This document shows, piece after piece, positions 1 to 64,000 of a stretch of 64,000 bases of DNA. Position 1 is the first letter of the stretch, and every line of letters starts with the position of its first letter. The DNA is taken from NCBI GenBank assembly GCA_025057975.1, contig JANWUV010000001.1, forward strand, positions 186,001 to 250,000. The letters run 5' to 3'. The stretch is from Chloracidobacterium sp. GTDB lineage: Bacteria > Acidobacteriota > Blastocatellia > Chloracidobacteriales > Chloracidobacteriaceae. The position numbers were made by a program, and so were the translations under genes. The notes under the pieces were generated by a model that saw nothing but the letters and a program-made list of their open reading frames with translations, was not told the origin of the DNA and ran no database searches.

Positions 1-470
1 GTCAGGTAGTCGCGCCACGCTTCCCGCATATCGGCGGTCGCAAGTTGGACGACATCCAATCCGGGCCATTCATCGGCGGCGTAGCCGTACAGTTGCAGCG
101 CCGCTTCGTTGGCGTACCTTGTCTTGAGGGTGTACGGGTCGAAGAGCCAGACAGGCAGCGGGAATTGGTCAACAATCGCGCGCCACGTATCGGCCACGAC
201 GGCTTCTTCGGCCGACCGAAACCACTCGCTCAACAGCGCCGCCGGAAGGTCGCCGGCGCGCGCTAACGTCTCCGGCGTGAGGTTGCCCGCCTCCAGCAAC
301 GCCGCCAGAGCTTGATGGTGCAGAGCGATCAGTTGGGTCGCGCTCTGAAGCTTGGCGTCAGTGAGCAGCTTTTTTAGGGTAGCGACAGCCGCCGGGAGGT
401 CAATCCGCCTGCTCACGTAGCTTTTGAGCGCGTCGGTATAAGTTGAACGCGACTGTTCTGGGAAGGGCAT
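1..470 (-). CDS. RsbU_N-PAS signalling protein, C-terminus cut by window edge
   Basis: About 156 N-terminal residues are visible before the left edge. The ATG at 470 opens MPFPEQSRSTYTDALKSYV. Residues 5-75 are helical and carry LIALHHQALAALL, typical of the RsbU N-terminal domain of stress-signalling phosphatases. A PAS-like domain follows (VDQFPLPVWLFDPYTL, then YANEAALQLYGY). In this family such an N-terminus precedes a PP2C phosphatase, a histidine kinase or a GGDEF module. The output domain lies outside the window, so the enzymatic function cannot be told. No strong Shine-Dalgarno sequence is seen. About 130 bp of noncoding DNA separate it from the end of aroB. Confidence 0.7.
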   Translation of the reverse strand, partial: MPFPEQSRSTYTDALKSYVSRRIDLPAAVATLKKLLTDAKLQSATQLIALHHQALAALLEAGNLTPETLARAGDLPAALLSEWFRSAEEAVVADTWRAIVDQFPLPVWLFDPYTLKTRYANEAALQLYGYAADEWPGLDVVQLATADMREAWRDYL

Positions 471-603
471 GAGTCAAAATAACAACACTCAGCAACAAAG
501 GTGGTAAGGAATTCGTACCACGTGTGATGTTCTCTGAATAGTTGGGCTTGAAGGCCTTCCGTGCCTCTTTCTGTGCCTTTGTCAGCGGTGGCCGCACGAA
601 ACA

Positions 604-1776
604 TCACCAACGAGCGGCGGCGGCGCCCCGACGCGAGAAGCCGTCCAGCACGGCGGCGACGGCCTCCGCCACAACGTCTTCCGCCTCAATCGTTTGTTCT
701 TCGGCGAAGCCGATGCGCGACGGCAGAATGAAGCGCAACCGACCACGCGCCACCTTCTTATCCAGCCGCATCGCCGCCATGAGGTCTGCAACGGCGATTC
801 CGTCCGTGCCGGGCATGTGGCCGATCCGTCGCACCAATCGTTCCACACGCGCCGCTTCCGCTGCGGAGAGCCGCCCCAACCGGACGGCGATGCGGCAGGC
901 GGCGACCATGCCGACGCCGACCGCCTCACCGTGGCGAAAACGCCGATACCCCGTGACGGCTTCCAGCGCATGCCCAACCGTATGCCCAAAGTTTAGGACC
1001 TTGCGTTCACCGGCCTCGCGCTCATCGCGGGCGACAATCTCCGCCTTGATCCGACAGCAATCGGCGACGACTTCCGCCAGCCAGTCCCACGGCAACCGGC
1101 GGCGCGGCGACAGCGGCAAACGCGCCTCAAGACGCGCAAACAGGTCGGCGTCACGGATGACGCCGTATTTGACGGCTTCGTGCCAACCGGCGTTCCACTC
1201 GCGGCGCGGCAGCGTCGTCAGCGTCTCCAGCTCGGCGACGACCAACGCCGGCTGGTGAAACGCGCCGATGAGGTTTTTGCCGGCGCGATGATTGACGCCG
1301 GTTTTGCCGCCGACCGAGCTGTCAATCATCGCCAGCAGCGTGGTGGGCAACTGGATGTAAGCCAGTCCGCGCAGATAGGTCGCGGCGGCAAAACCGGTCA
1401 GGTCGCCGACGACGCCGCCTCCCAGCGCCGCCAGCAGGTCGCGCCGCTCCAGTCGGTGCGCCACACAGGCGTCCCAAATGCGCGCCGCCGTCCGCAGCGT
1501 TTTGTAGCGTTCCCCAGCAGGAACGACGCACAAGTGGCCGCGCCAGCCGGCCGCTGCAACGCCGGAGAGGACGGCGGCGGCGTAGCGTTCGGCCACCTGC
1601 GGATTGGTCACAATGAGAACCGAGCGCGGGTCGTCGCCAAAGGCGCGCCGGAGCAGGTCGCCCAACGCGCGATACAAACCTGCGCCGATATGTACATCGT
1701 AGCGCCCGCCGGCGTATGTCACCGGCACGGTGCGGGAGGTGTCCGCCGGGGCGCAGTGGGGTTCGCCGTCCATCAT
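604..1776 (-). CDS. aroB: 3-dehydroquinate synthase AroB
   Basis: Converts DAHP to 3-dehydroquinate, the second step of the shikimate pathway, in the cytoplasm with NAD+ and a divalent metal. The 390-aa product shows the NAD-binding GGGVVGDLTGFAA stretch, the substrate loop PTTLLAMIDSSVGGKTGVNH, and the metal-site segments GHTVGHALE and RHGEAVGVGM. These are the standard AroB signatures in the right order. It is about 25 residues longer than usual, mostly a short N-terminal extension and a charged C-terminal tail. Two ATGs lie back to back at 1776 and 1773. The first overlaps the stop of the upstream gene in an ATGA arrangement, which suggests translational coupling. No other shikimate gene is adjacent. 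Confidence 0.95.
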   Translation of the reverse strand: MMDGEPHCAPADTSRTVPVTYAGGRYDVHIGAGLYRALGDLLRRAFGDDPRSVLIVTNPQVAERYAAAVLSGVAAAGWRGHLCVVPAGERYKTLRTAARIWDACVAHRLERRDLLAALGGGVVGDLTGFAAATYLRGLAYIQLPTTLLAMIDSSVGGKTGVNHRAGKNLIGAFHQPALVVAELETLTTLPRREWNAGWHEAVKYGVIRDADLFARLEARLPLSPRRRLPWDWLAEVVADCCRIKAEIVARDEREAGERKVLNFGHTVGHALEAVTGYRRFRHGEAVGVGMVAACRIAVRLGRLSAAEAARVERLVRRIGHMPGTDGIAVADLMAAMRLDKKVARGRLRFILPSRIGFAEEQTIEAEDVVAEAVAAVLDGFSRRGAAAARW

Positions 1777-2645
1777 GGGGCGCCGCTAGGTTTTTTCTTC
1801 ATTTGCTGGATGACCAGATTACGTACTTGGACGGGAACGGCCGGGTCGTTGCTGAGTTCCTTGAGCTGCGCCGGCGTTAGCGTGCCGACCAGCGTTACAG
1901 CGCGGCCTAGCGGCAGCATGCGATTGCGCAGAAGCGCCATCTTGACATAGTTGCGGTTGGCCCACCGGGCAGTGTCGGCGATGAGGATAACAACGTGCTG
2001 GTGGGTCGCCTTCCACACAGCCGTCGAGACGATACTTTCCGTCAGGAAGGGATTGTTGAGCGCGGCGCGGACGACCTCACTGTTGGCGTCGTTGAGCAAC
2101 TGTGGCAGCAAACGCCCGCCATTGCTACGCCGCGCCAGTGTGATTTTCTGACCTAGGGGAAGGCTCTGATACTGCTGCAAAATCGCGTTTTCCGCCGCCG
2201 TCTTGATTTCTATCGGCAGCGCCGGCGTGATCAGCACTGTAACCAGATCAAACAGAAACAGGTTTGGTACAAGGCGTAGCCCAGCTGAAGCCGGAAGCTT
2301 TGGATTGAGCACCAATAAACGCCGCAGCCGGTGGCTTTCCTGCACCCGCCGGTCGCCAGCCATCCGCCGCAAAATCTCGTGCGAGACATCCCGCCGCCGG
2401 GCGATAATGGTCAACTCCTCTTCGCCGGTCGCCTCGTTGTCGAGCAGGGCGTTGAGCACCTCGTCCGTGGCGTCGAAGGCCAAGTGGAGGCGCTCCTCCA
2501 GCGTTCCGCTCCGGGCGCGCTGGATGCGCCGAAGCAAATCCAGCTTAGCGAGCAGTGCCTGCTTGGCGGCCGTTTCCGCCTCGCTGATCTCCGGTGGCAC
2601 TGCCTCTAATGCGGCGTCATGTTCCTCTTCACGCTCTTCGGTCAT
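1773..2645 (-). CDS. LRV/HEAT-like helical repeat protein, function unknown
   Basis: A 290-aa soluble protein with no signal peptide or transmembrane segment. An acidic N-terminus (about residues 1-50) leads into helical repeats resembling variant leucine-rich repeats, for example NPKLPASAGLRLV and NPFLTESIVSTAV, and ends in a basic tail (KKKPSG). No catalytic motif is visible. The ATG at 2645 is preferred because GAGG lies 7 nt upstream. A GTG at 2657 would overlap the upstream stop but lacks a Shine-Dalgarno sequence. The gene is sandwiched between an S9 peptidase gene and aroB with near-zero spacing, so it is co-transcribed. A scaffold or protein-binding role is inference from the repeats only. 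Confidence 0.75.
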   Translation of the reverse strand: MTEEREEEHDAALEAVPPEISEAETAAKQALLAKLDLLRRIQRARSGTLEERLHLAFDATDEVLNALLDNEATGEEELTIIARRRDVSHEILRRMAGDRRVQESHRLRRLLVLNPKLPASAGLRLVPNLFLFDLVTVLITPALPIEIKTAAENAILQQYQSLPLGQKITLARRSNGGRLLPQLLNDANSEVVRAALNNPFLTESIVSTAVWKATHQHVVILIADTARWANRNYVKMALLRNRMLPLGRAVTLVGTLTPAQLKELSNDPAVPVQVRNLVIQQMKKKPSGAP

Positions 2646-2656
2646 CGCGTTCCTCA

Positions 2657-4708
2657 CTACGGGGCGTCAGGTTTGAGATAGGCGGCGAACCACTCGTGAA
2701 CGGTTTTGTACCAGAGTTCGCTGTTCTGTGGCTTCAAAATCCAGTGGCCCTCGTCTGGGAAGTACAGCAGCCGCGACGGAACGCCGCGCCGCTGCAACGT
2801 CGTAAACAGTTGCAGCCCTTCGCCGACGGGTACGCGGTAGTCCAGTTCACCGTGAATAACCAGCGTCGGCGTGGTGAAGTTTTTGGCGAAGCGATGCGGC
2901 GACCATTTTTCGTACAGTTCGGGATGATCCCACGGATTGCCCTTAAACTCCCACTCAGTAAACCACAGTTCTTCGGTCGCACCATACATGCTGACGAGGT
3001 TATAGACGCCGGCGTGCGAGACGAACGCCTTGAATCGGTTGTCCGTGTTGTGACCGAGCATCCAGTTGACCATATAACCGCCATAGCTGCCGCCCGCCGC
3101 ACCGATGCGGTCAGCGTCCACAAAGCCCATGCCGACGACGTGCTCAACGCCCCGGAGCAGGTCGTCATAGACCTTGCCGCCCCAGTCGCCGCTGATTTCG
3201 TCGGTAAACCGCTGACCGTAACCCGTCGAGCCGCGTGGGTTGACCATAAGGACGACGTAGCCCGGGGCGGCGAACAGCTGCGCATTCCAGCGGAAGCTCC
3301 AGCCGTTCGACCACGCACCCTGCGGCCCACCGTGAATGAGCAAAATCATCGGGTACTTTTTACCTTCGACAAACTGGGGTGGCTTGACGATAAAGGCATG
3401 AACGCGCGCGTTGTCCGCGCCGGTGAACCACGTCTCCTCGACCTTGCCGAAGCAAATCTCAGAGAGAAAGGTGTCATTGACGCGCGTCAGCTGCTTTGGC
3501 TCACCGCCGGCGGTCGCCACGGCGAAGACTTCATTTGGGCGCATCAGCGTGGACTGTGTGAAGTAAAGCGTCTTGCCATCCGGCGCAACTGAGAGGTTGC
3601 CGTTCTGTCCCTGCGCCACCAGCGGGCGGGCGTCGTCGCCGTCCAGCGTCAGGGTGAAGATGGGGACCTGTCCGCGATGGTCGCCGGTGAGAAAAAGCTT
3701 GCGGCCGTCCGGGGACCAGACGAGTTCATCAAAGGAGATATCCACCTTCTCGCTCAGACGGCGTAGCTTGCCGGTAGCGCGTTCGTAAAGGATGACCTGC
3801 TTTTTGTCCGACTCAAACCCAGCCCGATCCTGCGACAGCCACGCAATGTAGCGGCCGTCCGGCGAGTAGCGCGGGTGAGTGTCCGAACCAGGGCTTGTGG
3901 AAATGCGCCGGACTTCACCGCCCGCAAGCGACACGATGAAGATGTCATTGTTGGTGCTCAGGGCTTCTTCGCGGTCGGTGTTGCGCGCGAAGGCGAGTTC
4001 CGCGCCGTCCGGCGAAACGTCATAGTCGCGTCCACCGAGACTGAACGGCGGCGCGTCATAGTCGCCCGGCGTCAGATCGCGAGCCGGCCCACCCTCGACG
4101 GGAACGACGAAAATATGCGTCCGGCGACCTTCTTTGAAGCGATCCCAGTGCCGATACAGCAACCGGTCGGCGATCTTGGCTTTGACCGGGCTGGCCTCGG
4201 CGGCGGCGTACTTGCGCCGGTTGCAGTCTTCGTCCGGGCATTCGGGGTACACTTCGGCAACAAAGACCAGCCGCCGCCCGTCAGCCGCCCAGAGGACGCC
4301 TGAAACGCTGGTGTAGAAGTCTGTAATCTTGCGCGGCTCGCCGCCGTCGAGGCCAATCACCCAGATTTGCGCTTTGCCGTCGCGGTTGGAAACAAACGCG
4401 ACGCGCTTGCTATCGGGCGACCAGCACGGGTCGGTCGCCGAGTGCTTCCCGGATGTCAGTTGGCGGGCCTCACCGCCGCCGGTCGGTAGAACCCAAATGT
4501 CGTACTGGACGCGGTTGGCGGCCTTGTCTGTTACGCCTTGGACGTAGGCGATGTGGCGGCCGTCAGGCGACACGACGGCGGCGATGATGCGCCGAAACTT
4601 CATCTGATCATCGAACGTCATTGGGCGCAGCGCGGCAAGGGCGGCGCTTGACATAAGAAACGCCCAGAGCAAGCAGAAGACAAAGCAGTGCGGCTTGAGA
4701 TGTGGCAT
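2657..4708 (-). CDS. Secreted S9-family prolyl oligopeptidase / acylaminoacyl peptidase
   Basis: A 683-aa serine peptidase. An N-terminal signal peptide (about residues 1-27, hydrophobic core CFVFCLLWAFLMSSAALA) directs export to the periplasm. Residues 30-410 form a beta-propeller built of PD40-type blades (WSPDSKRVAFVSNRDG, YSPDGRYIAWLS, WSPDGRKLFLTGDHRG). The alpha/beta hydrolase domain carries GGSYGGY (Ser541), HGELD (Asp623) and EGHW (His655), a complete triad. The ATG at 4708 was chosen over an upstream TTG because it begins the signal peptide directly. The propeller normally limits access to short peptides. The gene starts a three-gene leftward unit and is divergent from the PfkB-type kinase. 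Confidence 0.92.
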   Translation of the reverse strand: MPHLKPHCFVFCLLWAFLMSSAALAALRPMTFDDQMKFRRIIAAVVSPDGRHIAYVQGVTDKAANRVQYDIWVLPTGGGEARQLTSGKHSATDPCWSPDSKRVAFVSNRDGKAQIWVIGLDGGEPRKITDFYTSVSGVLWAADGRRLVFVAEVYPECPDEDCNRRKYAAAEASPVKAKIADRLLYRHWDRFKEGRRTHIFVVPVEGGPARDLTPGDYDAPPFSLGGRDYDVSPDGAELAFARNTDREEALSTNNDIFIVSLAGGEVRRISTSPGSDTHPRYSPDGRYIAWLSQDRAGFESDKKQVILYERATGKLRRLSEKVDISFDELVWSPDGRKLFLTGDHRGQVPIFTLTLDGDDARPLVAQGQNGNLSVAPDGKTLYFTQSTLMRPNEVFAVATAGGEPKQLTRVNDTFLSEICFGKVEETWFTGADNARVHAFIVKPPQFVEGKKYPMILLIHGGPQGAWSNGWSFRWNAQLFAAPGYVVLMVNPRGSTGYGQRFTDEISGDWGGKVYDDLLRGVEHVVGMGFVDADRIGAAGGSYGGYMVNWMLGHNTDNRFKAFVSHAGVYNLVSMYGATEELWFTEWEFKGNPWDHPELYEKWSPHRFAKNFTTPTLVIHGELDYRVPVGEGLQLFTTLQRRGVPSRLLYFPDEGHWILKPQNSELWYKTVHEWFAAYLKPDAP

Positions 4709-4907
4709 GAAGAGCCGAACTCCCAACGGATAAAGTGCCGACAAGGCCCGTAGTGTAGTGTGCTGGCGCTGGGCCTGTCACGAAGCCGGTTACAAACGGC
4801 GGCGGAGGGCCTGAATTTTTCAGGCTTGCTTTTCGGACGGAGTTTTCTCCATTCTTCAGCACAAGGGTTCTTTCCCAAGTCGGTCTTCCTATGGTTTTAC
4901 ATTCCTC

Positions 4908-5831
4908 ATGAGCATCCTTGTTGTCGGAACGGTTGCGTTCGACCACGTCAAAACGCCGTTCGCCGAACGCGCAAACATTTTGGCAGGGGCGGCGACGTAC
5001 TTCTCTATTGCCGCTTCATTTTTCACGGCGGTCAGCGTTATTGGCGTTGTCGGTGACGATTTCACGGCGGAGCACGAACGAGTTTTCGACGCGCGCGGCA
5101 TTGATCTGTCAGGGCTGGAGCGTCGCCCCGGCGGTAAGACGTTTCGCTGGACGGGCGAATACGGCTATGACTTGAACACTCGGACGACGTTGGAGACGCA
5201 ACTCAACGTCTTCGCTGACTTTCATCCTCGGATTGCAGCTGCCCAGCAGGACATTCCATACCTGTTCCTCGGCAACGCCCATCCTACACTTCAGCGGGAT
5301 GTCCGGCGGCAGAGCCGGGCGCGGCTGACGGCGATGGACACGATGGACTTCTGGATTCGCGGGACGCCCGGCGAACTGCGCGAAACGCTGCGATGTGTGG
5401 ATCTCTTGATTATCAACGATGAAGAAGCGCGGCAGTTGGCGCGCGATCCGAACGTGATTCGCGCCGCCAAGACCATTATGGCGCTGGGGCCGAAACGGCT
5501 CATCGTCAAGCGCGGTGAATACGGCGCAACGCTGTTCGGGGAGAATTCGTTCTTTGCGATTCCCGGCTTCCCGCAGGAAAATGTCGTAGACCCAACAGGC
5601 GCTGGGGACACGTTTGCCGGTGGCGTGATGGGGTACTTGGCGGCGACCGGCAGCGGTCTGGACGAGGCATCACTGCGCAAGGCGATGATTTATGGTTCGG
5701 TGATGGCGTCCTTTACGATTGAGGCGTTTGGGACGGAGCGGCTGCTGACGTTGACCCGTGAGGAAATCAATGAGCGTTACCGGCAGTTCAAAACGATGAC
5801 CTATTTTGACGGCATCGAACACAGCTTCTGA
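4908..5831 (+). CDS. PfkB/ribokinase-family sugar kinase
   Basis: A 307-aa cytoplasmic kinase expected to transfer phosphate from ATP to a sugar or nucleoside. The N-terminal half has the family pattern VGTVAFDH and GAATYFSIAASFF. The C-terminal half has the PfkB signature DPTGAGDTFAGG, which contains the catalytic Asp and the anion hole. The substrate cannot be read from the sequence, since the lid region does not match ribokinase or 1-phosphofructokinase closely. The start is at ATG 4908 after a long AT-rich leader without an obvious Shine-Dalgarno sequence. The next gene (pilT) starts 28 nt downstream, so the two may share a transcript. Confidence 0.88.
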   Translation: MSILVVGTVAFDHVKTPFAERANILAGAATYFSIAASFFTAVSVIGVVGDDFTAEHERVFDARGIDLSGLERRPGGKTFRWTGEYGYDLNTRTTLETQLNVFADFHPRIAAAQQDIPYLFLGNAHPTLQRDVRRQSRARLTAMDTMDFWIRGTPGELRETLRCVDLLIINDEEARQLARDPNVIRAAKTIMALGPKRLIVKRGEYGATLFGENSFFAIPGFPQENVVDPTGAGDTFAGGVMGYLAATGSGLDEASLRKAMIYGSVMASFTIEAFGTERLLTLTREEINERYRQFKTMTYFDGIEHSF

Positions 5832-5859
5832 GGGCTGATTCATTTTGGGAGGTGTTGTT

Positions 5860-7041
5860 ATGCAACCCCCACTGACCGTTGACACCCTCTTGGCTATGGC
5901 GTGCGCCAAGGGCGCGTCCGACCTCCATCTCAAAGCTGGCAGCCATCCCTTTATTCGCGTGTACGGCGAGTTGATGCCGCTGGTGGACGTTCCGCGCCTA
6001 ACGCCGGAAGACACGCTGGCGATGGCGTTTAGCATTATGAACAACCGCCAGAAGCAGCGGTTTAAAGACGCCTGCGAGGTGGACATCGCCTACGGTGTTT
6101 CAGGGCTGGGGCGCTTTCGGTGCAACATCTTTCAGCAGCGCGGCGCAGTCGGCATGGTCTTTCGTGTCATCCCAATGACGGTGCGGACAATTGCCGAGTT
6201 GCAACTACCGCCGGTCGTCGAAAAAATTGCAGAGGAACGGCGAGGGTTGGTGCTTGTCACTGGCACGACTGGCTCTGGTAAATCCACAACGCTGGCCGCC
6301 ATTATTGACCACATTAATCGCCATCGCACCGAGCACATCATTACGATTGAGGACCCGATTGAATTTCTCCACCGGGACCGGCGTTCGTTTGTTAACCAGC
6401 GTGAAGTGGATGTGGATACGCGCAGTTTCAATGAAGCGTTGCGGGGCGCACTCCGACAGGACCCGGACGTGATTTTGGTTGGTGAGATGCGCGATCAGGA
6501 AACGATTGAGACGGCGCTGACGGCTGCTGAAACCGGCCACTTGGTGCTCTCCACGCTGCACACGTTGGACGCCACGGAAACCATCATGCGCATCGTCTCG
6601 ATTTTCCCGCCGCATCAACAGCAGGCAATTCGCCTGCAACTGGCTTCCGTTCTCCGGGCTGTGATTTCGCAGCGGCTGATCCGCAACAAGGAGGGCAACG
6701 GGCGCGTCCCGGCGGTGGAGGTGCTCATTACGACGGCTTATATCCGCGACTGCATCATCAATCAGGAAAAGACGCCGAACATCCGCGACGCGATTGCGCA
6801 GGGTACGTCACAGTATGGGATGCAGACCTTTGACCAGTCGCTGTACGACTTGCTCAACCGAGGTCTCATTTCGTACGAGCAGGCGCTAGCCGGCGCGAGC
6901 AACCGTGATGAGTTCGTCCTACGCACAAAGGGCATTCAGACGACGAGCGATCAGGCCCGCGAGGAAATGGAGAAGCGAATCACGACGCGCGCCGGCGATG
7001 TCAGCCTTCCGCCGACCTCGCCCCAGATCAGCCGGTACTAG
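5860..7041 (+). CDS. pilT: Twitching motility ATPase PilT
   Basis: A 393-aa hexameric retraction ATPase of type IV pili, acting at the cytoplasmic face of the pilus machine. It has the PilT N-terminal PAS-like region (KGASDLHLKAGSHPFIRVYG), Walker A GTTGSGKST, the Asp-box segment IITIEDPIEFLH, Walker B DPDVILVGEMRD and the His-box HLVLSTLHTLDA. The C-terminal NIRDAIAQG segment corresponds loosely to the PilT AIRNLIRE motif. The ATG at 5860 is preferred over a TTG at 5845 because GGGAGG lies 7 nt upstream. A second PilT homologue is encoded at 20155-21348. No pilus assembly gene is adjacent. Confidence 0.93.
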   Translation: MQPPLTVDTLLAMACAKGASDLHLKAGSHPFIRVYGELMPLVDVPRLTPEDTLAMAFSIMNNRQKQRFKDACEVDIAYGVSGLGRFRCNIFQQRGAVGMVFRVIPMTVRTIAELQLPPVVEKIAEERRGLVLVTGTTGSGKSTTLAAIIDHINRHRTEHIITIEDPIEFLHRDRRSFVNQREVDVDTRSFNEALRGALRQDPDVILVGEMRDQETIETALTAAETGHLVLSTLHTLDATETIMRIVSIFPPHQQQAIRLQLASVLRAVISQRLIRNKEGNGRVPAVEVLITTAYIRDCIINQEKTPNIRDAIAQGTSQYGMQTFDQSLYDLLNRGLISYEQALAGASNRDEFVLRTKGIQTTSDQAREEMEKRITTRAGDVSLPPTSPQISRY

Positions 7042-7065
7042 CGCGCTGTTCAAGAAAAGTAGCGG

Positions 7066-10000
7066 ATGACTCGACTCCCTGGTTGGCGGGGTGGGAGACG
7101 GTGGGAAACCGGCGGCGACTCGGAAAATAATAGCTGCCCTATGTCGGCCTCTGGACGGAAAACGACGACGCAGTGGCCTCCGACGGCGTTCCCAAAGCTA
7201 CCGCGCAGGACACAACAACCAACCAAGTGGAGCATCCCGGTCATCTGGCTTGCCCTAACGTTGAGCTTCATCTTGATGTCGGCAGGGATGGCGGCTCAGG
7301 CGCAGAACATTCTGCCAGCTGTTCAAGAGGCGGGCGCGTTGGCTGTGACGCAGCCACCTATCGGACGGTTGGACGGACGCACTATCACGCGGCTCGACAT
7401 CGAAGTGAAAGGCGGCCTTCCGTCTGAGCCGTCGCTGGGAGAAGCCATCGGGTTACAGGTGGGCGAGTCGCTAACAGCGGCGCGGCTGCGAGCGGCTCTC
7501 GTTCGGCTGCATCGTTCCGAGCAGGTCGCCGACGCCGAAGTGTGGACCGCCGCTGACGGTGCCGAAGGGGTTCAAGTGCGGTTTGTCATCACCCGTCAAC
7601 TCCGGGTCGCCGATGTGACCTTCGACGGCGACATCCTTTTTCCTGCCGAGGAGTTACGGACGCGCTTGGCGGCGCTTGAGCGCGGCAACCGGATTACAGC
7701 ACGGGCGCTGGCTGAAGGCGAAGAGAACCTGCGACTTTTCTACCGTGAACGCGGCTATTTTCAAGCGACAGTGGCGGCGCGCGTCTCCGCTCCAAACGAC
7801 GCGGCGCGGGCGCGCGTCACCTTCGTTGTGAGGCCGGGTCCGCAGGCGATCATCGGAGACTGGTGGATTGACGGCGACCTCAAGATTCCCCGCGCTGACT
7901 TTGACGCCAAGATCATCCGGCATCCGGTCGGGACGCCGTACGCCATTGACTTCATTCAGTCGGACTTGCAGCGCATCCGCGCGCTGCACCTCGCGCGCGG
8001 CTACCTTGATCCGCGCATTAGTGAGCCGCGCGTCGCCTTTGATCCCACCACTAATCGAGTCGCCGTCTCCGTCTCTATCAACTCCGGGCCGCTGGTGACG
8101 GTCAACATCACCGGCTTCGCCTTTCGCCGTGAGGAGCAGCGCCAGCTTCTTCCCATTCTCCGCGACGGCGGCCTAGATGACTTGACGCTTGAAGAAGGCG
8201 CGCGCCGGTTGTTGGTCGCCCTGCAACAGCGCGGCTACTTCTTCGCCGAGGTGGACTGGTCGCGGCAGCGACTAGTCGGCGAGGAGCGGGTGGTTGTGAC
8301 GTACACGATTGAACCGTACCGCCGCTATCGGGTGCAGGAAGTGCGCATTGTCGGGACGGACGCGCTTCGCTACCGCGACGTGGCGGGTGACTTCAAAACC
8401 CGCCCGGCCTCGCTCATCCCACCGTCGCGTGGTCTGGTCACGGAAGATACGCTGGCGCGGGACGCGGAAGTGATTCTGCGTGACCTGCGCAACGCCGGAT
8501 ACTTGCAGGCTCAAGTAACGGAACGTCGCATCGGAGTCGGACTCAACGACCAGTCGCTGACCGTGCTGTTTCAGGTCGAGCCAGGTCCACGCGCGCAGGT
8601 GGTCGCCGTCCGCTTTACGGGCAATCAACTACTTGACACTGAACGCCTCAGCCGGGTGTTGGCGCTGTCGCCGGGCGACTTTGTGACGCAGGAGCAAGTG
8701 CGCGCCGACTTGGAGCGGCTCAAGGCGCTTTACCTGAGTGAAGGTTTCGCTGAAGCACGGGTTCGGCAAGAACTGGAGGAAGTCAACGGCGATCCGGCGC
8801 GAGTGTACGTGGTGTACGAAATCGAGGAGGGACGGCGCTTTACCATCAACCGCGTCATCATCGGTACGCGCGGCCGTACGTCCGAACAAACCCTGCGGCG
8901 TTTTCTGGGCGTGCGGCCGGGCGAACGGTTGCGCCGCGACCGGCTCACGCAAGCCGAGCAGGCGCTCTACGCCACCGGCGCGTTTCGTCAAGTGCTGATT
9001 CAGACGCCGTATGTCCGCGCCGCCGGCCCGACCGAGGCGTTAGCCGACGTGACGCTGGATGTCATTGAGTCCAAGCCCTATACGCTGGCCTACGGGTTCG
9101 GTTACCAGACCAACGACGGCCCCCGTGGTTCGTTTGAGCTGTCGAACGCCAACATGTTCGGTCGCCTTGAAGTCGGCAGCGTGATTGTGCGGCTCAGTCG
9201 GCGGGAACAGTTGGCGCAGGTGTCCTACCAGTTTCCTCGGTTCAACCTACCGCGCGTGACGACGTTGACCGACGGCGTCACGGCACCGATTCTCATTTCC
9301 GGTCTCTTCCAACGGCAAGCGCGGGTCAGCTTTACCACACAACGGTTGGCGGCGCTTGTCCAGTCCGAACTGCGCTTCGGCGCCCAGAGCGCCCTGATTT
9401 TCCGCTACCGATTGCAAAATGTGCGGGTGCTGGACTTGCGGGTGAGCAACCCTCCACTCCAGCGTCTGGATGTGCCGCTCAATCTCGGCACGTTGTCGGC
9501 GACATACGTCCGCGACACCCGCGATGTCCCGCTTGACGCGACGCGCGGCGGCTTCATCTCGGCCGACTTGACGCTGGCGACGCCCTACATTGGCGGCTCG
9601 GAGCGGTTTGTGCGCTTTCTGGGACAGTTTCAGGGGTATCGTCGCGCTGCCGAACGGTCGCCGGTCGTCCTTGCCGGGCGGCTGCAGGTGGGATTGGCGC
9701 AACCATATGGCGAGAGCCGGACGTTGCCGATCAGCGAACGCTTTTTCTCCGGCGGCCCGACCACCCTACGCGGCCTAGGGTTTGAACAAGCCGGCCCGCG
9801 TGATCCGGTCACAGACGCGCCGATTGGCGGCAACGCGCTGGTGGCGGCGACCGGTGAAGTTCGCTTCCCGGTGCTGCAAAATGTTGAGGGCGCAGTGTTT
9901 TACGATGTCGGTAACGTCTTTGCCCGCATTGCGGACATCAACTTTGGGTGCATGACCAACAGCCTTGGCGGCGGCTTTCGCCTCAAAACGCCGCTAGGGC

Positions 10001-10110
10001 CGTTGCGTGTGGACGCGGCGTACCTGCTTGATCCGCCGTTTTATGTGGCGACGCCCAACCGCCGACTCACCAACCTCCAGGTTCACATCACCTTTGGGCA
10101 GGCATTTTGA
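7066..10110 (+). CDS. Omp85/BamA-family outer membrane protein with about seven POTRA repeats
   Basis: A 1014-aa protein expected to insert beta-barrel proteins into the outer membrane. A hydrophobic segment at about residues 56-80 (VIWLALTLSFILMSAGMAAQA) is the signal peptide. The long region before it makes the start uncertain, and ATG 7141 is an alternative. Seven POTRA-like units can be counted from strand/turn patterns such as VADVTFDGDILFPAEEL, VQEVRIVGTDALRY, VVAVRFTGNQLLDTERL and INRVIIGTRGRTSEQTL. The C-terminal barrel starts at about residue 670 and carries the family motif GGPTTLRGLGFEQ, ending with the final strand LQVHITFGQAF. E. coli BamA has five POTRAs and TamA has three. Its 3' end overlaps the convergent thioesterase gene by 28 bp. 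Confidence 0.9.
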   Translation: MTRLPGWRGGRRWETGGDSENNSCPMSASGRKTTTQWPPTAFPKLPRRTQQPTKWSIPVIWLALTLSFILMSAGMAAQAQNILPAVQEAGALAVTQPPIGRLDGRTITRLDIEVKGGLPSEPSLGEAIGLQVGESLTAARLRAALVRLHRSEQVADAEVWTAADGAEGVQVRFVITRQLRVADVTFDGDILFPAEELRTRLAALERGNRITARALAEGEENLRLFYRERGYFQATVAARVSAPNDAARARVTFVVRPGPQAIIGDWWIDGDLKIPRADFDAKIIRHPVGTPYAIDFIQSDLQRIRALHLARGYLDPRISEPRVAFDPTTNRVAVSVSINSGPLVTVNITGFAFRREEQRQLLPILRDGGLDDLTLEEGARRLLVALQQRGYFFAEVDWSRQRLVGEERVVVTYTIEPYRRYRVQEVRIVGTDALRYRDVAGDFKTRPASLIPPSRGLVTEDTLARDAEVILRDLRNAGYLQAQVTERRIGVGLNDQSLTVLFQVEPGPRAQVVAVRFTGNQLLDTERLSRVLALSPGDFVTQEQVRADLERLKALYLSEGFAEARVRQELEEVNGDPARVYVVYEIEEGRRFTINRVIIGTRGRTSEQTLRRFLGVRPGERLRRDRLTQAEQALYATGAFRQVLIQTPYVRAAGPTEALADVTLDVIESKPYTLAYGFGYQTNDGPRGSFELSNANMFGRLEVGSVIVRLSRREQLAQVSYQFPRFNLPRVTTLTDGVTAPILISGLFQRQARVSFTTQRLAALVQSELRFGAQSALIFRYRLQNVRVLDLRVSNPPLQRLDVPLNLGTLSATYVRDTRDVPLDATRGGFISADLTLATPYIGGSERFVRFLGQFQGYRRAAERSPVVLAGRLQVGLAQPYGESRTLPISERFFSGGPTTLRGLGFEQAGPRDPVTDAPIGGNALVAATGEVRFPVLQNVEGAVFYDVGNVFARIADINFGCMTNSLGGGFRLKTPLGPLRVDAAYLLDPPFYVATPNRRLTNLQVHITFGQAF

Positions 10111-10574
10111 AGCGGCGCTTTATCGGCGTGTGGAGCGTGCAACAGCGCGTCGTAGATGTTCGACGGCAGGCGGATGACCCGTCCGTGTGCGTCAGTCGGG
10201 AGATGCAGGGTGTCGCCTGTCGCCAGCAGCGTCTCATCATCCTCGCGGTGGACGGTATAGGCAAAGCCAACCTGCCGTGAACGCAGCGTCGTCAGGCGCG
10301 TCTCAATGCGCAGCGCGTCGTCGTATCGTGCGGCGGCGTGATACCGAACGCGCGCTTCAGCGACCACGAGCCGGACGCCCGCCGCCTCCATATCGCGGTA
10401 GGTGAACCCGCAGGCGCGGCAGTAGTCCGTTCGCCCGACCTCCATCCAGACCAGATAGTTGGCATGGTAGGCGACGCCCATTTGGTCGGTTTCGGCGTAG
10501 CGCACCCGCAGGCGCGAAATGACAGCCGGCATTTCAATCAGCGAGCGGTCGGAAGATATCGGACGTTTACCCAT
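10083..10574 (-). CDS. Hotdog-fold acyl-CoA thioesterase (YbgC/4HBT family)
   Basis: A 163-aa cytoplasmic protein of the 4-hydroxybenzoyl-CoA thioesterase group, which hydrolyses acyl-CoA or acyl-ACP thioesters. The signature YAETDQMGVAYHANYLVWME contains the catalytic Asp of the ETDQMG motif. A matching second half (RYHAAARYDDALRIETRL) completes one hotdog unit, and such enzymes work as dimers or tetramers. It starts 12 nt after the stop of the radical SAM gene and is the last gene of the atpC / Lgt-like / radical SAM unit. That position suggests it releases or trims an acyl chain connected with that enzyme, but this is inference. Substrate length cannot be read. Confidence 0.87.
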   Translation of the reverse strand: MGKRPISSDRSLIEMPAVISRLRVRYAETDQMGVAYHANYLVWMEVGRTDYCRACGFTYRDMEAAGVRLVVAEARVRYHAAARYDDALRIETRLTTLRSRQVGFAYTVHREDDETLLATGDTLHLPTDAHGRVIRLPSNIYDALLHAPHADKAPLQNACPKVM

Positions 10575-10586
10575 GGACGTGCATCA

Positions 10587-12008
10587 TCATCCGCCGGCCG
10601 GCACCGCGGCCGGTTGTTGACGCAGCACATTGAGCTGCGCTTCGCGTCCGTCGCGGTAAAACAGGTTGAAGGTGTCAAACGGGATGAGGCGCCCGTCGGG
10701 ATGGACAATATGCACGCATGACCGCTTGACCGAGCGAATGTCAAGGCTGTGGGCGTCCATAAACTGCACGATCAAAATCCGAAAGACATTTTCATAAGTG
10801 AACTGCTCCGGCACGCTCACGAGCGGCAGGCAACACAAAAGCTGCTTGAGCGAAACCGCCTGCATTGCTGGCGAGTGTCCGGTTGAAAACGTCTTGAAAA
10901 TCTGCTCGCGCAACGCCGGGCTTTGCTCGTAAATGATCGTGCTGCCCCCGCTGTTGAGCAGGAACTCCGGGTCAATCAGGCCCGTCAGCGGGATGACCTC
11001 GCCGCCCAGCCTCAGCGCGTAAGCCATCGCTAGACAGTCGGGATGACACGGCACGGGGAGTATGTCCTGCGGCTTGAGCCACGGCGTCTGGCGGAGGATT
11101 GCCTGCCGAACTTCACTGAGCGTCAGGCGGTCGCGCGCCGGATCGAAACGCTCCGTGCGGCCGGCGACCTGTACCGGCTGGAACGTCACGCCCCGGACGC
11201 ACGAATGCTGAAGCGCGAACGCGATGATGTCGCCGATTTCATCGTCGTTGACACCCTTCTTGAGCGTGACGACCAGCGTCGTCGAAACCTTCAGGCGGTC
11301 GAGGCGTTCGAGCGCCCGCTCGCGTACCGTACGCAAATCCACGCCGCGCAAGTCGCGCAGGGCGTCCGCCCGCAGCGAGTCGAACTGCAAATAGATTTCA
11401 AAGCCCGGCATGTAACTCGCCAGCCGCTCGGCGAAGGCTTCATCCTGCGCGATGCGCAGCCCGTTGGTGTTGACCATCAGATGCTTGATGGGACGGCGTC
11501 GCGCGGCGTCAAGAATTTCAAAGAACTGCGGATGAAGCGTCGGCTCGCCGCCGCTGATTTGCACGATGTCGGGTTCGCCCTCGTTCCGGACGACGCAATC
11601 CAGCATGAACTCAACCTGCTCCAGCGAGCGGTGCGTCGGTCGGTGCGGTCCCGACTCGGCGTAGCAAATCGGGCAGGTCAGGTTGCAGTGGTCGGTGACT
11701 TCCACGATGGTCAGACAGCCGTGCTGCTCGTGATCGGGACAGATGCCGCAGTCATAGGGGCAGCCATACTGGATCGGCGTGTTGAATTGCCTGACGAGTT
11801 GGCCGGGTTTGAGAAAAGCGCGCTGCTGTTTATAAAACGCCGCGTCGGTCGAGATCAGCACCCGCTCGCGTCCGTGTACGGGGCAAAACTTGTGCATGAA
11901 CACCCGGTCACCCTCGATGACGATTTTGGCCTCGACCTTGCGGTGGCAAGTCGCGCAAATCGCATTAGTGAGTTCGTAAAACACGTACGGACGGTCAGCC
12001 ATGCGCAC
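10587..12008 (-). CDS. Radical SAM enzyme of the MJ0619 / tetraether-synthase-like family
   Basis: A 473-aa iron-sulfur enzyme. The N-terminus has a rubredoxin-like set of ligands (Cys18, Cys21, Cys42, His45 in CATC and FCPVHG). It is followed by an auxiliary-cluster segment (Cys83, Cys87, Cys90, Cys98 in GCPYDCGICPDH) and the radical SAM motif CNLTCPIC (Cys108, 112, 115). GGEPTLHP and the LMVNTNG strand belong to the SAM-binding barrel. This layout is that of COG1964, first annotated as a pterin methyltransferase and later shown in Methanocaldococcus (MJ0619, Tes) to join lipid tails. Near the C-terminus IPFDTFN stands where the second family member here has SFCAYN, so one Cys is lost. It overlaps the Lgt-like gene by 14 nt. 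The substrate is not proven. Confidence 0.85.
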   Translation of the reverse strand: MRMADRPYVFYELTNAICATCHRKVEAKIVIEGDRVFMHKFCPVHGRERVLISTDAAFYKQQRAFLKPGQLVRQFNTPIQYGCPYDCGICPDHEQHGCLTIVEVTDHCNLTCPICYAESGPHRPTHRSLEQVEFMLDCVVRNEGEPDIVQISGGEPTLHPQFFEILDAARRRPIKHLMVNTNGLRIAQDEAFAERLASYMPGFEIYLQFDSLRADALRDLRGVDLRTVRERALERLDRLKVSTTLVVTLKKGVNDDEIGDIIAFALQHSCVRGVTFQPVQVAGRTERFDPARDRLTLSEVRQAILRQTPWLKPQDILPVPCHPDCLAMAYALRLGGEVIPLTGLIDPEFLLNSGGSTIIYEQSPALREQIFKTFSTGHSPAMQAVSLKQLLCCLPLVSVPEQFTYENVFRILIVQFMDAHSLDIRSVKRSCVHIVHPDGRLIPFDTFNLFYRDGREAQLNVLRQQPAAVPAGG

Positions 12009-12789
12009 GCTCTCCTTCGGCTGTCGGAAGTAGCGCCACTAAACCATGCGGCCGACGCCTAAGCCGCCACAGGGTGTAGCCGGCTGCGCCCATCCCCAGC
12101 AGCGCCGCCGTTTGAATCGCGGTGAGTCCCCACGGATACACGAACGGGCGCGGCTTGATGAACTCCACCGTGAAGCGAAACGCTAGATACGCGAGCAGAA
12201 AGCGGCGGAACAGCGCGCCCGGCGGGTCCTCTGCAGAAGCCGTCCGGCGCAGCGTCACGCCGAGCGCCGTGAGATAGGCGATTTCGTACAACTGTGTCGG
12301 ATGGCGGCGCAGGCCGTCGCCGAAGTCCACGCCCCACGGAAGTCCTGTGAGAGCGCCGCATGTGCCGTCGGTCAGCCCGGTGAGAAAACACCCGACGCGA
12401 CCAATCGCTATCCCGACCAGCAGCGGAACCACGTAAGCGTCGCCGGTCGCCTGTCGGACGCCCGCTAGTCGCTTGGCGGCCTCGACGCCGGCCCAGCCGC
12501 CCAACAGCCCTCCGACAATGGACTTACCTTCGAGCCAAATGAGCGGGTTGGCGCGATAGCGCCAGTAGAGCGTCGGCGCTTCCAGCCATGCAAGCAGCTT
12601 GGAGCCAAGCCATGCGCCAAAGAGGCACCCGACCAGCGTCCAGACGGTTTGCTCAACGGTGAGTCCGCTCGGTTGACGCCGCCGCGCCCGGACATACAGT
12701 TGAAATCCGACCGTGTAGGCCAAGACCTCGCAGACAAGATGAATTGGGACGACCACCCCCGGCAACCGGATGTCATACGGAAAGTTCAT
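11995..12789 (-). CDS. Lgt-like (prolipoprotein diacylglyceryl transferase fold) membrane protein
   Basis: A 264-aa polytopic inner membrane protein. The Lgt family moves a diacylglyceryl group from phosphatidylglycerol to a prolipoprotein cysteine. Family landmarks are GKSIVGGLLGG (residues 88-98), GRVGCFLTG (130-138) and RRHPTQLYE (161-169). The canonical catalytic His in the HGGLIG segment is Val here, and the Asn/Glu of GNFINGE are Cys and Leu. It is therefore a paralogue whose transferase activity is doubtful. The ATG at 12789 gives a normal N-terminus; longer versions would run back into atpC. It lies 31 nt after atpC and overlaps the radical SAM start by 14 nt, so coupling with that enzyme is likely. 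Confidence 0.82.
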   Translation of the reverse strand: MNFPYDIRLPGVVVPIHLVCEVLAYTVGFQLYVRARRRQPSGLTVEQTVWTLVGCLFGAWLGSKLLAWLEAPTLYWRYRANPLIWLEGKSIVGGLLGGWAGVEAAKRLAGVRQATGDAYVVPLLVGIAIGRVGCFLTGLTDGTCGALTGLPWGVDFGDGLRRHPTQLYEIAYLTALGVTLRRTASAEDPPGALFRRFLLAYLAFRFTVEFIKPRPFVYPWGLTAIQTAALLGMGAAGYTLWRLRRRPHGLVALLPTAEGERAHG

Positions 12790-12820
12790 GATGCTCACGG
12801 GGGCGCACGGCGGCCGACGG

Positions 12821-13240
12821 TCAGCGTGACTGGTAACGTTCGGCGGTTTTGACCCGTACCAGCGCGGCTTCAACTTCAGCGCGCAGGCGTGAGAGGTCGT
12901 CATCTGGGCGTTCCGATTCAGCTTGCTTGAGGGCCAGCTCGGCTTCACGCAGTCGCGTTCGCGCCTCCTCGATGTCAATGTCTTCAGCGAGTTCGGCGCG
13001 TTCGGTCAGCACCGTCACGCGGTCGCCAAGCACCTCCACAAAGCCTTGGGAGACAAACGCTAGTGTTTCTTTGCCGCCCTGCCGGTAGGTCAACAGCCCG
13101 GCGACGCTCAGTTGCGACATCAGCGCGGCATGGCCGGGTAGAACGCCGATTTCCCCATCCAGCGCCGGTAAAACAACTTCATCCACCGTCTGGGACAGTA
13201 GCGCCCGTTCGGGCGTCACGATGTCGAGTGTAAGAGGCAT
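12821..13240 (-). CDS. atpC: F1Fo ATP synthase epsilon subunit
   Basis: A 139-aa subunit of the F1 central stalk that couples and inhibits ATP hydrolysis. The N-terminal beta-sandwich reads LTLDIVTPERALLSQTVDEV, with EIGVLPGHAALMSQL and the LAFVSQGFVEVLGDRVTVL strand. A two-helix C-terminal domain rich in Arg, Glu and Ala follows. The length is normal for the family. The ATG at 13240 was chosen because the family begins at this point; upstream in-frame residues have no homologous character. No other atp gene is nearby, although atpC usually follows atpD. The gene heads the unit that continues with the Lgt-like and radical SAM genes. Confidence 0.92.
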   Translation of the reverse strand: MPLTLDIVTPERALLSQTVDEVVLPALDGEIGVLPGHAALMSQLSVAGLLTYRQGGKETLAFVSQGFVEVLGDRVTVLTERAELAEDIDIEEARTRLREAELALKQAESERPDDDLSRLRAEVEAALVRVKTAERYQSR

Positions 13241-13400
13241 ATCGTTTGAAAAACACCCTTTTTGTGCCAGAGTATATCCGGCGGCACGATACCAGCCTCC
13301 ACCCCTGCGTGGAAGCCGGCGGACGATAGTGAACCGATGTGCACGCTGGCGCAGCATAGCGCAACCTATCGCTTGAGTTTGGAACTAGAGGAGATAACTC

Positions 13401-13814
13401 ATGGCTGTTGAAATCACTGGCAAGTACCTTGGCGCACTGCGCGTCGAAATGCATCACGGCCCGTCGGGCGCAACCCTTCAGACGACGGCTCCGGCGGACA
13501 ACCACGGCGACGGCAATGGCTTTTCGCCGACGGATTTAGTCGCAGCAGCGCTTGGGTCTTGCATGATGACATTGATGGGGATCGTCGCCCAACGCGACAA
13601 TCTCGACCTTTCCGGCGCGCACTTTCGCGTCGTCAAACATATGCACACCGCATCGCCGCGCCGCGTGGGCGCGTTGCCGATTACCTTTCACCTCCCCAAC
13701 CACATTCCCACTGAAGCTCGCCCTAAGCTGGAACGCGCAGCGCTGACCTGCCCGGTGCATCACAGCCTGCATCCCGACATCGAAATGAATGTCGAGTTTC
13801 TCTACGATCTGTGA
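13401..13814 (+). CDS. OsmC-family peroxiredoxin-like protein
   Basis: A 137-aa OsmC/Ohr-family protein, usually a thiol peroxidase acting on organic hydroperoxides. The N-terminal DNHGDGNGFSPTDLVAAALGSCMM stretch holds the first conserved Cys (in GSCMMT, about residue 54). The second is in ALTCPVHHSLHPDIEM (about residue 117). The spacing and surrounding residues fit the YhfA/OsmC branch. GAGGAG lies 8 nt before the ATG. The gene is divergent from atpC and stands alone; a hairpin with a T-run at 13839-13869 follows it. Confidence 0.9.
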   Translation: MAVEITGKYLGALRVEMHHGPSGATLQTTAPADNHGDGNGFSPTDLVAAALGSCMMTLMGIVAQRDNLDLSGAHFRVVKHMHTASPRRVGALPITFHLPNHIPTEARPKLERAALTCPVHHSLHPDIEMNVEFLYDL

Positions 13815-13823
13815 ACGGCAGCG

Positions 13824-13852
13824 TTGACAGCCGTGCGGCGGCGGCGTAATGT
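13824..13852 (+). promoter_or_regulatory. Promoter of tRNA-Gly
   Basis: TTGACA at 13824-13829, a 17-nt spacer and TAATGT at 13847-13852. A start near 13859 would leave a leader of about 13 nt before the tRNA. The perfect -35 box and 17-nt spacing match the other tRNA promoter at the right end of the window. Confidence 0.55.
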
Positions 13853-13869
13853 CGTTGGCCGCCGTTTTT
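13839..13869 (+). terminator. Rho-independent terminator of osmC
   Basis: CGGCGGC (13839-13845) pairs with GCCGCCG (13858-13864), followed by five T at 13865-13869. It lies 25 nt after the osmC stop and overlaps the tRNA-Gly promoter and start region. Confidence 0.55.
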
Positions 13870-13871
13870 GC

Positions 13872-13943
13872 GCGGGCGTAGCTCAATGGTAGAGTACCAG
13901 CTTCCCAAGCTGGGTGTTGTGGGTTCGAGTCCCATCGCCCGCT
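13872..13943 (+). tRNA. tRNA-Gly (anticodon CCC)
   Basis: A 72-nt cloverleaf. Acceptor GCGGGCG pairs with CGCCCGC, the D-arm begins TAGCTC, and anticodon stem CCAGC/GCTGG encloses loop TTCCCAA with anticodon CCC. The T-loop is TTCGAGT and the discriminator base is T. CCA is not encoded. It reads the GGG codon. Confidence 0.95.
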
Positions 13944-13966
13944 CTGTCGCCTAAAGACAAAAATGA

Positions 13967-13990
13967 GGCGGAGCCAGTGGCTCCGCCTGC
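13967..13990. terminator. Bidirectional hairpin between tRNA-Gly and the subtilase gene
   Basis: GGCGGAGCC (13967-13975) and GGCTCCGCC (13979-13987) form a perfect 9-bp stem with loop AGT. A-rich sequence lies to the left and a mildly T-rich stretch to the right. It can end both the tRNA transcript and the convergent subtilase transcript. Confidence 0.65.
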
Positions 13991-14019
13991 TTGTTTGCGC
14001 CCTTTTGCGGCGTCCGGGC

Positions 14020-15480
14020 TTAGAAGTTGCGGAACAGCGCGTTAGCGTCTAGCGTCCCATTGCTCACACAGCGTCCGTTGAGCGACGGGATGCGATAAAC
14101 GCTGCTCAGGATATTGTTCTTGATGGTCAAGCCACGAGCGGAACGCCGCGCGGCGTACAGGGCTACAACGCCCGTGACGTGCGGGGTCGCCATTGATGTG
14201 CCGCTCAGCGAACCATAGCGGCTGGCCGGCAAGGTGGACTGAATGTTTGAGCCGGGAGCGCCAAGGTCAACACTGGTGCGACCAAAGTTGGAGAAGGACG
14301 ACAGCGCGCCGGTGCTCGTGATGGACGCAACCGCGATAATGTGGCTGTGATTGTAGCTGGCCGGGTAGGATGGGCGGGCGTCATTGTCGTTCGACGAGTT
14401 GCCCGCCGCCGCCACGAAGAGGATGTTGCGCGCCTGCGCCCGTGAAATGGCGTCATAGAGCGCCTGCGAATAGCCGCCGCCGCCCCACGAGTTGTTGGTG
14501 GCGACGATGTCCAGACCGTGCCGGACGCGCAAATCCGTGAAGTAGTCAATCGCGCGAATGGCGTTGGCTGTCGTGCCGCCCTGCGTGCCAAGGAACTTGC
14601 CCGAAATCATGGTCACGCGCCAGTTGACGCCAACGACGCCAATGCCGTTGTTGCCGACCGCGCCAATCGTGCCAGCGACGTGCGTGCCATGCGAGTCAAT
14701 GCTGGTCGAGCCAGAGGCCGGGCCGTCATACACTGTCCGGTCGTTGTTGACGAAATCCCAACCGTTCGTGTCATCTACGTAGCCGTTGCCGTCGTTGTCG
14801 CGGCCGTCCACCGGATCAAATGGGTTGACCCAGATGTTGGCTTGCAGGTCGGGATGGTTGACCTGAATGCCCTCGTCAATGACCCCGACGAAGATGTTGT
14901 GTGAACCCGTGCCGTTCGTAACGGAGGTTGACCATACGGCGGCCGCTTCGCTGCCATACGGGTTGCTTGTACCCGAACCGGTGTTAGCACCGTACATGCC
15001 CCACAGTGAGCCGTTGAGGAAGAGCGGATCGTTCGGCCGCGCCGCCTGCAACTTCGTGTAAATCCAGTTCGGTTCGACCGACTTAACAGCCGGATTGCCC
15101 TTGAGGATTTCACAGGCTTCCTTGACGCTCAACCCCGGCGGCAGCACCTCCAACTCAACTTCACCGGCGGCGCGCCCACCGGCACGCAGCGGCGTGCCTT
15201 CCTCCAGCATCCGCCGCCGGTCGGCTGAAAGCAGCGTTGTCGCACGCGATGCGCCGATCATGGCGCGCACCTGCGCCCGGCTACGCTCATCGGCGTCTTC
15301 ATAGAACTGAATGATGACTTGATTGGCGACATAGCGCGGTTCGCCAGCGACATCCACCGGGTACTCATCTTGCCCGCCACCCGCCGACGGGGGCAACGGC
15401 CGGCTGATCTGGCTAAAGGTCGTCGCTGTCAGACCGCCAGCAAACAGGAGCGCAAACGCATAAACCAGTGGCTTCTTCAC
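14020..15480 (-). CDS. Secreted subtilisin-like serine protease (S8 family)
   Basis: A 486-aa exported endopeptidase. A signal peptide (residues 1-24, KKPLVYAFALLFAGGLTATT) is followed by a prodomain (about 45-145) that resembles the chaperone/inhibitor segment of fervidolysin-type subtilases. The catalytic domain has VIDEGIQVNHPDL (Asp near 200), SHGTHVAGT (His near 264), the oxyanion Asn in NNSWGGGGYS, and SGTSMATPHV (Ser near 427). The triad is complete. The GTG at 15480 is chosen because GGAGGA lies about 10 nt upstream and it starts the signal peptide exactly. There is no C-terminal anchoring or P-domain. It is transcribed alone, divergent from the sigma-54 regulator. Confidence 0.93.
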   Translation of the reverse strand: MKKPLVYAFALLFAGGLTATTFSQISRPLPPSAGGGQDEYPVDVAGEPRYVANQVIIQFYEDADERSRAQVRAMIGASRATTLLSADRRRMLEEGTPLRAGGRAAGEVELEVLPPGLSVKEACEILKGNPAVKSVEPNWIYTKLQAARPNDPLFLNGSLWGMYGANTGSGTSNPYGSEAAAVWSTSVTNGTGSHNIFVGVIDEGIQVNHPDLQANIWVNPFDPVDGRDNDGNGYVDDTNGWDFVNNDRTVYDGPASGSTSIDSHGTHVAGTIGAVGNNGIGVVGVNWRVTMISGKFLGTQGGTTANAIRAIDYFTDLRVRHGLDIVATNNSWGGGGYSQALYDAISRAQARNILFVAAAGNSSNDNDARPSYPASYNHSHIIAVASITSTGALSSFSNFGRTSVDLGAPGSNIQSTLPASRYGSLSGTSMATPHVTGVVALYAARRSARGLTIKNNILSSVYRIPSLNGRCVSNGTLDANALFRNF

Positions 15481-15572
15481 GATTGGGATTCCTCCGTATG
15501 ATTGAACCGGAAAAATTTCTGGCGCGCAGGCGACAAAGCGCACTGTGCATCCAAGGAGGCAAGCAAATCACG

Positions 15573-15586
15573 CGCCAAACTTGGCG
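15573..15586. repeat. Short inverted repeat in the subtilase / sigma-54 regulator gap
   Basis: CGCCAA and TTGGCG separated by AC, about 90 bp upstream of the subtilase start. It is the size of a dimeric repressor site. No regulator is identified for it. Confidence 0.3.
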
Positions 15587-15780
15587 ACTGACATACAAAA
15601 CTTCGCCGACGGTGCGAGAACGTTTCGCGTCAAAGCACAGCAACGTAGCTGAAATGTTGAGTTTCCACGCTTTCCGGCCGTCGTTTGCGGTCGGTATCGC
15701 AAAAGAGCTTGAGAAGCGGTGCGACTTAACACTACCCTCACACTTGCATATCCAGTTCCGTCAATCGCCGCTTCCATGTC

Positions 15781-15819
15781 AAGCAGCTTACTGTCAAGCT
15801 GATTGACGGTAAGCTGCTT
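15781..15819. promoter_or_regulatory. 39-bp near-perfect palindrome in front of the sigma-54 activator gene
   Basis: AAGCAGCTTACTGTCAA (15781-15797), loop GCTGA, and TTGACGGTAAGCTGCTT (15803-15819). The 17-bp arms differ at one base. It lies 34 nt before the ATG at 15854. It could be an operator bound by the neighbouring regulator or a hairpin in its mRNA leader. No T-run follows, so a terminator is unlikely. Confidence 0.6.
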
Positions 15820-15853
15820 CACAATCACTTCCGTGATTGGGTGCGTCGCCACG

Positions 15854-18800
15854 ATGCCCAATGTTCCTTCATCTCCCCAAGGTGGTCGGCTTGAGCGCTT
15901 AGTCGCCAAGCTACAGTTTGAAATTCACGAGCTTGACCGACAAGGGTCGTCTTTGGCGACGGAACGGCGCTTGACTTTAGTGAGGGCGCTAGTCGAGGCC
16001 GGGCGGTATGATGAAGCGGCGCAGGTTTTAGACCTGCTTGCGACGCGCGTCTCCGACGAGGCCCTGCTGGCGCGGGTGCACGCCCAACGGGGCGACTTGC
16101 TGCTTCGTCAACACAATATCCCGCGCGCCATCCACGAAGCGAACTTGGCGCTCAAGTTGGGCGAGTCGTTGGCGGACGATGCGCTCGTGGGGCAGGCGGA
16201 GGCGTTGCTAGGACGGATTTACGCCGCGATCGATGAGTATGCCATTGCCCGTGAGCATCTGGAACGTAGTCTGCGCTTTTTGGAGCCGTTGCGCGACGTG
16301 CAGGGTGTCGCCGAATGTCGCTGGCAGTTGGCCGTGATGGCCCACCACGAAGGTCGCATCACGGAGTCGCGCGACGAAGCGGCGCGGGCGCTCGCCTTGC
16401 TAGAGGCGTTGCCCGGCGGGCTGGCGGCACAGGACATCAGCTTGGTCGGCCAGTTGCTTGACCATCAGGCGTTTATCGCCTTCGAGTCAGGCGACCTTGC
16501 GGCGGCGCTGACGCTGCTGGAGAAGGCTATTGCGCACTGGTCGCAGACGGAAGACCGGCTCGCTTTGGGGCGGGCGTACGACTTGGTGGCCGACGTACGA
16601 ATGTACGCTGGCAAGTGGCGTGAGGCGGAAGCAGCCCTAGGTCAAGCCATGGCGTTGGTGGCGGACGACCCGGCGTCGGAAAGTCTGGTACGGCGCACTG
16701 CCAGTCGGTTGCGGCTCTGGCAGGGCGACCTTGACGCCGCTGAACGGCAGGCGCGACTGGCGGTTGAACGCGCCTTGGCGGCCGGACGACCGGCGGCGGA
16801 AGCCGGCGGCTGGGAGGCGTTGGCTGAAGCCTTACTAGCGCAGGGGCGACATGACGAAGCGATTTCACTCTTTGAACAAGCCACGCGCATCAACGCCAAA
16901 ATCAACCGCATTGCGCGTCTGCCGGTCAGTCATCTGCGCTTGGCCGAAGCGTGCTTGGCGGCTGGCGACGCCGCTCGCGCCGAAGCTCACTTACGCCGAG
17001 CGCGTGAACTGCTCGGCGATTCGCCGAAGCTGCACGCCGCTGGCTTCGCCTGCCGGCTGGACGGCGAACTGCACCTGTTGCGCCAAAATCCTAGCGAAGC
17101 CGTCGCCGCTTTCACGCAGAGCCTGTCCATGTTTGAAGCGGCTGGTTTCATCTACGACGCCGCCTGTAGCCATCTTGGCGCTGGACGGGCGTTTCTGGCG
17201 TTGGCGAACGCCGCTCGAGCGCGAATTCACCTTGAAGCCGCACAGCGCATCTTTACCGAGTTGGGCGCAGCGCGCTTGGGCGCACAGGCGACCCGGCTTC
17301 TAGAGGAAACTAGGCGTATCCAACCAACGACCGTCACGCCGCCTGCGCCCAGCCTGGACGCCCTACTGGTAGAAAGTCTTGTGGCGGCTTCGACTTCGCC
17401 TGACCTGTTGTTGCGCGAGTTGGCTATCCTCCTCCGCGATGAGCTGCACCTGACGGCGGCGATTTTTGAGCAAATGCCCGATGGAATTCGACTCCTTGCA
17501 GGCGTCGCACCCCAAGCGGAGCGGATGCGCCGCGTGCTGGAAAGCAGCCTGCATGAGGAACGCTCGCTGCCTGATGATCTGACCGTACGCGCTTTCAACG
17601 ATGTTCGCCCCGGCACTGACCTTCCTCCAATGCGGCGGTTTTTTCTGTGCATCGCCGGCGTTGTGCCGCCGCACGTCGTCACAACCATTGAGGCGCTGGT
17701 TCACGTCGTGGAGTTCATTTTGGAAAATCACCGCTTGCGCAACACAGTGCGCACCGCGCGTGCGGTCGTCAACAGTGAACCAGTCGCCAATCGGTTTGCG
17801 CACCTTGGGTTGGTGTGCGAGTCGCCGGCGATGCTGGCCGTGGTTGAGCGCATTGAGAAAATTCGGTCGTCAGACGTGACGGTGTTGATTACGGGCGAGT
17901 CAGGCGTTGGGAAGGAATTGGTCGCCCGCGCCTTGCACGCGACGAGCCGGCGGCGCGACCGAGTGTTTCTACCGTTCAACTGCGCAGCCATCCCGGCGGA
18001 ACTTGTGGAAAGCCGTTTGTTTGGCCACCGGCAGGGCGCGTTCACCGGAGCCAGTAAAAGCGCGCCGGGCATTATCCGCGCCGCCGCCGGTGGAACGCTG
18101 TTTCTGGACGAAATTGGTGAACTGGCTCTCCATGTCCAGCCCAAGCTGCTGCGTTTCCTTCAAGAGAAGGAAATTCACCCGGTCGGGGAGGAGCAGCCGA
18201 TCAAGGTGGATGTACGGGTCATTGCCGCCACCAACCGTGATCTCGAAGCCGAAGTCGCTCAGGGCAGGTTCCGCGAGGACCTCTTCCATCGGCTCAATGT
18301 TGTCCGCCTACACGTCCCGCCACTGCGCGCGCGGCGGGAGGACATTGCGCCGCTGGCCAAGCACCTGCTGCGTGAATGCGCTCGGCGGGAAGGCAAGACG
18401 GTATCGCTTTCCGAAGCCGCTCTGGAGCGATTATGCCGCTTGCCGTGGCCCGGCAACGTCCGCCAGCTCAAAAACGAAATCGAGCGTGCTGTCGCCCTAG
18501 CCGAACCGAATGACATTCTAACGCCGGAGCACTTTTCGCCGGAGTTGTGGACGGCGGCGTCGCTGATGTCGAGCGGCAACCATCGAACGCCATTGGTTTC
18601 GATGGGTGGGTGGAGCGGTGACAGCGCAGGGGCGTCACCCGTCCGGCAGACCCTAGCCGAAGCGGTTGAAGCGCTTGAACGGCGGATGGTTGCCGAGGCG
18701 CTTGAGCGCCATCACGGCAACATCACCCACGCCGCCCGCGAATTAGGTCTGACGCGGCAGGGGTTGATTCTCAAACGCCGTCGGTATGGCTTTGAAAAAG

Positions 18801-18859
18801 AACCGTTTCGGGAGCGAACCGGCGGCAATCCGATGCGCGACGCCGTCGGCCGGCCATAA
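15854..18859 (+). CDS. Sigma-54-dependent activator with TPR sensor region
   Basis: A 1001-aa cytoplasmic transcription activator. Residues 1-500 are a run of TPR-like helical repeats (for example YDEAAQVLDLLATRV and HDEAISLFEQATRIN). Residues 500-640 resemble a degenerate GAF-type region. The AAA+ domain follows with Walker A GESGVGKE (about 679), the sigma-54 contact loop GAFTGA (about 727) and Walker B GGTLFLDEIGEL. The C-terminus is a Fis-type helix-turn-helix (HHGNITHAARELGLTRQGL, about 950). The ATG at 15854 lies just past a large palindrome; an upstream TTG would start inside it. The TPR half suggests control by a protein or peptide partner. Its targets are unknown. Confidence 0.9.
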   Translation: MPNVPSSPQGGRLERLVAKLQFEIHELDRQGSSLATERRLTLVRALVEAGRYDEAAQVLDLLATRVSDEALLARVHAQRGDLLLRQHNIPRAIHEANLALKLGESLADDALVGQAEALLGRIYAAIDEYAIAREHLERSLRFLEPLRDVQGVAECRWQLAVMAHHEGRITESRDEAARALALLEALPGGLAAQDISLVGQLLDHQAFIAFESGDLAAALTLLEKAIAHWSQTEDRLALGRAYDLVADVRMYAGKWREAEAALGQAMALVADDPASESLVRRTASRLRLWQGDLDAAERQARLAVERALAAGRPAAEAGGWEALAEALLAQGRHDEAISLFEQATRINAKINRIARLPVSHLRLAEACLAAGDAARAEAHLRRARELLGDSPKLHAAGFACRLDGELHLLRQNPSEAVAAFTQSLSMFEAAGFIYDAACSHLGAGRAFLALANAARARIHLEAAQRIFTELGAARLGAQATRLLEETRRIQPTTVTPPAPSLDALLVESLVAASTSPDLLLRELAILLRDELHLTAAIFEQMPDGIRLLAGVAPQAERMRRVLESSLHEERSLPDDLTVRAFNDVRPGTDLPPMRRFFLCIAGVVPPHVVTTIEALVHVVEFILENHRLRNTVRTARAVVNSEPVANRFAHLGLVCESPAMLAVVERIEKIRSSDVTVLITGESGVGKELVARALHATSRRRDRVFLPFNCAAIPAELVESRLFGHRQGAFTGASKSAPGIIRAAAGGTLFLDEIGELALHVQPKLLRFLQEKEIHPVGEEQPIKVDVRVIAATNRDLEAEVAQGRFREDLFHRLNVVRLHVPPLRARREDIAPLAKHLLRECARREGKTVSLSEAALERLCRLPWPGNVRQLKNEIERAVALAEPNDILTPEHFSPELWTAASLMSSGNHRTPLVSMGGWSGDSAGASPVRQTLAEAVEALERRMVAEALERHHGNITHAARELGLTRQGLILKRRRYGFEKEPFRERTGGNPMRDAVGRP

Positions 18860-18892
18860 TCTACTTAGCCGTACTGCGCGCCTGCGCCGTGG

Positions 18893-20158
18893 TTACTCGA
18901 ACAGCCACCGGGCGCACAATCCAACTGCCGCCGCTCCGAAGAGGACGAACACGGGATTCATCTGATACCGGCCGGCCAGACTGGCGCTTGCCAGCCCCAG
19001 CGCTGGCACTAGCCACCACGTGTAGGGCGCAGGTCCGTACGCGCTTTTCCCGATCGTCACGGCTGCTGCCGCCAGCAGGGCGACGCCAGTTGGCATGGCG
19101 GCGCGCAGCGCCCCCTGCACCAACCGGTTCTGCCGGAAGCGTTCAACCGCGCTGGCGACCAAAATCACCAGCCATAATGGGACACCAAAAATGCCAACCG
19201 CGGAAACACCGGCTCCGACCAGACCGGCGACACGGTAGCCGATAAAGACGGCGGCGATCACAAACGGCCCCGGCGTCAACAGGCCAAGGGCCGCTGCATC
19301 GGCAAGTTCTTTTGGCGTCAGCCAGCCATGCACATCCACGACTTCATGACCAAGCAGGGGAATGATGACAAACCCACCGCCGAAAGTCAGCCCACCGATT
19401 TTCAACGCGATCAGCGCCAGCCGCGCTACCCGTAGCAAGAAAGGGTCGGTGCCGGCTTCCGCCGCCAGCCAAAGGCCGACCACCGCCGACCCGCTGACCG
19501 CCGCCGTTAGAAACAGTCCTCGGAGAGAGGCGCGCGTCTGCGGTCGCCCCACCGTGTCGGCGGCGGCGTTAGTCTTTCGCCGAGCGGCGCTCACCAACCC
19601 GCCCAGCAGGGAGAGGACGATCAAGGGGAATGTCATTGCCGGAACGGCGACAGCTAGGCTAAAAACCCCTATGACCTGTATGTATTGCCAGTGGGCGTCA
19701 AGCGCCTGACGTCCAAGGCGAATCGCCGTCGTTGTGACGAGGCCGGCGGCGGCGGCGTTCAGGCCTGTAAACACAGCTGTCGCTAAGGGTATGTCGCGCA
19801 CGCGGTCGTAAAGCGCGGCGAAAAGCAGCATTAGCAACCCTGACGGCAGGGCGTAGAGCGCCATCCCCGTCGCCGCACCGATGGCCCCGTGCAGCCGGTA
19901 GCCGATAAACGCCACCGTGTTCGTCGCAATTGCGCCGGGCAGGCTTTGCGCTAGCGTCACGGCTTCCAAGAACGCCTCGTCCCGCAGCCAACCGTAGCGG
20001 CGTGTAAACCGATCTTCTAAGTAAGCGACCATCGCCCCGCCGCCGAACGCCGTCGCGCCAATCAACAAACAGACCAACGCAAACCGGCGCAAGCTGGGGC
20101 GGCCGCCCGGCTCGATCTCTTGTCCGCCGGATGTCGTTTCGGACCCCGAAGCCGTCAC
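18893..20158 (-). CDS. chrA: Chromate transporter, two-domain ChrA family
   Basis: A 421-aa inner membrane protein of the CHR family, which exports chromate or related anions. Two homologous halves of about 190 residues each carry the family GGG motif: AFGGGAMVAYLEDRF near the N-terminus and TFGGGFVIIPLLGHE in the middle. Each half also has a Gln/Pro-Gly loop (AQSLPGAIATN and GLLTPGPFVIAA). About 10-12 membrane spans are visible. The GTG start overlaps the stop of pilT2 by 4 nt (GTGA), an unexpected pairing for a metal-anion exporter. The true substrate could differ from chromate. Confidence 0.9.
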   Translation of the reverse strand: MTASGSETTSGGQEIEPGGRPSLRRFALVCLLIGATAFGGGAMVAYLEDRFTRRYGWLRDEAFLEAVTLAQSLPGAIATNTVAFIGYRLHGAIGAATGMALYALPSGLLMLLFAALYDRVRDIPLATAVFTGLNAAAAGLVTTTAIRLGRQALDAHWQYIQVIGVFSLAVAVPAMTFPLIVLSLLGGLVSAARRKTNAAADTVGRPQTRASLRGLFLTAAVSGSAVVGLWLAAEAGTDPFLLRVARLALIALKIGGLTFGGGFVIIPLLGHEVVDVHGWLTPKELADAAALGLLTPGPFVIAAVFIGYRVAGLVGAGVSAVGIFGVPLWLVILVASAVERFRQNRLVQGALRAAMPTGVALLAAAAVTIGKSAYGPAPYTWWLVPALGLASASLAGRYQMNPVFVLFGAAAVGLCARWLFE

Positions 20159-21348
20159 ACAAATGAATAGGTCTTACCGGCGCTGTCTCCCGCTTCGGGT
20201 TTGGGCGCAGAGGAGTCACTTGCCGACGATGCAGGACTAGTTGGCGACGACTCCGCCACCGGCGTCGGGGCGCGTTCGGCCGCCATCGCCTTGTCGAACT
20301 CAATTCGGTTCGTCGCGGCGGCGCGCGCTACCTCCGGCGTGATCTTGCCCGCCTTACACAGTTCGATCAGATGCTGATCGAAGGTCATCATGCCGTATTC
20401 CCGACTGCGGGCGATGACAAAATTAAGATCGCCTAACTTTTCGGGATTGCGCAGACATTCCTGAACTGCGCTCGACATGCGCAAAATCTCAACCGCCGGG
20501 ATGCGCGCCTGTTGATTCGCCATTGGAAGCAATCGGAGGGAGATGATTGCGGCCAAGTTGTCGGCTAGTCGCGCCCGCGCCATTGCTTGTTCCTCCGGCG
20601 GATAAAAACCTAGCACGCGCGAAATGGTTTTCTGGGCGTCCGTGGTGTGGATGGCGCTGAAGACGAGATGGCCGGTCTCCGCCGCCCGCAGCGCCGTGTC
20701 GAACGTCACAGCGTCGCGGATTTCACCGACCAAAATCACATCCGGGTCCTGCCGCAGAGCGGCATGCAAGGCTTCCGGGAACGAACGGGTGTCTTGTCCG
20801 ATTTCGCGCTGCGTAATGATGCTGCGGTCGTTTTTGTAAAGGAACTCAATCGGGTCTTCGATGGTGATGATGTGGAGTTTGCGCGTCCGATTGATATGCT
20901 CGATCATCGCCGACATTGTGGTGGATTTACCGTTGCCGGTCGCGCCGGTGACAAGTACTAGCCCGCGACCTAGGTCGGCGATGTGCGCCAGCGTCGGCGG
21001 CAGGTTCAGTTGCTCAAACGTCCGTGCTTCAATCGAGATGGCGCGCAGCACGATGGCAAAGCTGTTCCGCTGCTTGAAAATGTTGGCCCGAAAACGGCCG
21101 GCGTTCTCGACGCCGTATGAAACATCCCTCTCAACAAATTCATCGTGGGCGTGCAGACGGTCATTTTTGAGCAGGATTTGGGCGATGAGTTCAGTGTCCT
21201 GCGGCGTCAAAACATCGTACTTCACATCCATTAGCGTTCCGTTATAGCGGAACAACGGGACGCTACCGGCCTGAAAGTGAATATCTGAGACGCCGCTTTT
21301 GACGGCCATGGTGAGGATGCGGTCGAGAATCTTTTTGTCCATAGCCAT
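20155..21348 (-). CDS. Second PilT-like type IV pilus ATPase
   Basis: A 397-aa paralogue of the PilT at 5860-7041. It has SGVSDIHFQAGSVPLFRYNG, Walker A GATGNGKST, the segment HIITIEDPIEFLYKN, Walker B QDPDVILVGEIRD and HLVFSAIHTTDA. The C-terminus carries about 40 extra residues rich in Ser, Pro and Ala. Species with two PilT-type proteins usually divide them into a main retraction motor and an accessory motor (PilT2/PilU). Which role applies here cannot be decided by eye. The gene is translationally coupled to chrA downstream and preceded by about 110 bp of noncoding sequence after the fabD stop. Confidence 0.9.
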   Translation of the reverse strand: MAMDKKILDRILTMAVKSGVSDIHFQAGSVPLFRYNGTLMDVKYDVLTPQDTELIAQILLKNDRLHAHDEFVERDVSYGVENAGRFRANIFKQRNSFAIVLRAISIEARTFEQLNLPPTLAHIADLGRGLVLVTGATGNGKSTTMSAMIEHINRTRKLHIITIEDPIEFLYKNDRSIITQREIGQDTRSFPEALHAALRQDPDVILVGEIRDAVTFDTALRAAETGHLVFSAIHTTDAQKTISRVLGFYPPEEQAMARARLADNLAAIISLRLLPMANQQARIPAVEILRMSSAVQECLRNPEKLGDLNFVIARSREYGMMTFDQHLIELCKAGKITPEVARAAATNRIEFDKAMAAERAPTPVAESSPTSPASSASDSSAPKPEAGDSAGKTYSFV

Positions 21349-21462
21349 AGGCCTGATCCAGTCAATGCTCCAACAGGATGAAACAAACAGCCATGAGACA
21401 ATGGCGCATTACAGAAAGTTGGAACAGCGATGGCCTCACTGTCGCATAAGCTGGAGTTTTGC

Positions 21463-22395
21463 TCAAGGCAGACGCATCCCGGCGACAAAGGTTTCTAACG
21501 TTCGCGGCGACTCAACGTTGAACGTCACGGCGTCGGGCAGAATTTGCCGCACTAAGCCAGTGAGAACGGTTTTTGGTCCGACTTCAACGAAGGCCGTTGC
21601 GCCCTGCGCCGCCAAGGTTTGCACCGAAGCCACCCACTGAACCGGCGCGCAGACTTGGGCAATCAGGTTGGCGCGGAGCCGTTCAGCGTCAGTTGTAGGT
21701 TGTGCGTCCACGTTGGCAACGACCGCGCAGTGTGGCGTTCGGAACGTCAGTGCGGCTAAGTCCTGCGCCAGTCGCTCCGCCGCTGGCTTCATCAGCGGGC
21801 AGTGAAACGGGGCGCTCACAGGCAGTTCAATGGTGCGCGCTTTCCGTGCGCGGGCCAGTTCCATCGCTCGCTGGACAGCCGGACGGTGCCCAGCGATGAC
21901 CGTCTGCTGCGGCGCGTTGAAGTTGGCCGGACGGCACAGTTCGTCCTCCCGCTCGGCTTCCGCGCACAGCGCCGCGACAGTGTCGGCATCAACTTTCAAC
22001 ACGGCCGCCATCGCCCCAACGCCAGGCGGGACAGCCTCCTGCATGTACTGCCCGCGCCGCCGAACCGTCCGTACTGCCTCGGCGAAGTCAAGCGCGCCGG
22101 CGGCGACCACCGCACCGTATTCGCCCAGCGAGTGGCCGGCGACAATACCGGGGGTGAAGCCGTGGCGGCGCAGGACACGCCAGACGGCGATGGCATGCGT
22201 CAAAACAGCCGGCTGCGTATTGGCCGTTAGGTTGAGTTCAGCTTCCGGCCCCTCAAAGCACAGCGTACTAAGTGAAAATCCCAGTGCGTCGTCAGCTTCT
22301 TGAAAGGTTTCGCGGGCTTCCGGGAAAGCAGCGACCAAGTCGCGGCCCATCCCGACGTACTGCGAAGCTTGTCCGGGGAAGAGAAAGGCGAGCAT
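21463..22395 (-). CDS. fabD: Malonyl-CoA:ACP transacylase FabD
   Basis: A 310-aa cytoplasmic enzyme that loads malonyl groups onto acyl carrier protein for fatty acid synthesis. It begins with the typical FLFPGQASQYVGMGRDL, then has the nucleophile elbow GHSLGEYGA (Ser near 92), the active-site His in SAPFHCPLM (near 200), and VEVGPKTVLTGLVRQI near the C-terminus. Length and motif order are standard. The ATG at 22395 places the FPGQ motif right at the N-terminus as in the family. No acpP or fabG is adjacent; the gene is divergent from dxr across a 190-bp gap. Confidence 0.95.
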   Translation of the reverse strand: MLAFLFPGQASQYVGMGRDLVAAFPEARETFQEADDALGFSLSTLCFEGPEAELNLTANTQPAVLTHAIAVWRVLRRHGFTPGIVAGHSLGEYGAVVAAGALDFAEAVRTVRRRGQYMQEAVPPGVGAMAAVLKVDADTVAALCAEAEREDELCRPANFNAPQQTVIAGHRPAVQRAMELARARKARTIELPVSAPFHCPLMKPAAERLAQDLAALTFRTPHCAVVANVDAQPTTDAERLRANLIAQVCAPVQWVASVQTLAAQGATAFVEVGPKTVLTGLVRQILPDAVTFNVESPRTLETFVAGMRLP

Positions 22396-22585
22396 AAACG
22401 TCACAGGGCAACGCGGCGCGCACCACCGGCCGTTCGGCGGCTCCTCGGCTTGTGCGTTCCACGCCGAGTCAGTCTGCACTTGCGGTTGAATACGTTTTCG
22501 GAACCAATAGACTGGCGTCAAGCCGGCGCCGTTGCTGACTTGGTTTTTTCGCCGGTGGATTCTAAACCGACAGGAATTTTTTCGG

Positions 22586-23746
22586 ATGACGGGACTAGCC
22601 ATTCTTGGCTCGACGGGTTCCATCGGCTGTAACACGCTTAATGTTGTAGAGCATCTTGCACCGCGCTTTACGGTGGCGGCATTGGCCGCCGGGCGGAACG
22701 TAGAACGCTTGGCGGAGCAAATTCGCCGCCATCGCCCCCAACTGGTTGCTGTTGCGGATGACGTCGCTGCGCGGCGGCTTCGCGACCTCGTGGCGTCCGA
22801 CTGGTCAGGCGAGATCGCTGTCGGCGTGGACGGCATGACGGCTGTGGCGACCCATCCGGCGGCGGCCGTGGTGATGTCGGCCGTGGTCGGCGGACGGGGC
22901 TTGCTGCCAACCTTGCGGGCGATTGAACTCGGCCGTCGCGTCTGCATCGCCAACAAGGAACCGCTGGTGATGGCGGGTGAACTGATGATGCGGCGGGCGC
23001 GCGAGTGCGGAGCTGAAATTCTGCCGGTGGACAGCGAACACAACGCCCTCCATCAATGCCTGCGCGGGAACACGCTGGCGGAGGTTCATCGGCTAGTGCT
23101 GACGGCGAGCGGCGGGCCTTTCCGGACACTACCGGCGGAAGGCTTTCCACAGATCACCGTCGCACAGGCGCTACGTCATCCGACATGGACAATGGGCCGC
23201 AAGATCACGATTGACTCGGCGACGCTGATGAACAAGGGCTTGGAGGTCATTGAGGCGCGCTGGTTGTATGATGTGCCGCCGGACCGGATTGAGGTCGTCA
23301 TCCATCCCCAGTCGGTGGTGCATTCGCTTGTCGCCTTTGTGGACGGTTCGACGATAGCGCAGTTGGGTGTGGCGGATATGCGGCATCCCATTCAGTACGC
23401 GCTGACGTACCCGGAACGAAGGCCTGCGCCCGTAGAGCGTCTCGATCTAACGGCTGTCGCCAAGTTGGAGTTTTATCCGCCGGATATGGAGAAGTTTCCA
23501 TGTCTGCGGCTAGCCTACGACGCGCTGCGGGCGGGCGGGACGTTTCCAGCGGTTCTTAACGCAGCCAACGAAGAAGCCGTGGCCGCGTTTTTGGAAGAAC
23601 GGATTCGGTTTACGGACATTCCCCGCATCATTGAAACGACTCTGGGGCGGCATGATGCGCAGCCAACGACAAGCCTTGAGGCGATTCTAGCGGCGGATGC
23701 GTGGGCGCGGCGGGAAGCGCGACGCCTCATTACCGCGCCGGTGTGA
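22586..23746 (+). CDS. dxr: 1-deoxy-D-xylulose 5-phosphate reductoisomerase
   Basis: A 386-aa enzyme of the MEP isoprenoid pathway that converts DXP to 2-C-methylerythritol 4-phosphate with NADPH and a divalent metal. It shows the nucleotide-binding LGSTGSIG, the IANKEPLVMAGE segment, the metal and substrate region LPVDSEHNA, TASGGPFR, and MGRKITIDSATLMNKGLEVIEA. All are hallmark Dxr motifs. The ATG at 22586 is preceded by AGGA and opens directly at the Rossmann motif; earlier in-frame codons add nothing homologous. Its downstream neighbour is convergent, so it forms a single-gene unit. Confidence 0.96.
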   Translation: MTGLAILGSTGSIGCNTLNVVEHLAPRFTVAALAAGRNVERLAEQIRRHRPQLVAVADDVAARRLRDLVASDWSGEIAVGVDGMTAVATHPAAAVVMSAVVGGRGLLPTLRAIELGRRVCIANKEPLVMAGELMMRRARECGAEILPVDSEHNALHQCLRGNTLAEVHRLVLTASGGPFRTLPAEGFPQITVAQALRHPTWTMGRKITIDSATLMNKGLEVIEARWLYDVPPDRIEVVIHPQSVVHSLVAFVDGSTIAQLGVADMRHPIQYALTYPERRPAPVERLDLTAVAKLEFYPPDMEKFPCLRLAYDALRAGGTFPAVLNAANEEAVAAFLEERIRFTDIPRIIETTLGRHDAQPTTSLEAILAADAWARREARRLITAPV

Positions 23747-23829
23747 TCGAGGCTTGGCCTTGGATGAAGGCTGGCGCATCCGGCTAACACGCGGCGTTGC
23801 ACACCTTAGAGACTGGCGCTGTTGGGTTG

Positions 23830-25389
23830 TTACAGGCGTTCCCCGCAAGCCTGTTCCAGCGCCCGCATAACGCGCAGCACAAGGTCTTCCCGCCAATGCC
23901 GAGCAACGACTTGCACGCCGACCGGCAGCCCTGCGCTGCCGCGTTCTACGTCGCGCGCCGTTCGTTGGCTTAGGTCAAGCGTATTGGGACGGTCGCTTTC
24001 CTCGTTTGGGCCAACGGTCGTCCATGGAACGACGCCGGCCGGCGTCCCCAGCAGGTTGTAGAGTGCCGTGTAGCTGATGGCTTCCACCGTGTATGCGCTA
24101 GCGCCATGCGTGAGTGCAGGTAGTCCATCCGCCGGACACAAAATCACATCGCACCGCTGTCCATCGAGGGCTTCCAGAAACCGCTCACGATAGCGCGTGC
24201 GGGCTTCAACAAGCCGCCAGTAGCCTTCGGCGCTGCGTGAGCGCGCCGCACGCAACAGTCGCGCCGTCGCCCGCTGTCCTGTTAGGTCGGCAAGCCGCGC
24301 CAACCAGCTACGCAGCCAGTTGGGTAATTGCGCCGTAACCAAGAACGGCCATAGGGGCGTCCAGATGGGTTCAGCATAGAGCAACGCCCGGATGTGACGT
24401 AGATTGTCGGCGAACAGAATACCGACAAACAACCCAAACGCTTCGGCCACGTCCGGCGGTTGCCATGGGACAACCTCCGCGCCGCGTCGTTCAAGCGCGT
24501 CGGCGGCCTCACGAACGGCGCGACGAATGGCCGGCGACGGACGAAACAACCCATTATCGAGGTAGTAGGCAACCCGTAATCCCGCGAGTGAGGCTGTTTC
24601 ATCAGGGTCACGCCATGGGACGGGCGGCGTGAGGTCGCCAGGGTGTTGATCGGGCGTTGTTAGGACGCGCATCGCCAAGGCAAGGTCTTCAACCTGACGC
24701 GCCATCGGTCCTGGCTGAGCTTGGATGGCTTCCATACCAGGGAAAACTTCAGCGTGCCCCTGCATCGTCAGGCGTCCTGCAGTCGGTTTGAGGGACGCGA
24801 TCCCGCAAGCATGCGCTGGAAGCCGGAGACTCCCCCCAATGTCGCTGCCAAGGCCTAACGGCGATCCAAAAGCTGCGATGATCGCCGCTTCGCCGCCGCT
24901 ACTGCCGCCAGGCGCGCGAAGGGCATTGCGTGGATGCACCGTACGTCCATACAGGGGGTTTTCACATTCGTTCGCCATGGCGAGTTGGGGCAGGTTCGTT
25001 TTCCCCAGCACAATGGCCCCGGCTCGGCGCAGTCGCGCAACGGTTGGCGCGTCAGCCGCTGCGCGGGCGGCGGCCTGTTGGATCAGCCCTAGTGAAGTCG
25101 GCAGTCCGGCAACATCAAATGACGCCTTAACCGTGATGGGCAGGCCGTGTAGTGGGCCGAGTGGTTCACCGGCGGCGCGGCGGGTGTCAGCCTCGGCGGC
25201 GGCGCGGCGAGCCTCGTCAAAACATGTCACCACGACCGCCCTAAGCTGTGGGTTGACGGCCTCGATACGCTCGATGTGAGCTTCCACAACCTCCTGTGCG
25301 GAGAGCTCGCCTGCCGTGATTCGTTGGACAAGGCTTGTCGCGCTCATTCGGAGGAGAGAACTTTCAGGCGGAGTGTCCGGGGCGGCCAT
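23830..25389 (-). CDS. Amidase-signature family hydrolase
   Basis: A 519-aa cytoplasmic enzyme of the amidase signature family. The Ser-cisSer-Lys triad is visible: Lys in LPITVKASFDVAG, the cis-Ser in APGGSSGGEAA, and the nucleophile Ser in GSDIGGSLRLPA. The C-terminal part carries segments typical of fatty-acid-amide or general amidases (CDVILCPADGLPAL) rather than GatA. No gatB or gatC is next to it. The ATG at 25389 has AGGAG 11 nt upstream; an upstream TTG gives an implausible basic extension. The substrate cannot be predicted. Confidence 0.88.
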   Translation of the reverse strand: MAAPDTPPESSLLRMSATSLVQRITAGELSAQEVVEAHIERIEAVNPQLRAVVVTCFDEARRAAAEADTRRAAGEPLGPLHGLPITVKASFDVAGLPTSLGLIQQAAARAAADAPTVARLRRAGAIVLGKTNLPQLAMANECENPLYGRTVHPRNALRAPGGSSGGEAAIIAAFGSPLGLGSDIGGSLRLPAHACGIASLKPTAGRLTMQGHAEVFPGMEAIQAQPGPMARQVEDLALAMRVLTTPDQHPGDLTPPVPWRDPDETASLAGLRVAYYLDNGLFRPSPAIRRAVREAADALERRGAEVVPWQPPDVAEAFGLFVGILFADNLRHIRALLYAEPIWTPLWPFLVTAQLPNWLRSWLARLADLTGQRATARLLRAARSRSAEGYWRLVEARTRYRERFLEALDGQRCDVILCPADGLPALTHGASAYTVEAISYTALYNLLGTPAGVVPWTTVGPNEESDRPNTLDLSQRTARDVERGSAGLPVGVQVVARHWREDLVLRVMRALEQACGERL

Positions 25390-25549
25390 TGGTTCGAGAC
25401 TCCTTGCTTGCCTCTGTGATGGCCTTGGTGATGGCCAAAACGCGCTTCCGCCGGCGGGACTGTAACGCCGACGATAACCGCGCAAATTGTTCAAGCGCTG
25501 CCTTGCTAAACGTCAAGTGGATTCCAAACTTCTAGTTCTGGGGAAGGCG

Positions 25550-26650
25550 CTACAGGATTTCCGCGTGGGCGCGGTGAAGCGCCTGCCGATTGCCTTCCCA
25601 CATGAGCCGCGCCGCCGCTGCTTCACAATCCAACCACTCGTAGGCGTCATGCTCGGCCGGGGACAAGCGTATGCGATCGGCGTCCACCGGCGCGGCGAAG
25701 GCATGTTCACGGTTGAACACCGGCCCCTCAGCGGACGGCGCAAACCAGTCGGCGTCCACCACGTACGTCCGCGTCAAATCCAAATCGCGCAGCAGGGACG
25801 TGGTCAGGCCGGTTTCCTCAGCAAGCTCACGCCGGGCCGCATCCGGCGGCGACTCGCCGGACTCGATGCGTCCAGTGACAAGCTGCCAAAAGCCGCCGCG
25901 CGCAGCGACGCGCCGCAGCAACAGATACTCGCGGCGGCCGGCGCGCGTCCGAAAGACCACAACCTGTACTGACGCATGCGCCACTTCACGTCGAACAATT
26001 TCGCGCTCGAACACTACGCCGAAACGCCGACTGACTCGCGCCCCGACTTCCTCCAGCGACGGCGTCAGCCCTGTCTCATGCGCGATGGATGTAACGGCTT
26101 TGTCTTGAATGCCGCAGGGAATGATGAAGCTGAAATCACGCAAACGTGTCGTGACATTGAGCGCAAAGCCATGCGAGGTAATCCAGCGTGAAATGTGGAC
26201 GCCAAGGGCGGCGATTTTGCGCTCGCCTGCCACCCAGACGCCGGTCAAACCCGCAAGTCGCCCGGCTGCGATGCCATACTCGGCGACGACGCCGATTAGA
26301 ACTTCCTCCAGATCACGCATGTACCGGCGGATGTCACGCCGGTTGGGGTTGAGGTCGAGAATGGGGTAGCCGACCAGTTGGCCCCAGCCGTGATACGTCA
26401 CATCGCCGCCGCGCCGCGTTTCGTAAACAGCAATGCCCTGACTCGCCAGCACAGTCGCCGGAACAACGATGTTCTGCGCCTTCGCTGCACGCCCCAGCGT
26501 GATGACCGGCGGATGCTCCAGCAACAGCAGCGTATCGGGGATGTCGCCTGCGCGCCGCTGCGCGACCAGCTTTTCCTGCATCACCAGTCCGGCGGCGTAA
26601 TCCACCACGCCCAGCGACCACACTTCCAGCGGGCGTACCAATGCGGCCAC
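25550..26650 (-). CDS. lipB: Octanoyltransferase LipB fused to a NUDIX hydrolase
   Basis: A 366-aa fusion. Residues 8-215 are LipB, which transfers octanoyl from ACP to lipoyl domains. It has RRGGDVTYHGWGQLVGYPI, the catalytic Lys in GERKIAALGV (Lys145) and the acyl-carrying Cys in FIIPCGIQDKAVTS (Cys179). Residues 226-366 are a NUDIX domain with the Nudix box at 260-282 (GRIESGE, then RELAEETGL), which cleaves a nucleoside diphosphate linked to some group. Both active sites appear intact. The GTG at 26650 lies 4 nt after the nhaA stop; a longer version would overlap nhaA. LipB proteins normally end near 220 residues, so the fusion is unusual. Confidence 0.9.
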   Translation of the reverse strand: MAALVRPLEVWSLGVVDYAAGLVMQEKLVAQRRAGDIPDTLLLLEHPPVITLGRAAKAQNIVVPATVLASQGIAVYETRRGGDVTYHGWGQLVGYPILDLNPNRRDIRRYMRDLEEVLIGVVAEYGIAAGRLAGLTGVWVAGERKIAALGVHISRWITSHGFALNVTTRLRDFSFIIPCGIQDKAVTSIAHETGLTPSLEEVGARVSRRFGVVFEREIVRREVAHASVQVVVFRTRAGRREYLLLRRVAARGGFWQLVTGRIESGESPPDAARRELAEETGLTTSLLRDLDLTRTYVVDADWFAPSAEGPVFNREHAFAAPVDADRIRLSPAEHDAYEWLDCEAAAARLMWEGNRQALHRAHAEIL

Positions 26651-26654
26651 GGCG

Positions 26655-27863
26655 CTACGAAGTCTCGACGACGTAATCCATCGTTTCGAGGTCACGGTCA
26701 ATGACATCCGGCTGCCCAAAGAACTTGAGCCACAGGAAGCCGACCGTCCCCGCCGTCAGCGACGCCAGCAGAATCGTCATCTTGGAGGCGCTCACGATGA
26801 GCGCATCGTTCGGGAAGGCCAGATTTGTGATGAAAATGGACATTGTGAAGCCGATGCCGCCCAGCAGCCCTGCGCCCAACAAGTGTTTCCAGTTCAGATC
26901 AAGCGGCATCCGGCACAAACCGACACTAACCGCCAGTGCGCTGGCTAGAACAATCCCCACCGGCTTACCGACAAACAGCCCGGTGAAAATGCCGACGCCA
27001 TTGGCGCTGGCAATCAGCGACACCACATCCTGTTGAATGACGATGCCCGTGTTCGCCAACGCAAACAGCGGCAGGACGCCGAACGCCACCGGAAACTGAA
27101 GCCGATTTTCAAGCCGGTGCGAGGGCGATGTTTCATCCTCCGCCTTAGCCGTAAACGGGATTGTGAACGCCAACAACACTCCGGCGATTGTGGCGTGGAC
27201 GCCCGACTTGAACAGGCAAAACCACAGCCCAATACCGCCCAGCAAATAAGGCCACAGCCGCATGACGCGCAGCCGGTTCAGCACGGTCAGCGCAGCGACC
27301 ATCGCCAGCGCCGCGCCAAGGTAGCCCCACGCCAACGCCCCCGAATAAAACAGCGCAATGACGATGATCGCGCCCAAGTCGTCAATGACCGCCAGCGCCG
27401 CCAGAAAAACCTTGAGCGACGCCGGCACGCGGTCGCCTAGAAGCGCCAGTACGCCTAACGCAAACGCGATGTCCGTCGCCATTGGAATGCCGACGCCCGA
27501 CTGCGTCACCGTTCCGTTGTTGAGTATGAAGTGAATCGTCGCCGGAACGATAATCCCACCCAGCGCCGCCACAATCGGCAACAGTGCATGGCGAATGTTC
27601 GAGAGTTCACCGACGTACAACTCACGCCTAAGTTCCAGCCCGATGAGGAGGAAGAACACCGCCATCAGCCCGTCGTTGATCCAGGCCTCAACCGGCAGCC
27701 CACCGACCTTGGCATGCCAGAAGTGTAGGTAACTCTCCCCTATCGGCGAGTTGGCGATCAGCAGCGACGCCGCCGTACATCCCAGCAGCAAGACACCGCT
27801 CGCCTGCTCGGACGACAAAAACCGCTTGAAGGTCGGCGACAATCGTAGCTCGATGAGGGGCAT
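26655..27863 (-). CDS. nhaA: Na+/H+ antiporter NhaA
   Basis: A 402-aa inner membrane antiporter that exchanges sodium for protons. It has about 12 membrane spans. The paired ion-binding aspartates lie in ALAVIDDLGAIIVIALFYS. IPMATDIAFALGVLALLGDRVP and GVLPLFALANTGI are also typical of NhaA. The ATG at 27863 has GGAGG 8 nt upstream. It is immediately followed by lipB, so the two are co-transcribed. Its position downstream of the nuo operon, also linked to proton and sodium gradients, may be meaningful but a 132-bp gap separates them. Confidence 0.94.
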   Translation of the reverse strand: MPLIELRLSPTFKRFLSSEQASGVLLLGCTAASLLIANSPIGESYLHFWHAKVGGLPVEAWINDGLMAVFFLLIGLELRRELYVGELSNIRHALLPIVAALGGIIVPATIHFILNNGTVTQSGVGIPMATDIAFALGVLALLGDRVPASLKVFLAALAVIDDLGAIIVIALFYSGALAWGYLGAALAMVAALTVLNRLRVMRLWPYLLGGIGLWFCLFKSGVHATIAGVLLAFTIPFTAKAEDETSPSHRLENRLQFPVAFGVLPLFALANTGIVIQQDVVSLIASANGVGIFTGLFVGKPVGIVLASALAVSVGLCRMPLDLNWKHLLGAGLLGGIGFTMSIFITNLAFPNDALIVSASKMTILLASLTAGTVGFLWLKFFGQPDVIDRDLETMDYVVETS

Positions 27864-27995
27864 CGGGCATCCTCCACACAAACGGCCTCGCCGTTTCCAA
27901 AGATGATTCCGGCACTGTATCCGCCGCCGACCTGCAAACCGAAACGGTTGTTAGGAGGGACGGCCAAGGGTGCGGCGGAGCAGTCCGCCCTGCGG

Positions 27996-29576
27996 TCAAC
28001 GCAGCGCGATTCCTGAACTCTGCGCGTAAATCGTCGTGATGCTCTGCGCGACCAAGTCCGCCACGTTGATGAGCGGCTGCGGGTAAACCCCGAAAAACAG
28101 CACCGCGACCGCCGACAGCGTCAGAGCGACCCGTACGCCCGGCGTGAGCAACAGCGGCGAAGCGTCGGCGACGTTTTCACTCGGCGGGTTCAAAAACATC
28201 GCCCGCGCAAAGCGCGCGTAGTAGTAAAATGCCACCACCGCGTTGAGCACCGCGACAACGGCCACATAGGTCAGCCACGGCTTGCCGCTTTGAATGAGCG
28301 AACCAAAGAGGAAGAACTTGCCGACAAAACCCGCCGTCGCCGGAATCCCCGCCAAGCCGAGAATGAAAATCAGCATGAGCACGGCGGCGCTCGGCGACTT
28401 GATGAACAGACCGTTCAGGTCGTCAAGTTTTTCGCCGATGACGCCCTGCCGATGCAACGCGATGATGACGGCAAAAACGCCCGTGTTCATCAGCGTGTAG
28501 GTCATAATGTGGAAGGCGACGCCCTGATAGCCCATCGCCGTCCCCGACACGAGGCCCAGCAGGATGTAGCCCGCGTGGGCGATGCTTGAATAGGCCAACA
28601 AGCGTTTGACGTTGTCCTGCGTCACGGCGGCCAGATTGCCGACCGTCATCGTCAGGACGGCGACCACCGCCAGCAGGGTCGCCCAGCCGGGGAGGTTTTC
28701 CATCTCGCGCATCGGCCCCAGCGCAAAGAGCAACATCCGCGCCAGCAGGACGTACGCCCCCGCCTTCGGCCCAACCGACATAAAGGCCGTCACGGTCGTC
28801 GGCGCGCCTTCGTAGGCGTCCGGCGCCCACATGTGGAAGGGTACGGCGGCGATCTTGAACAGCAGCCCGGCCGCCGTCAGCACCAGCGCCACCATGAGCA
28901 ACAAACGTGGGTCGCCCGCGTCCGAAGCCACGCCTTGGATGTAATTGGCGATGGTTTCCGAAATGCGACTCAGGTTCGTGTACCCCGTCACGCCATACAC
29001 CAGTGACAGCCCGTAGAGAATCAGCGCCGACGAGAAAACCCCCGTCAGGAAGTACTTCATTGCGGCCTCGTTTGAGCGTCCGTCACGCTTGAGGTAGCCG
29101 ACCAGCACATAGACGCTCAATGACATCAGCTCAAACGAGACGAAGAGCGAAATGAGATCGCCGCTCACCGCGACGAACATCATCCCCAGCGTCGAAAACA
29201 AAATCAGCGCGTAGTATTCGCCCCGTTGCTCGCGTTCAAACTCCAGATACTTGATCGAGTAGAGAATCGAAAACGCCGCCGCGACAATGAACACGAAGCG
29301 AAAAACGACTGACAGCCCATCAATGAACAGCATCCCGTAGAAGGCGCTGATCGGCAGCAGCCCCGCCGTCGCCGCCGTCTGCTGCGCTAGCGCGACAGCC
29401 ACAAAGGCCAGTCCGATGAGGCTCAAGTAGGCCGTGATGTGCTTCTTGCCGCGCGGCAGCGCCACATCCAGCACGAGCGCCGCGCAGGCGAACAGCGTCA
29501 GGATGATTTCCGGCATGATGAGCGCTGTATCGCGCAGGGTCGGAAGCGGAGGCAGTTCAACCAGCAAAGGCAACAT
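27996..29576 (-). CDS. nuoN: NADH-quinone oxidoreductase subunit N
   Basis: A 526-aa antiporter-like membrane subunit of Complex I, with about 14 spans. The proton-channel helices are recognisable (SFELMSLSVYVLVGYLK, LLFKIAAVPFHMWAPDAYEG, LLAYSSIAHAGYILLGL). The ATG at 29576 is preferred over GTG 29588; both are possible. It is the last gene of the nuo operon. A 6-bp GC hairpin (27974-27989) without a T-run lies just after its stop. Confidence 0.94.
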   Translation of the reverse strand: MLPLLVELPPLPTLRDTALIMPEIILTLFACAALVLDVALPRGKKHITAYLSLIGLAFVAVALAQQTAATAGLLPISAFYGMLFIDGLSVVFRFVFIVAAAFSILYSIKYLEFEREQRGEYYALILFSTLGMMFVAVSGDLISLFVSFELMSLSVYVLVGYLKRDGRSNEAAMKYFLTGVFSSALILYGLSLVYGVTGYTNLSRISETIANYIQGVASDAGDPRLLLMVALVLTAAGLLFKIAAVPFHMWAPDAYEGAPTTVTAFMSVGPKAGAYVLLARMLLFALGPMREMENLPGWATLLAVVAVLTMTVGNLAAVTQDNVKRLLAYSSIAHAGYILLGLVSGTAMGYQGVAFHIMTYTLMNTGVFAVIIALHRQGVIGEKLDDLNGLFIKSPSAAVLMLIFILGLAGIPATAGFVGKFFLFGSLIQSGKPWLTYVAVVAVLNAVVAFYYYARFARAMFLNPPSENVADASPLLLTPGVRVALTLSAVAVLFFGVYPQPLINVADLVAQSITTIYAQSSGIALR

Positions 29577-29624
29577 AGTCACACTCACAGCAGCGTTTTC
29601 AAGCCTGCACGTCCTGTCACGGGT

Positions 29625-31427
29625 TTAGTTGCGGGCCGTCGCATCAGGCGCGACCGGCGCAGCAGTCCTTGCCTCAACCGGCTTGGCCGTGTCACTGAAG
29701 TAGGCGGGGCGCATCTGCCGCACGACGACTTCCGTCGTCCCATTGATGAAGGTTACGAGCGGCTTCGGATACACGCCGAAAATGATCATGGCGGCGACCA
29801 GCGGCGTGAGGTACGCCCATTCGCGCGCGTTCAAATCGGGCAAATCGGCGTTTTTCGGATTCTTGACCGGCCCTAGGAACACGCGCTCATAAAGCCACAG
29901 CATGTAGGCCGCGCCCAGAATAATGCCCGTTGTTCCCCAGAAAGCCCACGTGATGTTGGCTTCAAACACGCCCCGCAGCCCGATGAACTCACCGACAAAG
30001 CCATTGAGCAGCGGTAGACCGACGCTCGCCAGCGTGGCAATCATAAACATCGTCGCAAAAGCGGGCATCGTGTTGACAACGCCGCTGTACTCGGCGATTT
30101 GCCGCGTATGCCGTCGTTCATAGAGAATCCCAACCATGATGAACAGCGCCGCGCTCGTGACGCCGTGGCTCAACATCTGGAGTGCCGCGCCGTTAATCCC
30201 GTTCGGGTTGAAGGCGAAGAGCGAAAGCATGGTCGTCCCCATGTGCGCGACGGACGAGTAGGCGATGGTCTTCTTCATATCCTTCTGCGCCAAGGCGACC
30301 ATTGAGCCATAGACGATGCCCAGAATCGCCAGCGTCGCCATCACCGAGGCGACGGTCGGGTCCATCGAGGCGTCGGGGAACATCGGGAAGTTGAAGCGGA
30401 CAAAGCCGTACGTGCCGATTTTGAGCAAAATGCCGGCCAGAATGGCCGAGCCGGCTGTTGGGGCTTCCACGTGGGCGTCCGGCAGCCACGTATGGAAGGG
30501 CACCATCGGCACTTTGATGGCCAGCGCCAATGCAAAGCCGGCATAAAGCCACAACTGAAGCGACAGGGGCACCAAAGGCTTCCCCTGCCCATCGCGGGCA
30601 CCGCCAATGGCCTGCAAAGCGTAAATGTTGAATGTCCCCAACGGCGCAGTGTCGTCGTACTCGCCGCCGCCCGCCCGCGCTGCGTACGCCACACCGGCCC
30701 GGCGCGCGGTCTCAACGCCTTCCAAAACCATGCCGCGCATCGGCGCATTATTGCCGACAATGACCTCGACGGCCGCCTTGACTTCCGTCGGATACTTCGC
30801 CGCCGTCTCCGCCGCCGTAAAGTAGAACTTGAACACGGCGACCAGCATCAGCAGCGAGCCGACCAGCGTGTAAACGAAAAACTTAATGGCTGAGTATAGT
30901 CGCCGCTCGCCGCCCCAGACGCCGATAAGCAGGTACATCGGCACGAGCATAACCTCGAAGAACACGTAAAACAGAAACAAATCGGCGGCGGCGAAGACGC
31001 CGATCATAAACGACTGCATGATGAGCAGCAGCGTGTAGTACTCCTTCTGCCGTGTCTCGATATAGCTCCACGAACACAGCGCCACAATCGGGCCGAGAAA
31101 CGTCGTCAGCATCACGAGCGTCAACGCCAGCCCGTCCACGCCCAGTTGGTACTTGGCGCCAATCGCCGGAATCCAGTCGGCGGTTTCCATAAACTGCAAG
31201 CCGCGTACCTCATAGTTCCACAGCAGGACGAGCGGCAGCGAAACGAGGAAGCACACCGTCATCCAGACCGTGGCAAACTGCTTGATAAGGTCAACGCGGC
31301 GCTTGTTGAAGAACAAGAGGATCAGCGCCCCAACCAGCGGCAGCCACGTGACAAGGCTCAGAATGCCGATCGGCCCGATGAAGAGCCGGGCCGGCTCCGA
31401 CGCCAAGACAATGTTGCTCAGTACCAT
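29625..31427 (-). CDS. nuoM: NADH-quinone oxidoreductase subunit M
   Basis: A 600-aa antiporter-like Complex I subunit, longer than the usual 490-520 residues. Core motifs are normal: FYVFFEVMLVPMYLLIGVWGG, AIKVPMVPFHTWLPDAHVEAP and TIAYSSVAHMGTTMLSL. Extra length sits at about residues 205-280, in the loop after VGSLLMLVAVFKFYF, a soluble segment rich in Ala, Glu, Arg and Gly. The ATG at 31427 has AGGAA 6 nt upstream. The gene follows nuoL with a 40-nt gap. Confidence 0.94.
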   Translation of the reverse strand: MVLSNIVLASEPARLFIGPIGILSLVTWLPLVGALILLFFNKRRVDLIKQFATVWMTVCFLVSLPLVLLWNYEVRGLQFMETADWIPAIGAKYQLGVDGLALTLVMLTTFLGPIVALCSWSYIETRQKEYYTLLLIMQSFMIGVFAAADLFLFYVFFEVMLVPMYLLIGVWGGERRLYSAIKFFVYTLVGSLLMLVAVFKFYFTAAETAAKYPTEVKAAVEVIVGNNAPMRGMVLEGVETARRAGVAYAARAGGGEYDDTAPLGTFNIYALQAIGGARDGQGKPLVPLSLQLWLYAGFALALAIKVPMVPFHTWLPDAHVEAPTAGSAILAGILLKIGTYGFVRFNFPMFPDASMDPTVASVMATLAILGIVYGSMVALAQKDMKKTIAYSSVAHMGTTMLSLFAFNPNGINGAALQMLSHGVTSAALFIMVGILYERRHTRQIAEYSGVVNTMPAFATMFMIATLASVGLPLLNGFVGEFIGLRGVFEANITWAFWGTTGIILGAAYMLWLYERVFLGPVKNPKNADLPDLNAREWAYLTPLVAAMIIFGVYPKPLVTFINGTTEVVVRQMRPAYFSDTAKPVEARTAAPVAPDATARN

Positions 31428-31467
31428 GCCGTTCCTTCCTCGGTAAGCTTTCCCACGCCGCAGCCGT

Positions 31468-33768
31468 TCAAGGTTGCGCCACGCGACTGGTCTGCGGCGA
31501 AGACGGCGACGACGTGCGCGTCTCCGGCGCGAACAGCGCCTTGTAGAGCGGATAGCCCATCCCCGCAATAAACAGGAAAATCCCTAGCGCCATCACCAGC
31601 ACGTAGTTCTGCATCAAGCCAGTCTGCACCGTGCGGAAAATGACCGAACTTGCGCGCGTCAGCCACGCAAACAGGTTGACGACCGAATCCACGACGAAAT
31701 CCACGCCCCACGCGCCGAGGTTGAGCCTCTTGAACGCGCCCACCAGATACACGTCAATGAAATCATCCCAGAACCACTTGCGGTAGCTGAGCACGTAGAG
31801 CGGACGAAGCGTTTGCGCGAGCTTGTCCGGCAGTTCCGGGCGGACGACGTAAATGAAATACGCCAGCCCCATCATCGCCAGCGCCCAGACGACGCTGACG
31901 CCCGCCAGCAGCCACTCGGTCGGGTTGACGCCGGTGACAGGCTTTTCCGGGTAGAGCGTCGTGTCCATCACCGGCGCGAGCCAGTGATGAACGTAGTTGG
32001 GAAACGCCCCGCCGGTCAGTTCTTCCGAAACACCCGCGAAGCCGGCGACGACGGCGAAGAAGCCCAGCACCATCAGCGGAAGCGTCATCACAAGCGGCGA
32101 TTCATGCGGGTGAAAATCCTTCGACGCCGGCGCGTGATGACCGTCGCCGTCATGATGTCCCTCTTGAAAATCCGGCCCCTCAAGGAAGCGCTCCTTGCCG
32201 AAGAAGGTCAGGCACATCAGGCGCGTCATATAGAACGCCGTCACGCCGGCCGTCAGAAAGCCCATCGCGTAGAGCGCCAGCCCCACTTCGTGACTGAAGA
32301 CCGGCGTATGGAGCGCCTTGGCGAGAATTTCATCCTTGCTGAAGAACCCAGCGAACGGAAAGATGCCGCAGATGGCAAAGAGCGACAGCATCATTGTCGC
32401 AAAGGTAATCGGCATGTACTTCTTGAAGTTGCCGTAGTAGGTCATCTCTTGCTGGTGACCGCTGGGCGAGCCGCCGTGGATGACACTACCCGAACCGAGG
32501 AAGAGCTGCGCCTTGAAGAAGGCGTGCGTCACGACGTGAAACACGCCCGCTGTAAACGCCCCAACGCCGCACCCGACAAACATGTAGCCAAGCTGCGACA
32601 CGGTGGAGTACGCCAGCGCCTTCTTAATGTCGGTCTGCGTGACGCCGATGGTCGCAGCGACGAATGCTGTCGCAATGCCGATGACGGCGACCGTGAACAT
32701 CGCCGTCGGCGCGCGCTGGAAGAGCGGGTTGCAACGCGCCACAAGGTACACGCCCGCCGTCACCATCGTCGCCGCGTGAATGAGCGCGGAAACAGGCGTC
32801 GGGCCGGCCATAGCGTCCGGCAGCCACGTGTAAAGCGGTATCTGCGCGCTCTTGCCCGCCGCGCCCAGAAAAATCAGCAGCGCAATGACGGTCAGCGTGC
32901 CGGTCGTGAAGCTCAGCGCCGCTAGGCCGAACGGCTCCTGCGGCAGCACCTTCACCATCGCCATCACGTCGGCGTAGTCGAGCGTCCCGAAGACGGCGAA
33001 AGTCGCCATCATCGCCAGCATGAGGCCGAAGTCGCCGACGCGATTCATCACAAAGGCTTTTTTGGCAGCCACGGCGGCTTCCGGCTTCTTCAGGTAGTAG
33101 CCGATGAGCAAATATGACGCCAGACCGACGCCTTCCCACCCGACGAACGTCATGAGGAAGTTCGCGCCCAACACAAGGTTGAGCATCATGAACATGAACA
33201 GGTTGAGATAAGCGAAAAAGCGGTGAAAGCTCGGATCGCCGTGCATGTAGCCGATGGCGAACAGGTGGATGAAAAACGCGACAAAGGTAACGAACAGAAT
33301 GTACAGCCCTGAGAGTTGGTCAAGCTGATAGGCCCACTTGACCGAAAACTCCGCCGCTTGGCCGGCGTTCGGCCCGATGGTCAGCCGCAAGGCTCCGCCG
33401 GGCATCCACTCAAACAGCGTCACGACGTAGGGCGTCGCAACTTCGTCTGTGTCTACCTTGGGATCGGTCGCCTTGGTCTCGGTTGCGTCACGCTTAGTAT
33501 TGGTCTTCGGGTCGTAGGTGACGCCATGACCAATCAGACGCGCCTGAAGCTCGGCTTCGCGCTGCTTGGCCGCCGCCTGCACCTTGGCGTCGTGGGCGTG
33601 GTGGCTGAACTCATAGACGGCGACCGCCGAACAGACAAACGACGCCGCGACCGTTGTACAGGCGATGGCTCCGATGACCTTTTCGGAAAAGCCGAGTCGC
33701 TTGGCAAAGAGGCCGTTGATAACAAACCCTAGCAGCGGAAAAAATGGGACGAGCGCAACAAGATCCAT
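31468..33768 (-). CDS. nuoL: NADH-quinone oxidoreductase subunit L
   Basis: A 766-aa antiporter-like subunit with the long lateral helix at its C-terminus. The core is clear: FMTFVGWEGVGLASYLLIGYY, GKSAQIPLYTWLPDAMAGPTPVSALIHAATMVTAG and ALAYSTVSQLGYMFVGCG. Between the second and third membrane spans (about residues 58-118) it has a charged insertion rich in Lys, Asp, Thr and Ala that E. coli NuoL lacks. A His/Asp-rich loop (HHDGDGHHAPASKDFHPHE) occurs near residue 550. It starts 9 nt after nuoK. Confidence 0.95.
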   Translation of the reverse strand: MDLVALVPFFPLLGFVINGLFAKRLGFSEKVIGAIACTTVAASFVCSAVAVYEFSHHAHDAKVQAAAKQREAELQARLIGHGVTYDPKTNTKRDATETKATDPKVDTDEVATPYVVTLFEWMPGGALRLTIGPNAGQAAEFSVKWAYQLDQLSGLYILFVTFVAFFIHLFAIGYMHGDPSFHRFFAYLNLFMFMMLNLVLGANFLMTFVGWEGVGLASYLLIGYYLKKPEAAVAAKKAFVMNRVGDFGLMLAMMATFAVFGTLDYADVMAMVKVLPQEPFGLAALSFTTGTLTVIALLIFLGAAGKSAQIPLYTWLPDAMAGPTPVSALIHAATMVTAGVYLVARCNPLFQRAPTAMFTVAVIGIATAFVAATIGVTQTDIKKALAYSTVSQLGYMFVGCGVGAFTAGVFHVVTHAFFKAQLFLGSGSVIHGGSPSGHQQEMTYYGNFKKYMPITFATMMLSLFAICGIFPFAGFFSKDEILAKALHTPVFSHEVGLALYAMGFLTAGVTAFYMTRLMCLTFFGKERFLEGPDFQEGHHDGDGHHAPASKDFHPHESPLVMTLPLMVLGFFAVVAGFAGVSEELTGGAFPNYVHHWLAPVMDTTLYPEKPVTGVNPTEWLLAGVSVVWALAMMGLAYFIYVVRPELPDKLAQTLRPLYVLSYRKWFWDDFIDVYLVGAFKRLNLGAWGVDFVVDSVVNLFAWLTRASSVIFRTVQTGLMQNYVLVMALGIFLFIAGMGYPLYKALFAPETRTSSPSSPQTSRVAQP

Positions 33769-33777
33769 AAACCGGCG

Positions 33778-34185
33778 TCACCACTTGAGCAGGTTGATTT
33801 CATCCGCCGCGACGGTTTCGCGGTTGCGGTAGAGCGCGAGCAGTAACCCTAACCCCAACGCTGCTTCCGCCGCCGCGACCACAATGATGAAAATCGTCAT
33901 GACGTGGCCGTTGTGGGCGTAGAGGCTGCCCTGCGTCTGCCAGTAGCGGGCAAAAGCGATGAAGTTCAGGTTGGCGGCGCTCAGCATCAACTCAACCGAC
34001 ATGAAAATGACGATGATGTTCCGCCGAATGAGGACGCCGCCGATGCCGATGCTGAAGAGAATGGCACTCAGCACGAGGAACTTCGAGGTGTCCACTTCCT
34101 TCAGGCCCTGAACATACCGCTCCATAAGCGAGGGTTCGGCAGCCTGTTGCGCGGCCCAGCTCAACACCGACGCGAGAAAAGACAT
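33778..34185 (-). CDS. nuoK: NADH-quinone oxidoreductase subunit K
   Basis: A 135-aa three-span membrane subunit. The core FLVLSAILFSIGIGGVLIRRN, IVIFMSVELMLSAANLNFIAF and VVAAAEAALGLGLLLALYR includes the conserved membrane Glu residues of the proton path. An N-terminal extension of about 33 residues precedes the first span; the family is usually about 100 aa. AGGAG lies 9 nt before the ATG. Confidence 0.93.
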   Translation of the reverse strand: MSFLASVLSWAAQQAAEPSLMERYVQGLKEVDTSKFLVLSAILFSIGIGGVLIRRNIIVIFMSVELMLSAANLNFIAFARYWQTQGSLYAHNGHVMTIFIIVVAAAEAALGLGLLLALYRNRETVAADEINLLKW

Positions 34186-34203
34186 GGCGATCGCTCCTGT
34201 CCA

Positions 34204-34788
34204 TCAGTCGTAGGTTTCTTCCTGTTTCCGGTCGCGCGCCAGCAGCACTGAGCCGACAATCGCCATCAGCAGCAACACGGAGGCGATCTCAAACGGCAGC
34301 ACAGCCTGCGTGTAGAGCGTCACGCCCAGCGTCTCCGTGTCGGCCGAGATGACGCCAGCCGGGGCGTTCGGGTCGGGCTTGGCGTTCTCAATGGCCATCC
34401 GGTCGGCGGAAGGCTTCGTCTTGAAGAAGCCCCCGCGCTGCTGGGTGTACGTCACCGCGCCCAGAATGGTCAGGCCAACCAGCGCAGCGATAAACGCGCC
34501 GACCTTATCCTGCCGATTGAAGGGGTTTTCCACTTCGCTGCGCGTGTTGACAAGCATCAGCACAAACAAAAACAGCACTAGAATGCCGCCGACGTAGACG
34601 AGAATTTGCGCACCGGCGACAAACTCCGCGCGCAGGAGGAGAAACAGCCCAGCCATCGCAATCAGCGTGGAAATCAAAAACAGCGCACAGTGAACGGGAT
34701 TCCGCGCCGACACCGTAAAGACGGCGGCGAAAAGCGTCGCCAGCGTCAGCATCCAGAAGAAAACCGCTTCCCAACCGACAAGCAACAT
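34204..34788 (-). CDS. nuoJ: NADH-quinone oxidoreductase subunit J
   Basis: A 194-aa five-span membrane subunit of Complex I. Typical segments are ARNPVHCALFLISTLIAMAG, LLLRAEFVAGAQILVYVGGI and LFLFVLMLVN. A charged loop rich in Lys, Asp and Pro connects the last two spans. The ATG at 34788 has GGAG about 8 nt upstream; a GTG at 34812 is the alternative. In most operons nuoI sits between H and J, but here only a 52-nt gap does. Confidence 0.93.
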   Translation of the reverse strand: MLLVGWEAVFFWMLTLATLFAAVFTVSARNPVHCALFLISTLIAMAGLFLLLRAEFVAGAQILVYVGGILVLFLFVLMLVNTRSEVENPFNRQDKVGAFIAALVGLTILGAVTYTQQRGGFFKTKPSADRMAIENAKPDPNAPAGVISADTETLGVTLYTQAVLPFEIASVLLLMAIVGSVLLARDRKQEETYD

Positions 34789-34840
34789 AGCATTCTCCGT
34801 GCTTGACGGCACGGCGTCGTGTGCGCCGCGCCTGTCACAC

Positions 34841-36202
34841 CTAAGCGGGTTTGACGCCCGGCGTCAGCTTGACTTTGCGCGTACTGACAGGAATCGTCGT
34901 CCGTTGCGCGCGCAGGTTGAAGCTCTTCGAGTTGCGGTTGATGGCGTTGAGCAGCGCCAAAATGGGGAACAGGGATAGAAAACCGGCGACCGTGAAAAAC
35001 ACCTTGCCCTGCCATTCCATTTCCAAGACGCCGCCTACCGACCGCACCAGTCCCAACTCCTTGCCGATGATGTACACCGTCGCTATGAGCACAATGTTGG
35101 CAAGCGCAGCAGGCATCAGCCATTTCCAGCCCAACTCCATCAGTTGGTCATAGCGGTAGCGCGGGAACGTCCAGCGCATCCAGATAAACAGGTAGAGAAT
35201 CACGCCGCATTTGACGGCGAAAGCCATCACACCGATGAGCGTCAGCACCGCTTCTCGGTAGGCTGCGGGAAACTGCGCGGCGACCCAGTCCATGCCCGGC
35301 ACGTACCAGCCGCCCAAGTACAATGTTGTGCCAATGGCCGAAACCACGACCATGTTGGTGTATTCCGCGATGAAGAAAATCGAGAAGCGAAAGCCGCTGT
35401 ATTCCGTGTGAAAGCCACCGACCAGTTCCGATTCGGCTTCCGCCAAATCGAACGGCGCGCGGTTGGTTTCTGCGACGACGGCGACGAGATACACAATGAA
35501 GGACGGAAACAGAAACAGGACAAACCACACACCCAGACTGCGCTGCGCCTCGACGATGCCCTGCATCGAGAACGTCCGCGTGAAGATAAGCGCCGAAACA
35601 ATCGTTAGCCCGATGGCGGCTTCGTAGCTCACCATTTGCGCCGACGAACGCAGCGCACCCAGCAGCGGGTATTTACTGTTCGACGCCCAGCCGCCCAGAA
35701 TGATGCCGAGCACGCCGACCGATGAGACCGACAAAATGAAGAGCAACCCGATGTTGATGTTGGTGATGCTCGCGTAGTGCGGCCCATACGGCAGCACCGC
35801 CAGCACCACGAAGGCGCACACCATGCTGATGATGGGCGCGAGTGTAAAGACCGTCTTATCCGCCTTGAACGGAATGACATCCTCCTTGATGAGGAGCTTG
35901 ATACCGTCAGCTACCGGTTGGAGCAGGCCGAACGGCCCTGTACGGTTAGGGCCGATGCGCACTTGAATCCACGCGCTGATTTTGCGCTCGGCGAGCGTCA
36001 GGTAGGCGACCACCGTCAGCACCACAACCAGCATGACGGCGATCTGGACAAGCGGCCACACGATGAAGTCAGTGGCGTCGGTCGGCGTTAGCTTCGCTGC
36101 CACCCACGGCGGCAGGTAGGTATAGACCCACTTTACGAGCGATTCGACCCATTGTGGGGATGCGCTGAGCGCCGGCATCCACGGCCACGGGAGTGTCGTC
36201 AT
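34841..36202 (-). CDS. nuoH: NADH-quinone oxidoreductase subunit H
   Basis: A 453-aa membrane subunit that forms the quinone-access chamber. Clear NuoH motifs are [37 protein letters not shown] (in part), [26 protein letters not shown] (in part) and [21 protein letters not shown]- and C-terminal extensions make it longer than the usual 330-390 aa. Its start overlaps the nuoD stop by 4 nt (ATGA). Confidence 0.95.
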
Positions 36203-37338
36203 CGGTCAATCTCACCCAGAACAATATCCAGCGAGCCAATCATCGCCACCACGTCTGACACAAGCGACCCAATCGCCATCTTGCGCAACGCACCCAAGTT
36301 GACGAACGACGCCGGACGCATGCGCAGACGGTAGGGCTTCGTTCCGCCGTCGGAAACAAGGTACAACCCCAGCTCACCCTTCGGGCCTTCAATCGAGTGG
36401 TACACCTCGCCGGCCGGCACGCGAATGACCTTTGGCACTTTGCCCATCACTGGGCCGTCGGGAAGCTTGTCGAGCGCCTGCATGATGATGCGGCGGCTCT
36501 GGCGCATCTCCTCCATGCGCACGAGGTAGCGATCAAAGGTGTCGCCGTTTTCACCAATCGGAATGTCAAAATCGAGGTCGGCGTAGCACTCGTACGGGTC
36601 GGTTTTGCGTACGTCGTAGTCCACGCCCGACCCACGCAACGGTGCGCCGGTCAAGCCCAGATTAATGGCGTCTTCAGCCGAAATCACACCGATGCCGACC
36701 GTCCGCCCCAGCCAGATGCGGTTTTCGTTGAGCAGCGTTTCATATTCTTCAAGCCGCTTGGGAAACATGTCGCAGAAGGCCCGCACCTGCGCCTCGAACC
36801 CGGGATAGGCGTCGTAGGTCATCCCGCCGATCCGAAACGCATGGCAGGTCAGCCGCGCGCCGAAGAAGTTCTCGAAAATCTTGAGGATTTCCTCACGTTC
36901 GCGGAAGGCATAAAGGAACACCGTAAACCCACCGATGTCGAGTGCGTGCGTCGCCAGCCAGAGCAGGTGACTTGACAGCCGATTGAGTTCGGTCAGGATC
37001 ACCCGCAGGTACTGCGCACGGGGCGGCACTTCGATGCCCATCGCCTTTTCGACTGTTTCTACGTAGAGCAGCCCGTTCGAGACGGCGGCGATGTAGTCCA
37101 GCCGGTCGAAGTACGGCGCAATCATCGGGTAGAGGCGGTTTTCAAAAATTTTTTCCGCGCCTCGGTGCAGGTAGCCGATGTCGCAGTCAAGGTCCACCAC
37201 ACGCTCGCCGTCGAGCTTGAGGATGACGCGCAGCACGCCATGCGTGGATGGGTGCTGGGGCCCCATGCTCAAGACCATTTCTTCGGAATCAAACAGCGTT
37301 TCGGTGTAGTGGGTAACAAGTGGAATAGCTGGGTTCAT
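36199..37338 (-). CDS. nuoD: NADH-quinone oxidoreductase subunit D
   Basis: A 379-aa peripheral-arm subunit next to the quinone site, related to the large subunit of NiFe hydrogenases. It carries [57 protein letters not shown] and [15 protein letters not shown], all diagnostic. The ATG at 37338 is used; an upstream TTG would overlap nuoC and add about 15 residues of low similarity. It is separated from nuoC by 37 nt. Confidence 0.95.
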
Positions 37339-37375
37339 GGGCAACACCAGAAGCAGTCGTGGGCCAAGTCGGCCG

Positions 37376-38272
37376 TCATTCAAACTTCCCAGTCAGATCG
37401 GCGCCTTCGGGAATTTCGAGAATATTCAGATTTTCAGCGACCCATTCGTTGTGACGGTATTCAATCGGGTATTCCTTGCGAAGCGGGAAGCCGACCCAAC
37501 CCTCAGGCAGCAGAATGCGCCGTAGGTCGGGGTGGCCTTCAAACGTAATGCCGAACATGTCGTACACCTCGCGCTCCAGCCAGTTGGCGGCCGCCCAAAT
37601 GTCACATACCGTGTAGATGGACTGGTCTTCAGGTAGTTCGGCTTTGACGCGCAGGCGACGATTTTCAGGGATGGAGTAAAGCTGATAGACGACTTCAAAG
37701 GCCTTACGGTCTGGGTAATGCACGGCCGTGACATCGGTTAGCATGTCGAACCGAATTGCGGCGTCATAGCGCAAGTACCAGAGCAGATCGCGGGCGCGTT
37801 CCGGGACGACACGCACGATCTGCTGACCGTTGCATGTGACAGTTTCCTTGATGTCGTCTTGGAAAACCGCCCGCAGTGTAGTGATAAACGGATCGTCCTT
37901 GATCTCGGTGTAGGCTGGCGCGGCCTCCTTTTTCGCCGGCGCTTTAGCAGCGGCTTTGGCCGCGGCCTTGGCAGGGGCCGGTTTCGGCGCGGCGTCACCT
38001 TCGGACGCAGTAGCTTCACGGGCGGCCTTGGCGGCGGCGGCTTTAGCTTTGGCGGCGGCGATTTTAGCCTCGCGTTCGGCGTCGGCGGGTGCGGATGCGG
38101 CCGGTGTGGCGTCGCCTTCGGATGTGGCGGCCTCACGAGCTGCTTTTGCAGCAGCGGCCTTGGCTTTGGCGGCGGCGATTTTGGCTTCGCGTTCGGCGTC
38201 GGCGCTTGAGGCCTTCGGTGACTCTCCGGGTGGTGACTCCGCTCCCGGCGTTGACTTCGTCTCGTCGGACAT
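37376..38272 (-). CDS. nuoC: NADH-quinone oxidoreductase subunit C with Ala/Lys repeat extension
   Basis: A 298-aa peripheral-arm subunit. The conserved 30-kDa domain occupies about residues 125-298 ([39 protein letters not shown] and [15 protein letters not shown]). Residues 20-118 are an added low-complexity segment. It holds two copies of a 39-residue unit beginning [19 protein letters not shown], followed by a Lys/Ala/Pro stretch that resembles histone H1 tails. Normal NuoC is 150-220 aa. The ATG at 38272 is the first plausible start after the promoter-like region at 38389-38421. It is the first gene of the operon; nuoA and nuoB are not upstream. Confidence 0.93.
37985..38203 (-). repeat. 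117-bp tandem duplication inside nuoC
   Basis: Copies at 38102-38203 and 37985-38086, offset by 117 bp. Each encodes the Ala/Lys/Glu-rich unit starting [20 protein letters not shown]. The protein copies are almost identical while the DNA differs at several third positions, so the duplication is not brand new. Confidence 0.8.
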
Positions 38273-38388
38273 CACTGAACAACCCCAACTGGGACAGGTC
38301 TTGAAGCGCCGGCGGTGGGCGCAAAGCCTGCTTATAGGCGAAAAAACGCGCCGGCGACCAGATGAACTTCCGCCTTTTTTCCGCTGCA

Positions 38389-38421
38389 AGTATATGATTC
38401 TGAATGTGTTAGAAAACTAAC
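38389..38421 (-). promoter_or_regulatory. Possible nuo operon promoter with small palindrome
   Basis: On the minus strand a TATACT -10-like box (38389-38394) lies about 110 nt before nuoC. The palindrome GTTAG-AAAA-CTAAC (38408-38421) covers the -35 position, where no good -35 hexamer is seen. This could mean an activator-dependent promoter. Confidence 0.35.
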
Positions 38422-38453
38422 GCTATAACTTGGAACGGATTTTTCAGCAACAA

Positions 38454-38483
38454 AAACGGCGGGACGCTCACGGCATCCCGCCG
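38454..38483 (-). terminator. Rho-independent terminator of the large radical SAM gene
   Basis: CGGCGGGA (38457-38464) pairs with TCCCGCCG (38476-38483). Read on the minus strand, the stem is followed by TTTTTG. It lies 55 nt after the stop of the radical SAM gene and separates it from nuoC. Confidence 0.75.
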
Positions 38484-38537
38484 AATGCTGTCACGTCACT
38501 CCAAACGTTGCCCAACCGATTGGGTTTGGCGTGGCGG

Positions 38538-40649
38538 CTATTTGCCCCCTGGCAAGCCGTTGCCGCCTGCCACGACAGCCGCCGCGCCTGCCGCCTGTGT
38601 CGCCGAAGCCGCCGCACCGTTGCCGTTGACGGTGGTGCGCTTGGCGCGTCCGATTTGAACGAGCTTCGTTTCGCCGTTCTTGATGCCGAGCACCTTCTCA
38701 CGGAAGAGCTTTTCCATCAGCCGCTTCTCTTCGGCGGCGGTCATGGGGCCGTCCGCGCCACGCGGACGCACGCGGGCTGCGTCTTCGGGGTTGACGTTCA
38801 GTGTGCATGGGCCGTCGGGCAGCTCGACGTTCCGCCCCTTAGCGTAGATTTCGTGCTTACCGTGTTCCTTGTACCACTTCGCTACGGTTGCATTCTTGTA
38901 CATGTCCTCAATGATGTTCCGCCAGCCGACACCGGTGTTATAGGCGCAGAAGGAGATTTCGCCCTCCTGCGTACCGTAGGGGATGATGCACATTTCCGTC
39001 CGGCGGAAGTCATAGTTGAAGAGGTCTTGGAACCACATGCCGGCGATGAAGAGGAAGTTCCAGCGGTCGCGGCGACGCTTTTCGATGTCCTCGCGCGTCC
39101 GGTTGCCCTTGACGCTGCCGTAGTCGCGGCCGGAGATGCCAAGCGACTTGTCAAACTTCTCCAACAGCGACTTGATCGTAAAATGCGTCGGTGCTTTGTA
39201 CGGGTCGTAGTTTCGTAGCAGCGACAGCGCCATCAGAAACGAAGAAAACACTCGTCCGCGGCCAGCGTCCGTAATCGCCTGCATGTCCTTGAGCAGACGC
39301 GGCACATTAATAAACGCCGGCACTGGCGCCATTTCCTTAGTTTCTTTGTCAATCATAAGGGCCGTCCCAACGCCGCAGTTGGGGTGGCAACCGCAGCTCA
39401 GATGACCGAACTGCGCTTCGGGACCGTGCGCCAGATCGGCGAAATCAGCAATGGTGCTCATCACGGAAATCGGAAACCAATCGCGGGTCGGTTCAGTGAC
39501 GCCGATCTGTTCTTTTACGTCGTACGCCAAGTGCGAGAGTGTATAACGCTGCCGCAGACGACGCTCATCGGTGATGTCTTCGTCGCGCCCAGTGAACGAC
39601 ACCGGCTGGAACGAGACGAAGGCGATCTTTTTGGGATTGTCCAAGGCGAAGCGAATGACCGGGCCTACTTGGTCGTTGGTGACGCCGTTGACAAGCGTCA
39701 CGACCAAGACGATTTCAACGCCCGCTTCGTGCAGGTTTTCAATCGCGCGGAGCTTCACGTCAAAGAGGTTGCCGACCTGCCGGTGGCTGTTGGCGTCATT
39801 GCCGATGCCGTCAAACTGAAGGTATGCGTAGCGTAGACCGGCCTCGGCCGCCTTGCGGCAAAACTCCTTGCTCTTGGCAAATTCAATGCCATTAGTAGCG
39901 CACTGGACGCTGTTGTAGCCTAGTTGCCGTGCGTAGCGAATCGCCTCCAAAAAGTGCGGCGACAGGGTGGGTTCGCCGCCGGAAAACTGCACTGACAGCT
40001 GCCGGCGGGGTTTGATGCTGATGGCGTTGTCGAGGATTTCCTTGATTTCCTCCAGCGACAGTTCATGGACGAATCCAACCTGATTGGCGTCCATGAAGCA
40101 CGGGTCGCACATCATGTTACAGCGGTTGGTGAGGTCTATCGTCAATACTGAGCCGCGACCGTGCTTGATGGAGCTTGTCCCGTGATTGTGCAGTTTGGCG
40201 TCATTGTGGGCGTCAATGTCCCGGCCGGGAAATTGCGCTTCGATATGAGCCAAAAAGTTGGCGTCAATTGCCATCAAATCTTCAAACCGACCGTGAACAG
40301 GACATTCCTTTTCCATCCAGACTTCATCGCGCCCGGTTTCGGGATTGTGACGTTTGACAATCTGCGCCTTGATCTCACCAACACGTTCATTGATGAGAAT
40401 TGTGTAATCCACTTCACCGCTCAGAATCTTCTCGCGCGCCTCTTTGACGCATTTGGGGCAAAGTGAATCCGTCGTGCGCGGCCAGCCAAGGGTGGGCTTG
40501 GTCTTTTGCCACGATTTGAGCAGGGGCTTATCCGACCACTTGGGCGTAAAGGAAGGGGCTGGCCGGTACTTGTTGACGGACTGAATGGCGACAAATAACC
40601 CTCCCGCGAGTTTCGACAACGCTTTTTCGGCGTGCTTGATGGGCTTCAT
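38538..40649 (-). CDS. Large radical SAM enzyme, MJ0619-related family
   Basis: A 703-aa protein. Residues 64-67 (CPKC) and the ECPVHG segment form a rubredoxin-like N-terminal site as in the smaller paralogue at 10587-12008. The radical SAM motif is CNMMCDPC, followed by FSGGEPTLSPHFLEA. The auxiliary-cluster stretch CPxDCGxC of the paralogue is missing. Further cysteines occur in HLSCGCHPNCGVG and in EISFCAYNTG near the C-terminus, possible ligands of another cluster. The last 60 residues are low-complexity Ala/Gly. It is a lone gene with its own terminator. Members of this group are known or suspected to act on lipid tails; the substrate here is unknown. Confidence 0.85.
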   Translation of the reverse strand: MKPIKHAEKALSKLAGGLFVAIQSVNKYRPAPSFTPKWSDKPLLKSWQKTKPTLGWPRTTDSLCPKCVKEAREKILSGEVDYTILINERVGEIKAQIVKRHNPETGRDEVWMEKECPVHGRFEDLMAIDANFLAHIEAQFPGRDIDAHNDAKLHNHGTSSIKHGRGSVLTIDLTNRCNMMCDPCFMDANQVGFVHELSLEEIKEILDNAISIKPRRQLSVQFSGGEPTLSPHFLEAIRYARQLGYNSVQCATNGIEFAKSKEFCRKAAEAGLRYAYLQFDGIGNDANSHRQVGNLFDVKLRAIENLHEAGVEIVLVVTLVNGVTNDQVGPVIRFALDNPKKIAFVSFQPVSFTGRDEDITDERRLRQRYTLSHLAYDVKEQIGVTEPTRDWFPISVMSTIADFADLAHGPEAQFGHLSCGCHPNCGVGTALMIDKETKEMAPVPAFINVPRLLKDMQAITDAGRGRVFSSFLMALSLLRNYDPYKAPTHFTIKSLLEKFDKSLGISGRDYGSVKGNRTREDIEKRRRDRWNFLFIAGMWFQDLFNYDFRRTEMCIIPYGTQEGEISFCAYNTGVGWRNIIEDMYKNATVAKWYKEHGKHEIYAKGRNVELPDGPCTLNVNPEDAARVRPRGADGPMTAAEEKRLMEKLFREKVLGIKNGETKLVQIGRAKRTTVNGNGAAASATQAAGAAAVVAGGNGLPGGK

Positions 40650-41229
40650 GAGTCCTGTATGTCTCCTAGATTACAAGGTATCGTGCTTTGTCCCAGCGAA
40701 GGTGTTCGACTTCAGGCAACAGTCTTCAAGTTGCAGGCGATATGCCAGAAGCAACTTGTTTTGTCGGACACTCTCAACTGGTAAGCGACCGAACCGACGG
40801 CTTTTCAAGCGAACAGCAACGCCTGAGTCCAAGCGGCGTTGAACGGTCTCATAGTGCGGCTGCATCTTGTGTGCTGACCGACGGGGTGTCAAGACAAACC
40901 CGTGTAATGCATCTGTATCCGGGCGGCTCTCAGGAGACGCTGCAACCGCGCCGCTGGCGGCGGACTTGGCTTCCCGGCTGTCACGGGTTGTCCGCCGGCG
41001 CCTCTAAAAAAGGTACACAATGGACAGCGGCGGAGCGGCAGGCGAGCGGCTCTTTCCACAAAATGTCCACAGGCAACGGTCCACAACCTATAAGAAGCTA
41101 CACGAACTCTGGAGAAGTAAATTAAACGAAAAAAAAGATTTCACTCCGTTCGTCTAACTAACTCAAGCCGAATCAATGATTTGCCTCGATCAGGCGCGCG
41201 CCAACTGCATCTCGCGCCTCAAAGAGGGC
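40650..41229. other. Gene-poor stretch upstream of the radical SAM gene
   Basis: No convincing reading frame. It must contain the promoter of the leftward radical SAM gene, though no clear hexamers were found. Near 41052-41085 three copies of a TCCACA-ending 9-mer occur (CTTTCCACA, ATGTCCACA, CGGTCCACA). They are followed by an A-rich run around 41115-41140. Confidence 0.4.
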
Positions 41230-41258
41230 TTGACACTTACTTGAGCCTTTACTAGATA
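41230..41258 (+). promoter_or_regulatory. Possible promoter of the zinc-ribbon gene
   Basis: TTGACA (41230-41235), 17-nt spacer, TAGATA (41253-41258). The leader to the ATG at 41469 would be about 200 nt. A weak hairpin AAACCT/AGGTTT follows the -10 box. Confidence 0.45.
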
Positions 41259-41468
41259 AACCTCTGTCTGAAAAAGGTTTCACAGATTCATCAAGGGTGA
41301 GCAAGGGGGTGCGCCGACGGGTCGCCGGAGGCCGGTCGTGTCTACGTACCGCTGCTTTCCAAGGCAAACCGGATGGAGCTGTCGGTCAGAAGTATCGGTC
41401 AGGGTCAATGCCCCATGCCGCCGTGCGTGCGGAAGGCAGGGAGTTACGCACAAGGAGTGACGCCGACA

Positions 41469-41897
41469 ATGGATGAAACCAAAGCACCTGTAGAACCGGT
41501 CTTTGAAGACATTCACCTCAACTGTATTGAGTGTGGCGCGCCGTTTGTTTTCACAGCCGGGGAACAACAGTTCTTTTTCGACAAGGGACTCAAAAATCAA
41601 CCGAAGCGGTGCAAGCCGTGCAAGATACGCAAAAACGAACGTTTCAACCAGTTGCTCAGCATGATGGCAACGGACGGAAGTCGCCCACGGATTCAGGTCG
41701 AAGTGGAATGCGCGGAATGCGGCGTACGGACCACCGTACCGTTCTTGCCAACGCAGGGACGGCCGGTATTGTGTCGGGATTGCTTTGTCCGGGCGCAAGT
41801 TTCAGCCCAGGTTACGACGAAACCCCCGCTGAAGTACGCGCCGCCGACCGTCGCCCAAAACCTTCCTCCCCTCAATCACATCGCCGTAAAGCCATGA
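41469..41897 (+). CDS. Double zinc-ribbon protein
   Basis: A 142-aa protein of unknown role. The N-terminal half has CIECGAPFVFTAGEQQFFFDKG and CKPCKIRK, the pattern of the small zf-trcl zinc-binding domain. The second half has CAECGVRTTVPF and CRDCFVRAQ, a second Cys4 ribbon. Each can hold one zinc ion. A Pro-rich tail follows. The ATG at 41469 has AAGGAG about 11 nt upstream and gives a sensible N-terminus. It stands alone between two noncoding stretches and ends at a strong terminator. A nucleic-acid-binding or regulatory role is only a guess. Confidence 0.83.
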   Translation: MDETKAPVEPVFEDIHLNCIECGAPFVFTAGEQQFFFDKGLKNQPKRCKPCKIRKNERFNQLLSMMATDGSRPRIQVEVECAECGVRTTVPFLPTQGRPVLCRDCFVRAQVSAQVTTKPPLKYAPPTVAQNLPPLNHIAVKP

Positions 41898-42000
41898 CGC
41901 GGCAACGCAACCAAGTGGCGCTGTGAGCGGCCGAGCGAGCCGGGTTCAAAGATAACCATCCTCAGCGAAAGGCCTGACGATTTTTATGAACAGACGACCA

Positions 42001-42040
42001 AGGCGATGTCACGGTGATTGCCGTGACATCGCCTGATTTT
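42001..42040 (+). terminator. Strong terminator after the zinc-ribbon gene
   Basis: A perfect 14-bp stem, AGGCGATGTCACGG (42001-42014) with CCGTGACATCGCCT (42021-42034), loop TGATTG, then GATTTTCTTT. It lies about 100 nt after the zinc-ribbon stop. Confidence 0.75.
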
Positions 42041-42277
42041 CTTTGCTTGTTCGGGTCGCCCTTCAGCGTCGTTTTTTAGCGTAAGTTTCAGCAAACACAA
42101 TGGGGCAATCTTCAGCGAGCGGTTGGCAGGCTTTTCAGCACACACCTAGCCGTCATTGGTAGGCGGCGGGCCAGCATCTCGTCGCTCACTACCGTCCCGC
42201 AGTCGCTGCCTCTTCGTCTTGACGCACTACCCGTTCCGTTTCCGAGCATCCATTTCTAAGTTTCAAGTGCTGCGGGC
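42041..42277. other. Noncoding stretch between terminator and FecR-protein promoter
   Basis: No reading frame with coding character and no strong repeat was found. It serves as the spacer upstream of the FecR-domain gene. Confidence 0.4.
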
Positions 42278-42306
42278 TTGAGCGACTGAGCAACCTGTGC
42301 CATAGT
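42278..42306 (+). promoter_or_regulatory. Possible promoter of the FecR-domain gene
   Basis: TTGAGC (42278-42283), 17-nt spacer, CATAGT (42301-42306). A small hairpin TTCCGAA-GGCT-TTCGGAA (42326-42343) lies in the resulting leader. Confidence 0.4.
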
Positions 42307-42420
42307 CCCCGCGCCGCATTCAACATTCCGAAGGCTTTCGGAACACCGCTCGCAACCCACCATACTGGGAAACCTTGTTGTTTCCGGGAGACTCAACCAT
42401 CCCCCACGGAGGCTCTTAGT

Positions 42421-43869
42421 ATGCAGCGTTCCCTTCTTACACTGACTTTATTGGCGGGCGCATATGCGGTTGGCGCAACGTCCGTCCCCGCTCAGACGAC
42501 TCATCAATCGACAACGGCAGAAGTTCCGATTCGAGGCGCGAATAATATCAGCCTACCTGAACAGTTCATCGTCTCCGCCAAGGCCGGCGTCGTCAACTTT
42601 GTTGAAGGTGCGGTCACAACCTGCCGCGCCAAAGACAATAGCAGCTGGCGTTCCGCCGCCGTTGGCGGCCGCCTCAAAGCTGGCGACCGGCTGCGGACTG
42701 GCGCGGACGGACGCGCCGAAATGCTTCTCAATCCCGGCTCCTACCTCCGACTCGACCGTGAAGCGGAAATTATCCTGACGAATCCCAACCTCGATGCGCT
42801 GACGATTGAAGTCGTACGCGGCGCCGCCCTGTTTGAAGTCACGGGCACCGATGGGACGGAACTCTTCATCCGCCTGATCCTGCCCAACGGCATGGTGAAT
42901 CTAGCGCGCAACGGCTTGTATCGCGTCACTGTTCCGGCGGAAGGCGCGCCGACCATTGCCGTCGTCAAGGGGCGCATCGCCGTCGAGCAAGCTGGTAAAC
43001 TGACGCCTATCAAGGACAAACAACTCGTCACGCTCGAAGCCGCCACGTTCACCACCGCCAAGCTCGACAAAAAGGCACAGGATGACTTCGACGCTTGGAG
43101 TCGCAACCGCGCGAAAATCCTCCGGGACGCCAACGCCCGTCTCAAAGACCGCGACATTCTGACGGCCTTCAACAACTGGCGGCAAAACGGGGCATACGGC
43201 TTCGGCTACGCGCCTTTCTTCGGCCTCTGGCTCTTTGACGCGCGGCTTGGCGGCTACACGTTCTTTCCGTTTTATAGCTTCTGGAACTCGCCCTACGGCT
43301 TCGCATACGGCACGTGCTGGGGTTTGCTGTGGGATTTCTATCGCCCAACCCTGCTGTGCAACCCGATGCGGCTGAACGCGCCGCTGACGGCCGGCACGCA
43401 TCAGTCTCCGGCTTCCACGCCTATGACGCCGTCCGACATGCCCTTTGAGCCGCACCAACCCGGACACGAGCCGGTCGGTGAGTTGAGCGCCGGACGACCA
43501 TCGCTGACGCCCCGGCCGAGCCTGACACCGCGTCTCCCGATGACACCCCAGCCAACGGCTGGTATGGTCGGTGACGACGATTATCTCCCGGCGTTGCCGC
43601 ACCGGGAGCTACCTTCAACGGTCGCTCGGCCGTCGTTTGACGACGGCGTGTTTGGCAAGCCCGGCTACGAACCGCCGATGCGCGGTGGGATCATGCGCGG
43701 CGGGATGACGCCTGATTACGGCGGCGCTCCCATGCGTGGCGGCTACGGCGGCGACGCCGGCCTCGGCAGTCCCGGCGTCATCAGCCCCGGCGGCGGGCTG
43801 CGGCCCAGCACCCCGCTGCGAACCGGCGGTGATGGTTCAACCCGCACCCAAAGCCCGATTGTGGAATAA
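42421..43869 (+). CDS. Exported FecR-domain protein with Gly/Pro/Met-rich tail
   Basis: A 482-aa protein with a signal peptide (residues 1-24, SLLTLTLLAGAYAVGATSVPAQ). Residues 50-190 form a FecR-like beta domain (LKAGDRLRTGADGRAEMLLNPGSYLRL, in part; VVRGAALFEVTG). A helical segment and an aromatic region (YGFGYAPFFGLWLFDARLGGY) come next. The last 140 residues are low-complexity, with SLTPRP-type and MRGG-type repeats. In iron systems FecR is a membrane anti-sigma regulator, but here there is no transmembrane helix after the domain and no sigma factor nearby. A cell-envelope role is more likely. GGAGG lies 9 nt before the ATG; a strong terminator follows. Confidence 0.82.
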   Translation: MQRSLLTLTLLAGAYAVGATSVPAQTTHQSTTAEVPIRGANNISLPEQFIVSAKAGVVNFVEGAVTTCRAKDNSSWRSAAVGGRLKAGDRLRTGADGRAEMLLNPGSYLRLDREAEIILTNPNLDALTIEVVRGAALFEVTGTDGTELFIRLILPNGMVNLARNGLYRVTVPAEGAPTIAVVKGRIAVEQAGKLTPIKDKQLVTLEAATFTTAKLDKKAQDDFDAWSRNRAKILRDANARLKDRDILTAFNNWRQNGAYGFGYAPFFGLWLFDARLGGYTFFPFYSFWNSPYGFAYGTCWGLLWDFYRPTLLCNPMRLNAPLTAGTHQSPASTPMTPSDMPFEPHQPGHEPVGELSAGRPSLTPRPSLTPRLPMTPQPTAGMVGDDDYLPALPHRELPSTVARPSFDDGVFGKPGYEPPMRGGIMRGGMTPDYGGAPMRGGYGGDAGLGSPGVISPGGGLRPSTPLRTGGDGSTRTQSPIVE

Positions 43870-43894
43870 CTCGCCACGGCATCGGCGAACCGCC

Positions 43895-43928
43895 TTGGCG
43901 GCCGGCGTTCCGGCCGCCAAACTTTTTT
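43895..43928 (+). terminator. Terminator of the FecR-domain gene
   Basis: TTGGCGGCCGG (43895-43905), loop CGTT, CCGGCCGCCAA (43910-43920), then ACTTTTTT. A textbook intrinsic terminator 26 nt after the stop. Confidence 0.88.
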
Positions 43929-43973
43929 GGCGGCTTTCTATGACTGCAACCGACACGGCAACGGCTTCCAAAC

Positions 43974-44732
43974 ATGATGGAGATTGAATTTCTCGGCACA
44001 GGTACGTCGGTTGGCGTCCCGATGATCGGCTGCACGTGCGCAACCTGTACGTCCGATGACCCACGCGACCGCCGCCTGCGCGTGTCGCTGCTTGTCCGTT
44101 ACCGAGGCGCACATATTCTGATCGACCCGGCGATTGACTTTCGTCAGCAGGCGTTGCGCGCCGGGCTGACCTCGCTCGACGCCGTGCTCATCACACACGC
44201 CCACGCCGATCACGTCTTCGGCATTGACGACTTGCGGGCACTGAACTACCGCCACGGGGCGACGCCGTGCTTTGCCAGCGCGGAGACGTGGGCAAATCTG
44301 TATCGAATGTTCAGTTACGCTTTCGGCCCGCCGGGGCCGTCGAGTCGGCCGCGACTCATACCGCACGTCATCGGCGGCGACTTTACCCTCTGTGGGCTGC
44401 ATGTCACGCCTGTCGAGTTGCCGCACGGCGATATGACGACGCTTGGTTTTCGGCTCAACAACTTCGCTTATGTCACCGACTGCAACGCCATTCCCGACGC
44501 CGCCTGTGAGCGACTTCTGGGGCTGGAGACACTCGTTCTTGATTGCGTGCGCTACGCACCGCACCCGACACACCTACACCTGGAGGCGGCGCTGGGCTAC
44601 ATCGAGCGACTAAAGCCGAAGCGGGCGTATTTGACCCACATTGCGCACGACATTCGCCATGCAGAACTGGACGCGCGCCTGCCGCCGAGCGTCCGGTTGG
44701 CTTATGATGGACTGCGGGTTGAGGTTTCCTAG
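43974..44732 (+). CDS. Metallo-beta-lactamase-fold hydrolase, PhnP-like
   Basis: A 252-aa cytoplasmic hydrolase. The N-terminus MEIEFLGTGTSVGVPMIGCTC and the metal site THAHADHVFGIDDLR place it in the PhnP/RNase Z side of the superfamily. LPHGDMTTLGFRL and LTHIAHDIRH provide further metal ligands. PhnP itself is a cyclic ribose phosphodiesterase in phosphonate breakdown; no phn genes are nearby, so the substrate is open. Two consecutive ATGs start the gene, 45 nt after the upstream terminator. truA begins 111 nt downstream. Confidence 0.87.
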   Translation: MMEIEFLGTGTSVGVPMIGCTCATCTSDDPRDRRLRVSLLVRYRGAHILIDPAIDFRQQALRAGLTSLDAVLITHAHADHVFGIDDLRALNYRHGATPCFASAETWANLYRMFSYAFGPPGPSSRPRLIPHVIGGDFTLCGLHVTPVELPHGDMTTLGFRLNNFAYVTDCNAIPDAACERLLGLETLVLDCVRYAPHPTHLHLEAALGYIERLKPKRAYLTHIAHDIRHAELDARLPPSVRLAYDGLRVEVS

Positions 44733-44843
44733 TGATTTTCTGCGACGGCGCAGCTGGGGGCGCGTGGGCGTCTTGTCCGACCGAGGATTTAGGAAGCGCG
44801 CTGAAGCTATCCCAGCGCCGTCTCTCGGCAATATGAACACGCG

Positions 44844-45620
44844 ATGCCGCGCCTGAAGCTGACGGTCGAGTACGACGGTACGGATTACGCCGGGTGGCAG
44901 GCGCAAACGAATGCGCGGAGCATACAGAGCGTGCTGGCTGCTGCGTTCGTTCCGCTCACTGGGCGTCCGGCGAGGTTGTACGCCGCTGGACGCACGGACG
45001 CCGGCGTTCACGCCCTGGGTCAGGTCGTTCACACGGATGTCACCCAGTCGCGCACCGTAGAAACTTGGCAATCCGCCCTCAACGCCCACCTGCCGCCCGA
45101 TATTCGCGTGCGGCGGGTGGAAGTCGTCGGCGAGGATTTCCATGCCCGCAAGTCGGCGCGCGCCAAGCTGTACCATTACGCTTTTTGGCGTGGCCGGGTC
45201 GAAAGTCCACGCTGGCGACGCTACAGCCTAACCGTGCCGACGACGTTGGACTGGGCAGCAATGGACGCAGCGGCGCGGCATTTTGTCGGATGCCATGACT
45301 TTGCGCCGTTTAGCGTAGCCGACCGCACGGTTCAGACAACGGTTCGCACCATTCACGCCGTAACGTGGCATCCGTCGCCGGCCGAACCAACGCTGGCGGC
45401 AGGCGATCCGCTGTGGCCGTCCGAGTTGGTCGCTGTCGCCTTCTACGGCGATGGTTTTTTGCGCCACCAAGTACGCCGCATGGTCGGCGCGCTGCTTGCC
45501 GTTGGGCAACGTAAGCTTGCCCCGGACGTGATTCGAGAACTGCTTTGCGGCGCAAAGCAGTTTGCGACGATTGTCACCGCGCCGCCCCACGGCTTGACGC
45601 TGCTGCGTGTCGATTACTAG
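44844..45620 (+). CDS. truA: tRNA pseudouridine(38-40) synthase TruA
   Basis: A 258-aa enzyme that converts uridines 38-40 of the tRNA anticodon stem to pseudouridine. The N-terminus LTVEYDGTDYAGWQAQ, the catalytic AAGRTDAGVHALGQ (Asp near 52), ARAKLYHYAFW and GDGFLRHQVRRMVGALL are all diagnostic. The length is normal. The next gene, uppS, begins 73 nt later in the same direction. Confidence 0.95.
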   Translation: MPRLKLTVEYDGTDYAGWQAQTNARSIQSVLAAAFVPLTGRPARLYAAGRTDAGVHALGQVVHTDVTQSRTVETWQSALNAHLPPDIRVRRVEVVGEDFHARKSARAKLYHYAFWRGRVESPRWRRYSLTVPTTLDWAAMDAAARHFVGCHDFAPFSVADRTVQTTVRTIHAVTWHPSPAEPTLAAGDPLWPSELVAVAFYGDGFLRHQVRRMVGALLAVGQRKLAPDVIRELLCGAKQFATIVTAPPHGLTLLRVDY

Positions 45621-45693
45621 TATCTGCGCCATTCTACCCGCACTAGCGGCCGTCGCCGCGATTTTGAAAACGGCTAATCTACGCAACGTTTGA

Positions 45694-46488
45694 ATGCACG
45701 AGTTTGAATCGCTGATTGAACGCGGCTCCTTAGATGATTTCCTTTTCCGTCAACTTGACCCCGCCCGCCTCCCGCGTCATTTAGCCATCATCATGGACGG
45801 TAACGGACGTTGGGCCAACCGCCAAGGCAAGGCGCGCATTGCTGGTCATCCGGCCGGCGTCGAGGCGGTGCGCACGACGGTTGAAAACTGCGCACGACTG
45901 GGCATCCCAACGCTGACGCTCTATGCCTTTTCGTCGGAAAACTGGCGGCGGCCGCGTCTGGAAGTCGCCATGCTGATGCGCCTACTGCAGGATTGCCTTC
46001 AGCGCGACGTGCCGTTGCTGAATCGCTACGGCGTTCGCCTGCGCTTTATCGGGCGGCTGGAAGCGTTATCGGCGGAGATTCGCAAGGCGCTTGATTGCGC
46101 CATGGCGGCGACGGCGAACAACCGCCGGATGACGCTTAACGTCGCCTTCAACTACGGCGGGCGGGCGGAGATTGTAGACGCCCTACGCGCTGTGGCGCGT
46201 GAGTTCATAGGCCTAGGACGGTCGTTGGAGACGCTGACGGAGGAAGACGTAGCGCGTCACCTTTACACGGAAAGCGATCCCGACTTGTTGATTCGCACCA
46301 GCGGCGAAATGCGTCTGAGCAACTTTCTGTTGTGGCAGATGGCGTACACGGAAATTTTCGTGACCGACACGCTCTGGCCTGACTTCAACCGGACGCATTT
46401 ACTAGAAGCGCTGGTGGCTTATCAGCGTCGAAACCGCCGGTTTGGGGGCGTCGAAACGGTTGGCGTTCCGGCGTCAGCGCTGGCATAG
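45694..46488 (+). CDS. uppS: Isoprenyl transferase / undecaprenyl diphosphate synthase
   Basis: A 264-aa cis-prenyltransferase that extends farnesyl diphosphate to the C55 carrier of peptidoglycan precursors. Motifs are IIMDGNGRWANRQGKARIAGH (in part), YAFSSENWRRPRLEV, RLRFIGRLEAL, and the C-terminal DLLIRTSGEMRLSNFLLWQMAYTE (in part), where the usual Gly-Glu-Xaa-Arg appears as SGEMRLSNF. The catalytic Asp is in MDGNG. The next gene starts 7 nt after its stop. Confidence 0.95.
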   Translation: MHEFESLIERGSLDDFLFRQLDPARLPRHLAIIMDGNGRWANRQGKARIAGHPAGVEAVRTTVENCARLGIPTLTLYAFSSENWRRPRLEVAMLMRLLQDCLQRDVPLLNRYGVRLRFIGRLEALSAEIRKALDCAMAATANNRRMTLNVAFNYGGRAEIVDALRAVAREFIGLGRSLETLTEEDVARHLYTESDPDLLIRTSGEMRLSNFLLWQMAYTEIFVTDTLWPDFNRTHLLEALVAYQRRNRRFGGVETVGVPASALA

Positions 46489-46495
46489 TGCGTCC

Positions 46496-47770
46496 GTGAC
46501 CGACGCCTGCCCACCGCCTGTTTACCACATTCAGACTGAACAGGGGCGTTACTACTTTGCCGCCGGCCTGACGCTCATGCTGTCGAGCGTCGCCTTCCGG
46601 GTTGGGTATTCGTCGGCCGGCGTGACGCTGCTGGCGGTTTTCCCGCTGTTAATCGCGGCGGCGCGCTTTGAGCGCCTCGTTTTTGACGGCCGTTATTTGC
46701 GGCGACGCGGGCCTTACGCTTGGTTGAAAAGCAAACTGCTGGGCGCGAGCTCCGATCTCCCCCTGACCGAACTGGAGCTGGTCGTCACAGAGGTCTTGTC
46801 TCTCCCGCTGGGTGTTGCGCGCTATCGGTTTCGCACCATTTTCACTGGGGCGGACTTCGAAGCGGTTGTCTTTTCCAATATGGCGGGGTACTCACGCTTC
46901 GTGACGGCGGTGTTGGCGTCCACCACCGAGGCCAAGCTCGACTTGCACTCGCTGACATGGCGGCGCTACGGCTCACCGCCGCCGGTGGCGACCATTGCCG
47001 AGACGCTGGATAACGACCAGATCGCACAGCTTTCGTCCCCGCTGCTGCGGCACATTGCTAACTACCTTGCGCTGATGGGCGACTTCAAGCCGGCGCTGCG
47101 CTGCTTCAAGGAAGCCTATGGACGCGCGCGCGGCGATCCCGAATTGCTGTGCGAAATGGGCCGTTTTTTCTGTTGCCTAGCAGCGGTGGAGCATCCGCGG
47201 TGGCGACTCCGCGCCGGCGCTTGTCTGCGTCTAGCAGCCCGGTTGGCGCAACAAGAACCGCGTTTGTTGGAGCGCATCGGTGAAGCTTACTGTGAGTTGT
47301 TAGACTTTGTGCGCGCCGAACGCTGTTTTCGGCGAGCCGTCGAGGTGGATCGCGGCTTGTTTCGCGCCTACGCCGGACTGGCTGAACTGGCCTTTCGGAA
47401 CAGCCAACTGGCGCGCGTCGCACACTACTATAGCGCCGCCGCCGACAGTGTCTCTGACCCTGCGCTCCGTCGCCGGGCGCAACGCGAGGCGCGCTACTAC
47501 GAACGCCTAAGTCGAGATGATGACTACCTCGAAGCTGAGGCTCGGCGCATCACCTTGCTGCACCACATTCGTCAGATGCGTACGACAGCGGGTTACGTCT
47601 TCTGCGTCGCCTGGCTCATCGTCGGCGTAGCCGGACGCTTCTCGCCGAACCTGCAAGACGGCGGCCTTGCCGCAATGGGTTCCTCCGGCTTGGCTTGGAT
47701 TGGTCTGTCGCTCGGCCTTTGCCGGCGTCGCAAGCGAGTGGAAGCTTCGGAAACTGTAGCGCCAAAATAA
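46496..47770 (+). CDS. Membrane-anchored TPR protein, function unknown
   Basis: A 424-aa protein. Two hydrophobic spans lie at about residues 20-65 (YYFAAGLTLMLSSVAF and VTLLAVFPLLIAAA). A PH-like beta region follows (ELELVVTEVLSLPLGVARYRF), then TPR-like repeats (residues 180-350; FKPALRCFKEAYGRA and FVRAERCFRRAVEVD). A further span comes near the C-terminus (VFCVAWLIVGVAGRF). No enzymatic motif is visible. The GTG at 46496 follows the uppS stop by 7 nt; a TTG at 46442 would overlap uppS. A cell-envelope assembly role is suggested only by its link to uppS. Confidence 0.78.
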   Translation: MTDACPPPVYHIQTEQGRYYFAAGLTLMLSSVAFRVGYSSAGVTLLAVFPLLIAAARFERLVFDGRYLRRRGPYAWLKSKLLGASSDLPLTELELVVTEVLSLPLGVARYRFRTIFTGADFEAVVFSNMAGYSRFVTAVLASTTEAKLDLHSLTWRRYGSPPPVATIAETLDNDQIAQLSSPLLRHIANYLALMGDFKPALRCFKEAYGRARGDPELLCEMGRFFCCLAAVEHPRWRLRAGACLRLAARLAQQEPRLLERIGEAYCELLDFVRAERCFRRAVEVDRGLFRAYAGLAELAFRNSQLARVAHYYSAAADSVSDPALRRRAQREARYYERLSRDDDYLEAEARRITLLHHIRQMRTTAGYVFCVAWLIVGVAGRFSPNLQDGGLAAMGSSGLAWIGLSLGLCRRRKRVEASETVAPK

Positions 47771-47872
47771 CTTGGCGCACCCTGTAGCCGGCGAGTGACT
47801 TGCGTCGTTCGTTGCGCGCCGATGACAGGCTCGGCCGGCTTTCAACGCGGCTGGCAGGCGGTGGAAAGCGGC

Positions 47873-48931
47873 TTAGTGCCGCCGTTGCAGCATGAAGTCG
47901 GCGTAAAGATCCAATAGCGTTCGGTGCGGCCCGGGCGGCAGGACGGCCAGATGCCGCTTGGCTTCCACAAGGTACTCAATCGCTAGGTTGCGAGCGAAGG
48001 CAATCGAACCTGTCTCCTCCAAAAGCGCGATCGCCTCTGGAAGCTCGCCGTTGAGGTCACGTTTCCCCAGCAGTTCAAGGAAACGCGCACGCGCCGCTGG
48101 CCGCGCATGTTTGAGGAAATGAATGACAATCAGCGTTTTCTTACCTTCCCGAATATCCAAACCGAGCGGCTTGCCAAGGCGCAGCGGGTCGGCTTGGAGG
48201 TCTAAAACGTCGTCCCAGATTTGAAACGCCGTCCCGATTTTTTCTCCAAATGCCGCCAGCGCCGTGAGGCGCACCTCGTCGGCGTCGGCCGTCAACATAC
48301 CGAACACACAGCTGGCTCGGTAGAGCGCCGAGGTTTTACGGGCGGCCATGGCAAGGTAGTCCTCGATATCCAAATCAAAGCGCCGCTCAAAGTACAGGTC
48401 GTCAAACTGGCCGTAGCACATTTGCTTCGCTGTTTGCCCGAGAATGTGCACCATCCGCAGTGCGTGGCGACGAATGCGCGACGCTTGCTCGACCGCTTTG
48501 GCATAAAGCCAATCTCCCACCAGTAGCGCTAAGCTCAGCCCAAAGCGGGTATGCAGGGTTGGCTGTCCGTGGCGCTCCGTGCTGCCGTCCATCAAGTCGT
48601 CGTGAATGAGCGACAGATTGTGCAAGTACTCTACCGCCAGCGCTGGCGGGATAGCTTCCTCCAGCGCGCCGCCGGCCGCTTCGGCCGTCGTCACGACGAG
48701 GAACGGCCGCAGGCGCTTGCCCTTGCCCTCGAACAAGTACGTCACCGCCTGGCGCAGTTCCGGTTGTGTGACCTCCCGTAGATCATCCGCAATGGCGGCG
48801 TCCACAATGTGGGCGACGGCTTGAATTCGTTCAACCAGCGGCAGAAAGACTGCCGGCGGCGCAGCTTCGCGCGCGCTGCCCAGAGCGTTGGTGGTTGTAG
48901 CCGCCGTGTCGGCGGGCGTCGGCGTCATCAT
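47873..48931 (-). CDS. Trans-polyprenyl diphosphate synthase
   Basis: A 352-aa enzyme that condenses isopentenyl diphosphate with allylic diphosphates. It has GKGKRLRPFLVV, the first Asp-rich motif HDDLMDGS, LLVGDWLYAKA, the second motif FQIWDDVLDL (DDVLD) and a Lys in GKPLGLDIREGKKTL. Aromatic or small residues upstream of the first Asp motif set chain length, and by eye octaprenyl, heptaprenyl or geranylgeranyl products are all possible. It could serve quinones or carotenoids. The start overlaps the stop of the TPR gene by 4 nt (ATGA), and a CarH-like light regulator gene lies divergently upstream. Confidence 0.92.
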   Translation of the reverse strand: MMTPTPADTAATTTNALGSAREAAPPAVFLPLVERIQAVAHIVDAAIADDLREVTQPELRQAVTYLFEGKGKRLRPFLVVTTAEAAGGALEEAIPPALAVEYLHNLSLIHDDLMDGSTERHGQPTLHTRFGLSLALLVGDWLYAKAVEQASRIRRHALRMVHILGQTAKQMCYGQFDDLYFERRFDLDIEDYLAMAARKTSALYRASCVFGMLTADADEVRLTALAAFGEKIGTAFQIWDDVLDLQADPLRLGKPLGLDIREGKKTLIVIHFLKHARPAARARFLELLGKRDLNGELPEAIALLEETGSIAFARNLAIEYLVEAKRHLAVLPPGPHRTLLDLYADFMLQRRH

Positions 48932-49494
48932 CGGCGTCTCCCAACGGCCAATCGGCTGGGGCGTTCAAATGCTGACGCCGGAAATGGCTCCGCGGCCGGC
49001 GCGGCTTCAATTGAAACACCGTCCAACTCAGCCAGACGGCGCTCCAGACGCTGGCGCTCAAAGCGGCTGATTTCAGGAAACGCTGCCAAGTAGGCGCGAT
49101 ATGCCGCCCTTGCGCCCGGTAAGTCTCCGGCGTACTCCAGCGCGCGCCCCAGCCAGGAAGCCGCCGAACGCCGTAACTCCTGCTCCGCCTGCGCTGCTAA
49201 GGCAACCCGTCGGAAATGCAGCGCCGCCTCCGCGTAGGCGTGTCGGCGGATACACAACTCGCCGAGGGCGTAAACATCCCGCCAATCCACATTCTCACCG
49301 CTAACAGCCTGGGCAAGTTCCTGCGTCAATGTCTCCAAAAGGCGGGCCTCCGGCGATGGTCGAAGACGCGCCCACCAGCGGCGCACGAGCAGCGCCGGCG
49401 GCGTCACCCAACGGACGACCCGCCACGCCCAACGCGGATGCCATAGCGCGAGGCGTACCGCCGTCGCCGCCACTCGAACCTTAAGCGATGTCAT
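48928..49494 (-). CDS. Small TPR protein coupled to the polyprenyl synthase
   Basis: A 188-aa protein with a basic, Trp-rich N-terminus (LALWHPRWAWRVVRWVTPPALLV) that could sit on or in the membrane. TPR-like helices follow (YALGELCIRRHAYAEAALHFRR and YAGDLPGARAAYRAYLAAF). The ATG at 49494 has AGAGG 8 nt upstream; earlier in-frame codons run into the hairpin region and look noncoding. It has no catalytic motif. Its 4-nt overlap with the polyprenyl synthase gene indicates they are made together. Confidence 0.75.
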   Translation of the reverse strand: MTSLKVRVAATAVRLALWHPRWAWRVVRWVTPPALLVRRWWARLRPSPEARLLETLTQELAQAVSGENVDWRDVYALGELCIRRHAYAEAALHFRRVALAAQAEQELRRSAASWLGRALEYAGDLPGARAAYRAYLAAFPEISRFERQRLERRLAELDGVSIEAAPAAEPFPASAFERPSRLAVGRRR

Positions 49495-49604
49495 GCGAAT
49501 GCCTCTGGTGAAACAACGCTGTGGGAACTTGCCTCGCCATCCTACCCGAAGCTTATCCAGTAAACCAAGCATAACCGCACATCTACGGGCGACTTCCGTG
49601 CGGA

Positions 49605-49851
49605 AAATTTGGTTGGGGCGCTCCGAGAGGAGAGCGCCCCAATCGGTTCTCGTCGGCTTCCGCCGACTCACGAAGTTTTGACGCGCACCGCAACCCCCCA
49701 AGCGTCAAGAGACCTGAGAACTCCCCCCGGAGTCGTCGTTCCAAGCCTCCAAACAAGCGATGCGCGCCAAGCCCGTACAATCTCGCTGAGCCGTTTCTGA
49801 AGAGCTGGCGACCGTTGTTTCTTGCTTGGTCGCCGCTTGACTCGGCTCACG
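49605..49851 (-). ncRNA. Candidate structured RNA or mRNA leader with its own promoter and terminator
   Basis: About 245 nt, read leftward. It starts after a TTGACT-N17-TACTCT promoter and ends at an 11-bp hairpin. Stems visible: 49787-49793 with 49843-49849 (7 bp) enclosing 49807-49813 with 49828-49834 (7 bp); 49720-49724 with 49729-49733; 49678-49684 with 49702-49708 (7 bp); 49652-49657 with 49662-49667 (6 bp), whose loop is GGAA, a GNRA tetraloop, only on the minus strand. No protein frame in it is convincing. It could be a free small RNA or a leader that controls the TPR/polyprenyl-synthase genes about 110 nt downstream. It does not match 6S, SRP, RNase P, tmRNA, cobalamin or TPP riboswitch signatures as far as can be judged by eye. 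Confidence 0.5.
49613..49642 (-). terminator. Hairpin ending the structured RNA
   Basis: TTGGGGCGCTC (49613-49623) and GAGCGCCCCAA (49632-49642), a perfect 11-bp stem. On the minus strand it is followed by CCAAATTTT, a short T-run. It may act as an attenuator in front of the TPR gene. Confidence 0.6.
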
Positions 49852-49857
49852 GCGCAA

Positions 49858-49886
49858 AGAGTACGAAAAACGCTCAAATCAGTCAA
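49858..49886 (-). promoter_or_regulatory. Promoter of the structured RNA / polyprenyl synthase unit
   Basis: Minus-strand TTGACT (49881-49886), 17-nt spacer, TACTCT (49858-49863). The -10 box is identical to that of the tRNA-Val/Asp operon. The spacer contains the 13-mer AAAAACGCTCAAA (plus strand 49866-49878), which recurs upstream of the CarH-like gene. Confidence 0.55.
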
Positions 49887-50063
49887 GTCATTTCGCACGC
49901 TTTTTTCCGAACCCGACGCCGCCCGAAACCAAGAGGCTTGTCTAAATAGTTTGGAAAAGGCGATTTATCGCTAAGCTAGTGACTGGCGGGCGGCTTGACC
50001 GAATCGCCGAGGTCGCTTACAGTTTGGTTGGAAGAGTCCTGCCAAAAACGCTCAAAACGTTCA
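49866..50063. repeat. AAACGYTCA repeats between the polyprenyl synthase unit and the CarH-like gene
   Basis: AAACGCTCA at 49868-49876 and 50046-50054, AAACGTTCA directly adjoining at 50055-50063, and an 8/9 match (AAACGCTCT) at 50100-50108. A 13-nt identity (AAAAACGCTCAAA) is shared by the first two sites. The first copy lies between the -35 and -10 boxes of the leftward promoter. Confidence 0.5.
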
Positions 50064-50087
50064 CCGCAAACCCTAGGTAGCCGTTTC

Positions 50088-51026
50088 GTGCCTCGCTCTA
50101 AACGCTCTGCGCCGCCTACATCGAATCAGTCGCCGACGTACTCCACTGCCGAAGTAGCGCGCATGTGGGCCGTCAGTGAGTCGTCCATCAAACGGTGGAG
50201 CGACAGCGGCGCACTGCCCTGCCTAAGGACACCCGGCGGGCACCGGCGCTTCACCTTACAGGCGTTGCTTGACTTCCAACGGAAGGCAGGCGGCGTGCTG
50301 CAGGCGGAACAAGCGAGCGCGGTGAAACTTGGCGGCCTCGATCGAGCTGTGGCGGCGCGCGACTGGGCGCAACTGCAAGCGCTTTACTACGAAGTCGCCG
50401 TCGCCGGCGACGCAGCAGCCGGCATGGCGCTGCTGGAGCGCGTTTACCAGGGCGGCGTTTCCGCCGTTGACATCAAAGAACGCATCTTGACGCCGGTGCT
50501 GCACTTGATTGGCGAACGCTGGCGGCGCGGCGAACTCAACATCTGGGAAGAACACCTCGCATCGCAGGTGACGTTGGCGGCGACGGAGCATCTCCACCGG
50601 CAAACGCCGCGCGCGCCTGCGCACGGACGGTTGGCGTTGTGTGGCTGTCCGGAGGGCGATCTACACGAAATTGCGCTGCACTTGGTGGTCGAAGTGCTGG
50701 AAACCGAAGGCTGGCGCGTAATCTCGCTCGGACCGAACACGCCGCTGTTTTCTTTCGCCGACGCCGCCCAGCGGTTCGCCCCACACCTTATCTGCATTTC
50801 GGCGACCATCGTGCACGACCTCGAGCGCCTCCGGCGCGATTATGGGCATTTCTACCGAACAGCCCGCCGACATGGCGCACGCATTGTCATCGGCGGAGCG
50901 GCCTTTGCTGACCCTCAGGTCCGCGACATTTTCATCCATGACTTTCAGGCTGCCGGACTGACGGACTTCCTAGAGTACCTTCGGCGGGAATTCCCACCGC
51001 TTCCTGGCGTGGAAAAACCGAACTGA
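50088..51026 (+). CDS. CarH/LitR-like MerR regulator with B12-binding domain
   Basis: A 312-aa DNA-binding regulator. Residues 17-60 are a MerR-type helix-turn-helix (YSTAEVARMWAVSESSIKRW and RTPGGHRRF). Residues 80-165 are a four-helix bundle, then a Rossmann-like cobalamin domain (GDLHEIAL with His193, SLGPNTPL, IVIGGAAF). The bundle carries W-x9-EH (Trp145, Glu155, His156), the mark of CarH photoreceptors that bind adenosylcobalamin in the dark and fall apart in light. Start uncertain: GTG 50088 is used, and TTG 49995 is the alternative. CarH proteins usually repress carotenoid genes; the divergent unit here includes a polyprenyl synthase. Confidence 0.87.
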   Translation: MPRSKRSAPPTSNQSPTYSTAEVARMWAVSESSIKRWSDSGALPCLRTPGGHRRFTLQALLDFQRKAGGVLQAEQASAVKLGGLDRAVAARDWAQLQALYYEVAVAGDAAAGMALLERVYQGGVSAVDIKERILTPVLHLIGERWRRGELNIWEEHLASQVTLAATEHLHRQTPRAPAHGRLALCGCPEGDLHEIALHLVVEVLETEGWRVISLGPNTPLFSFADAAQRFAPHLICISATIVHDLERLRRDYGHFYRTARRHGARIVIGGAAFADPQVRDIFIHDFQAAGLTDFLEYLRREFPPLPGVEKPN

Positions 51027-51213
51027 GCTGGCGCCCTGGCGTCATCCTGAGTGGGCCACAGTGGACGGGAGGTTTGTGTTCCCCCTGCGCGGAAATCATT
51101 CCCAAGCGGCGGCAAGTCGGCTAGATTTACACAACGCAACAACGCCCCTCCCACAGGGCGCGGTCGGCTTTTTCACTTGGCGTTTTTTCCGCTTCCTCCG
51201 GAGCTTCACGGTT

Positions 51214-53238
51214 ATGCCAGTTACACGAATTGCTATTTTGCTTTCGGGCTGCCTTGTGGCGGCCGGGTCGGTGACAACGCCGGCGCTCCCACAGCAACCA
51301 TCGCCTAAGCCGCGGGCCGAAAAGCCGCATTCGCCGCCGCCTGCGAAGGCGTCACGGGACCAACGGATCAAGGCCTACGAGAAATTCCTGCAGGCGCGGC
51401 GCTACGTCGCCCAAGCAGACCCCCTCAACGCGATTGCCGCCTTCAAGGAAGTGTTGGCGCTTGATCCGAAAGCGGCCGCGGCTCACGTCGAGTTAGGCAA
51501 TCTCTACCTTGAAGCGCGCAACCTGCGAGACGCGGAACAGCATGCCCGGCAAGCAGTCGCCCTCGACCCGGAGGATGCCACAGCGCACTGGTTGCTGGGG
51601 CGGCTGCTTTACAGTCAGGCGCTGGGCGCTACGTTCAACCGTGAGAAGGCCCGCGAAGCTGTCGCCGCGCTTGAGACTGTCGCCAAACTGGATAGCCTCA
51701 ATCTGGATGTGTACCGGCTTCTGGGACGGCTCTACCGCGATTTGAATGAAGTGGACAACGCTCTATCGGCGTACGCCAAGCTGATCGGCGCCAATCAGGG
51801 CGGCCCGGAAGAGTTTGACGCTGCCACGGAGCTGTACTTCCGCAAACGGCGCTACCGTGACGCCGCCAACACGGCGCGTCAAGCCTATGTGCTTAGCGGC
51901 GAAAATCCCCAGTGGGGCTACAGGCTCGCTCAGGCGCTGTTGTACGCGGGGCAAACGGCTGAGGCCATTGAAGTGCTCCGCGAACTGCTCGAAGAAAACG
52001 GCAACAACCTGCGGCTGACGCTGAGCTACGCCGAGGCGCTGATGCGCGGCGGGCGCTATGCCGACGCCGAACAGCAGGTGCAACGGATTTTGTCCGTCCA
52101 CCCCAATCATCCTGAAGCCCTTTCCATCCTGGCGCAGGTGCAGCGCCGCAGCGGCCGGCGCGAAGAAGCCGTCAAAACCCTGCAGCAGGCGCTCGCCGGT
52201 CAGGATGTAACGGAGACGTTGGCTCAGCAGTACGCCCTAGCGGAAACACTGGCTGAACTGGGACGGATAGAGGAAGCCGTCGCCGCTTACGAGTCGGCGC
52301 TGCGCAGCGTCGTCAACCCTGACAACTCTGTAAGCGAAAGCCAGCGCGAGCGCGCTGAACTCATCCTGATGCGGATCGCCGCCACCTACAAAGCCGCTGG
52401 CAGAAACGACAAGGAAATCGCCACCTACGACCGGATGCGGCGCATGCTGGGCGCAGAAAGCGCGCTGGCTGATATGCTGGAGATTGAGTCGCTGCGCAGC
52501 GAGGGAAGACATGAAGAAGCTCTCAAGGCGGCCCGCGCCGCCCGGCGGCGTTTCCCACAGGAGCGGCAGTTTGTCTATCTCGAAGCGCAGGTGCTCTCGC
52601 GGTTAGGGCAGGTTGACCAAGCGTTGAAAGAACTCAAAAAAGTCGCCGAGGAAGTTGACGACGCCGGCGAGATTGCGCAGATGAAGGCGATTATCCTCAG
52701 CGACGCCAACCGGTTTGAGGACGCTGAACAATCGGCGCGGCAGGCGGTGCGCTACGACGAAAAGAACATCGCCTATCTGGTTACGCTGAGTTCGATTCTC
52801 GAACGCCGCAAACAGTACGCTGAGTCAGAGCAACTGTTGCGCACCGTGCTGTCGCTCGACCCGGACAACCCAACGGCGCTCAATAACTTGGGTTATTTCC
52901 TCGCCGAACGCAACGAACGGTTGGACGAGGCGCTGGCGCTGGTGCAGCGGGCGGTCAATATCGAGCCCACCAACAGTTCGTTTCTCGACAGCCTCGGCTG
53001 GGTGTACTTCAAGCAAAACCGGCTGGATTTGGCGAAATACTACATCGAGCAAGCGCTTGGATATGACCGGCGCAACGCGACGCTTAACGACCACCTGGGC
53101 GACGTACTGGAACGGATGGGCGATCTGGAAGGCGCACGGCGGCAATGGAAAATTGCCCGGAGTTTGGCGACCGACCCAGAAGAAATCCACCGCATTGAAG
53201 CCAAGTTGCAGCGTGGGCAAACAGCCGAAACCCAGTAA
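51214..53238 (+). CDS. TPR-repeat lipoprotein
   Basis: A 674-aa protein. The N-terminus MPVTRIAILLSGCLVAAG ends in a lipobox-like LSGC, so it is probably a lipoprotein, although the hydrophobic stretch is short. A Pro-rich linker (residues 25-50) is followed by about 14 TPR units (for example PLNAIAAFKEVLALDPKAAAA, in part, and FEDAEQSARQAVRYDEKNIAY, in part). The last repeats, LNNLGYFLAERNERLDEA and DSLGWVYFKQNRLDLAKYY, resemble those in outer-membrane assembly proteins. The ATG at 51214 has CGGAG 11 nt upstream. It leads a three-gene rightward operon with a LolC/E-like permease. Confidence 0.86.
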   Translation: MPVTRIAILLSGCLVAAGSVTTPALPQQPSPKPRAEKPHSPPPAKASRDQRIKAYEKFLQARRYVAQADPLNAIAAFKEVLALDPKAAAAHVELGNLYLEARNLRDAEQHARQAVALDPEDATAHWLLGRLLYSQALGATFNREKAREAVAALETVAKLDSLNLDVYRLLGRLYRDLNEVDNALSAYAKLIGANQGGPEEFDAATELYFRKRRYRDAANTARQAYVLSGENPQWGYRLAQALLYAGQTAEAIEVLRELLEENGNNLRLTLSYAEALMRGGRYADAEQQVQRILSVHPNHPEALSILAQVQRRSGRREEAVKTLQQALAGQDVTETLAQQYALAETLAELGRIEEAVAAYESALRSVVNPDNSVSESQRERAELILMRIAATYKAAGRNDKEIATYDRMRRMLGAESALADMLEIESLRSEGRHEEALKAARAARRRFPQERQFVYLEAQVLSRLGQVDQALKELKKVAEEVDDAGEIAQMKAIILSDANRFEDAEQSARQAVRYDEKNIAYLVTLSSILERRKQYAESEQLLRTVLSLDPDNPTALNNLGYFLAERNERLDEALALVQRAVNIEPTNSSFLDSLGWVYFKQNRLDLAKYYIEQALGYDRRNATLNDHLGDVLERMGDLEGARRQWKIARSLATDPEEIHRIEAKLQRGQTAETQ

Positions 53239-53259
53239 GCCGGTAGTGGGAAAGGCGGC

Positions 53260-54507
53260 ATGGGCTATGTGTGGTTGATTGCGTGGCGCTACCTCTGGGC
53301 GCGGCGGCGAGCCGCCCTGTCCGTCGCCGCCGGACTGGCGCTTCTGGGGTTGACCGTCGGCGTGTGGGCGCTGACCGTCGCGCTGGCCTTCCAGAGCGGG
53401 ATGGAGGCCGAGCTGCAGGGCAAAATTCTCGCGGGGACGGCGCACCTCAACGTTCTGCGGCGCGGCGGCCGCCCCCTTGACGCCCCTTCCGCCCTCAAGG
53501 CCAGCATCCAGCAAACATCGGGGGTGCGGTCGGCGACGGCGACCACCTACCGGGAAGCCCTCTTGGTCGGTAGTTCACGGACGGCGGCGGCCGTGTTGAA
53601 AGCCATTGATTTGTCGGAACCGCCGGATGCGCTTGAAGTGACGCGCACCCTATGTCCGGGCGTTCGGCTAGCGGATTTGACGCCGACGCGCGGCCCGGAC
53701 GGAACGATTCTCGACGGCGTGATTCTAGGCAAGCGTCTGGCGCAGGAAGCCAAGCTTCGCGTCGGCGATGTCGTCGAAGCGTTGACGCCGCACGGGCGCG
53801 GCGAACTGTCGCCATTTGGCCGCTTGCCGGCCGCCTACCCTCTCCGCGTTGTAGGCTTTTTTGAGTCGGGGTTATATGAATACGACGCCGCTTGGGCCTA
53901 CATTTCGCTGGACGCCGCGCGTCGGCTGACCGGCGATGAAGCGCCGGCGACGGTCATCCAGGTCATGCTCGACGACCCACGTGCGTACCAAGCGGCGGCG
54001 GCGGCTTTGCAGGCGAAACTCGGCGCTGACTACGTGATTGAAGATTGGGCAACCTTGAATCGTACGGCGTTCGCCGCACTGAACCTTCAGCGTCTGGCGT
54101 TCGCCGTCGTCATCAGCTTGGTGATCTTGGTCGCAGCGCTCAACGTCGTCACCACGCTGACGCTCTTGGTCACGGAAAAACGCCGCGACATCGCCATCCT
54201 GCTAGCGCTGGGCGCGACGCCGCGCGCCATCCGGTTGATTTTTCTGGCGCAGGGCTTGGCGTTGGGGCTACTGGGCGTGCTGTGCGGTGGGGCGCTGGGC
54301 GCAGCCACGACGATCGTCTGCGACCGCTACGGGTTGATTCGGCTTGATGAGCGGATTTACTCGATTGCGTCTGTCCCGTTTCGCTTTTCCGCGCTTGATA
54401 CGGCCGTGGTGCTTGGCGTCGCCCTCGGTCTAAGCTTGCTGGCTGCCGTTTATCCTGCCTGGCGTGCAGCGACGCTCAATCCAGCGGAAGGTCTCCGTCA
54501 TGCCTAG
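53260..54507 (+). CDS. LolC/LolE-family ABC permease
   Basis: A 415-aa inner membrane protein with one N-terminal span (VAAGLALLGLTVGVWALTVAL), a periplasmic domain of about 220 residues, and three C-terminal spans within an FtsX/MacB-type permease domain (VVTTLTLLVTEKRRDIAILLALGA, in part). The C-terminal PAWRAATLNPAEGLRHA is characteristic of LolC/E, which lift lipoproteins from the inner membrane for transfer to the outer membrane. The partner ATPase LolD is not in the window. The gene starts 21 nt after the TPR lipoprotein gene and overlaps the HEAT gene by 8 nt. Confidence 0.88.
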   Translation: MGYVWLIAWRYLWARRRAALSVAAGLALLGLTVGVWALTVALAFQSGMEAELQGKILAGTAHLNVLRRGGRPLDAPSALKASIQQTSGVRSATATTYREALLVGSSRTAAAVLKAIDLSEPPDALEVTRTLCPGVRLADLTPTRGPDGTILDGVILGKRLAQEAKLRVGDVVEALTPHGRGELSPFGRLPAAYPLRVVGFFESGLYEYDAAWAYISLDAARRLTGDEAPATVIQVMLDDPRAYQAAAAALQAKLGADYVIEDWATLNRTAFAALNLQRLAFAVVISLVILVAALNVVTTLTLLVTEKRRDIAILLALGATPRAIRLIFLAQGLALGLLGVLCGGALGAATTIVCDRYGLIRLDERIYSIASVPFRFSALDTAVVLGVALGLSLLAAVYPAWRAATLNPAEGLRHA

Positions 54508-57172
54508 CCTAAGAAACCGAATCTGGCTGCTTGCCGGGCTGCTTTGCTGGCTCGTGGGAGCGAGTGCGGCGCAGACGCCGCCGGAACCGCCTGACTGGTT
54601 GAAACGCGCATCCACGTTATCCACTGCGCTGGGCTGCGCGCCAGAACTCAGCGCCGGATTGGACGACCCTCACTGGTATGTTCGAGCTTGCGCTATCCAA
54701 ACGCTTGGACAGAGGCGGTGCGCCGCCACCGTTCCGGCGCTTGTGGCGCGTTTTGACGCTGAAGACTGGGATAACCAAGCGCGGATTATTGTCGCGCTGG
54801 GTGAGATCGGCGCTCCGGCCGGGTTCGCGCTGGTGGCGCGGGTGGCGGAAGGCGAAGCAGGAACGATGCGCCGGCTTGCCCTCGACGCGCTGGGAGGGTT
54901 CGACGCGGCGGCTGTCGAGCCTGTGCTTATCCGCCTCGTTGAGAAAACGCTGACGCCGGACGAAAAGCGCATCGTTGTGCGGTGCATCGCGCGTTTCCAA
55001 TGTCGCGCTCCGGCGGCCAAACTAGCCGAATGGATGGGAAACGACCCGAACCTTGATCGGGAAATTGCGCTAGCGCGGTATCGGACGGGCGACCAGTCAG
55101 CAGGCGAGCGCATCATTGCCGAGTTTACACATTTTGATGCAGCGACTCAGCGCCTCCTGCTGGAGGACTGGGCGCGTCAGCCCGAGCAACGGGCTGCGCC
55201 GGCTCTGGCGGCGGCGCTGCAGTCTGGTTCGGCGGCGGTGCGGTTGGCGACGGCGCGAGCGTGGGCGGCGTATGGGACGCACGCCCCGTTGGCGGAAACG
55301 CTGAATGTCTTGCCAGCGGCCGAAGCCGAAATAGCATCGCTCCTAATCGGAGCTTTGCGGGCGCATCCAGCCGGTGACGTTGCAGAAGCCGTTGTCGAAC
55401 GGCTCAAAACTAATCCGCCGGCGGCGACGCAAACGGTTTATCTCAAGGTCTTACAAGCGCTTGACCGTGATGTGGCAGCGGCGGCGCTCCTTGCAGCGCG
55501 ATCGGCGCATGCGCCGGTTATTGATCAGGCGCTGGAAGCGTTGGGCGTCACGCCGGAGGCGCTGACCGCCCGGCTTGCCGACCCGACACTGACGCCGACG
55601 GCACGGATTGAAATCGCGCTTCAGCTTAGTCAGCTGGGCGACGCAAGAGGCTTTGAAGCGCTGCGGTGGAGCTTCGCCAATGGAAACGGACAGACACGCC
55701 GTGCCGTCGTCGAGGCGTTTGGTCGGCTAGGGGACGCGCGGGCAGCCGAACCGCTTTTTGCAGCGCTGGACGACGCTGACCCTTCTGTTCGGACGACGGC
55801 GGCGGCGACACTGAAGCGGCTTGGCGTGACGCCAGAACGCCTACTGCACGACCTAGATTCCCCAAACGTCGCACGCCGCATCGAGTCATTGCGCCTGCTG
55901 GGACGACTTGGCGACGCCGCCCACGTGCCACAGATTGCGGCGCGGCTGCGTAAGGGCGAACCGCTTGCGGTGCGGTTGGCGGCGGCGGCGGCGTTAGGGC
56001 GGCTTGGGCGGCCGGAAGCGACGGCGGCGTTGACGGCCGCGCTCAATGCCTCTGAGGCGGCCCTACGGATGCGTGTTGTCGCCGCGTTGGGTGAGATCGG
56101 CGGAGAACAGGCGGTCGCCGTACTGCTGCCCCTGTTGCGCGACCGGGACGCCGAACTAGTCGGGGAAACGATACGTGCGCTGACCAAAACAAAGCCGCCG
56201 GCGGCGGTCATGCCGTTGCTGGCGGCCCTGCATCACCCCGATTGGCGAGTGCGGGCGGCGGCGGCGCGAAGCTTCAGCGAATGGCGTGATCCACAAACGC
56301 CGCCGGCGTTGGTCGGCGCGCTCAACGACGCTTCGGCGTTAGTTCGGTTCTATGCGCGGCAAGCGCTGCTACAACAGGGCGCCGCGCCGCACGGCGAACT
56401 GCTGGCGATGCTTGACCGCCGCGAGGCGCGTAGTTGGTACGGGGCGTATGAAGTGCTGCGTCAACTTGCTCCAGAGACGGCGCGTACGGCTTTGTTACAG
56501 CGACTAGAGTCGCCCGAGCCAAGCGTACGCGCTACGGCAGCCGCCTTGTTGCGCGCCTACCGCGACACCGACACGCTCAATGCGCTTTTGCGCCGGCTGG
56601 ACGTGGAGACTCGGTTTCCAGTGCGCTGGTGGTTGACGCGGGCCGTCGCTGAGTTCGGCGAGGCGGCCCGCGAGGCCGTTCTCAAGCGCGCGCGGGCGAA
56701 AAATCCACGCCTGCAAGCCGACGCCCTGCGGGCGCTAGGGATGCTGCCGCCCAACCACGAAAGTCGGGAACTGCTGCGCGCTGCGCTAACGGACCCAGAG
56801 ACGCAGGTGCGGTCGGCCGCTGTAGAAGCGCTGGGACGCGCCGGCGACGTGGAGGCGCTGGCATCGCTGCTGGCGCGACAGGCTGGAGGCTTTACAGTAA
56901 CGCCGGACGAACTGACGGACGCCCTCCTAGCCTGCGGTGAAGCCGGGCGGGCCGTCCTGCGCCAAGCGTTTTCAGTTAGCGACCCCGCCGTCCGCGCCGT
57001 CCTACTTCAGCGACTTGGCGAAGACGGTCACCCTGACGTGCTGCCGTTGCTCCTGAACGCTCTACGCGATCCGTCACCGCTGGTACGGCGGGCGGCGCGG
57101 CAAGGCTTGGCGCGTCAGTCAGATGAGCGTGCGGCGCAAGCGTTGGCCGCGTCGCCGGAGGCGTCCCGCTGA
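54500..57172 (+). CDS. Exported HEAT-repeat protein
   Basis: An 890-aa protein. A signal peptide (residues 1-26, LLAGLLCWLVGASAAQ) is followed by HEAT/PBS-lyase-type repeats along the whole length (AVEPVLIRLVEKTL, AAEPLFAALDDADPSVRTTAA, in part, and AVAVLLPLLRDRDAELV). No catalytic domain is visible. The ATG at 54500 has AAGG 8 nt upstream and overlaps the end of the permease gene. Co-translation with the permease and the TPR lipoprotein suggests a periplasmic scaffold working with them. A perfect 13-bp inverted repeat spans its stop codon. Confidence 0.84.
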   Translation: MPSLRNRIWLLAGLLCWLVGASAAQTPPEPPDWLKRASTLSTALGCAPELSAGLDDPHWYVRACAIQTLGQRRCAATVPALVARFDAEDWDNQARIIVALGEIGAPAGFALVARVAEGEAGTMRRLALDALGGFDAAAVEPVLIRLVEKTLTPDEKRIVVRCIARFQCRAPAAKLAEWMGNDPNLDREIALARYRTGDQSAGERIIAEFTHFDAATQRLLLEDWARQPEQRAAPALAAALQSGSAAVRLATARAWAAYGTHAPLAETLNVLPAAEAEIASLLIGALRAHPAGDVAEAVVERLKTNPPAATQTVYLKVLQALDRDVAAAALLAARSAHAPVIDQALEALGVTPEALTARLADPTLTPTARIEIALQLSQLGDARGFEALRWSFANGNGQTRRAVVEAFGRLGDARAAEPLFAALDDADPSVRTTAAATLKRLGVTPERLLHDLDSPNVARRIESLRLLGRLGDAAHVPQIAARLRKGEPLAVRLAAAAALGRLGRPEATAALTAALNASEAALRMRVVAALGEIGGEQAVAVLLPLLRDRDAELVGETIRALTKTKPPAAVMPLLAALHHPDWRVRAAAARSFSEWRDPQTPPALVGALNDASALVRFYARQALLQQGAAPHGELLAMLDRREARSWYGAYEVLRQLAPETARTALLQRLESPEPSVRATAAALLRAYRDTDTLNALLRRLDVETRFPVRWWLTRAVAEFGEAAREAVLKRARAKNPRLQADALRALGMLPPNHESRELLRAALTDPETQVRSAAVEALGRAGDVEALASLLARQAGGFTVTPDELTDALLACGEAGRAVLRQAFSVSDPAVRAVLLQRLGEDGHPDVLPLLLNALRDPSPLVRRAARQGLARQSDERAAQALAASPEASR

Positions 57173-57183
57173 CGCCTCCGGCG
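57153..57183 (+). terminator. Hairpin across the stop codon of the HEAT gene
   Basis: CGCCGGAGGCGTC (57153-57165) and GACGCCTCCGGCG (57171-57183) with a 5-nt loop. There is no T-run after it, so it may stabilise or pause rather than terminate. Confidence 0.35.
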
Positions 57184-57364
57184 AAGGACAAATGATTCGC
57201 AAACAGCGATGCTAAACGCATGACTCGTCAAGCCGTTGGCCGGTGTGCTACAAAAGAAAAACGCCGTGACGCACGGCCGCCGGTCGCCGTTTGCGTTGCG
57301 TTTCTCACCGGCCGCCGTTTCTGGGCCGCGACATTCCACGTACAACTGGGTGGTTTCTGGTTAT

Positions 57365-57778
57365 ATGCCCCGCGTCGGCGGCGTCATCGTGACACATGGA
57401 CAACTGGCCACCGAGCTGTTGCACGCGGCGGAAATGATCGTCGGCGACATCAGCCACGTGCGGGCTGTTTCGATTGACTGGCATGATGATGTGGATATGG
57501 CGCGGGGCATAATTGAGCGCGCCATCTTGGAGGCCGATCAGGGCAGCGGCGTGGTGCTGCTTACCGACCTGTTCGGCGGCACACCGACTAACCTGGTCAT
57601 GACGTATGCTGGGCCGGTGCAGGTTGAAGTCATTACCGGCGTCAACCTGCCGATGGTCATCAAACTAGCGACTGCACCAACTGACTGGACGGTGCTGGAT
57701 GTGGCGCGCTGCGTCATAGAGCAGGGACGCAAGAGCATCCACTTAGCTAGCGAGCTTGTTCGGATGCGGACAAGCTAG
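57365..57778 (+). CDS. PTS EIIA component, mannose family
   Basis: A 137-aa cytoplasmic phosphocarrier. VGGVIVTHGQLATELL contains the phosphorylated His (His10), and VVLLTDLFGGTPTNLVM is the second family signature. In sugar uptake it passes phosphate to EIIB, but no EIIB, IIC or IID is encoded here. The ATG at 57365 opens the conserved core; a longer GTG-started form is possible. HPr starts 81 nt downstream in the same direction, so a regulatory phosphorelay is the likely setting. Confidence 0.9.
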   Translation: MPRVGGVIVTHGQLATELLHAAEMIVGDISHVRAVSIDWHDDVDMARGIIERAILEADQGSGVVLLTDLFGGTPTNLVMTYAGPVQVEVITGVNLPMVIKLATAPTDWTVLDVARCVIEQGRKSIHLASELVRMRTS

Positions 57779-57859
57779 CGTAGGACATCGCTTGTTTTGG
57801 CCGGCGGAGCCCTCTGCGCCCGGAGGCATCTCGACCGGCCACCCTTGAACAGACGCTCC

Positions 57860-58144
57860 ATGCCGCTGGAACGACTTGTTACCGTCGTTAATCCCCTTGG
57901 CCTGCATGCACGCCCAGCTGCGCGGCTCGTAACGGTCGTTCAGCAGTTTCAGAGTCGCGTATTGATTCGCCGCGCCGACGCCGCCGACTTTGTGGATGCC
58001 AGCAGCCTGCTGAGCGTGATGTTTTTGGCGGCTGTTAAGGGCACTCAGCTTGTCATCCGCGCCGAGGGTGAAGACGAAGCGGCGGCGATTGAGGCCGTCG
58101 CTGCCCTTTTCACCGAGAACAAGGAGTCGTCCCATGTCTTCTAG
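57860..58144 (+). CDS. ptsH: Phosphocarrier protein HPr
   Basis: A 94-aa phosphocarrier that accepts phosphate from EI and hands it to EIIA. VVNPLGLHARPAARLV carries the active His (His17 here). The regulatory Ser region reads VDASSLLSVMFLAA, with Ser present at the place targeted by HPr kinase. The kinase itself is not seen in the window. The gene overlaps ptsI by 11 nt, and the ptsI Shine-Dalgarno lies within its coding region. Confidence 0.93.
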   Translation: MPLERLVTVVNPLGLHARPAARLVTVVQQFQSRVLIRRADAADFVDASSLLSVMFLAAVKGTQLVIRAEGEDEAAAIEAVAALFTENKESSHVF

Positions 58145-59873
58145 TCCGCTGACTGACGCGGAACTCTGCTTCAAAGCGTCGCCGGCTTCCCCCGGCGTCG
58201 GCTTTGGGCAAGTTGTGCGTCTAGCGCCACAGAGCCGGCCGCCGTTGTTTATCAATGTCCTGCCGCATCGTGTCACATTGGAAATTACGCGCGTCAAACA
58301 GGCGATGCAGCGCGCGCGTTGCCACCTAGAGGCGGTCAAACAGCACTTTCGGGAACAAGCTGGTCAAAATTCGGCGCACTTGCTTGACCCCTACATTCTC
58401 ATGCTCGATGACGCAGTTCTGACGCAGGCGATTGAAGACAACATCCGGCGACACCGCGTCAACGCTGAATGGGCTGTCAAGCGCGCTGTTGAGTCATTGT
58501 TGGCAAACTTTGACCGTACGGAAGACGACTACCTTCGCCAGCGACGTGACGATATTCAGGACATCGGGCAGCGACTGATCAGTATCCTTTCCGGTCAACC
58601 GCTGCAGGTTCCAGTCTTGGAGTCGCCTTCCATCATCTTCGCCGACGACATTTCACCGACGATGTTGGCGGAGCTGAACACGACAAATCTGAGCGGTCTC
58701 GTCACTGACGCCGGAGGCGTCATGACGCATGCCGCTATTATTGCGCGCAGTTTAGGCATTCCAGCCGTCTTCGGCGCGCGTGAGGCGCTCGACCATGCCG
58801 CAGAGGGCGTCCCGTGTATCGTGGACGGTTCGCAGGGTGAGGTTATTCTCCGTCCCCGGCGCACGACGCAGACGGTTTACTTGGGACGCCGCGCCGCTGG
58901 GCAACGACTTCGCCGTGATAGGCTGACGGCGGCGCGCCTCCCAGCTGTCACCCGTGACGGCGTCGCCTGCCACCTGCTGGCCAACATTGAGATTCAGTCC
59001 GAACTGCCAGCCCTAGAACGCTGCGGCGCGCAAAGCGTTGGGCTTTTCCGGTCGGAGTTTATTGTTCCTAGCGACGCCGAAGCTCTCCCAGACGAGGACA
59101 TGCAATGTGCGGTGTACCAAGCCGTCATTCAAGCTTCACCAGATAGAACGGCGACGATTCGGACCTTTGATTTCAGTAGCGACACTTTACCCGCGCCGCT
59201 GCGCGTCGCCGAGCCCAACCCGGCGCTGGGGTGGCATGGCGTCCGGTGGTGGCTGGCCCACGAAGCGGTCGCCAGAACGCAACTGCGGGCGATAGTGCGC
59301 GCCGCCGAAGTCGGGCGGGTGCGGATTTTGCTCCCGCGCGTGACCTGTCTTAGCGAACTGCGCATGGCGCGGCGGCGGCTCGATGAAGCTTGTCAGGCGG
59401 TTGCGCCGTCTAGCGCAGCGGCCGGGCGGATTGAACTCGGCGCAATGATTGAAACGCCGGCCGCTGTCCTGATTGCCGACCGTTTAGCGCGTGAAAGCGA
59501 TTTTCTCTCAATTGGCAGCAATGATCTTGTCCAGTACCTGCTGGCCGCCGACCGTGGCAATGAACGGGTTGGCTACTTGCAGCAGCCGCTGCACCCAGCC
59601 GTTCTATCGAGCTTGAACATCGTCGTTGCGGCGGCCCGGGCGGCGAACAAGTCGTTGACAATGTGCGGGGAAATGGCGGCACAGCCGCTGTGTGCGCTGG
59701 CATTGCTGGGCTTGGGCATTCGTCGGTTCAGTTTGTCACCGGCGGCGCTGCCCGGATTCAAAACCACGCTGCGCCGGCTCTCGATTCGGGACGCGGAACG
59801 ATTCATCGCGCAAGCTCTGACGCTTGACACGGCGCAGGAGATTGAAGCCTGCGCCACAACCTACTTGACGTAA
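58134..59873 (+). CDS. ptsI: PTS enzyme I (variant)
   Basis: A 579-aa enzyme that takes phosphate from phosphoenolpyruvate and passes it to HPr. It has the phospho-His in GGVMTHAAIIARSLGIP (His199), PEP-binding Arg in GLFRSEF (Arg306) and IRTFDF (Arg343), IGSNDLVQYLLAADRGN and the catalytic Cys in TMCGEMAA (Cys511). The segment that is usually GGDK after the second Arg is SSDT (348-351), so a commonly conserved Lys is Thr. AAGGAG lies 7 nt before the ATG at 58134. With EIIA(Man) and HPr but no permease, it probably drives regulation rather than transport. Confidence 0.92.
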   Translation: MSSSPLTDAELCFKASPASPGVGFGQVVRLAPQSRPPLFINVLPHRVTLEITRVKQAMQRARCHLEAVKQHFREQAGQNSAHLLDPYILMLDDAVLTQAIEDNIRRHRVNAEWAVKRAVESLLANFDRTEDDYLRQRRDDIQDIGQRLISILSGQPLQVPVLESPSIIFADDISPTMLAELNTTNLSGLVTDAGGVMTHAAIIARSLGIPAVFGAREALDHAAEGVPCIVDGSQGEVILRPRRTTQTVYLGRRAAGQRLRRDRLTAARLPAVTRDGVACHLLANIEIQSELPALERCGAQSVGLFRSEFIVPSDAEALPDEDMQCAVYQAVIQASPDRTATIRTFDFSSDTLPAPLRVAEPNPALGWHGVRWWLAHEAVARTQLRAIVRAAEVGRVRILLPRVTCLSELRMARRRLDEACQAVAPSSAAAGRIELGAMIETPAAVLIADRLARESDFLSIGSNDLVQYLLAADRGNERVGYLQQPLHPAVLSSLNIVVAAARAANKSLTMCGEMAAQPLCALALLGLGIRRFSLSPAALPGFKTTLRRLSIRDAERFIAQALTLDTAQEIEACATTYLT

Positions 59874-59913
59874 GCGCAGTGTCCGGGTAGCGCAAAGGAA
59901 GCCCGCCGTTCCA

Positions 59914-62106
59914 TCAAGCGATACGCACGCTCAAGATTCGGTCCCGACAGACAAGCTGATCCAAAGTTTCCCAACCGTCAACTACCTGTCCAAAGCACGT
60001 ATAGCCGCCGTCCAGATGCGGCTGCGGCAGATAGCAGATAAACCACTGACTTCCCCCTGTGTCTTTGCCGGAAAGCGCCATACCGACGCTGCCCCGTATG
60101 AAAGGTCGCTCGTTGATTTCGCAGCGAATCTGATAGCCAGGGCCACCGTCGCCGTCCCCACGCGGATCGCCGCCTTGGACGACAAAGTTCGGAACGACCC
60201 GGTGAAACGTCAAATCATTGAAAAAGCCGCGTTCGGCTAACGTGATGAAGTTTTCCACCGTCAGCGGCGCATCTTCGGGAAACAACTCCAGCGTCAGTTC
60301 TCCCTTCGTCGTCGTGACGACGGCGCACGGGCGGCGCGCATATTGCCGCACTAACCGCCCATAAAACGCCTCGACGCGATTCACCTGGCAAATTCCTACG
60401 CGGCGGCGGATTTCCTCCACTTGCGCCGAGCGCGCGTCCGCATCCGACGTGGGCGATAGACGGCGCAGTAGGATGTCGCCTGCCCGCTTGCGCACCAGCC
60501 AGTCGGCGTCGCGCAGCGCCGCTTCAAGCGTCGCCTTTGCTTCCGGGTGAGGGTCGGCCGCCAGCGCGTCCAAAATCGCCAGTCGGGCGTCATTCTGCAC
60601 GTCGTTTTCCGCAGACTTCAACGCCGCCTTCAACGCCGCCCGCCCGTCCTCGGTCGGCGGCAATACAGCCAGCGCCGCCGCCGCTACTGCGCGCACCATC
60701 ACATCGGGATGACGCAACTCGCGCGCCCAAAATGCGGCCCACGCTGGCGTTTTCGGTATGGCGGCCAACAGCGCCGTCCGCGCCCGTGCGTCCAGGGCAT
60801 CCAGCGCCAGAAAATGCTCTACGACGCGCGCTCGCCGCGCGTCATCTGGTGGCAACACCGCCAATCCGGCGAAGTAGTTCGCCTGCGCCCGCCAATCATC
60901 GGCCGGTGGAAGCAATGGCTTTTCAGTGTTCGCTCCGAAGAAGGCGTCCGCCCCCAGTCGGGCTAGCGCGATTTCTACTTCCGGGGCTGCGCCGATATGC
61001 CCAGTAGGGAGCGTTCGCAGGCGTTCAAGCAACGGCCGTGCGGCGGCGACCTTCAAGCGGCCTAGCGTTTCCGCCAACGTGAGCGTCTGAAGTAGTCCCG
61101 GCCATGTCGGCCGCTCCGCGTCCGGAACTTCACCGTAACGCCCCAACTCCGACGCCAATTGCGCCAGCAGCGGCGGCGCGGCCTGCTCCGGTACGCGCGT
61201 GGCGGCGAGCGCTCGGATAGCAGCGATGCGTACGGCGGCGTTATCCGCCTCCAGCGCCTTCAACAAAACGGCCGTCGCTTCCGCGTCGCCCAGCGCCCCA
61301 AGCACACGCGCCAGCGCCACGCGGACAACCGCTTGCTTTTCTTCACGGAAATACGTCAGAAGGCGCTCCCGCTCGCGTACGAAAGCCTGCGCAGTTTCCG
61401 GTAACTCACTCAATCGCGCCAGGGCATTTGCGGCATGGAAGCGAACAGAGGCGTTTGGAGACGCCAGAAGTTTGATTAGCGGCGGCGCGCTTGCCGCTTG
61501 CCGCATGCGCATCGCCGCCGTCAGAGACAGTGCCGTGAAAAGCTCCCGCTCACTTTCAGGCGCAATTTCTTCGTCTGGTTTCGGGAGCGATGCCAGCACA
61601 GCCGCCAGCATGGTGTGGACTGTATCAGCGTCCAGCGTCTTGGCGTTGGCGGCGACGATTTTCCCCAGAGCTTCGGCGCAGCGCGCTCGCACCGGGACGA
61701 CCTCGGCCTCCCGGAGAAGCGTCCGGCGCAAATCCTCCAGCGGTTCGGTCGTTTCCAGTTCGCCTAGCGCAAACGCCGCCATGGCGCGGACGCGCGCGTT
61801 GCCGTCGTCATACAGCCGCTCCAGCAACAGACGGTAGGCGCGAGGATCGCCGATTCGGCCGAGCGCCAGACAAGCGCGCCGCCGAACACGCGCGTTGGAC
61901 GAGCTGAGCATCTCGACAAACGCCTCGTCGTCGTAGTTGCGCTGGTCCTCAAGCTGGAGCAAGCGCGCAAACAAGCGCTGCGCTGAGTTGGCGCGGCCCA
62001 GCACCGGCGGTGTTGTTGCGCGCCGCTGGCCGAGAACCACCCGCTGCAAGTCGTGGACAAGACAACACAGGAACAGAAAATGGCGGCGGTTCATCTTGTG
62101 GGTCAT
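59914..62106 (-). CDS. HEAT-repeat protein fused to a cyclophilin-type peptidyl-prolyl isomerase
   Basis: A 730-aa protein. A short hydrophobic N-terminus (HFLFLCCLVHDLQRVVLG) may be a weak signal sequence; an internal ATG at 62094 starts closer to it. Residues 40-570 are HEAT repeats (ARVRRRACLALGRIGDPRAY and AVRIAAIRALAATRVPEQA). Residues 590-730 form a cyclophilin domain with FHRVVPNFVVQGGDPRG (catalytic Arg), GMALSGKDTGGSQWFIC and PHLDGGYTCFGQVVDG. The active-site residues look intact. Cyclophilins speed up Xaa-Pro isomerisation in folding. The gene stands between a convergent ptsI and cheR. Confidence 0.88.
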   Translation of the reverse strand: MTHKMNRRHFLFLCCLVHDLQRVVLGQRRATTPPVLGRANSAQRLFARLLQLEDQRNYDDEAFVEMLSSSNARVRRRACLALGRIGDPRAYRLLLERLYDDGNARVRAMAAFALGELETTEPLEDLRRTLLREAEVVPVRARCAEALGKIVAANAKTLDADTVHTMLAAVLASLPKPDEEIAPESERELFTALSLTAAMRMRQAASAPPLIKLLASPNASVRFHAANALARLSELPETAQAFVRERERLLTYFREEKQAVVRVALARVLGALGDAEATAVLLKALEADNAAVRIAAIRALAATRVPEQAAPPLLAQLASELGRYGEVPDAERPTWPGLLQTLTLAETLGRLKVAAARPLLERLRTLPTGHIGAAPEVEIALARLGADAFFGANTEKPLLPPADDWRAQANYFAGLAVLPPDDARRARVVEHFLALDALDARARTALLAAIPKTPAWAAFWARELRHPDVMVRAVAAAALAVLPPTEDGRAALKAALKSAENDVQNDARLAILDALAADPHPEAKATLEAALRDADWLVRKRAGDILLRRLSPTSDADARSAQVEEIRRRVGICQVNRVEAFYGRLVRQYARRPCAVVTTTKGELTLELFPEDAPLTVENFITLAERGFFNDLTFHRVVPNFVVQGGDPRGDGDGGPGYQIRCEINERPFIRGSVGMALSGKDTGGSQWFICYLPQPHLDGGYTCFGQVVDGWETLDQLVCRDRILSVRIA

Positions 62107-62148
62107 CGCTGGGCGAGTTAGGGCATTGTGTCGCCGCGCCCGGTGGGG

Positions 62149-62994
62149 CTACTCAGGTCGGGAGAAAAAGCCACCTGGTAGAGTCGGCGCAACCCGCAAA
62201 CGCGGCTGATTGACAAGGCAGACTTCCGCGCTGCCCACCAGCAAGTAACCGCCCGGCGCAAGCGCCTGTTGCAGGCGGGCCGTCGTCTGCTGAATTGCCG
62301 TATGGTGCATGTGCGTTAGAACGTTACTGCACACGATGACATCAAACGGCCCGGGCAGATGTCGCCAAAGGTGCGGGTCATAGAGATTGGCGTGGCGCAG
62401 TCGAATGTTGCGCCGTAAGCGTCGGTCAAGCTCGCCCGGCGGCGCGTCCGGCGCGTAGACGCCATGGAAGAAGCGTTCACGCAACGTCGGATCCAGATTG
62501 CGCAACTGAAGCGGATGGTAACGCCCTTGACTGGCATGCAACAGCGCCTTGCTGCGCAAGTCCACCGCCAGAATTTCAATCCGCCAGTCGGGCGCGTCGC
62601 CTAGCAGGTCCTCAAGGATCATCGCCAGCGAAAACGGTTCTTCACCTGTCGAGCAGCCGGCGCTCCACAGTCGTAACCGCTTCACGCCCGCCCGTTTCTC
62701 AATCAGTCCCGGTAACACCAACCGCCACAGTGCGCGGAACTGTTCCGGTTCACGGAAGAAACTCGTTTCCCCAAGCGCAATCTCCTCGGCGATGGAGTGC
62801 AGCTCGCCGGGCGACTGCGCCGCCACGCGGCAGTAGGTCGTTTCGTCAAACAACAGCCGCCGCGACTTTTCCGTTACCACGGCTTGCAACGCCGTCCGCA
62901 GCCCGACATTTGGCGCCCAACCGTACACCTCGGCCAGCGCCCGTTCGAGTTGCGGAAAGTGTGGGTTGGCCGGCTTGCGCTTTCTGACCGGCAT
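62149..62994 (-). CDS. CheR-type protein-glutamate methyltransferase
   Basis: A 281-aa SAM-dependent methyltransferase. An N-terminal helical domain precedes the SAM-binding motif LWSAGCSTGEEPFSLAM. ETSFFREPEQF, IEILAVDLRSKALLHA and GPFDVIVCSNVLTHM are also typical of CheR. CheR methylates chemoreceptors. No cheA, cheB, cheW or receptor gene is in the window, so this may belong to an alternative chemosensory system. It starts 3 nt after the moaC stop and so is co-transcribed with it. Confidence 0.9.
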   Translation of the reverse strand: MPVRKRKPANPHFPQLERALAEVYGWAPNVGLRTALQAVVTEKSRRLLFDETTYCRVAAQSPGELHSIAEEIALGETSFFREPEQFRALWRLVLPGLIEKRAGVKRLRLWSAGCSTGEEPFSLAMILEDLLGDAPDWRIEILAVDLRSKALLHASQGRYHPLQLRNLDPTLRERFFHGVYAPDAPPGELDRRLRRNIRLRHANLYDPHLWRHLPGPFDVIVCSNVLTHMHHTAIQQTTARLQQALAPGGYLLVGSAEVCLVNQPRLRVAPTLPGGFFSRPE

Positions 62995-62997
62995 CCA

Positions 62998-63474
62998 CTA
63001 CGCGCCTCCGTCGGCGGTGTTCCAGTCCGACTTGCCGCCAGTTTTTGACCGCACTTGAATGTCGGTAATCCGCATCGTCCGGTCTATCGCTTTGCACATA
63101 TCGAACAACGTGAGCGCCGCTACACTGACAGCCGTCAGCGCTTCCATTTCAACACCAGTACTCGCCCGCGCCCGCGCTGTCGCTGTGATCGCGATGTGGT
63201 CAGGCCCCAGCGTTAACTCGACGTTGACGTGCGTCAGGGGCAAGGTATGGCACAGCGGAATAAGCCGGTCGGTCTGTTTGGCGGCCAAAACACCCGCCAG
63301 CCGCGCCGCCTCAAGCGGATCGCCCTTAGGGGTCGTGCGGGCGCGAATGGCGTCAAGGGTTTCCGGCTGCATGTAAATTACGCCGGAAGCGACGGCTGTC
63401 CGGTCGGTGGGCGGCTTGTCCGTCACATCCACCATAGTCAGCCTCCCGGCTTCGTCAATGTGGCTTAACGGCAT
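62998..63474 (-). CDS. moaC: Cyclic pyranopterin monophosphate synthase MoaC
   Basis: A 158-aa enzyme of molybdenum cofactor synthesis that turns the MoaA product into cyclic pyranopterin monophosphate. Family motifs are [37 protein letters not shown] and [20 protein letters not shown]. The ATG at 63474 is retained because the HIDEAG segment is part of the conserved N-terminus. An internal ATG at 63435, which has GGGAGG 7 nt upstream, would lose it. moaA is not adjacent. Confidence 0.95.
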
Positions 63475-63531
63475 AAGCGAAACGCAACCGACGACGAATC
63501 AAACGCAGGCGAAAGAATACGGCGAAAAGCG

Positions 63532-63567
63532 AAAAGCCGTTCTCCAAACCAATGAAGAACGGCTTTT
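63532..63567 (-). terminator. Terminator of the tRNA-Val/tRNA-Asp operon
   Basis: AAAAGCCGTTCT (63532-63543) and AGAACGGCTTTT (63556-63567), a 12-bp stem with A/T-rich ends on both sides. On the minus strand it ends in a T-run, 14 nt after tRNA-Asp. Confidence 0.85.
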
Positions 63568-63581
63568 TCCCTTGACGTTTG

Positions 63582-63658
<77 letters not shown>

Positions 63659-63711
63659 GCAAACCTCGCGTCCCCGACGCCCACATTGCCTGCTTCTACC
63701 CGCATCCGACG

Positions 63712-63786
63712 TGGTGGGCGGTACTGGGCTCGAACCAGTGACCCCCGGCTTGTAAGACCGATGCTCTACCACTGAGCTAACCGCCC
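63712..63786 (-). tRNA. tRNA-Val (anticodon TAC)
   Basis: 75 nt including an encoded CCA. Acceptor GGGCGGT pairs with ACCGCCC. The anticodon loop CTTACAA gives TAC. The T-loop is TTCGAGC and the discriminator base is A. It is transcribed first in a two-tRNA operon with tRNA-Asp 53 nt downstream. Confidence 0.95.
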
Positions 63787-63816
63787 GTGACCGCACCCGT
63801 CGTCGGGGAACGACTC

Positions 63817-63845
63817 AGAGTAGGCAGGACGCCGCCGGATGTCAA
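63817..63845 (-). promoter_or_regulatory. Promoter of the tRNA-Val/tRNA-Asp operon
   Basis: Minus-strand TTGACA (63840-63845), 17-nt spacer, TACTCT (63817-63822). A start near 63810 gives a leader of about 24 nt before tRNA-Val. Confidence 0.7.
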
Positions 63846-63885
63846 GCGGCTTTTCACCACAGGCGCTTACTTGGGCGGCCGAACT

Positions 63886-63999
63886 TCAATCACCGACGGC
63901 GGCCGCGACCGCCGGCCGCGAGGCAAGGAACTTCTCCGAAGTGTCCGGCTTGCTACGAGAAAATTTTTCAATGGCGGCATTGTCAAGGTTGATTGAGCA
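63886..63999 (-). CDS. Possible C-terminus of a protein gene, cut by window edge
   Basis: An open frame enters from the right edge and ends at TGA 63886-63888. It reads about 37 residues, including LDNAAIEKFSRSKPDTSEKF and a final ASRPAVAAAVGD. The composition is protein-like, but the piece is too short to identify. The opposite strand is also open here and cannot be fully excluded. Confidence 0.35.
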   Translation of the reverse strand, partial: CSINLDNAAIEKFSRSKPDTSEKFLASRPAVAAAVGD

Positions 64000-64000
64000 G

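Follow-up and report, generated by a model that had tools for sequence, protein, structure and literature searches.

A conserved Lgt-like/radical SAM gene pair in Chloracidobacterium and its possible role in lipid or lipoprotein modification

Genes at the locus and features of their products

The window, i.e., the whole stretch of 64,000 nucleotides of Chloracidobacterium sp. DNA that was analysed, carries three tightly packed genes on its minus strand. These encode an Lgt-like integral membrane protein (264 aa, 11995..12789), a radical SAM (rSAM) enzyme from a clade related to Tes and TrsS that we designate “A-type” (473 aa, 10587..12008), and a YbgC/FadM-family hotdog thioesterase (163 aa, 10083..10574). 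The three open reading frames of the original prediction (12789-11995, 12008-10587, and 10574-10083) were confirmed, as were their family assignments, namely LGT (PF01790), radical SAM (PF04055 together with PF23545, the N-terminal zinc ribbon of the MJ0619 family) in profile searches, and YbgC/FadM (TIGR00051). The predicted overlap of 14 nt between the Lgt-like and rSAM genes and the gap of 12 nt between the rSAM and thioesterase genes are correct if the rSAM gene starts at GTG 12008. An in-frame ATG at 12002 appears to be the likelier start because orthologs begin at the equivalent MADRPY, and it would reduce the overlap to 8 nt (ATGGCTGA).

The Lgt-like protein scores 77.1 bits against PF01790 (cut-off 24.9) and 33.5 bits against the Lgt model TIGR00544, which is below the cut-off of 118.9. 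Its predicted model (pLDDT 93) has a single PDB match under E 0.001, the E. coli Lgt 5azb (Foldseek E 5.6e-8, TM 0.63; VIA Z 14.4 with 238 aligned residues and 24% identity). The set of catalytic residues of Lgt (H103, R143, and R239 in E. coli numbering) is incomplete here: R131 and R205 align with the two arginines, the segment GKSIVGGLLGG stands at the place of the HGGLIG motif with V92 at the H103 position, and C134 occupies the position of N146. Since the HGG-motif histidine is missing, diacylglyceryl transfer may have been lost. Relatives also encode a canonical Lgt (≥167 bits) besides this divergent copy, the exceptions being genomes G000 and G008, and the alignments and profile scores mark the Lgt-like protein as a second, divergent paralog of prolipoprotein diacylglyceryl transferase. 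Genome G000 yields a single PF01790 match; an assembly gap is the likelier cause, as other Chloracidobacterium genomes carry the canonical copy, and the possibility that the Lgt-like protein is the only Lgt of the organism was rejected on the same ground.

The rSAM enzyme shows the Cys/His layout that had been read from its sequence, with a rubredoxin-like site (C18-C21-C42-H45), an N-terminal cluster site in the CPYDCGxC segment (C83-C87-C90-H93), and the CxxxCxxC of the RS cluster (C108-C112-C115), matching the ligands of the rubredoxin-like Fe, [Fe4S4]N, and [Fe4S4]RS of MJ0619 (PMC9433317). The cysteines of these sites are invariant in 93/93 homologs and the histidines are kept in at least 97%. 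Relocated C-terminal cysteines are found at C321, C392-C393, and C431, of which the pair C392-C393 lies in a part of the AlphaFold model (residues 373-401) with low confidence. The best PDB match of this model (pLDDT 85) is the lipid-binding tetraether synthase, structure 7tol (Foldseek E 1.6e-34, TM 0.79/0.76); after 7tol/7tom, the next match reaches a TM of only 0.37 vs 0.79, with the peptide maturases SkfB and SuiB as the next, distant fold neighbours.

Distribution of the gene pair and its small membrane proteins

The Lgt-like gene adjoins the A-type rSAM gene in all 13 Acidobacteriota loci and lies beside or near it, commonly with overlap, in 78 of the 93 loci compared, spread over Acidobacteriota, Bacillota, Bacteroidota, Proteobacteria, Cyanobacteria, and other phyla. 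This pairing is far beyond chance. The thioesterase, an ordinary match to TIGR00051 (99 bits, cut-off 68.7) as well as to PF13279 and PF03061, adjoins the pair only in Chloracidobacterium, both among the Acidobacteriota loci and in the 93-locus set, for which reason the gene trio was rejected as a functional unit. The proposal of one unit of three genes consequently holds for the Lgt-like and rSAM genes and fails for the thioesterase, which is a neighbour at the level of the genus. The A-type rSAM gene and the pair occur in 14/59 genomes of the class, and the A-type gene in 4/30 genomes of the largest family sampled (f16) and in 18/297 of the phylum; it is also present in Flavobacteriaceae, Chryseobacterium, Paenibacillus, and Shewanella. 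A search of a plasmid collection gave two matches only, and the literature searched contained no paper on COG1964 by name, the function of TrsS, or the Lgt-like/rSAM pair.

Many of the loci also contain between one and three genes for small membrane proteins that carry a lipobox-like cysteine. With a strict motif they were detected on the same strand in at least 50/93 loci, compared to 0/93 in the antisense control. Their open reading frames often overlap the rSAM gene by 4 nt at its stop codon (18 cases), and they are translationally coupled to the enzymes. A K/R-rich stretch precedes the cysteine by ~20-24 residues and is followed by an uncharged helix, while outside the cysteine motif these short proteins diverge fast. 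When the first open reading frames with two transmembrane segments were taken regardless of cysteine, 44/48 had the residue in the last helix, and of the remaining four two carried it at another place in the protein; the background two-segment open reading frames of the loci contained cysteine in 19/34, a weaker contrast than in the strict motif test, perhaps because many of these background frames are spurious.

These observations bear on the possibility that the loci encode a protein-maturation system, in which the small membrane proteins would be the substrates, the rSAM enzyme would cross-link or modify them at the invariant cysteine or close to it, and the Lgt-like protein would lipidate or bind them. 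Short, rapidly diverging, multi-copy proteins that are translationally coupled to the enzymes and fall below the cut-off of every Pfam and NCBIfam family would fit such substrates, as would the Collimonas copy (locus L145, 3178-3423), whose motif is N-terminal as in a lipoprotein signal, and the fold neighbourhood, albeit distant, of SkfB and SuiB. However, one tandem copy at locus L144 has Phe in place of Cys, the small protein of a planctomycete locus (L132) is without cysteine, and the rSAM enzyme has no peptide-maturase family match above cut-off in the NCBIfam profile search. Moreover, in Chloracidobacterium and other lineages the two genes are kept where no small protein can be recognised; the small-protein profile A5 gave no convincing match in the Chloracidobacterium genomes G000, G001, G003-G007, and G009. 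On balance we consider a dedicated maturation system unlikely.

Placement of the rSAM enzyme and the candidate source of iso-diabolic acid

Both the profile scores and the phylogeny place the A-type enzyme near, and outside, the tetraether synthases. It scores 279 bits against the Tes model NF045702, far below the curated cut-off of 450, and among the NCBIfam models it scores highest, along its full length, against TrsS (NF045646; 315 bits, cut-off 490). Homologs from Paenibacillus and Arenibacter behave likewise, with 299 and 291 bits against the Tes model and TrsS again as the top score in both. In the tree, which the original prediction had called for, the A-type and B-type proteins are set apart (support 100/100) from MJ0619, bacterial Tes, the C-type (f8), and the D-type, and the AU test argues against a grouping of the A-type with Tes that leaves out D and B (p = 1.7e-8). 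Long branches were present in the tree built from all rows, which was recomputed without five of them. By score, clade, and ligand pattern, with two cysteines at the positions of the presumed [Fe4S4]C ligands of Tes missing, the A-type enzyme was rejected as a bacterial Tes, and the Tes-like function first ascribed to it was not upheld.

The affinity to TrsS raises the alternative that the A-type enzyme is TrsS-like and acts on a small molecule or a redox or metal cofactor, the Lgt-like protein being a mere membrane partner and the likeness to Tes reflecting ancestry rather than substrate. Besides the higher TrsS score (315 vs 279 bits, repeated in Paenibacillus and Arenibacter) and the grouping of A with B apart from Tes in the trimmed tree, the neighbourhoods of related genes point this way, as DVU_1556-family methyltransferases (just under the model cut-off) lie beside the B-type paralog G000:C7, the homolog on a Mycolicibacterium plasmid (L206), and the A-type genes of the Shewanella branch. 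In that branch, which comprises Shewanella, Ectothiorhodospiraceae, and betaproteobacterial members, there is no Lgt-like neighbour and a DUF547 protein is found with the methyltransferase instead, hinting at non-lipid substrates or a wider substrate range. Yet the TrsS cut-off is not reached, most A-type loci pair the enzyme with a membrane protein of lipid-handling fold and small membrane proteins rather than with a methyltransferase, and the literature searched names no established TrsS substrate. We regard this alternative as rather improbable.

The original prediction was that the genes may make or modify membrane-spanning lipids of the iso-diabolic acid type, with the thioesterase releasing acyl chains. 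The gene identities, the kinship and shared fold of the rSAM enzyme with MJ0619, and a genus that contains iso-diabolic acid (PMC12816986) all speak in its favour, and Zeng et al. (2022) proposed that bacterial Tes homologs make membrane-spanning lipids of this type (PMC8941075). The trio, the Tes-like function, and the link to iso-diabolic acid were not supported. Iso-diabolic acid is common to subdivision-4 strains (PMC4644332), whereas the A-type gene is patchy in the class, where cultured members have this lipid in common, in its largest sampled family, and across the phylum, which suggests that iso-diabolic acid occurs in relatives without the gene; the A-type is also widespread in phyla not known for this lipid, falls outside the Tes clade, and has no conserved thioesterase partner. 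The A-type unit is not the iso-diabolic acid enzyme across the phylum, and a role of the three genes in making or modifying such lipids is very improbable. At 26 kb from the A-type gene lies a D-type rSAM paralog (38538-40649), which the tree places inside the Tes clade and which belongs to a type that almost all genomes of the class possess. This paralog is a better candidate than the A-type for iso-diabolic acid synthesis in Acidobacteriota.

The distinction matters because bacterial relatives of Tes are being taken as possible signs of membrane-spanning lipids, the basis of brGDGT palaeothermometry. Lloyd et al. (2022) noted homologs in bacteria from which biphytanyl chains are not known (PMC9433317). 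A Black Sea survey, for instance, used an e-value below 1e-30 and an identity of at least 30% as criteria (PMC11868695), and since the identity between A-type proteins and MJ0619 is ~28-33% (in the alignment behind the tree), some of them could pass. They nevertheless form a clade of their own, with another gene partner and rearranged C-terminal cysteines; with the A-type set aside and the D-type as candidate, the source of acidobacterial iso-diabolic acid becomes easier to test.

Proposed function and comparison with known systems

Our preferred, if tentative, reading, to which we give somewhat less than an even chance, is that the pair represents, in Chloracidobacterium, a conserved bacterial lipid- or lipoprotein-modifying unit rather than a general iso-diabolic acid synthase, with a lipid substrate, order of steps, and product that we infer. 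Elsewhere, the unit is usually completed by one to three of the small membrane proteins. The Lgt-like protein would hold a glycerophospholipid (in Lgt, phosphatidylglycerol) at the membrane and present it or, alternatively, hand a diacylglyceryl group to the small-protein cysteine. The rSAM enzyme would generate a 5'-deoxyadenosyl radical to abstract a hydrogen from the lipidated protein or an acyl chain, and capture of the radical so formed would create a new C-C or C-S linkage. Since the small protein was not found in Chloracidobacterium, the substrate of the unit there would be either a free lipid or an unrecognised acceptor. This reading is favoured by the pairing, the second-copy Lgt, the folds, the invariant metal-site cysteines, and the small cysteine proteins; it is weakened by the lost HGG histidine, the rearranged cysteines at Tes positions, the neighbours in the Shewanella branch, and the missing small protein in Chloracidobacterium. 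A more specific version, in which the Lgt paralog fastens a glycerolipid to the small-protein cysteine (in the last helix or at the N-terminus) before the rSAM enzyme joins or alters a lipid tail or adds a bond to the protein, with another acceptor in Chloracidobacterium, strikes us as distinctly doubtful. If a lipid or lipoprotein function holds, a unit that combines a changed Lgt with small lipobox-like cysteine proteins and occurs in many phyla would represent new bacterial membrane biology.

Compared with known systems, the thioesterase is an ordinary YbgC/FadM member (TIGR00051) with no notable difference. For Mss (the membrane-spanning lipid synthase of T. maritima), PMC13274423 and PMC11604127 describe a tail coupling proposed in 2022 for an enzyme with Tes-like architecture; the A-type enzyme is unlikely to be a close relative of Mss, because the Tes model finds nothing at 1e-40 in the control genome of T. 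maritima. TrsS, a (seleno)protein (NF045646) found with DVU_1556-type methyltransferases, is the closest NCBIfam model, albeit with a score below cut-off, but the window locus has an Lgt-like partner and no such methyltransferase neighbour. With Tes/GDGT-MAS (MJ0619, 7tol/7tom), the A-type shares the fold, the domain order, sequence identity at the level given above, and three of the four metal sites (rubredoxin-like, N-terminal [Fe4S4], and RS). It differs in that the cysteine positions of HQHC and PFC, which by alignment probably provide the [Fe4S4]C ligands of Tes, correspond to C325 (variable C/S/A) and D445, in the gain of C321 and C392-C393, and in the Lgt-like gene as constant partner. 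The radical-storing cluster of Tes may therefore be absent or different in the A-type, given the rearrangement of these cysteines. Tyr459, which like Met439 is fully conserved in archaeal Tes, is replaced by Ile434; both residues are dispensable in vitro in the published tetraether synthase (PMC9433317), so that their loss says little about A-type activity and they were dropped as criteria. Finally, the Lgt-like protein resembles Lgt (TIGR00544, 5azb) in its fold, the arginines at the R143 and R239 positions, and the RHPxQLYE motif, but differs from it in the Val at the HGG histidine, the Cys at N146, the score below cut-off, and its rSAM operon partner, and it is a second copy beside a canonical Lgt in nearly all relatives.

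Gene identities and conservation of the pair

The window spans C1:186001-250000 of this 3.5-Mb Chloracidobacterium genome, and three genes lie together on its minus strand: a divergent Lgt paralog (Lgt-like; 12789-11995), a radical SAM (rSAM) gene (12008-10587) and a YbgC/FadM thioesterase gene (10574-10083), and family scores agree with all three identities as originally predicted. The conserved ATG at 12002 is a more likely start of the rSAM gene than 12008. Upstream of the Lgt-like gene, and separated from it by 31 nt on the same strand, an ORF (13357-12821, minus) reads, judged from its sequence, like the ATP synthase epsilon subunit and possibly is co-transcribed with it. This arrangement is kept in the genus.

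The earlier view of the three genes as one unit holds for the Lgt-like/rSAM pair, which adjoins in 13 of 13 Acidobacteriota loci (in one with a single intervening gene), but not for the thioesterase, which accompanies the pair in Chloracidobacterium only. When one genome per species was scanned, at least 80 loci came up, the best 80 all with an A-type rSAM (the enzyme at 12008-10587 and its close homologs) at 54–89% identity. Hosts among the matches listed include Paenibacillus, Brevibacillus, Fictibacillus, Neobacillus, Cylindrospermum, Chitinophaga, Hymenobacter, Flavobacterium, Maribacter, Chryseobacterium, Shewanella, Collimonas, Planctomycetes, Elusimicrobia, Melainabacteria and others. 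The Lgt-like gene is present at 78 of the 93 A-type loci compared, mostly immediately upstream of the rSAM gene, with one to three genes between them at some loci and a greater distance at L104; several of the others sit at contig ends. Genes for a DUF547 protein and a DVU_1556-type methyltransferase take the place of the Lgt-like gene in Shewanella, Ectothiorhodospiraceae and a betaproteobacterium (L157, L171, L174). The pairing reaches beyond the A-type, as an Lgt-like gene also adjoins a highly diverged rSAM from elsewhere in the superfamily (G017:C141:102495-104920; L019/L060). It is real and widely conserved, and apparently new, a search of the accessible literature having returned no publication on this gene pair.

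Small cysteine-containing membrane proteins

Outside Chloracidobacterium, a small gene adjoins the rSAM gene at many loci, often overlapping its stop by 4 nt; the encoded protein is 59–169 aa long and contains two or three hydrophobic stretches. In the cysteine-anchored set, a K/R-rich stretch about 20–24 residues before the cysteine is followed by an uncharged hydrophobic helix, and a [LIV]-[GN]-x-x-C-[GFAST]-like motif lies near the C-terminus; its strict form occurs on the coding strand at 50/93 loci versus 0/93 in the antisense control. When the first two-TM ORF was chosen without regard to cysteine, 44 of 48 carried one in the last helix. The four exceptions are L113 (cysteine barely beyond the scanned segment), L151 (cysteine in helix one), L144 (Phe in the copy chosen, Cys in a second small membrane protein) and L132 (no cysteine). 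The small gene is present two or three times at several loci. Its place varies: Chryseobacterium has it between the Lgt-like and rSAM genes, Collimonas upstream, where the motif is N-terminal and closely resembles a lipoprotein signal. The small proteins reached no Pfam or NCBIfam family at cut-off. Profile and motif searches found none in Chloracidobacterium; a relaxed version occurs in a genome of the same family (L049 4397-4771, G008).

On our best reading, the unit works at the membrane: an altered Lgt together with an rSAM related to tetraether synthase (Tes) would modify either a glycerolipid or a small protein that carries a lipid. Protein maturation, with the small membrane proteins beside the rSAM gene as the putative substrates, is one of the two main rivals of this reading.

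The Lgt-like protein and the A-type enzyme

The only structural match of the Lgt-like model (pLDDT 93) is Lgt of E. coli, and the invariant residues of 38 homologs include H17, E103, K106, D117, R131, C134, D158, R162 and R205. Aligned with Lgt in E. coli numbering, it has V92 in place of the HGG histidine and C134 where Lgt has N146; both Lgt arginines are kept. A canonical Lgt is present as well in nearly all relatives, so the Lgt-like protein is a specialised second copy. Its fold makes binding of a phosphatidylglycerol-like lipid a reasonable expectation; its transfer activity is uncertain. Unlike other Chloracidobacterium genomes, which have a canonical Lgt, the present assembly (99.9% complete) has a single PF01790 match and no canonical Lgt was found, probably because of an assembly gap.

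The rSAM model is by far best matched by Tes (MJ0619; 7tol/7tom, TM 0.79), followed by SkfB (0.37). Ligands for the rubredoxin, N-cluster and RS sites, described for MJ0619 (PMC9433317), are kept across 93 A-type homologs. The C-terminal cluster site differs: the position of the SHQHC cysteine of MJ0619 is taken by C325, where homologs have Cys, Ser or Ala, and that of the PFC cysteine by D445. This is a mechanistically relevant change because Tes uses the cluster to store its substrate radical. Among the homologs C321 and C431 never vary, and C392-C393 hardly do; residues 373–401 are poorly modelled, so the model gives only a tentative geometry for the site. The L157 rSAM lacks C392-C393 (LLTSGSRES there).

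The other main rival is a TrsS-like small-molecule role, TrsS being a further rSAM family. The A-type enzyme of the window scores 315 bits on the TrsS model (cut-off 490); the Tes model gives it 279 bits (cut-off 450). In the trimmed tree it groups (100/100) with its B-type paralog on another contig, and MJ0619, bacterial Tes, the family-f8 C-type and the D-type paralog stand separate from these two. A topology uniting A-type, Tes and C-type, with B and D left outside, was rejected (p 1.7e-8). The B-type gene overlaps a methyltransferase gene by 4 nt (L002 1423-2985 and 2982-3812, contig C7), a TrsS/TrsM-like pair whose methyltransferase scores 147 bits on the DVU_1556 family model, a little under its cut-off of 155. 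A plasmid of Mycolicibacterium vanbaalenii (L206) carries this pair too.

Iso-diabolic acid and Tes-like paralogs

Iso-diabolic acid is present in Chloracidobacterium (PMC12816986) and common to subdivision-4 strains (PMC4644332), and Zeng et al. proposed bacterial Tes homologs as makers of such lipid (PMC8941075). The original prediction that the unit may make or modify such lipids is weak: the A-type is patchily distributed, found in 14/59 genomes of the class (plus a fragment in a further genome of the genus, G002) and 18/297 of the phylum, among them 4/30 of family f16 (those with a Tes-model match; hand count). The T. maritima genome, source of the published Mss, gave no Tes-model match at 1e-40. 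Standard fatty-acid profiling probably misses C28–C32 diacids, so joined lipids are not proven absent from Flavobacteriaceae, Paenibacillus and others.

The D-type paralog (703 aa; 38538-40649, minus) occurs in almost every one of the 59 genomes of the class, has the top Tes-model score of the three paralogs with a full-length match, and falls inside the Tes clade. Its sequence suggests a better candidate than the A-type for membrane-spanning lipid synthesis, and no more than that because, next to Tes-like C-terminal cysteines, those of the N-terminal CPYDCGxC cluster are missing. Across the Acidobacteriota sampled, 34 of 297 genomes encode a protein above the curated Tes cut-off, a set that invites comparison with brGDGT producers.

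Follow-up and report, generated by a model that had tools for sequence, protein, structure and literature searches.

A conserved structured RNA divergent from a CtMerR-type photoreceptor gene in the Chloracidobacteriaceae: a candidate light-controlled small RNA

The RNA gene and its surroundings

The window analysed here is a stretch of 64,000 nucleotides (G000:C1:186001-250000) taken from the 3.52-Mb genome of a Chloracidobacterium species. Its minus strand harbours a promoter and a structured RNA of roughly 240 nt, at about 49613-49886. Reading leftwards on this strand, the RNA promoter is followed by a 5′ hairpin, the core, a hairpin with a GGAA loop, a GC-rich hairpin, a TAGGAT element, a TPR gene and a polyprenyl diphosphate synthase gene. 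On the other side lies a divergent regulator gene (Table 1).

Table 1. Features of the locus, with positions in the window
Feature	Position	Strand	Evidence or remark
Polyprenyl diphosphate synthase gene	47873-48931	-	Pfam PF00348, E 6.5e-67; adjoins the RNA in 10/10 genomes
TPR protein gene, start ATG 49494	48928-49494	-	Not found in G007 and G009
Second promoter-like element TTGGTT-N18-TAGGAT, ahead of the TPR/polyprenyl synthase genes	49539-49568	-	TAGGAT before the first downstream gene in 10/10 genomes
Final GC-rich hairpin, 11-12 bp	49613-49642	-	Fold; at most a weak intrinsic terminator
3′ hairpin capped by a GGAA tetraloop, GUCGGC-GGAA-GCCGAC	49652-49667	-	Seen directly
Conserved RNA core, P1 to P1, ~93 nt	49678-49770	-	Models R1/R2, covariation, 95.9% mean genus identity
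P1 helix, 3′ strand	49678-49691	-	Covariation
ACGCUUGGGGGG, adjoining P1, unpaired in the model	49694-49705	-	First 11 bases invariant in 12/12 copies
P2 helix, 3′ strand, UCUCAGGUCU	49710-49719	-	Covariation
P3 hairpin with GGGG loop, UCCGGGGGGA	49722-49731	-	Invariant in 12/12 copies
P2 helix, 5′ strand, AGGCUUGGA	49740-49748	-	Covariation
P1 helix, 5′ strand, 14 bp with 49678-49691	49757-49770	-	Covariation
5′ hairpin, GAGCCG...CGGCTC with an inner stem	49788-49848	-	Predicted fold
RNA promoter TTGACT (49886-49881)-N17-TACTCT (49863-49858)	49858-49886	-	Seen directly; transcript predicted to start near 49851
Predicted photoreceptor operator O1, YGNTTTGNNCGTTTT, 15 bp, between -35 and -10 of the RNA promoter	49867-49881	-	Exact in 10/10 genomes
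Photoreceptor gene promoter TTGACC-N17-TACAGT	49995-50023	+	Promoter scan
Predicted operator O2, just past the merR promoter	50045-50059	+	Exact in 5/10 genomes; one mismatch (last base) in the other 5
MerR/B12-binding regulator, orthologue of CtMerR (8JBS/8JBT)	50088-51026	+	Divergent from the RNA

The RNA promoter, which a first-pass annotation of this DNA had already proposed, is present as claimed. Its -35 box and spacer motif were kept in all ten genomes of the family, each time with a -10-like hexamer behind them; the promoter is absent from the list of the consensus promoter scanner. The sequence of the 5′ hairpin is unconserved in the genus (58% mean identity), and several relatives fold a hairpin at this place too. 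The GNRA-capped stem had been described correctly, and in congeners a hairpin of other sequence is predicted at its site (folds read by eye). The final hairpin, proposed as an 11-bp stem with a terminator, was found as well. As a terminator it looks weak: the stem is followed by several A and C and then by a run of only four U, and the terminator scan did not call it. The U tail after the RNA is good in the family genome G007 (U7), short in G008 and weak in the genus, where a terminator is only partly supported.

The order merR-RNA-(TPR)-polyprenyl synthase was kept in 10/10 genomes. None of the other window genes that were tried occurred in the 16 kb around the module in G001, G007 and G009, and a second polyprenyl synthase is encoded elsewhere in each of the six genomes tested. 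The chlorosome protein CsmA was detected in eight of the ten genomes with the RNA and gave no match in G007, G009 or the four other members of the order that were searched. The RNA is therefore not tied to phototrophy as such, nor is the module limited to chlorosome bearers. The same photoreceptor-RNA-polyprenyl synthase module as in Chloracidobacterium also lies on record JAAFHI010000138.1 (L033), titled Actinomycetota bacterium, an organism label that looks wrong. The divergent B12 photoreceptor gene, which is the most informative neighbour of the RNA, had been overlooked in the first annotation, as had the predicted operator in the RNA promoter.

Conservation and fold of the RNA

A DNA-level search of 20 relatives recovered the region from G008 and from each of the six remaining members of the genus. 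Among the seven genus genomes, mean pairwise identity reached 95.9% in the core, compared to 58.4% in the 5′ part and 55.9% in the 3′ part. The RNA had been staked on conservation in close relatives, and the near identity of the core leaves it standing. Model R1, which was built without G006 and G007, recovered both held-out genomes with E-values that are rough owing to a short calibration (5.3e-25 and 9.1e-10, respectively). It matched 10/10 genomes of the family and none of 48 other relatives, and in the order as a whole the RNA occurs in 10 of 14 genomes. In a draw of 396 genomes from the phylum, model R2 gave six matches, all in the same family and comprising all six family members listed there, and none in the 390 other genomes. 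A wider pattern scan of contig records yielded five matching records, none of them outside the family.

Two genomes harbour two tandem cores behind a single promoter, G003 (L004 1504-1603 and 1713-1812) and G002 (L007 1501-1600 and 1694-1793); in both, the cores share one promoter with its operator and the spacers differ. An unlinked stretch of G005 (L018, around 1501-1551; G005:C1:2544325-2544375) weakly resembles the core's G-rich part (E 0.044) and was not called by R1.

The claim of a highly structured RNA was borne out by the fold. The 251-nt transcript has a predicted energy of -117.8 kcal/mol (z = -3.36), and 0/200 shuffles were as good. For the core alone, z was -4.6 in the window genome, and three divergent genomes gave -6.0, -4.3 and -3.0. 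Twelve copies of the core, 11 of them distinct, were then compared in alignment A5, which was fitted to the model structure and thus favours it: 8 of 30 pairs had changed on both sides with 98.5% of the cells paired, a level of covariation reached by 0/500 shuffles. P1 accounts for six such pairs out of 14 (98.1% of cells paired) and P2 for two of the 12 modelled (98.5%). Without fitting, a MAFFT alignment gave changes on both sides in 7/36 predicted pairs. G007, G008 and G009 contribute most of the pairs that changed on both sides; in G009 and G007 the sequence of P1 is largely rewritten, with pairing retained. Moreover, UCCGGGGGGA and ACGCUUGGGGG were unchanged in all twelve copies. Comparison thus shows an RNA whose predicted fold is a long P1 helix around P2 and P3, with two invariant G-rich segments.

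A protein-coding core was rejected, in line with the earlier statement that no credible coding frame is present: none of the frames is at once open and similar in the 12 copies, whose loops differ in length by 1-4 nt. The window copy itself is 2 nt shorter than those of congeners. An antisense transcript was rejected too, as the antisense model scored 12-17 bits, near noise, vs 59-123 bits for the sense model.

Searching Rfam and looking for compensatory changes in relatives had both been suggested as checks. At gathering score, the matches of the Rfam 15 covariance models in the window were limited to three tRNAs; with E relaxed to 10, nothing relevant appeared for the RNA region or for L004, L008, L009 and L020. 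Fold z-score, conservation and covariation exceed what chance gives, and we have next to no doubt that the RNA is real. Conservation, compensatory changes and the lack of an Rfam match also make the earlier proposal of an undescribed structured small RNA well supported. Judged by title and the start of the abstract, no paper listed by our searches of the open-licence PMC literature deals with this RNA or with RNA as an output of B12 photoreception.

The photoreceptor and its predicted operators

The regulator of the window matched the CtMerR structures (PDB 8JBS/8JBT) with 531.9 bits over 306 residues, nearly its full length, and its orthologues in G001 and G005 reached 640 and 683 bits. Above cut-off it contains PF12728/PF13411, PF02607 and PF02310, that is MerR-like DNA-binding and B12-binding domains, and the HTH domain also resembles that of BldC. 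The light signature GxxW-EH-GxxH-GxxxP, as given in excerpts of PMC11796333, is found in 10/10 orthologues. Against the CarH equivalog NF052513 the score was 75.9 bits, below the curated cut-off of 400 bits; by this score the regulator is CarH-like and not CarH proper. The regulator (E at most 1e-30; at least 48% identity to the window protein) is present in the same ten genomes as the RNA. A single further homologue among 58 genomes, that of G056, has 32% identity and lies in another neighbourhood, without the polyprenyl synthase.

CtMerR, whose structures have been solved, is described in PMC11796333 as a photoreceptor for green light which binds AdoCbl, responds to light of 530 nm and passes from tetramer to monomer. 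According to the excerpted text, its authors suggest a CarH-like control of expression and an alternative DNA site. In sections 9-11 of that paper neither an operator nor a target gene is named, and the words 'operator' and 'promoter' gave no match when the paper was searched for them.

Two candidate operators, O1 and O2, lie between the divergent genes, 133-178 bp apart across the ten genomes. In eight of these the distance is 172-178 bp, a spacing at which a tetramer might loop the DNA. The exact operator pattern has only three matches in the 3.52 Mb of its own genome, two of which fall in the RNA-merR intergenic region. The third (L066 1501-1515; G000:C2:59139-59153) sits shortly ahead of the probable start codon region of a signal-peptidase-like gene, and is probably a chance match, as no such site was noticed among the congeners' matches. 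The whole-genome scan took in the relatives except G009, whose two sites were read from L009. Matches at the relatives' L052 and L041 lie inside coding frames, and the remaining ones were read as short context.

The CtMerR orthologue is predicted to bind O1 and O2, and we consider it quite probable that it controls the RNA. Since a spacer of 17-18 nt needs no untwisting of the MerR type, it may do so by blocking RNA polymerase, as a repressor that light releases. The half-sites of the operator are 9 bp apart, compared to 11-bp repeats in CarH operators, and this spacing is a point against such control.

Possible functions and comparison with known systems

On balance we lean towards a discrete, trans-acting and light-induced small RNA under the CtMerR orthologue. 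The product of this gene of about 240 nt would serve a B12-based light sensor as its RNA partner. As long as it is dark, the AdoCbl tetramer of the CtMerR orthologue would occupy the direct-repeat-like 15-bp operator in the spacer of the RNA promoter and also the copy at its own merR promoter, keeping both promoters quiet. Green light would break AdoCbl, the tetramer would disassemble and the RNA would be made; this switch is suggested by the biochemistry of CtMerR and CarH together with the operator sites described above. The RNA may then act in trans, via pairing or protein binding, probably tuning isoprenoid or pigment metabolism. In favour of discreteness, P1 is extended in G007 and U7 follows directly, and each genome has a TAGGAT element downstream of the RNA. 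Hfq is encoded in all ten genomes. Using the complement of one invariant 10-mer, we scanned ten genomes and found no shared pairing target in a 5′ leader among the 34 non-self sites read. These sites were all those of G000, G001, G005 and G006 and one of G008, with G002, G003, G004, G007 and G009 left out.

Against a discrete RNA, the final hairpin in the genus is without a good U tract and the always adjacent polyprenyl synthase fits a role in cis. The RNA could accordingly be the 5′ part of a light-inducible TPR/polyprenyl synthase mRNA, whose aptamer-like core would control read-through or translation as an orphan riboswitch or attenuator. The first-pass annotation had also proposed a leader with an attenuator that controls these genes, and the association of the RNA with them was confirmed: on the same strand, the RNA immediately precedes the polyprenyl synthase unit in 10/10 genomes, including those that have lost other neighbours. 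Its anatomy, a P1 of variable sequence around invariant internal segments, is riboswitch-like, G002 and G003 have tandem cores served by one promoter, and the poor U tract would permit read-through into the genes. In addition, classic CarH targets are carotenoid genes, as stated in excerpts of PMC8156234. However, a TAGGAT promoter-like element separates the RNA from the genes in all ten genomes, and the P1 stem of G007 with its U7 would end the transcript, which leaves the control part of that proposal in doubt. By eye, moreover, the predicted folds offer no helix common to P1 and the final hairpin that could form a switch, and the distance from RNA to start codon is long and variable. Because the downstream genes keep a promoter-like element of their own, we regard the leader as the less likely reading, and as rather unlikely overall.

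The link to the regulator could also be wrong, in which case the spacer motif would serve another factor or simply a strong promoter, and the RNA would not be controlled by light. The unusual spacing of the motif fits this reading, but the motif is duplicated at the regulator's own promoter in 10/10 genomes and almost absent elsewhere in its own genome, and regulator and RNA share the same ten genomes. We therefore hold an error of this kind to be improbable.

We give still less credit to a protein-binding or structural RNA whose two G-rich segments would sequester a protein or a small molecule, with no mRNA pairing. The invariance of UCCGGGGGGA and ACGCUUGGGGG through deep divergence agrees with it, as does the failure to find a conserved mRNA target (a search with one segment, in which the sites of part of the ten genomes were read); the tandem cores of G002 and G003 are as in dosage-type decoys. 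A CsrB-like decoy, on the other hand, was rejected because CsrA is encoded in 0/10 genomes.

Returning to the light-induced small RNA, its fullest form is a B12 green-light photoreceptor with a riboregulator as its main output. The RNA would then represent a new family, with a second core in certain species; it would be produced only once light has destroyed the AdoCbl tetramer, and would be kept as a module with an isoprenoid gene even where CsmA is lacking. To this combination as a whole we give somewhat less than an even chance. As CtMerR has a solved structure and this locus supplies two candidate operators and a candidate output, its function becomes directly testable. If the proposal is true, RNA would join protein operons among the outputs of B12 photoreception, and phototrophic Acidobacteria would gain a new family of RNAs whose core is aptamer-like.

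Among known systems, riboswitches resemble the locus in that a conserved aptamer-like core lies upstream of the polyprenyl synthase in 10/10 genomes. Decoys of the CsrB/RsmZ type have several GGA motifs in common with this RNA, and repeated units occur here in two genomes; unlike in these decoys, the GGA motifs lie mostly in helices and a CsrA partner is absent.

PcrZ of Rhodobacter is reportedly part of a light response. It is likewise a small RNA of a phototroph, and according to the title cited in PMC7074977 it acts on photosynthesis genes. The RNA studied here, by contrast, adjoins a photoreceptor gene and also occurs in genomes without a CsmA match.

Also close are the CarH-type regulons of Thermus, Bacillus megaterium and Myxococcus, as presented in excerpts of PMC8156234 and PMC9304148. 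They share with this locus an AdoCbl-binding MerR-like regulator with the light signature motifs, an operator, here a predicted one, overlapping a promoter of the sigma-A type and an isoprenoid-related gene nearby. In contrast to these regulons, the promoter predicted to be controlled here makes a structured RNA, and the predicted operator has a half-site spacing of 9 bp in place of tandem 11-bp direct repeats. With regard to CtMerR itself, the window protein is an orthologue, and the locus adds candidate operators and a candidate target to what the excerpted parts of PMC11796333 describe.
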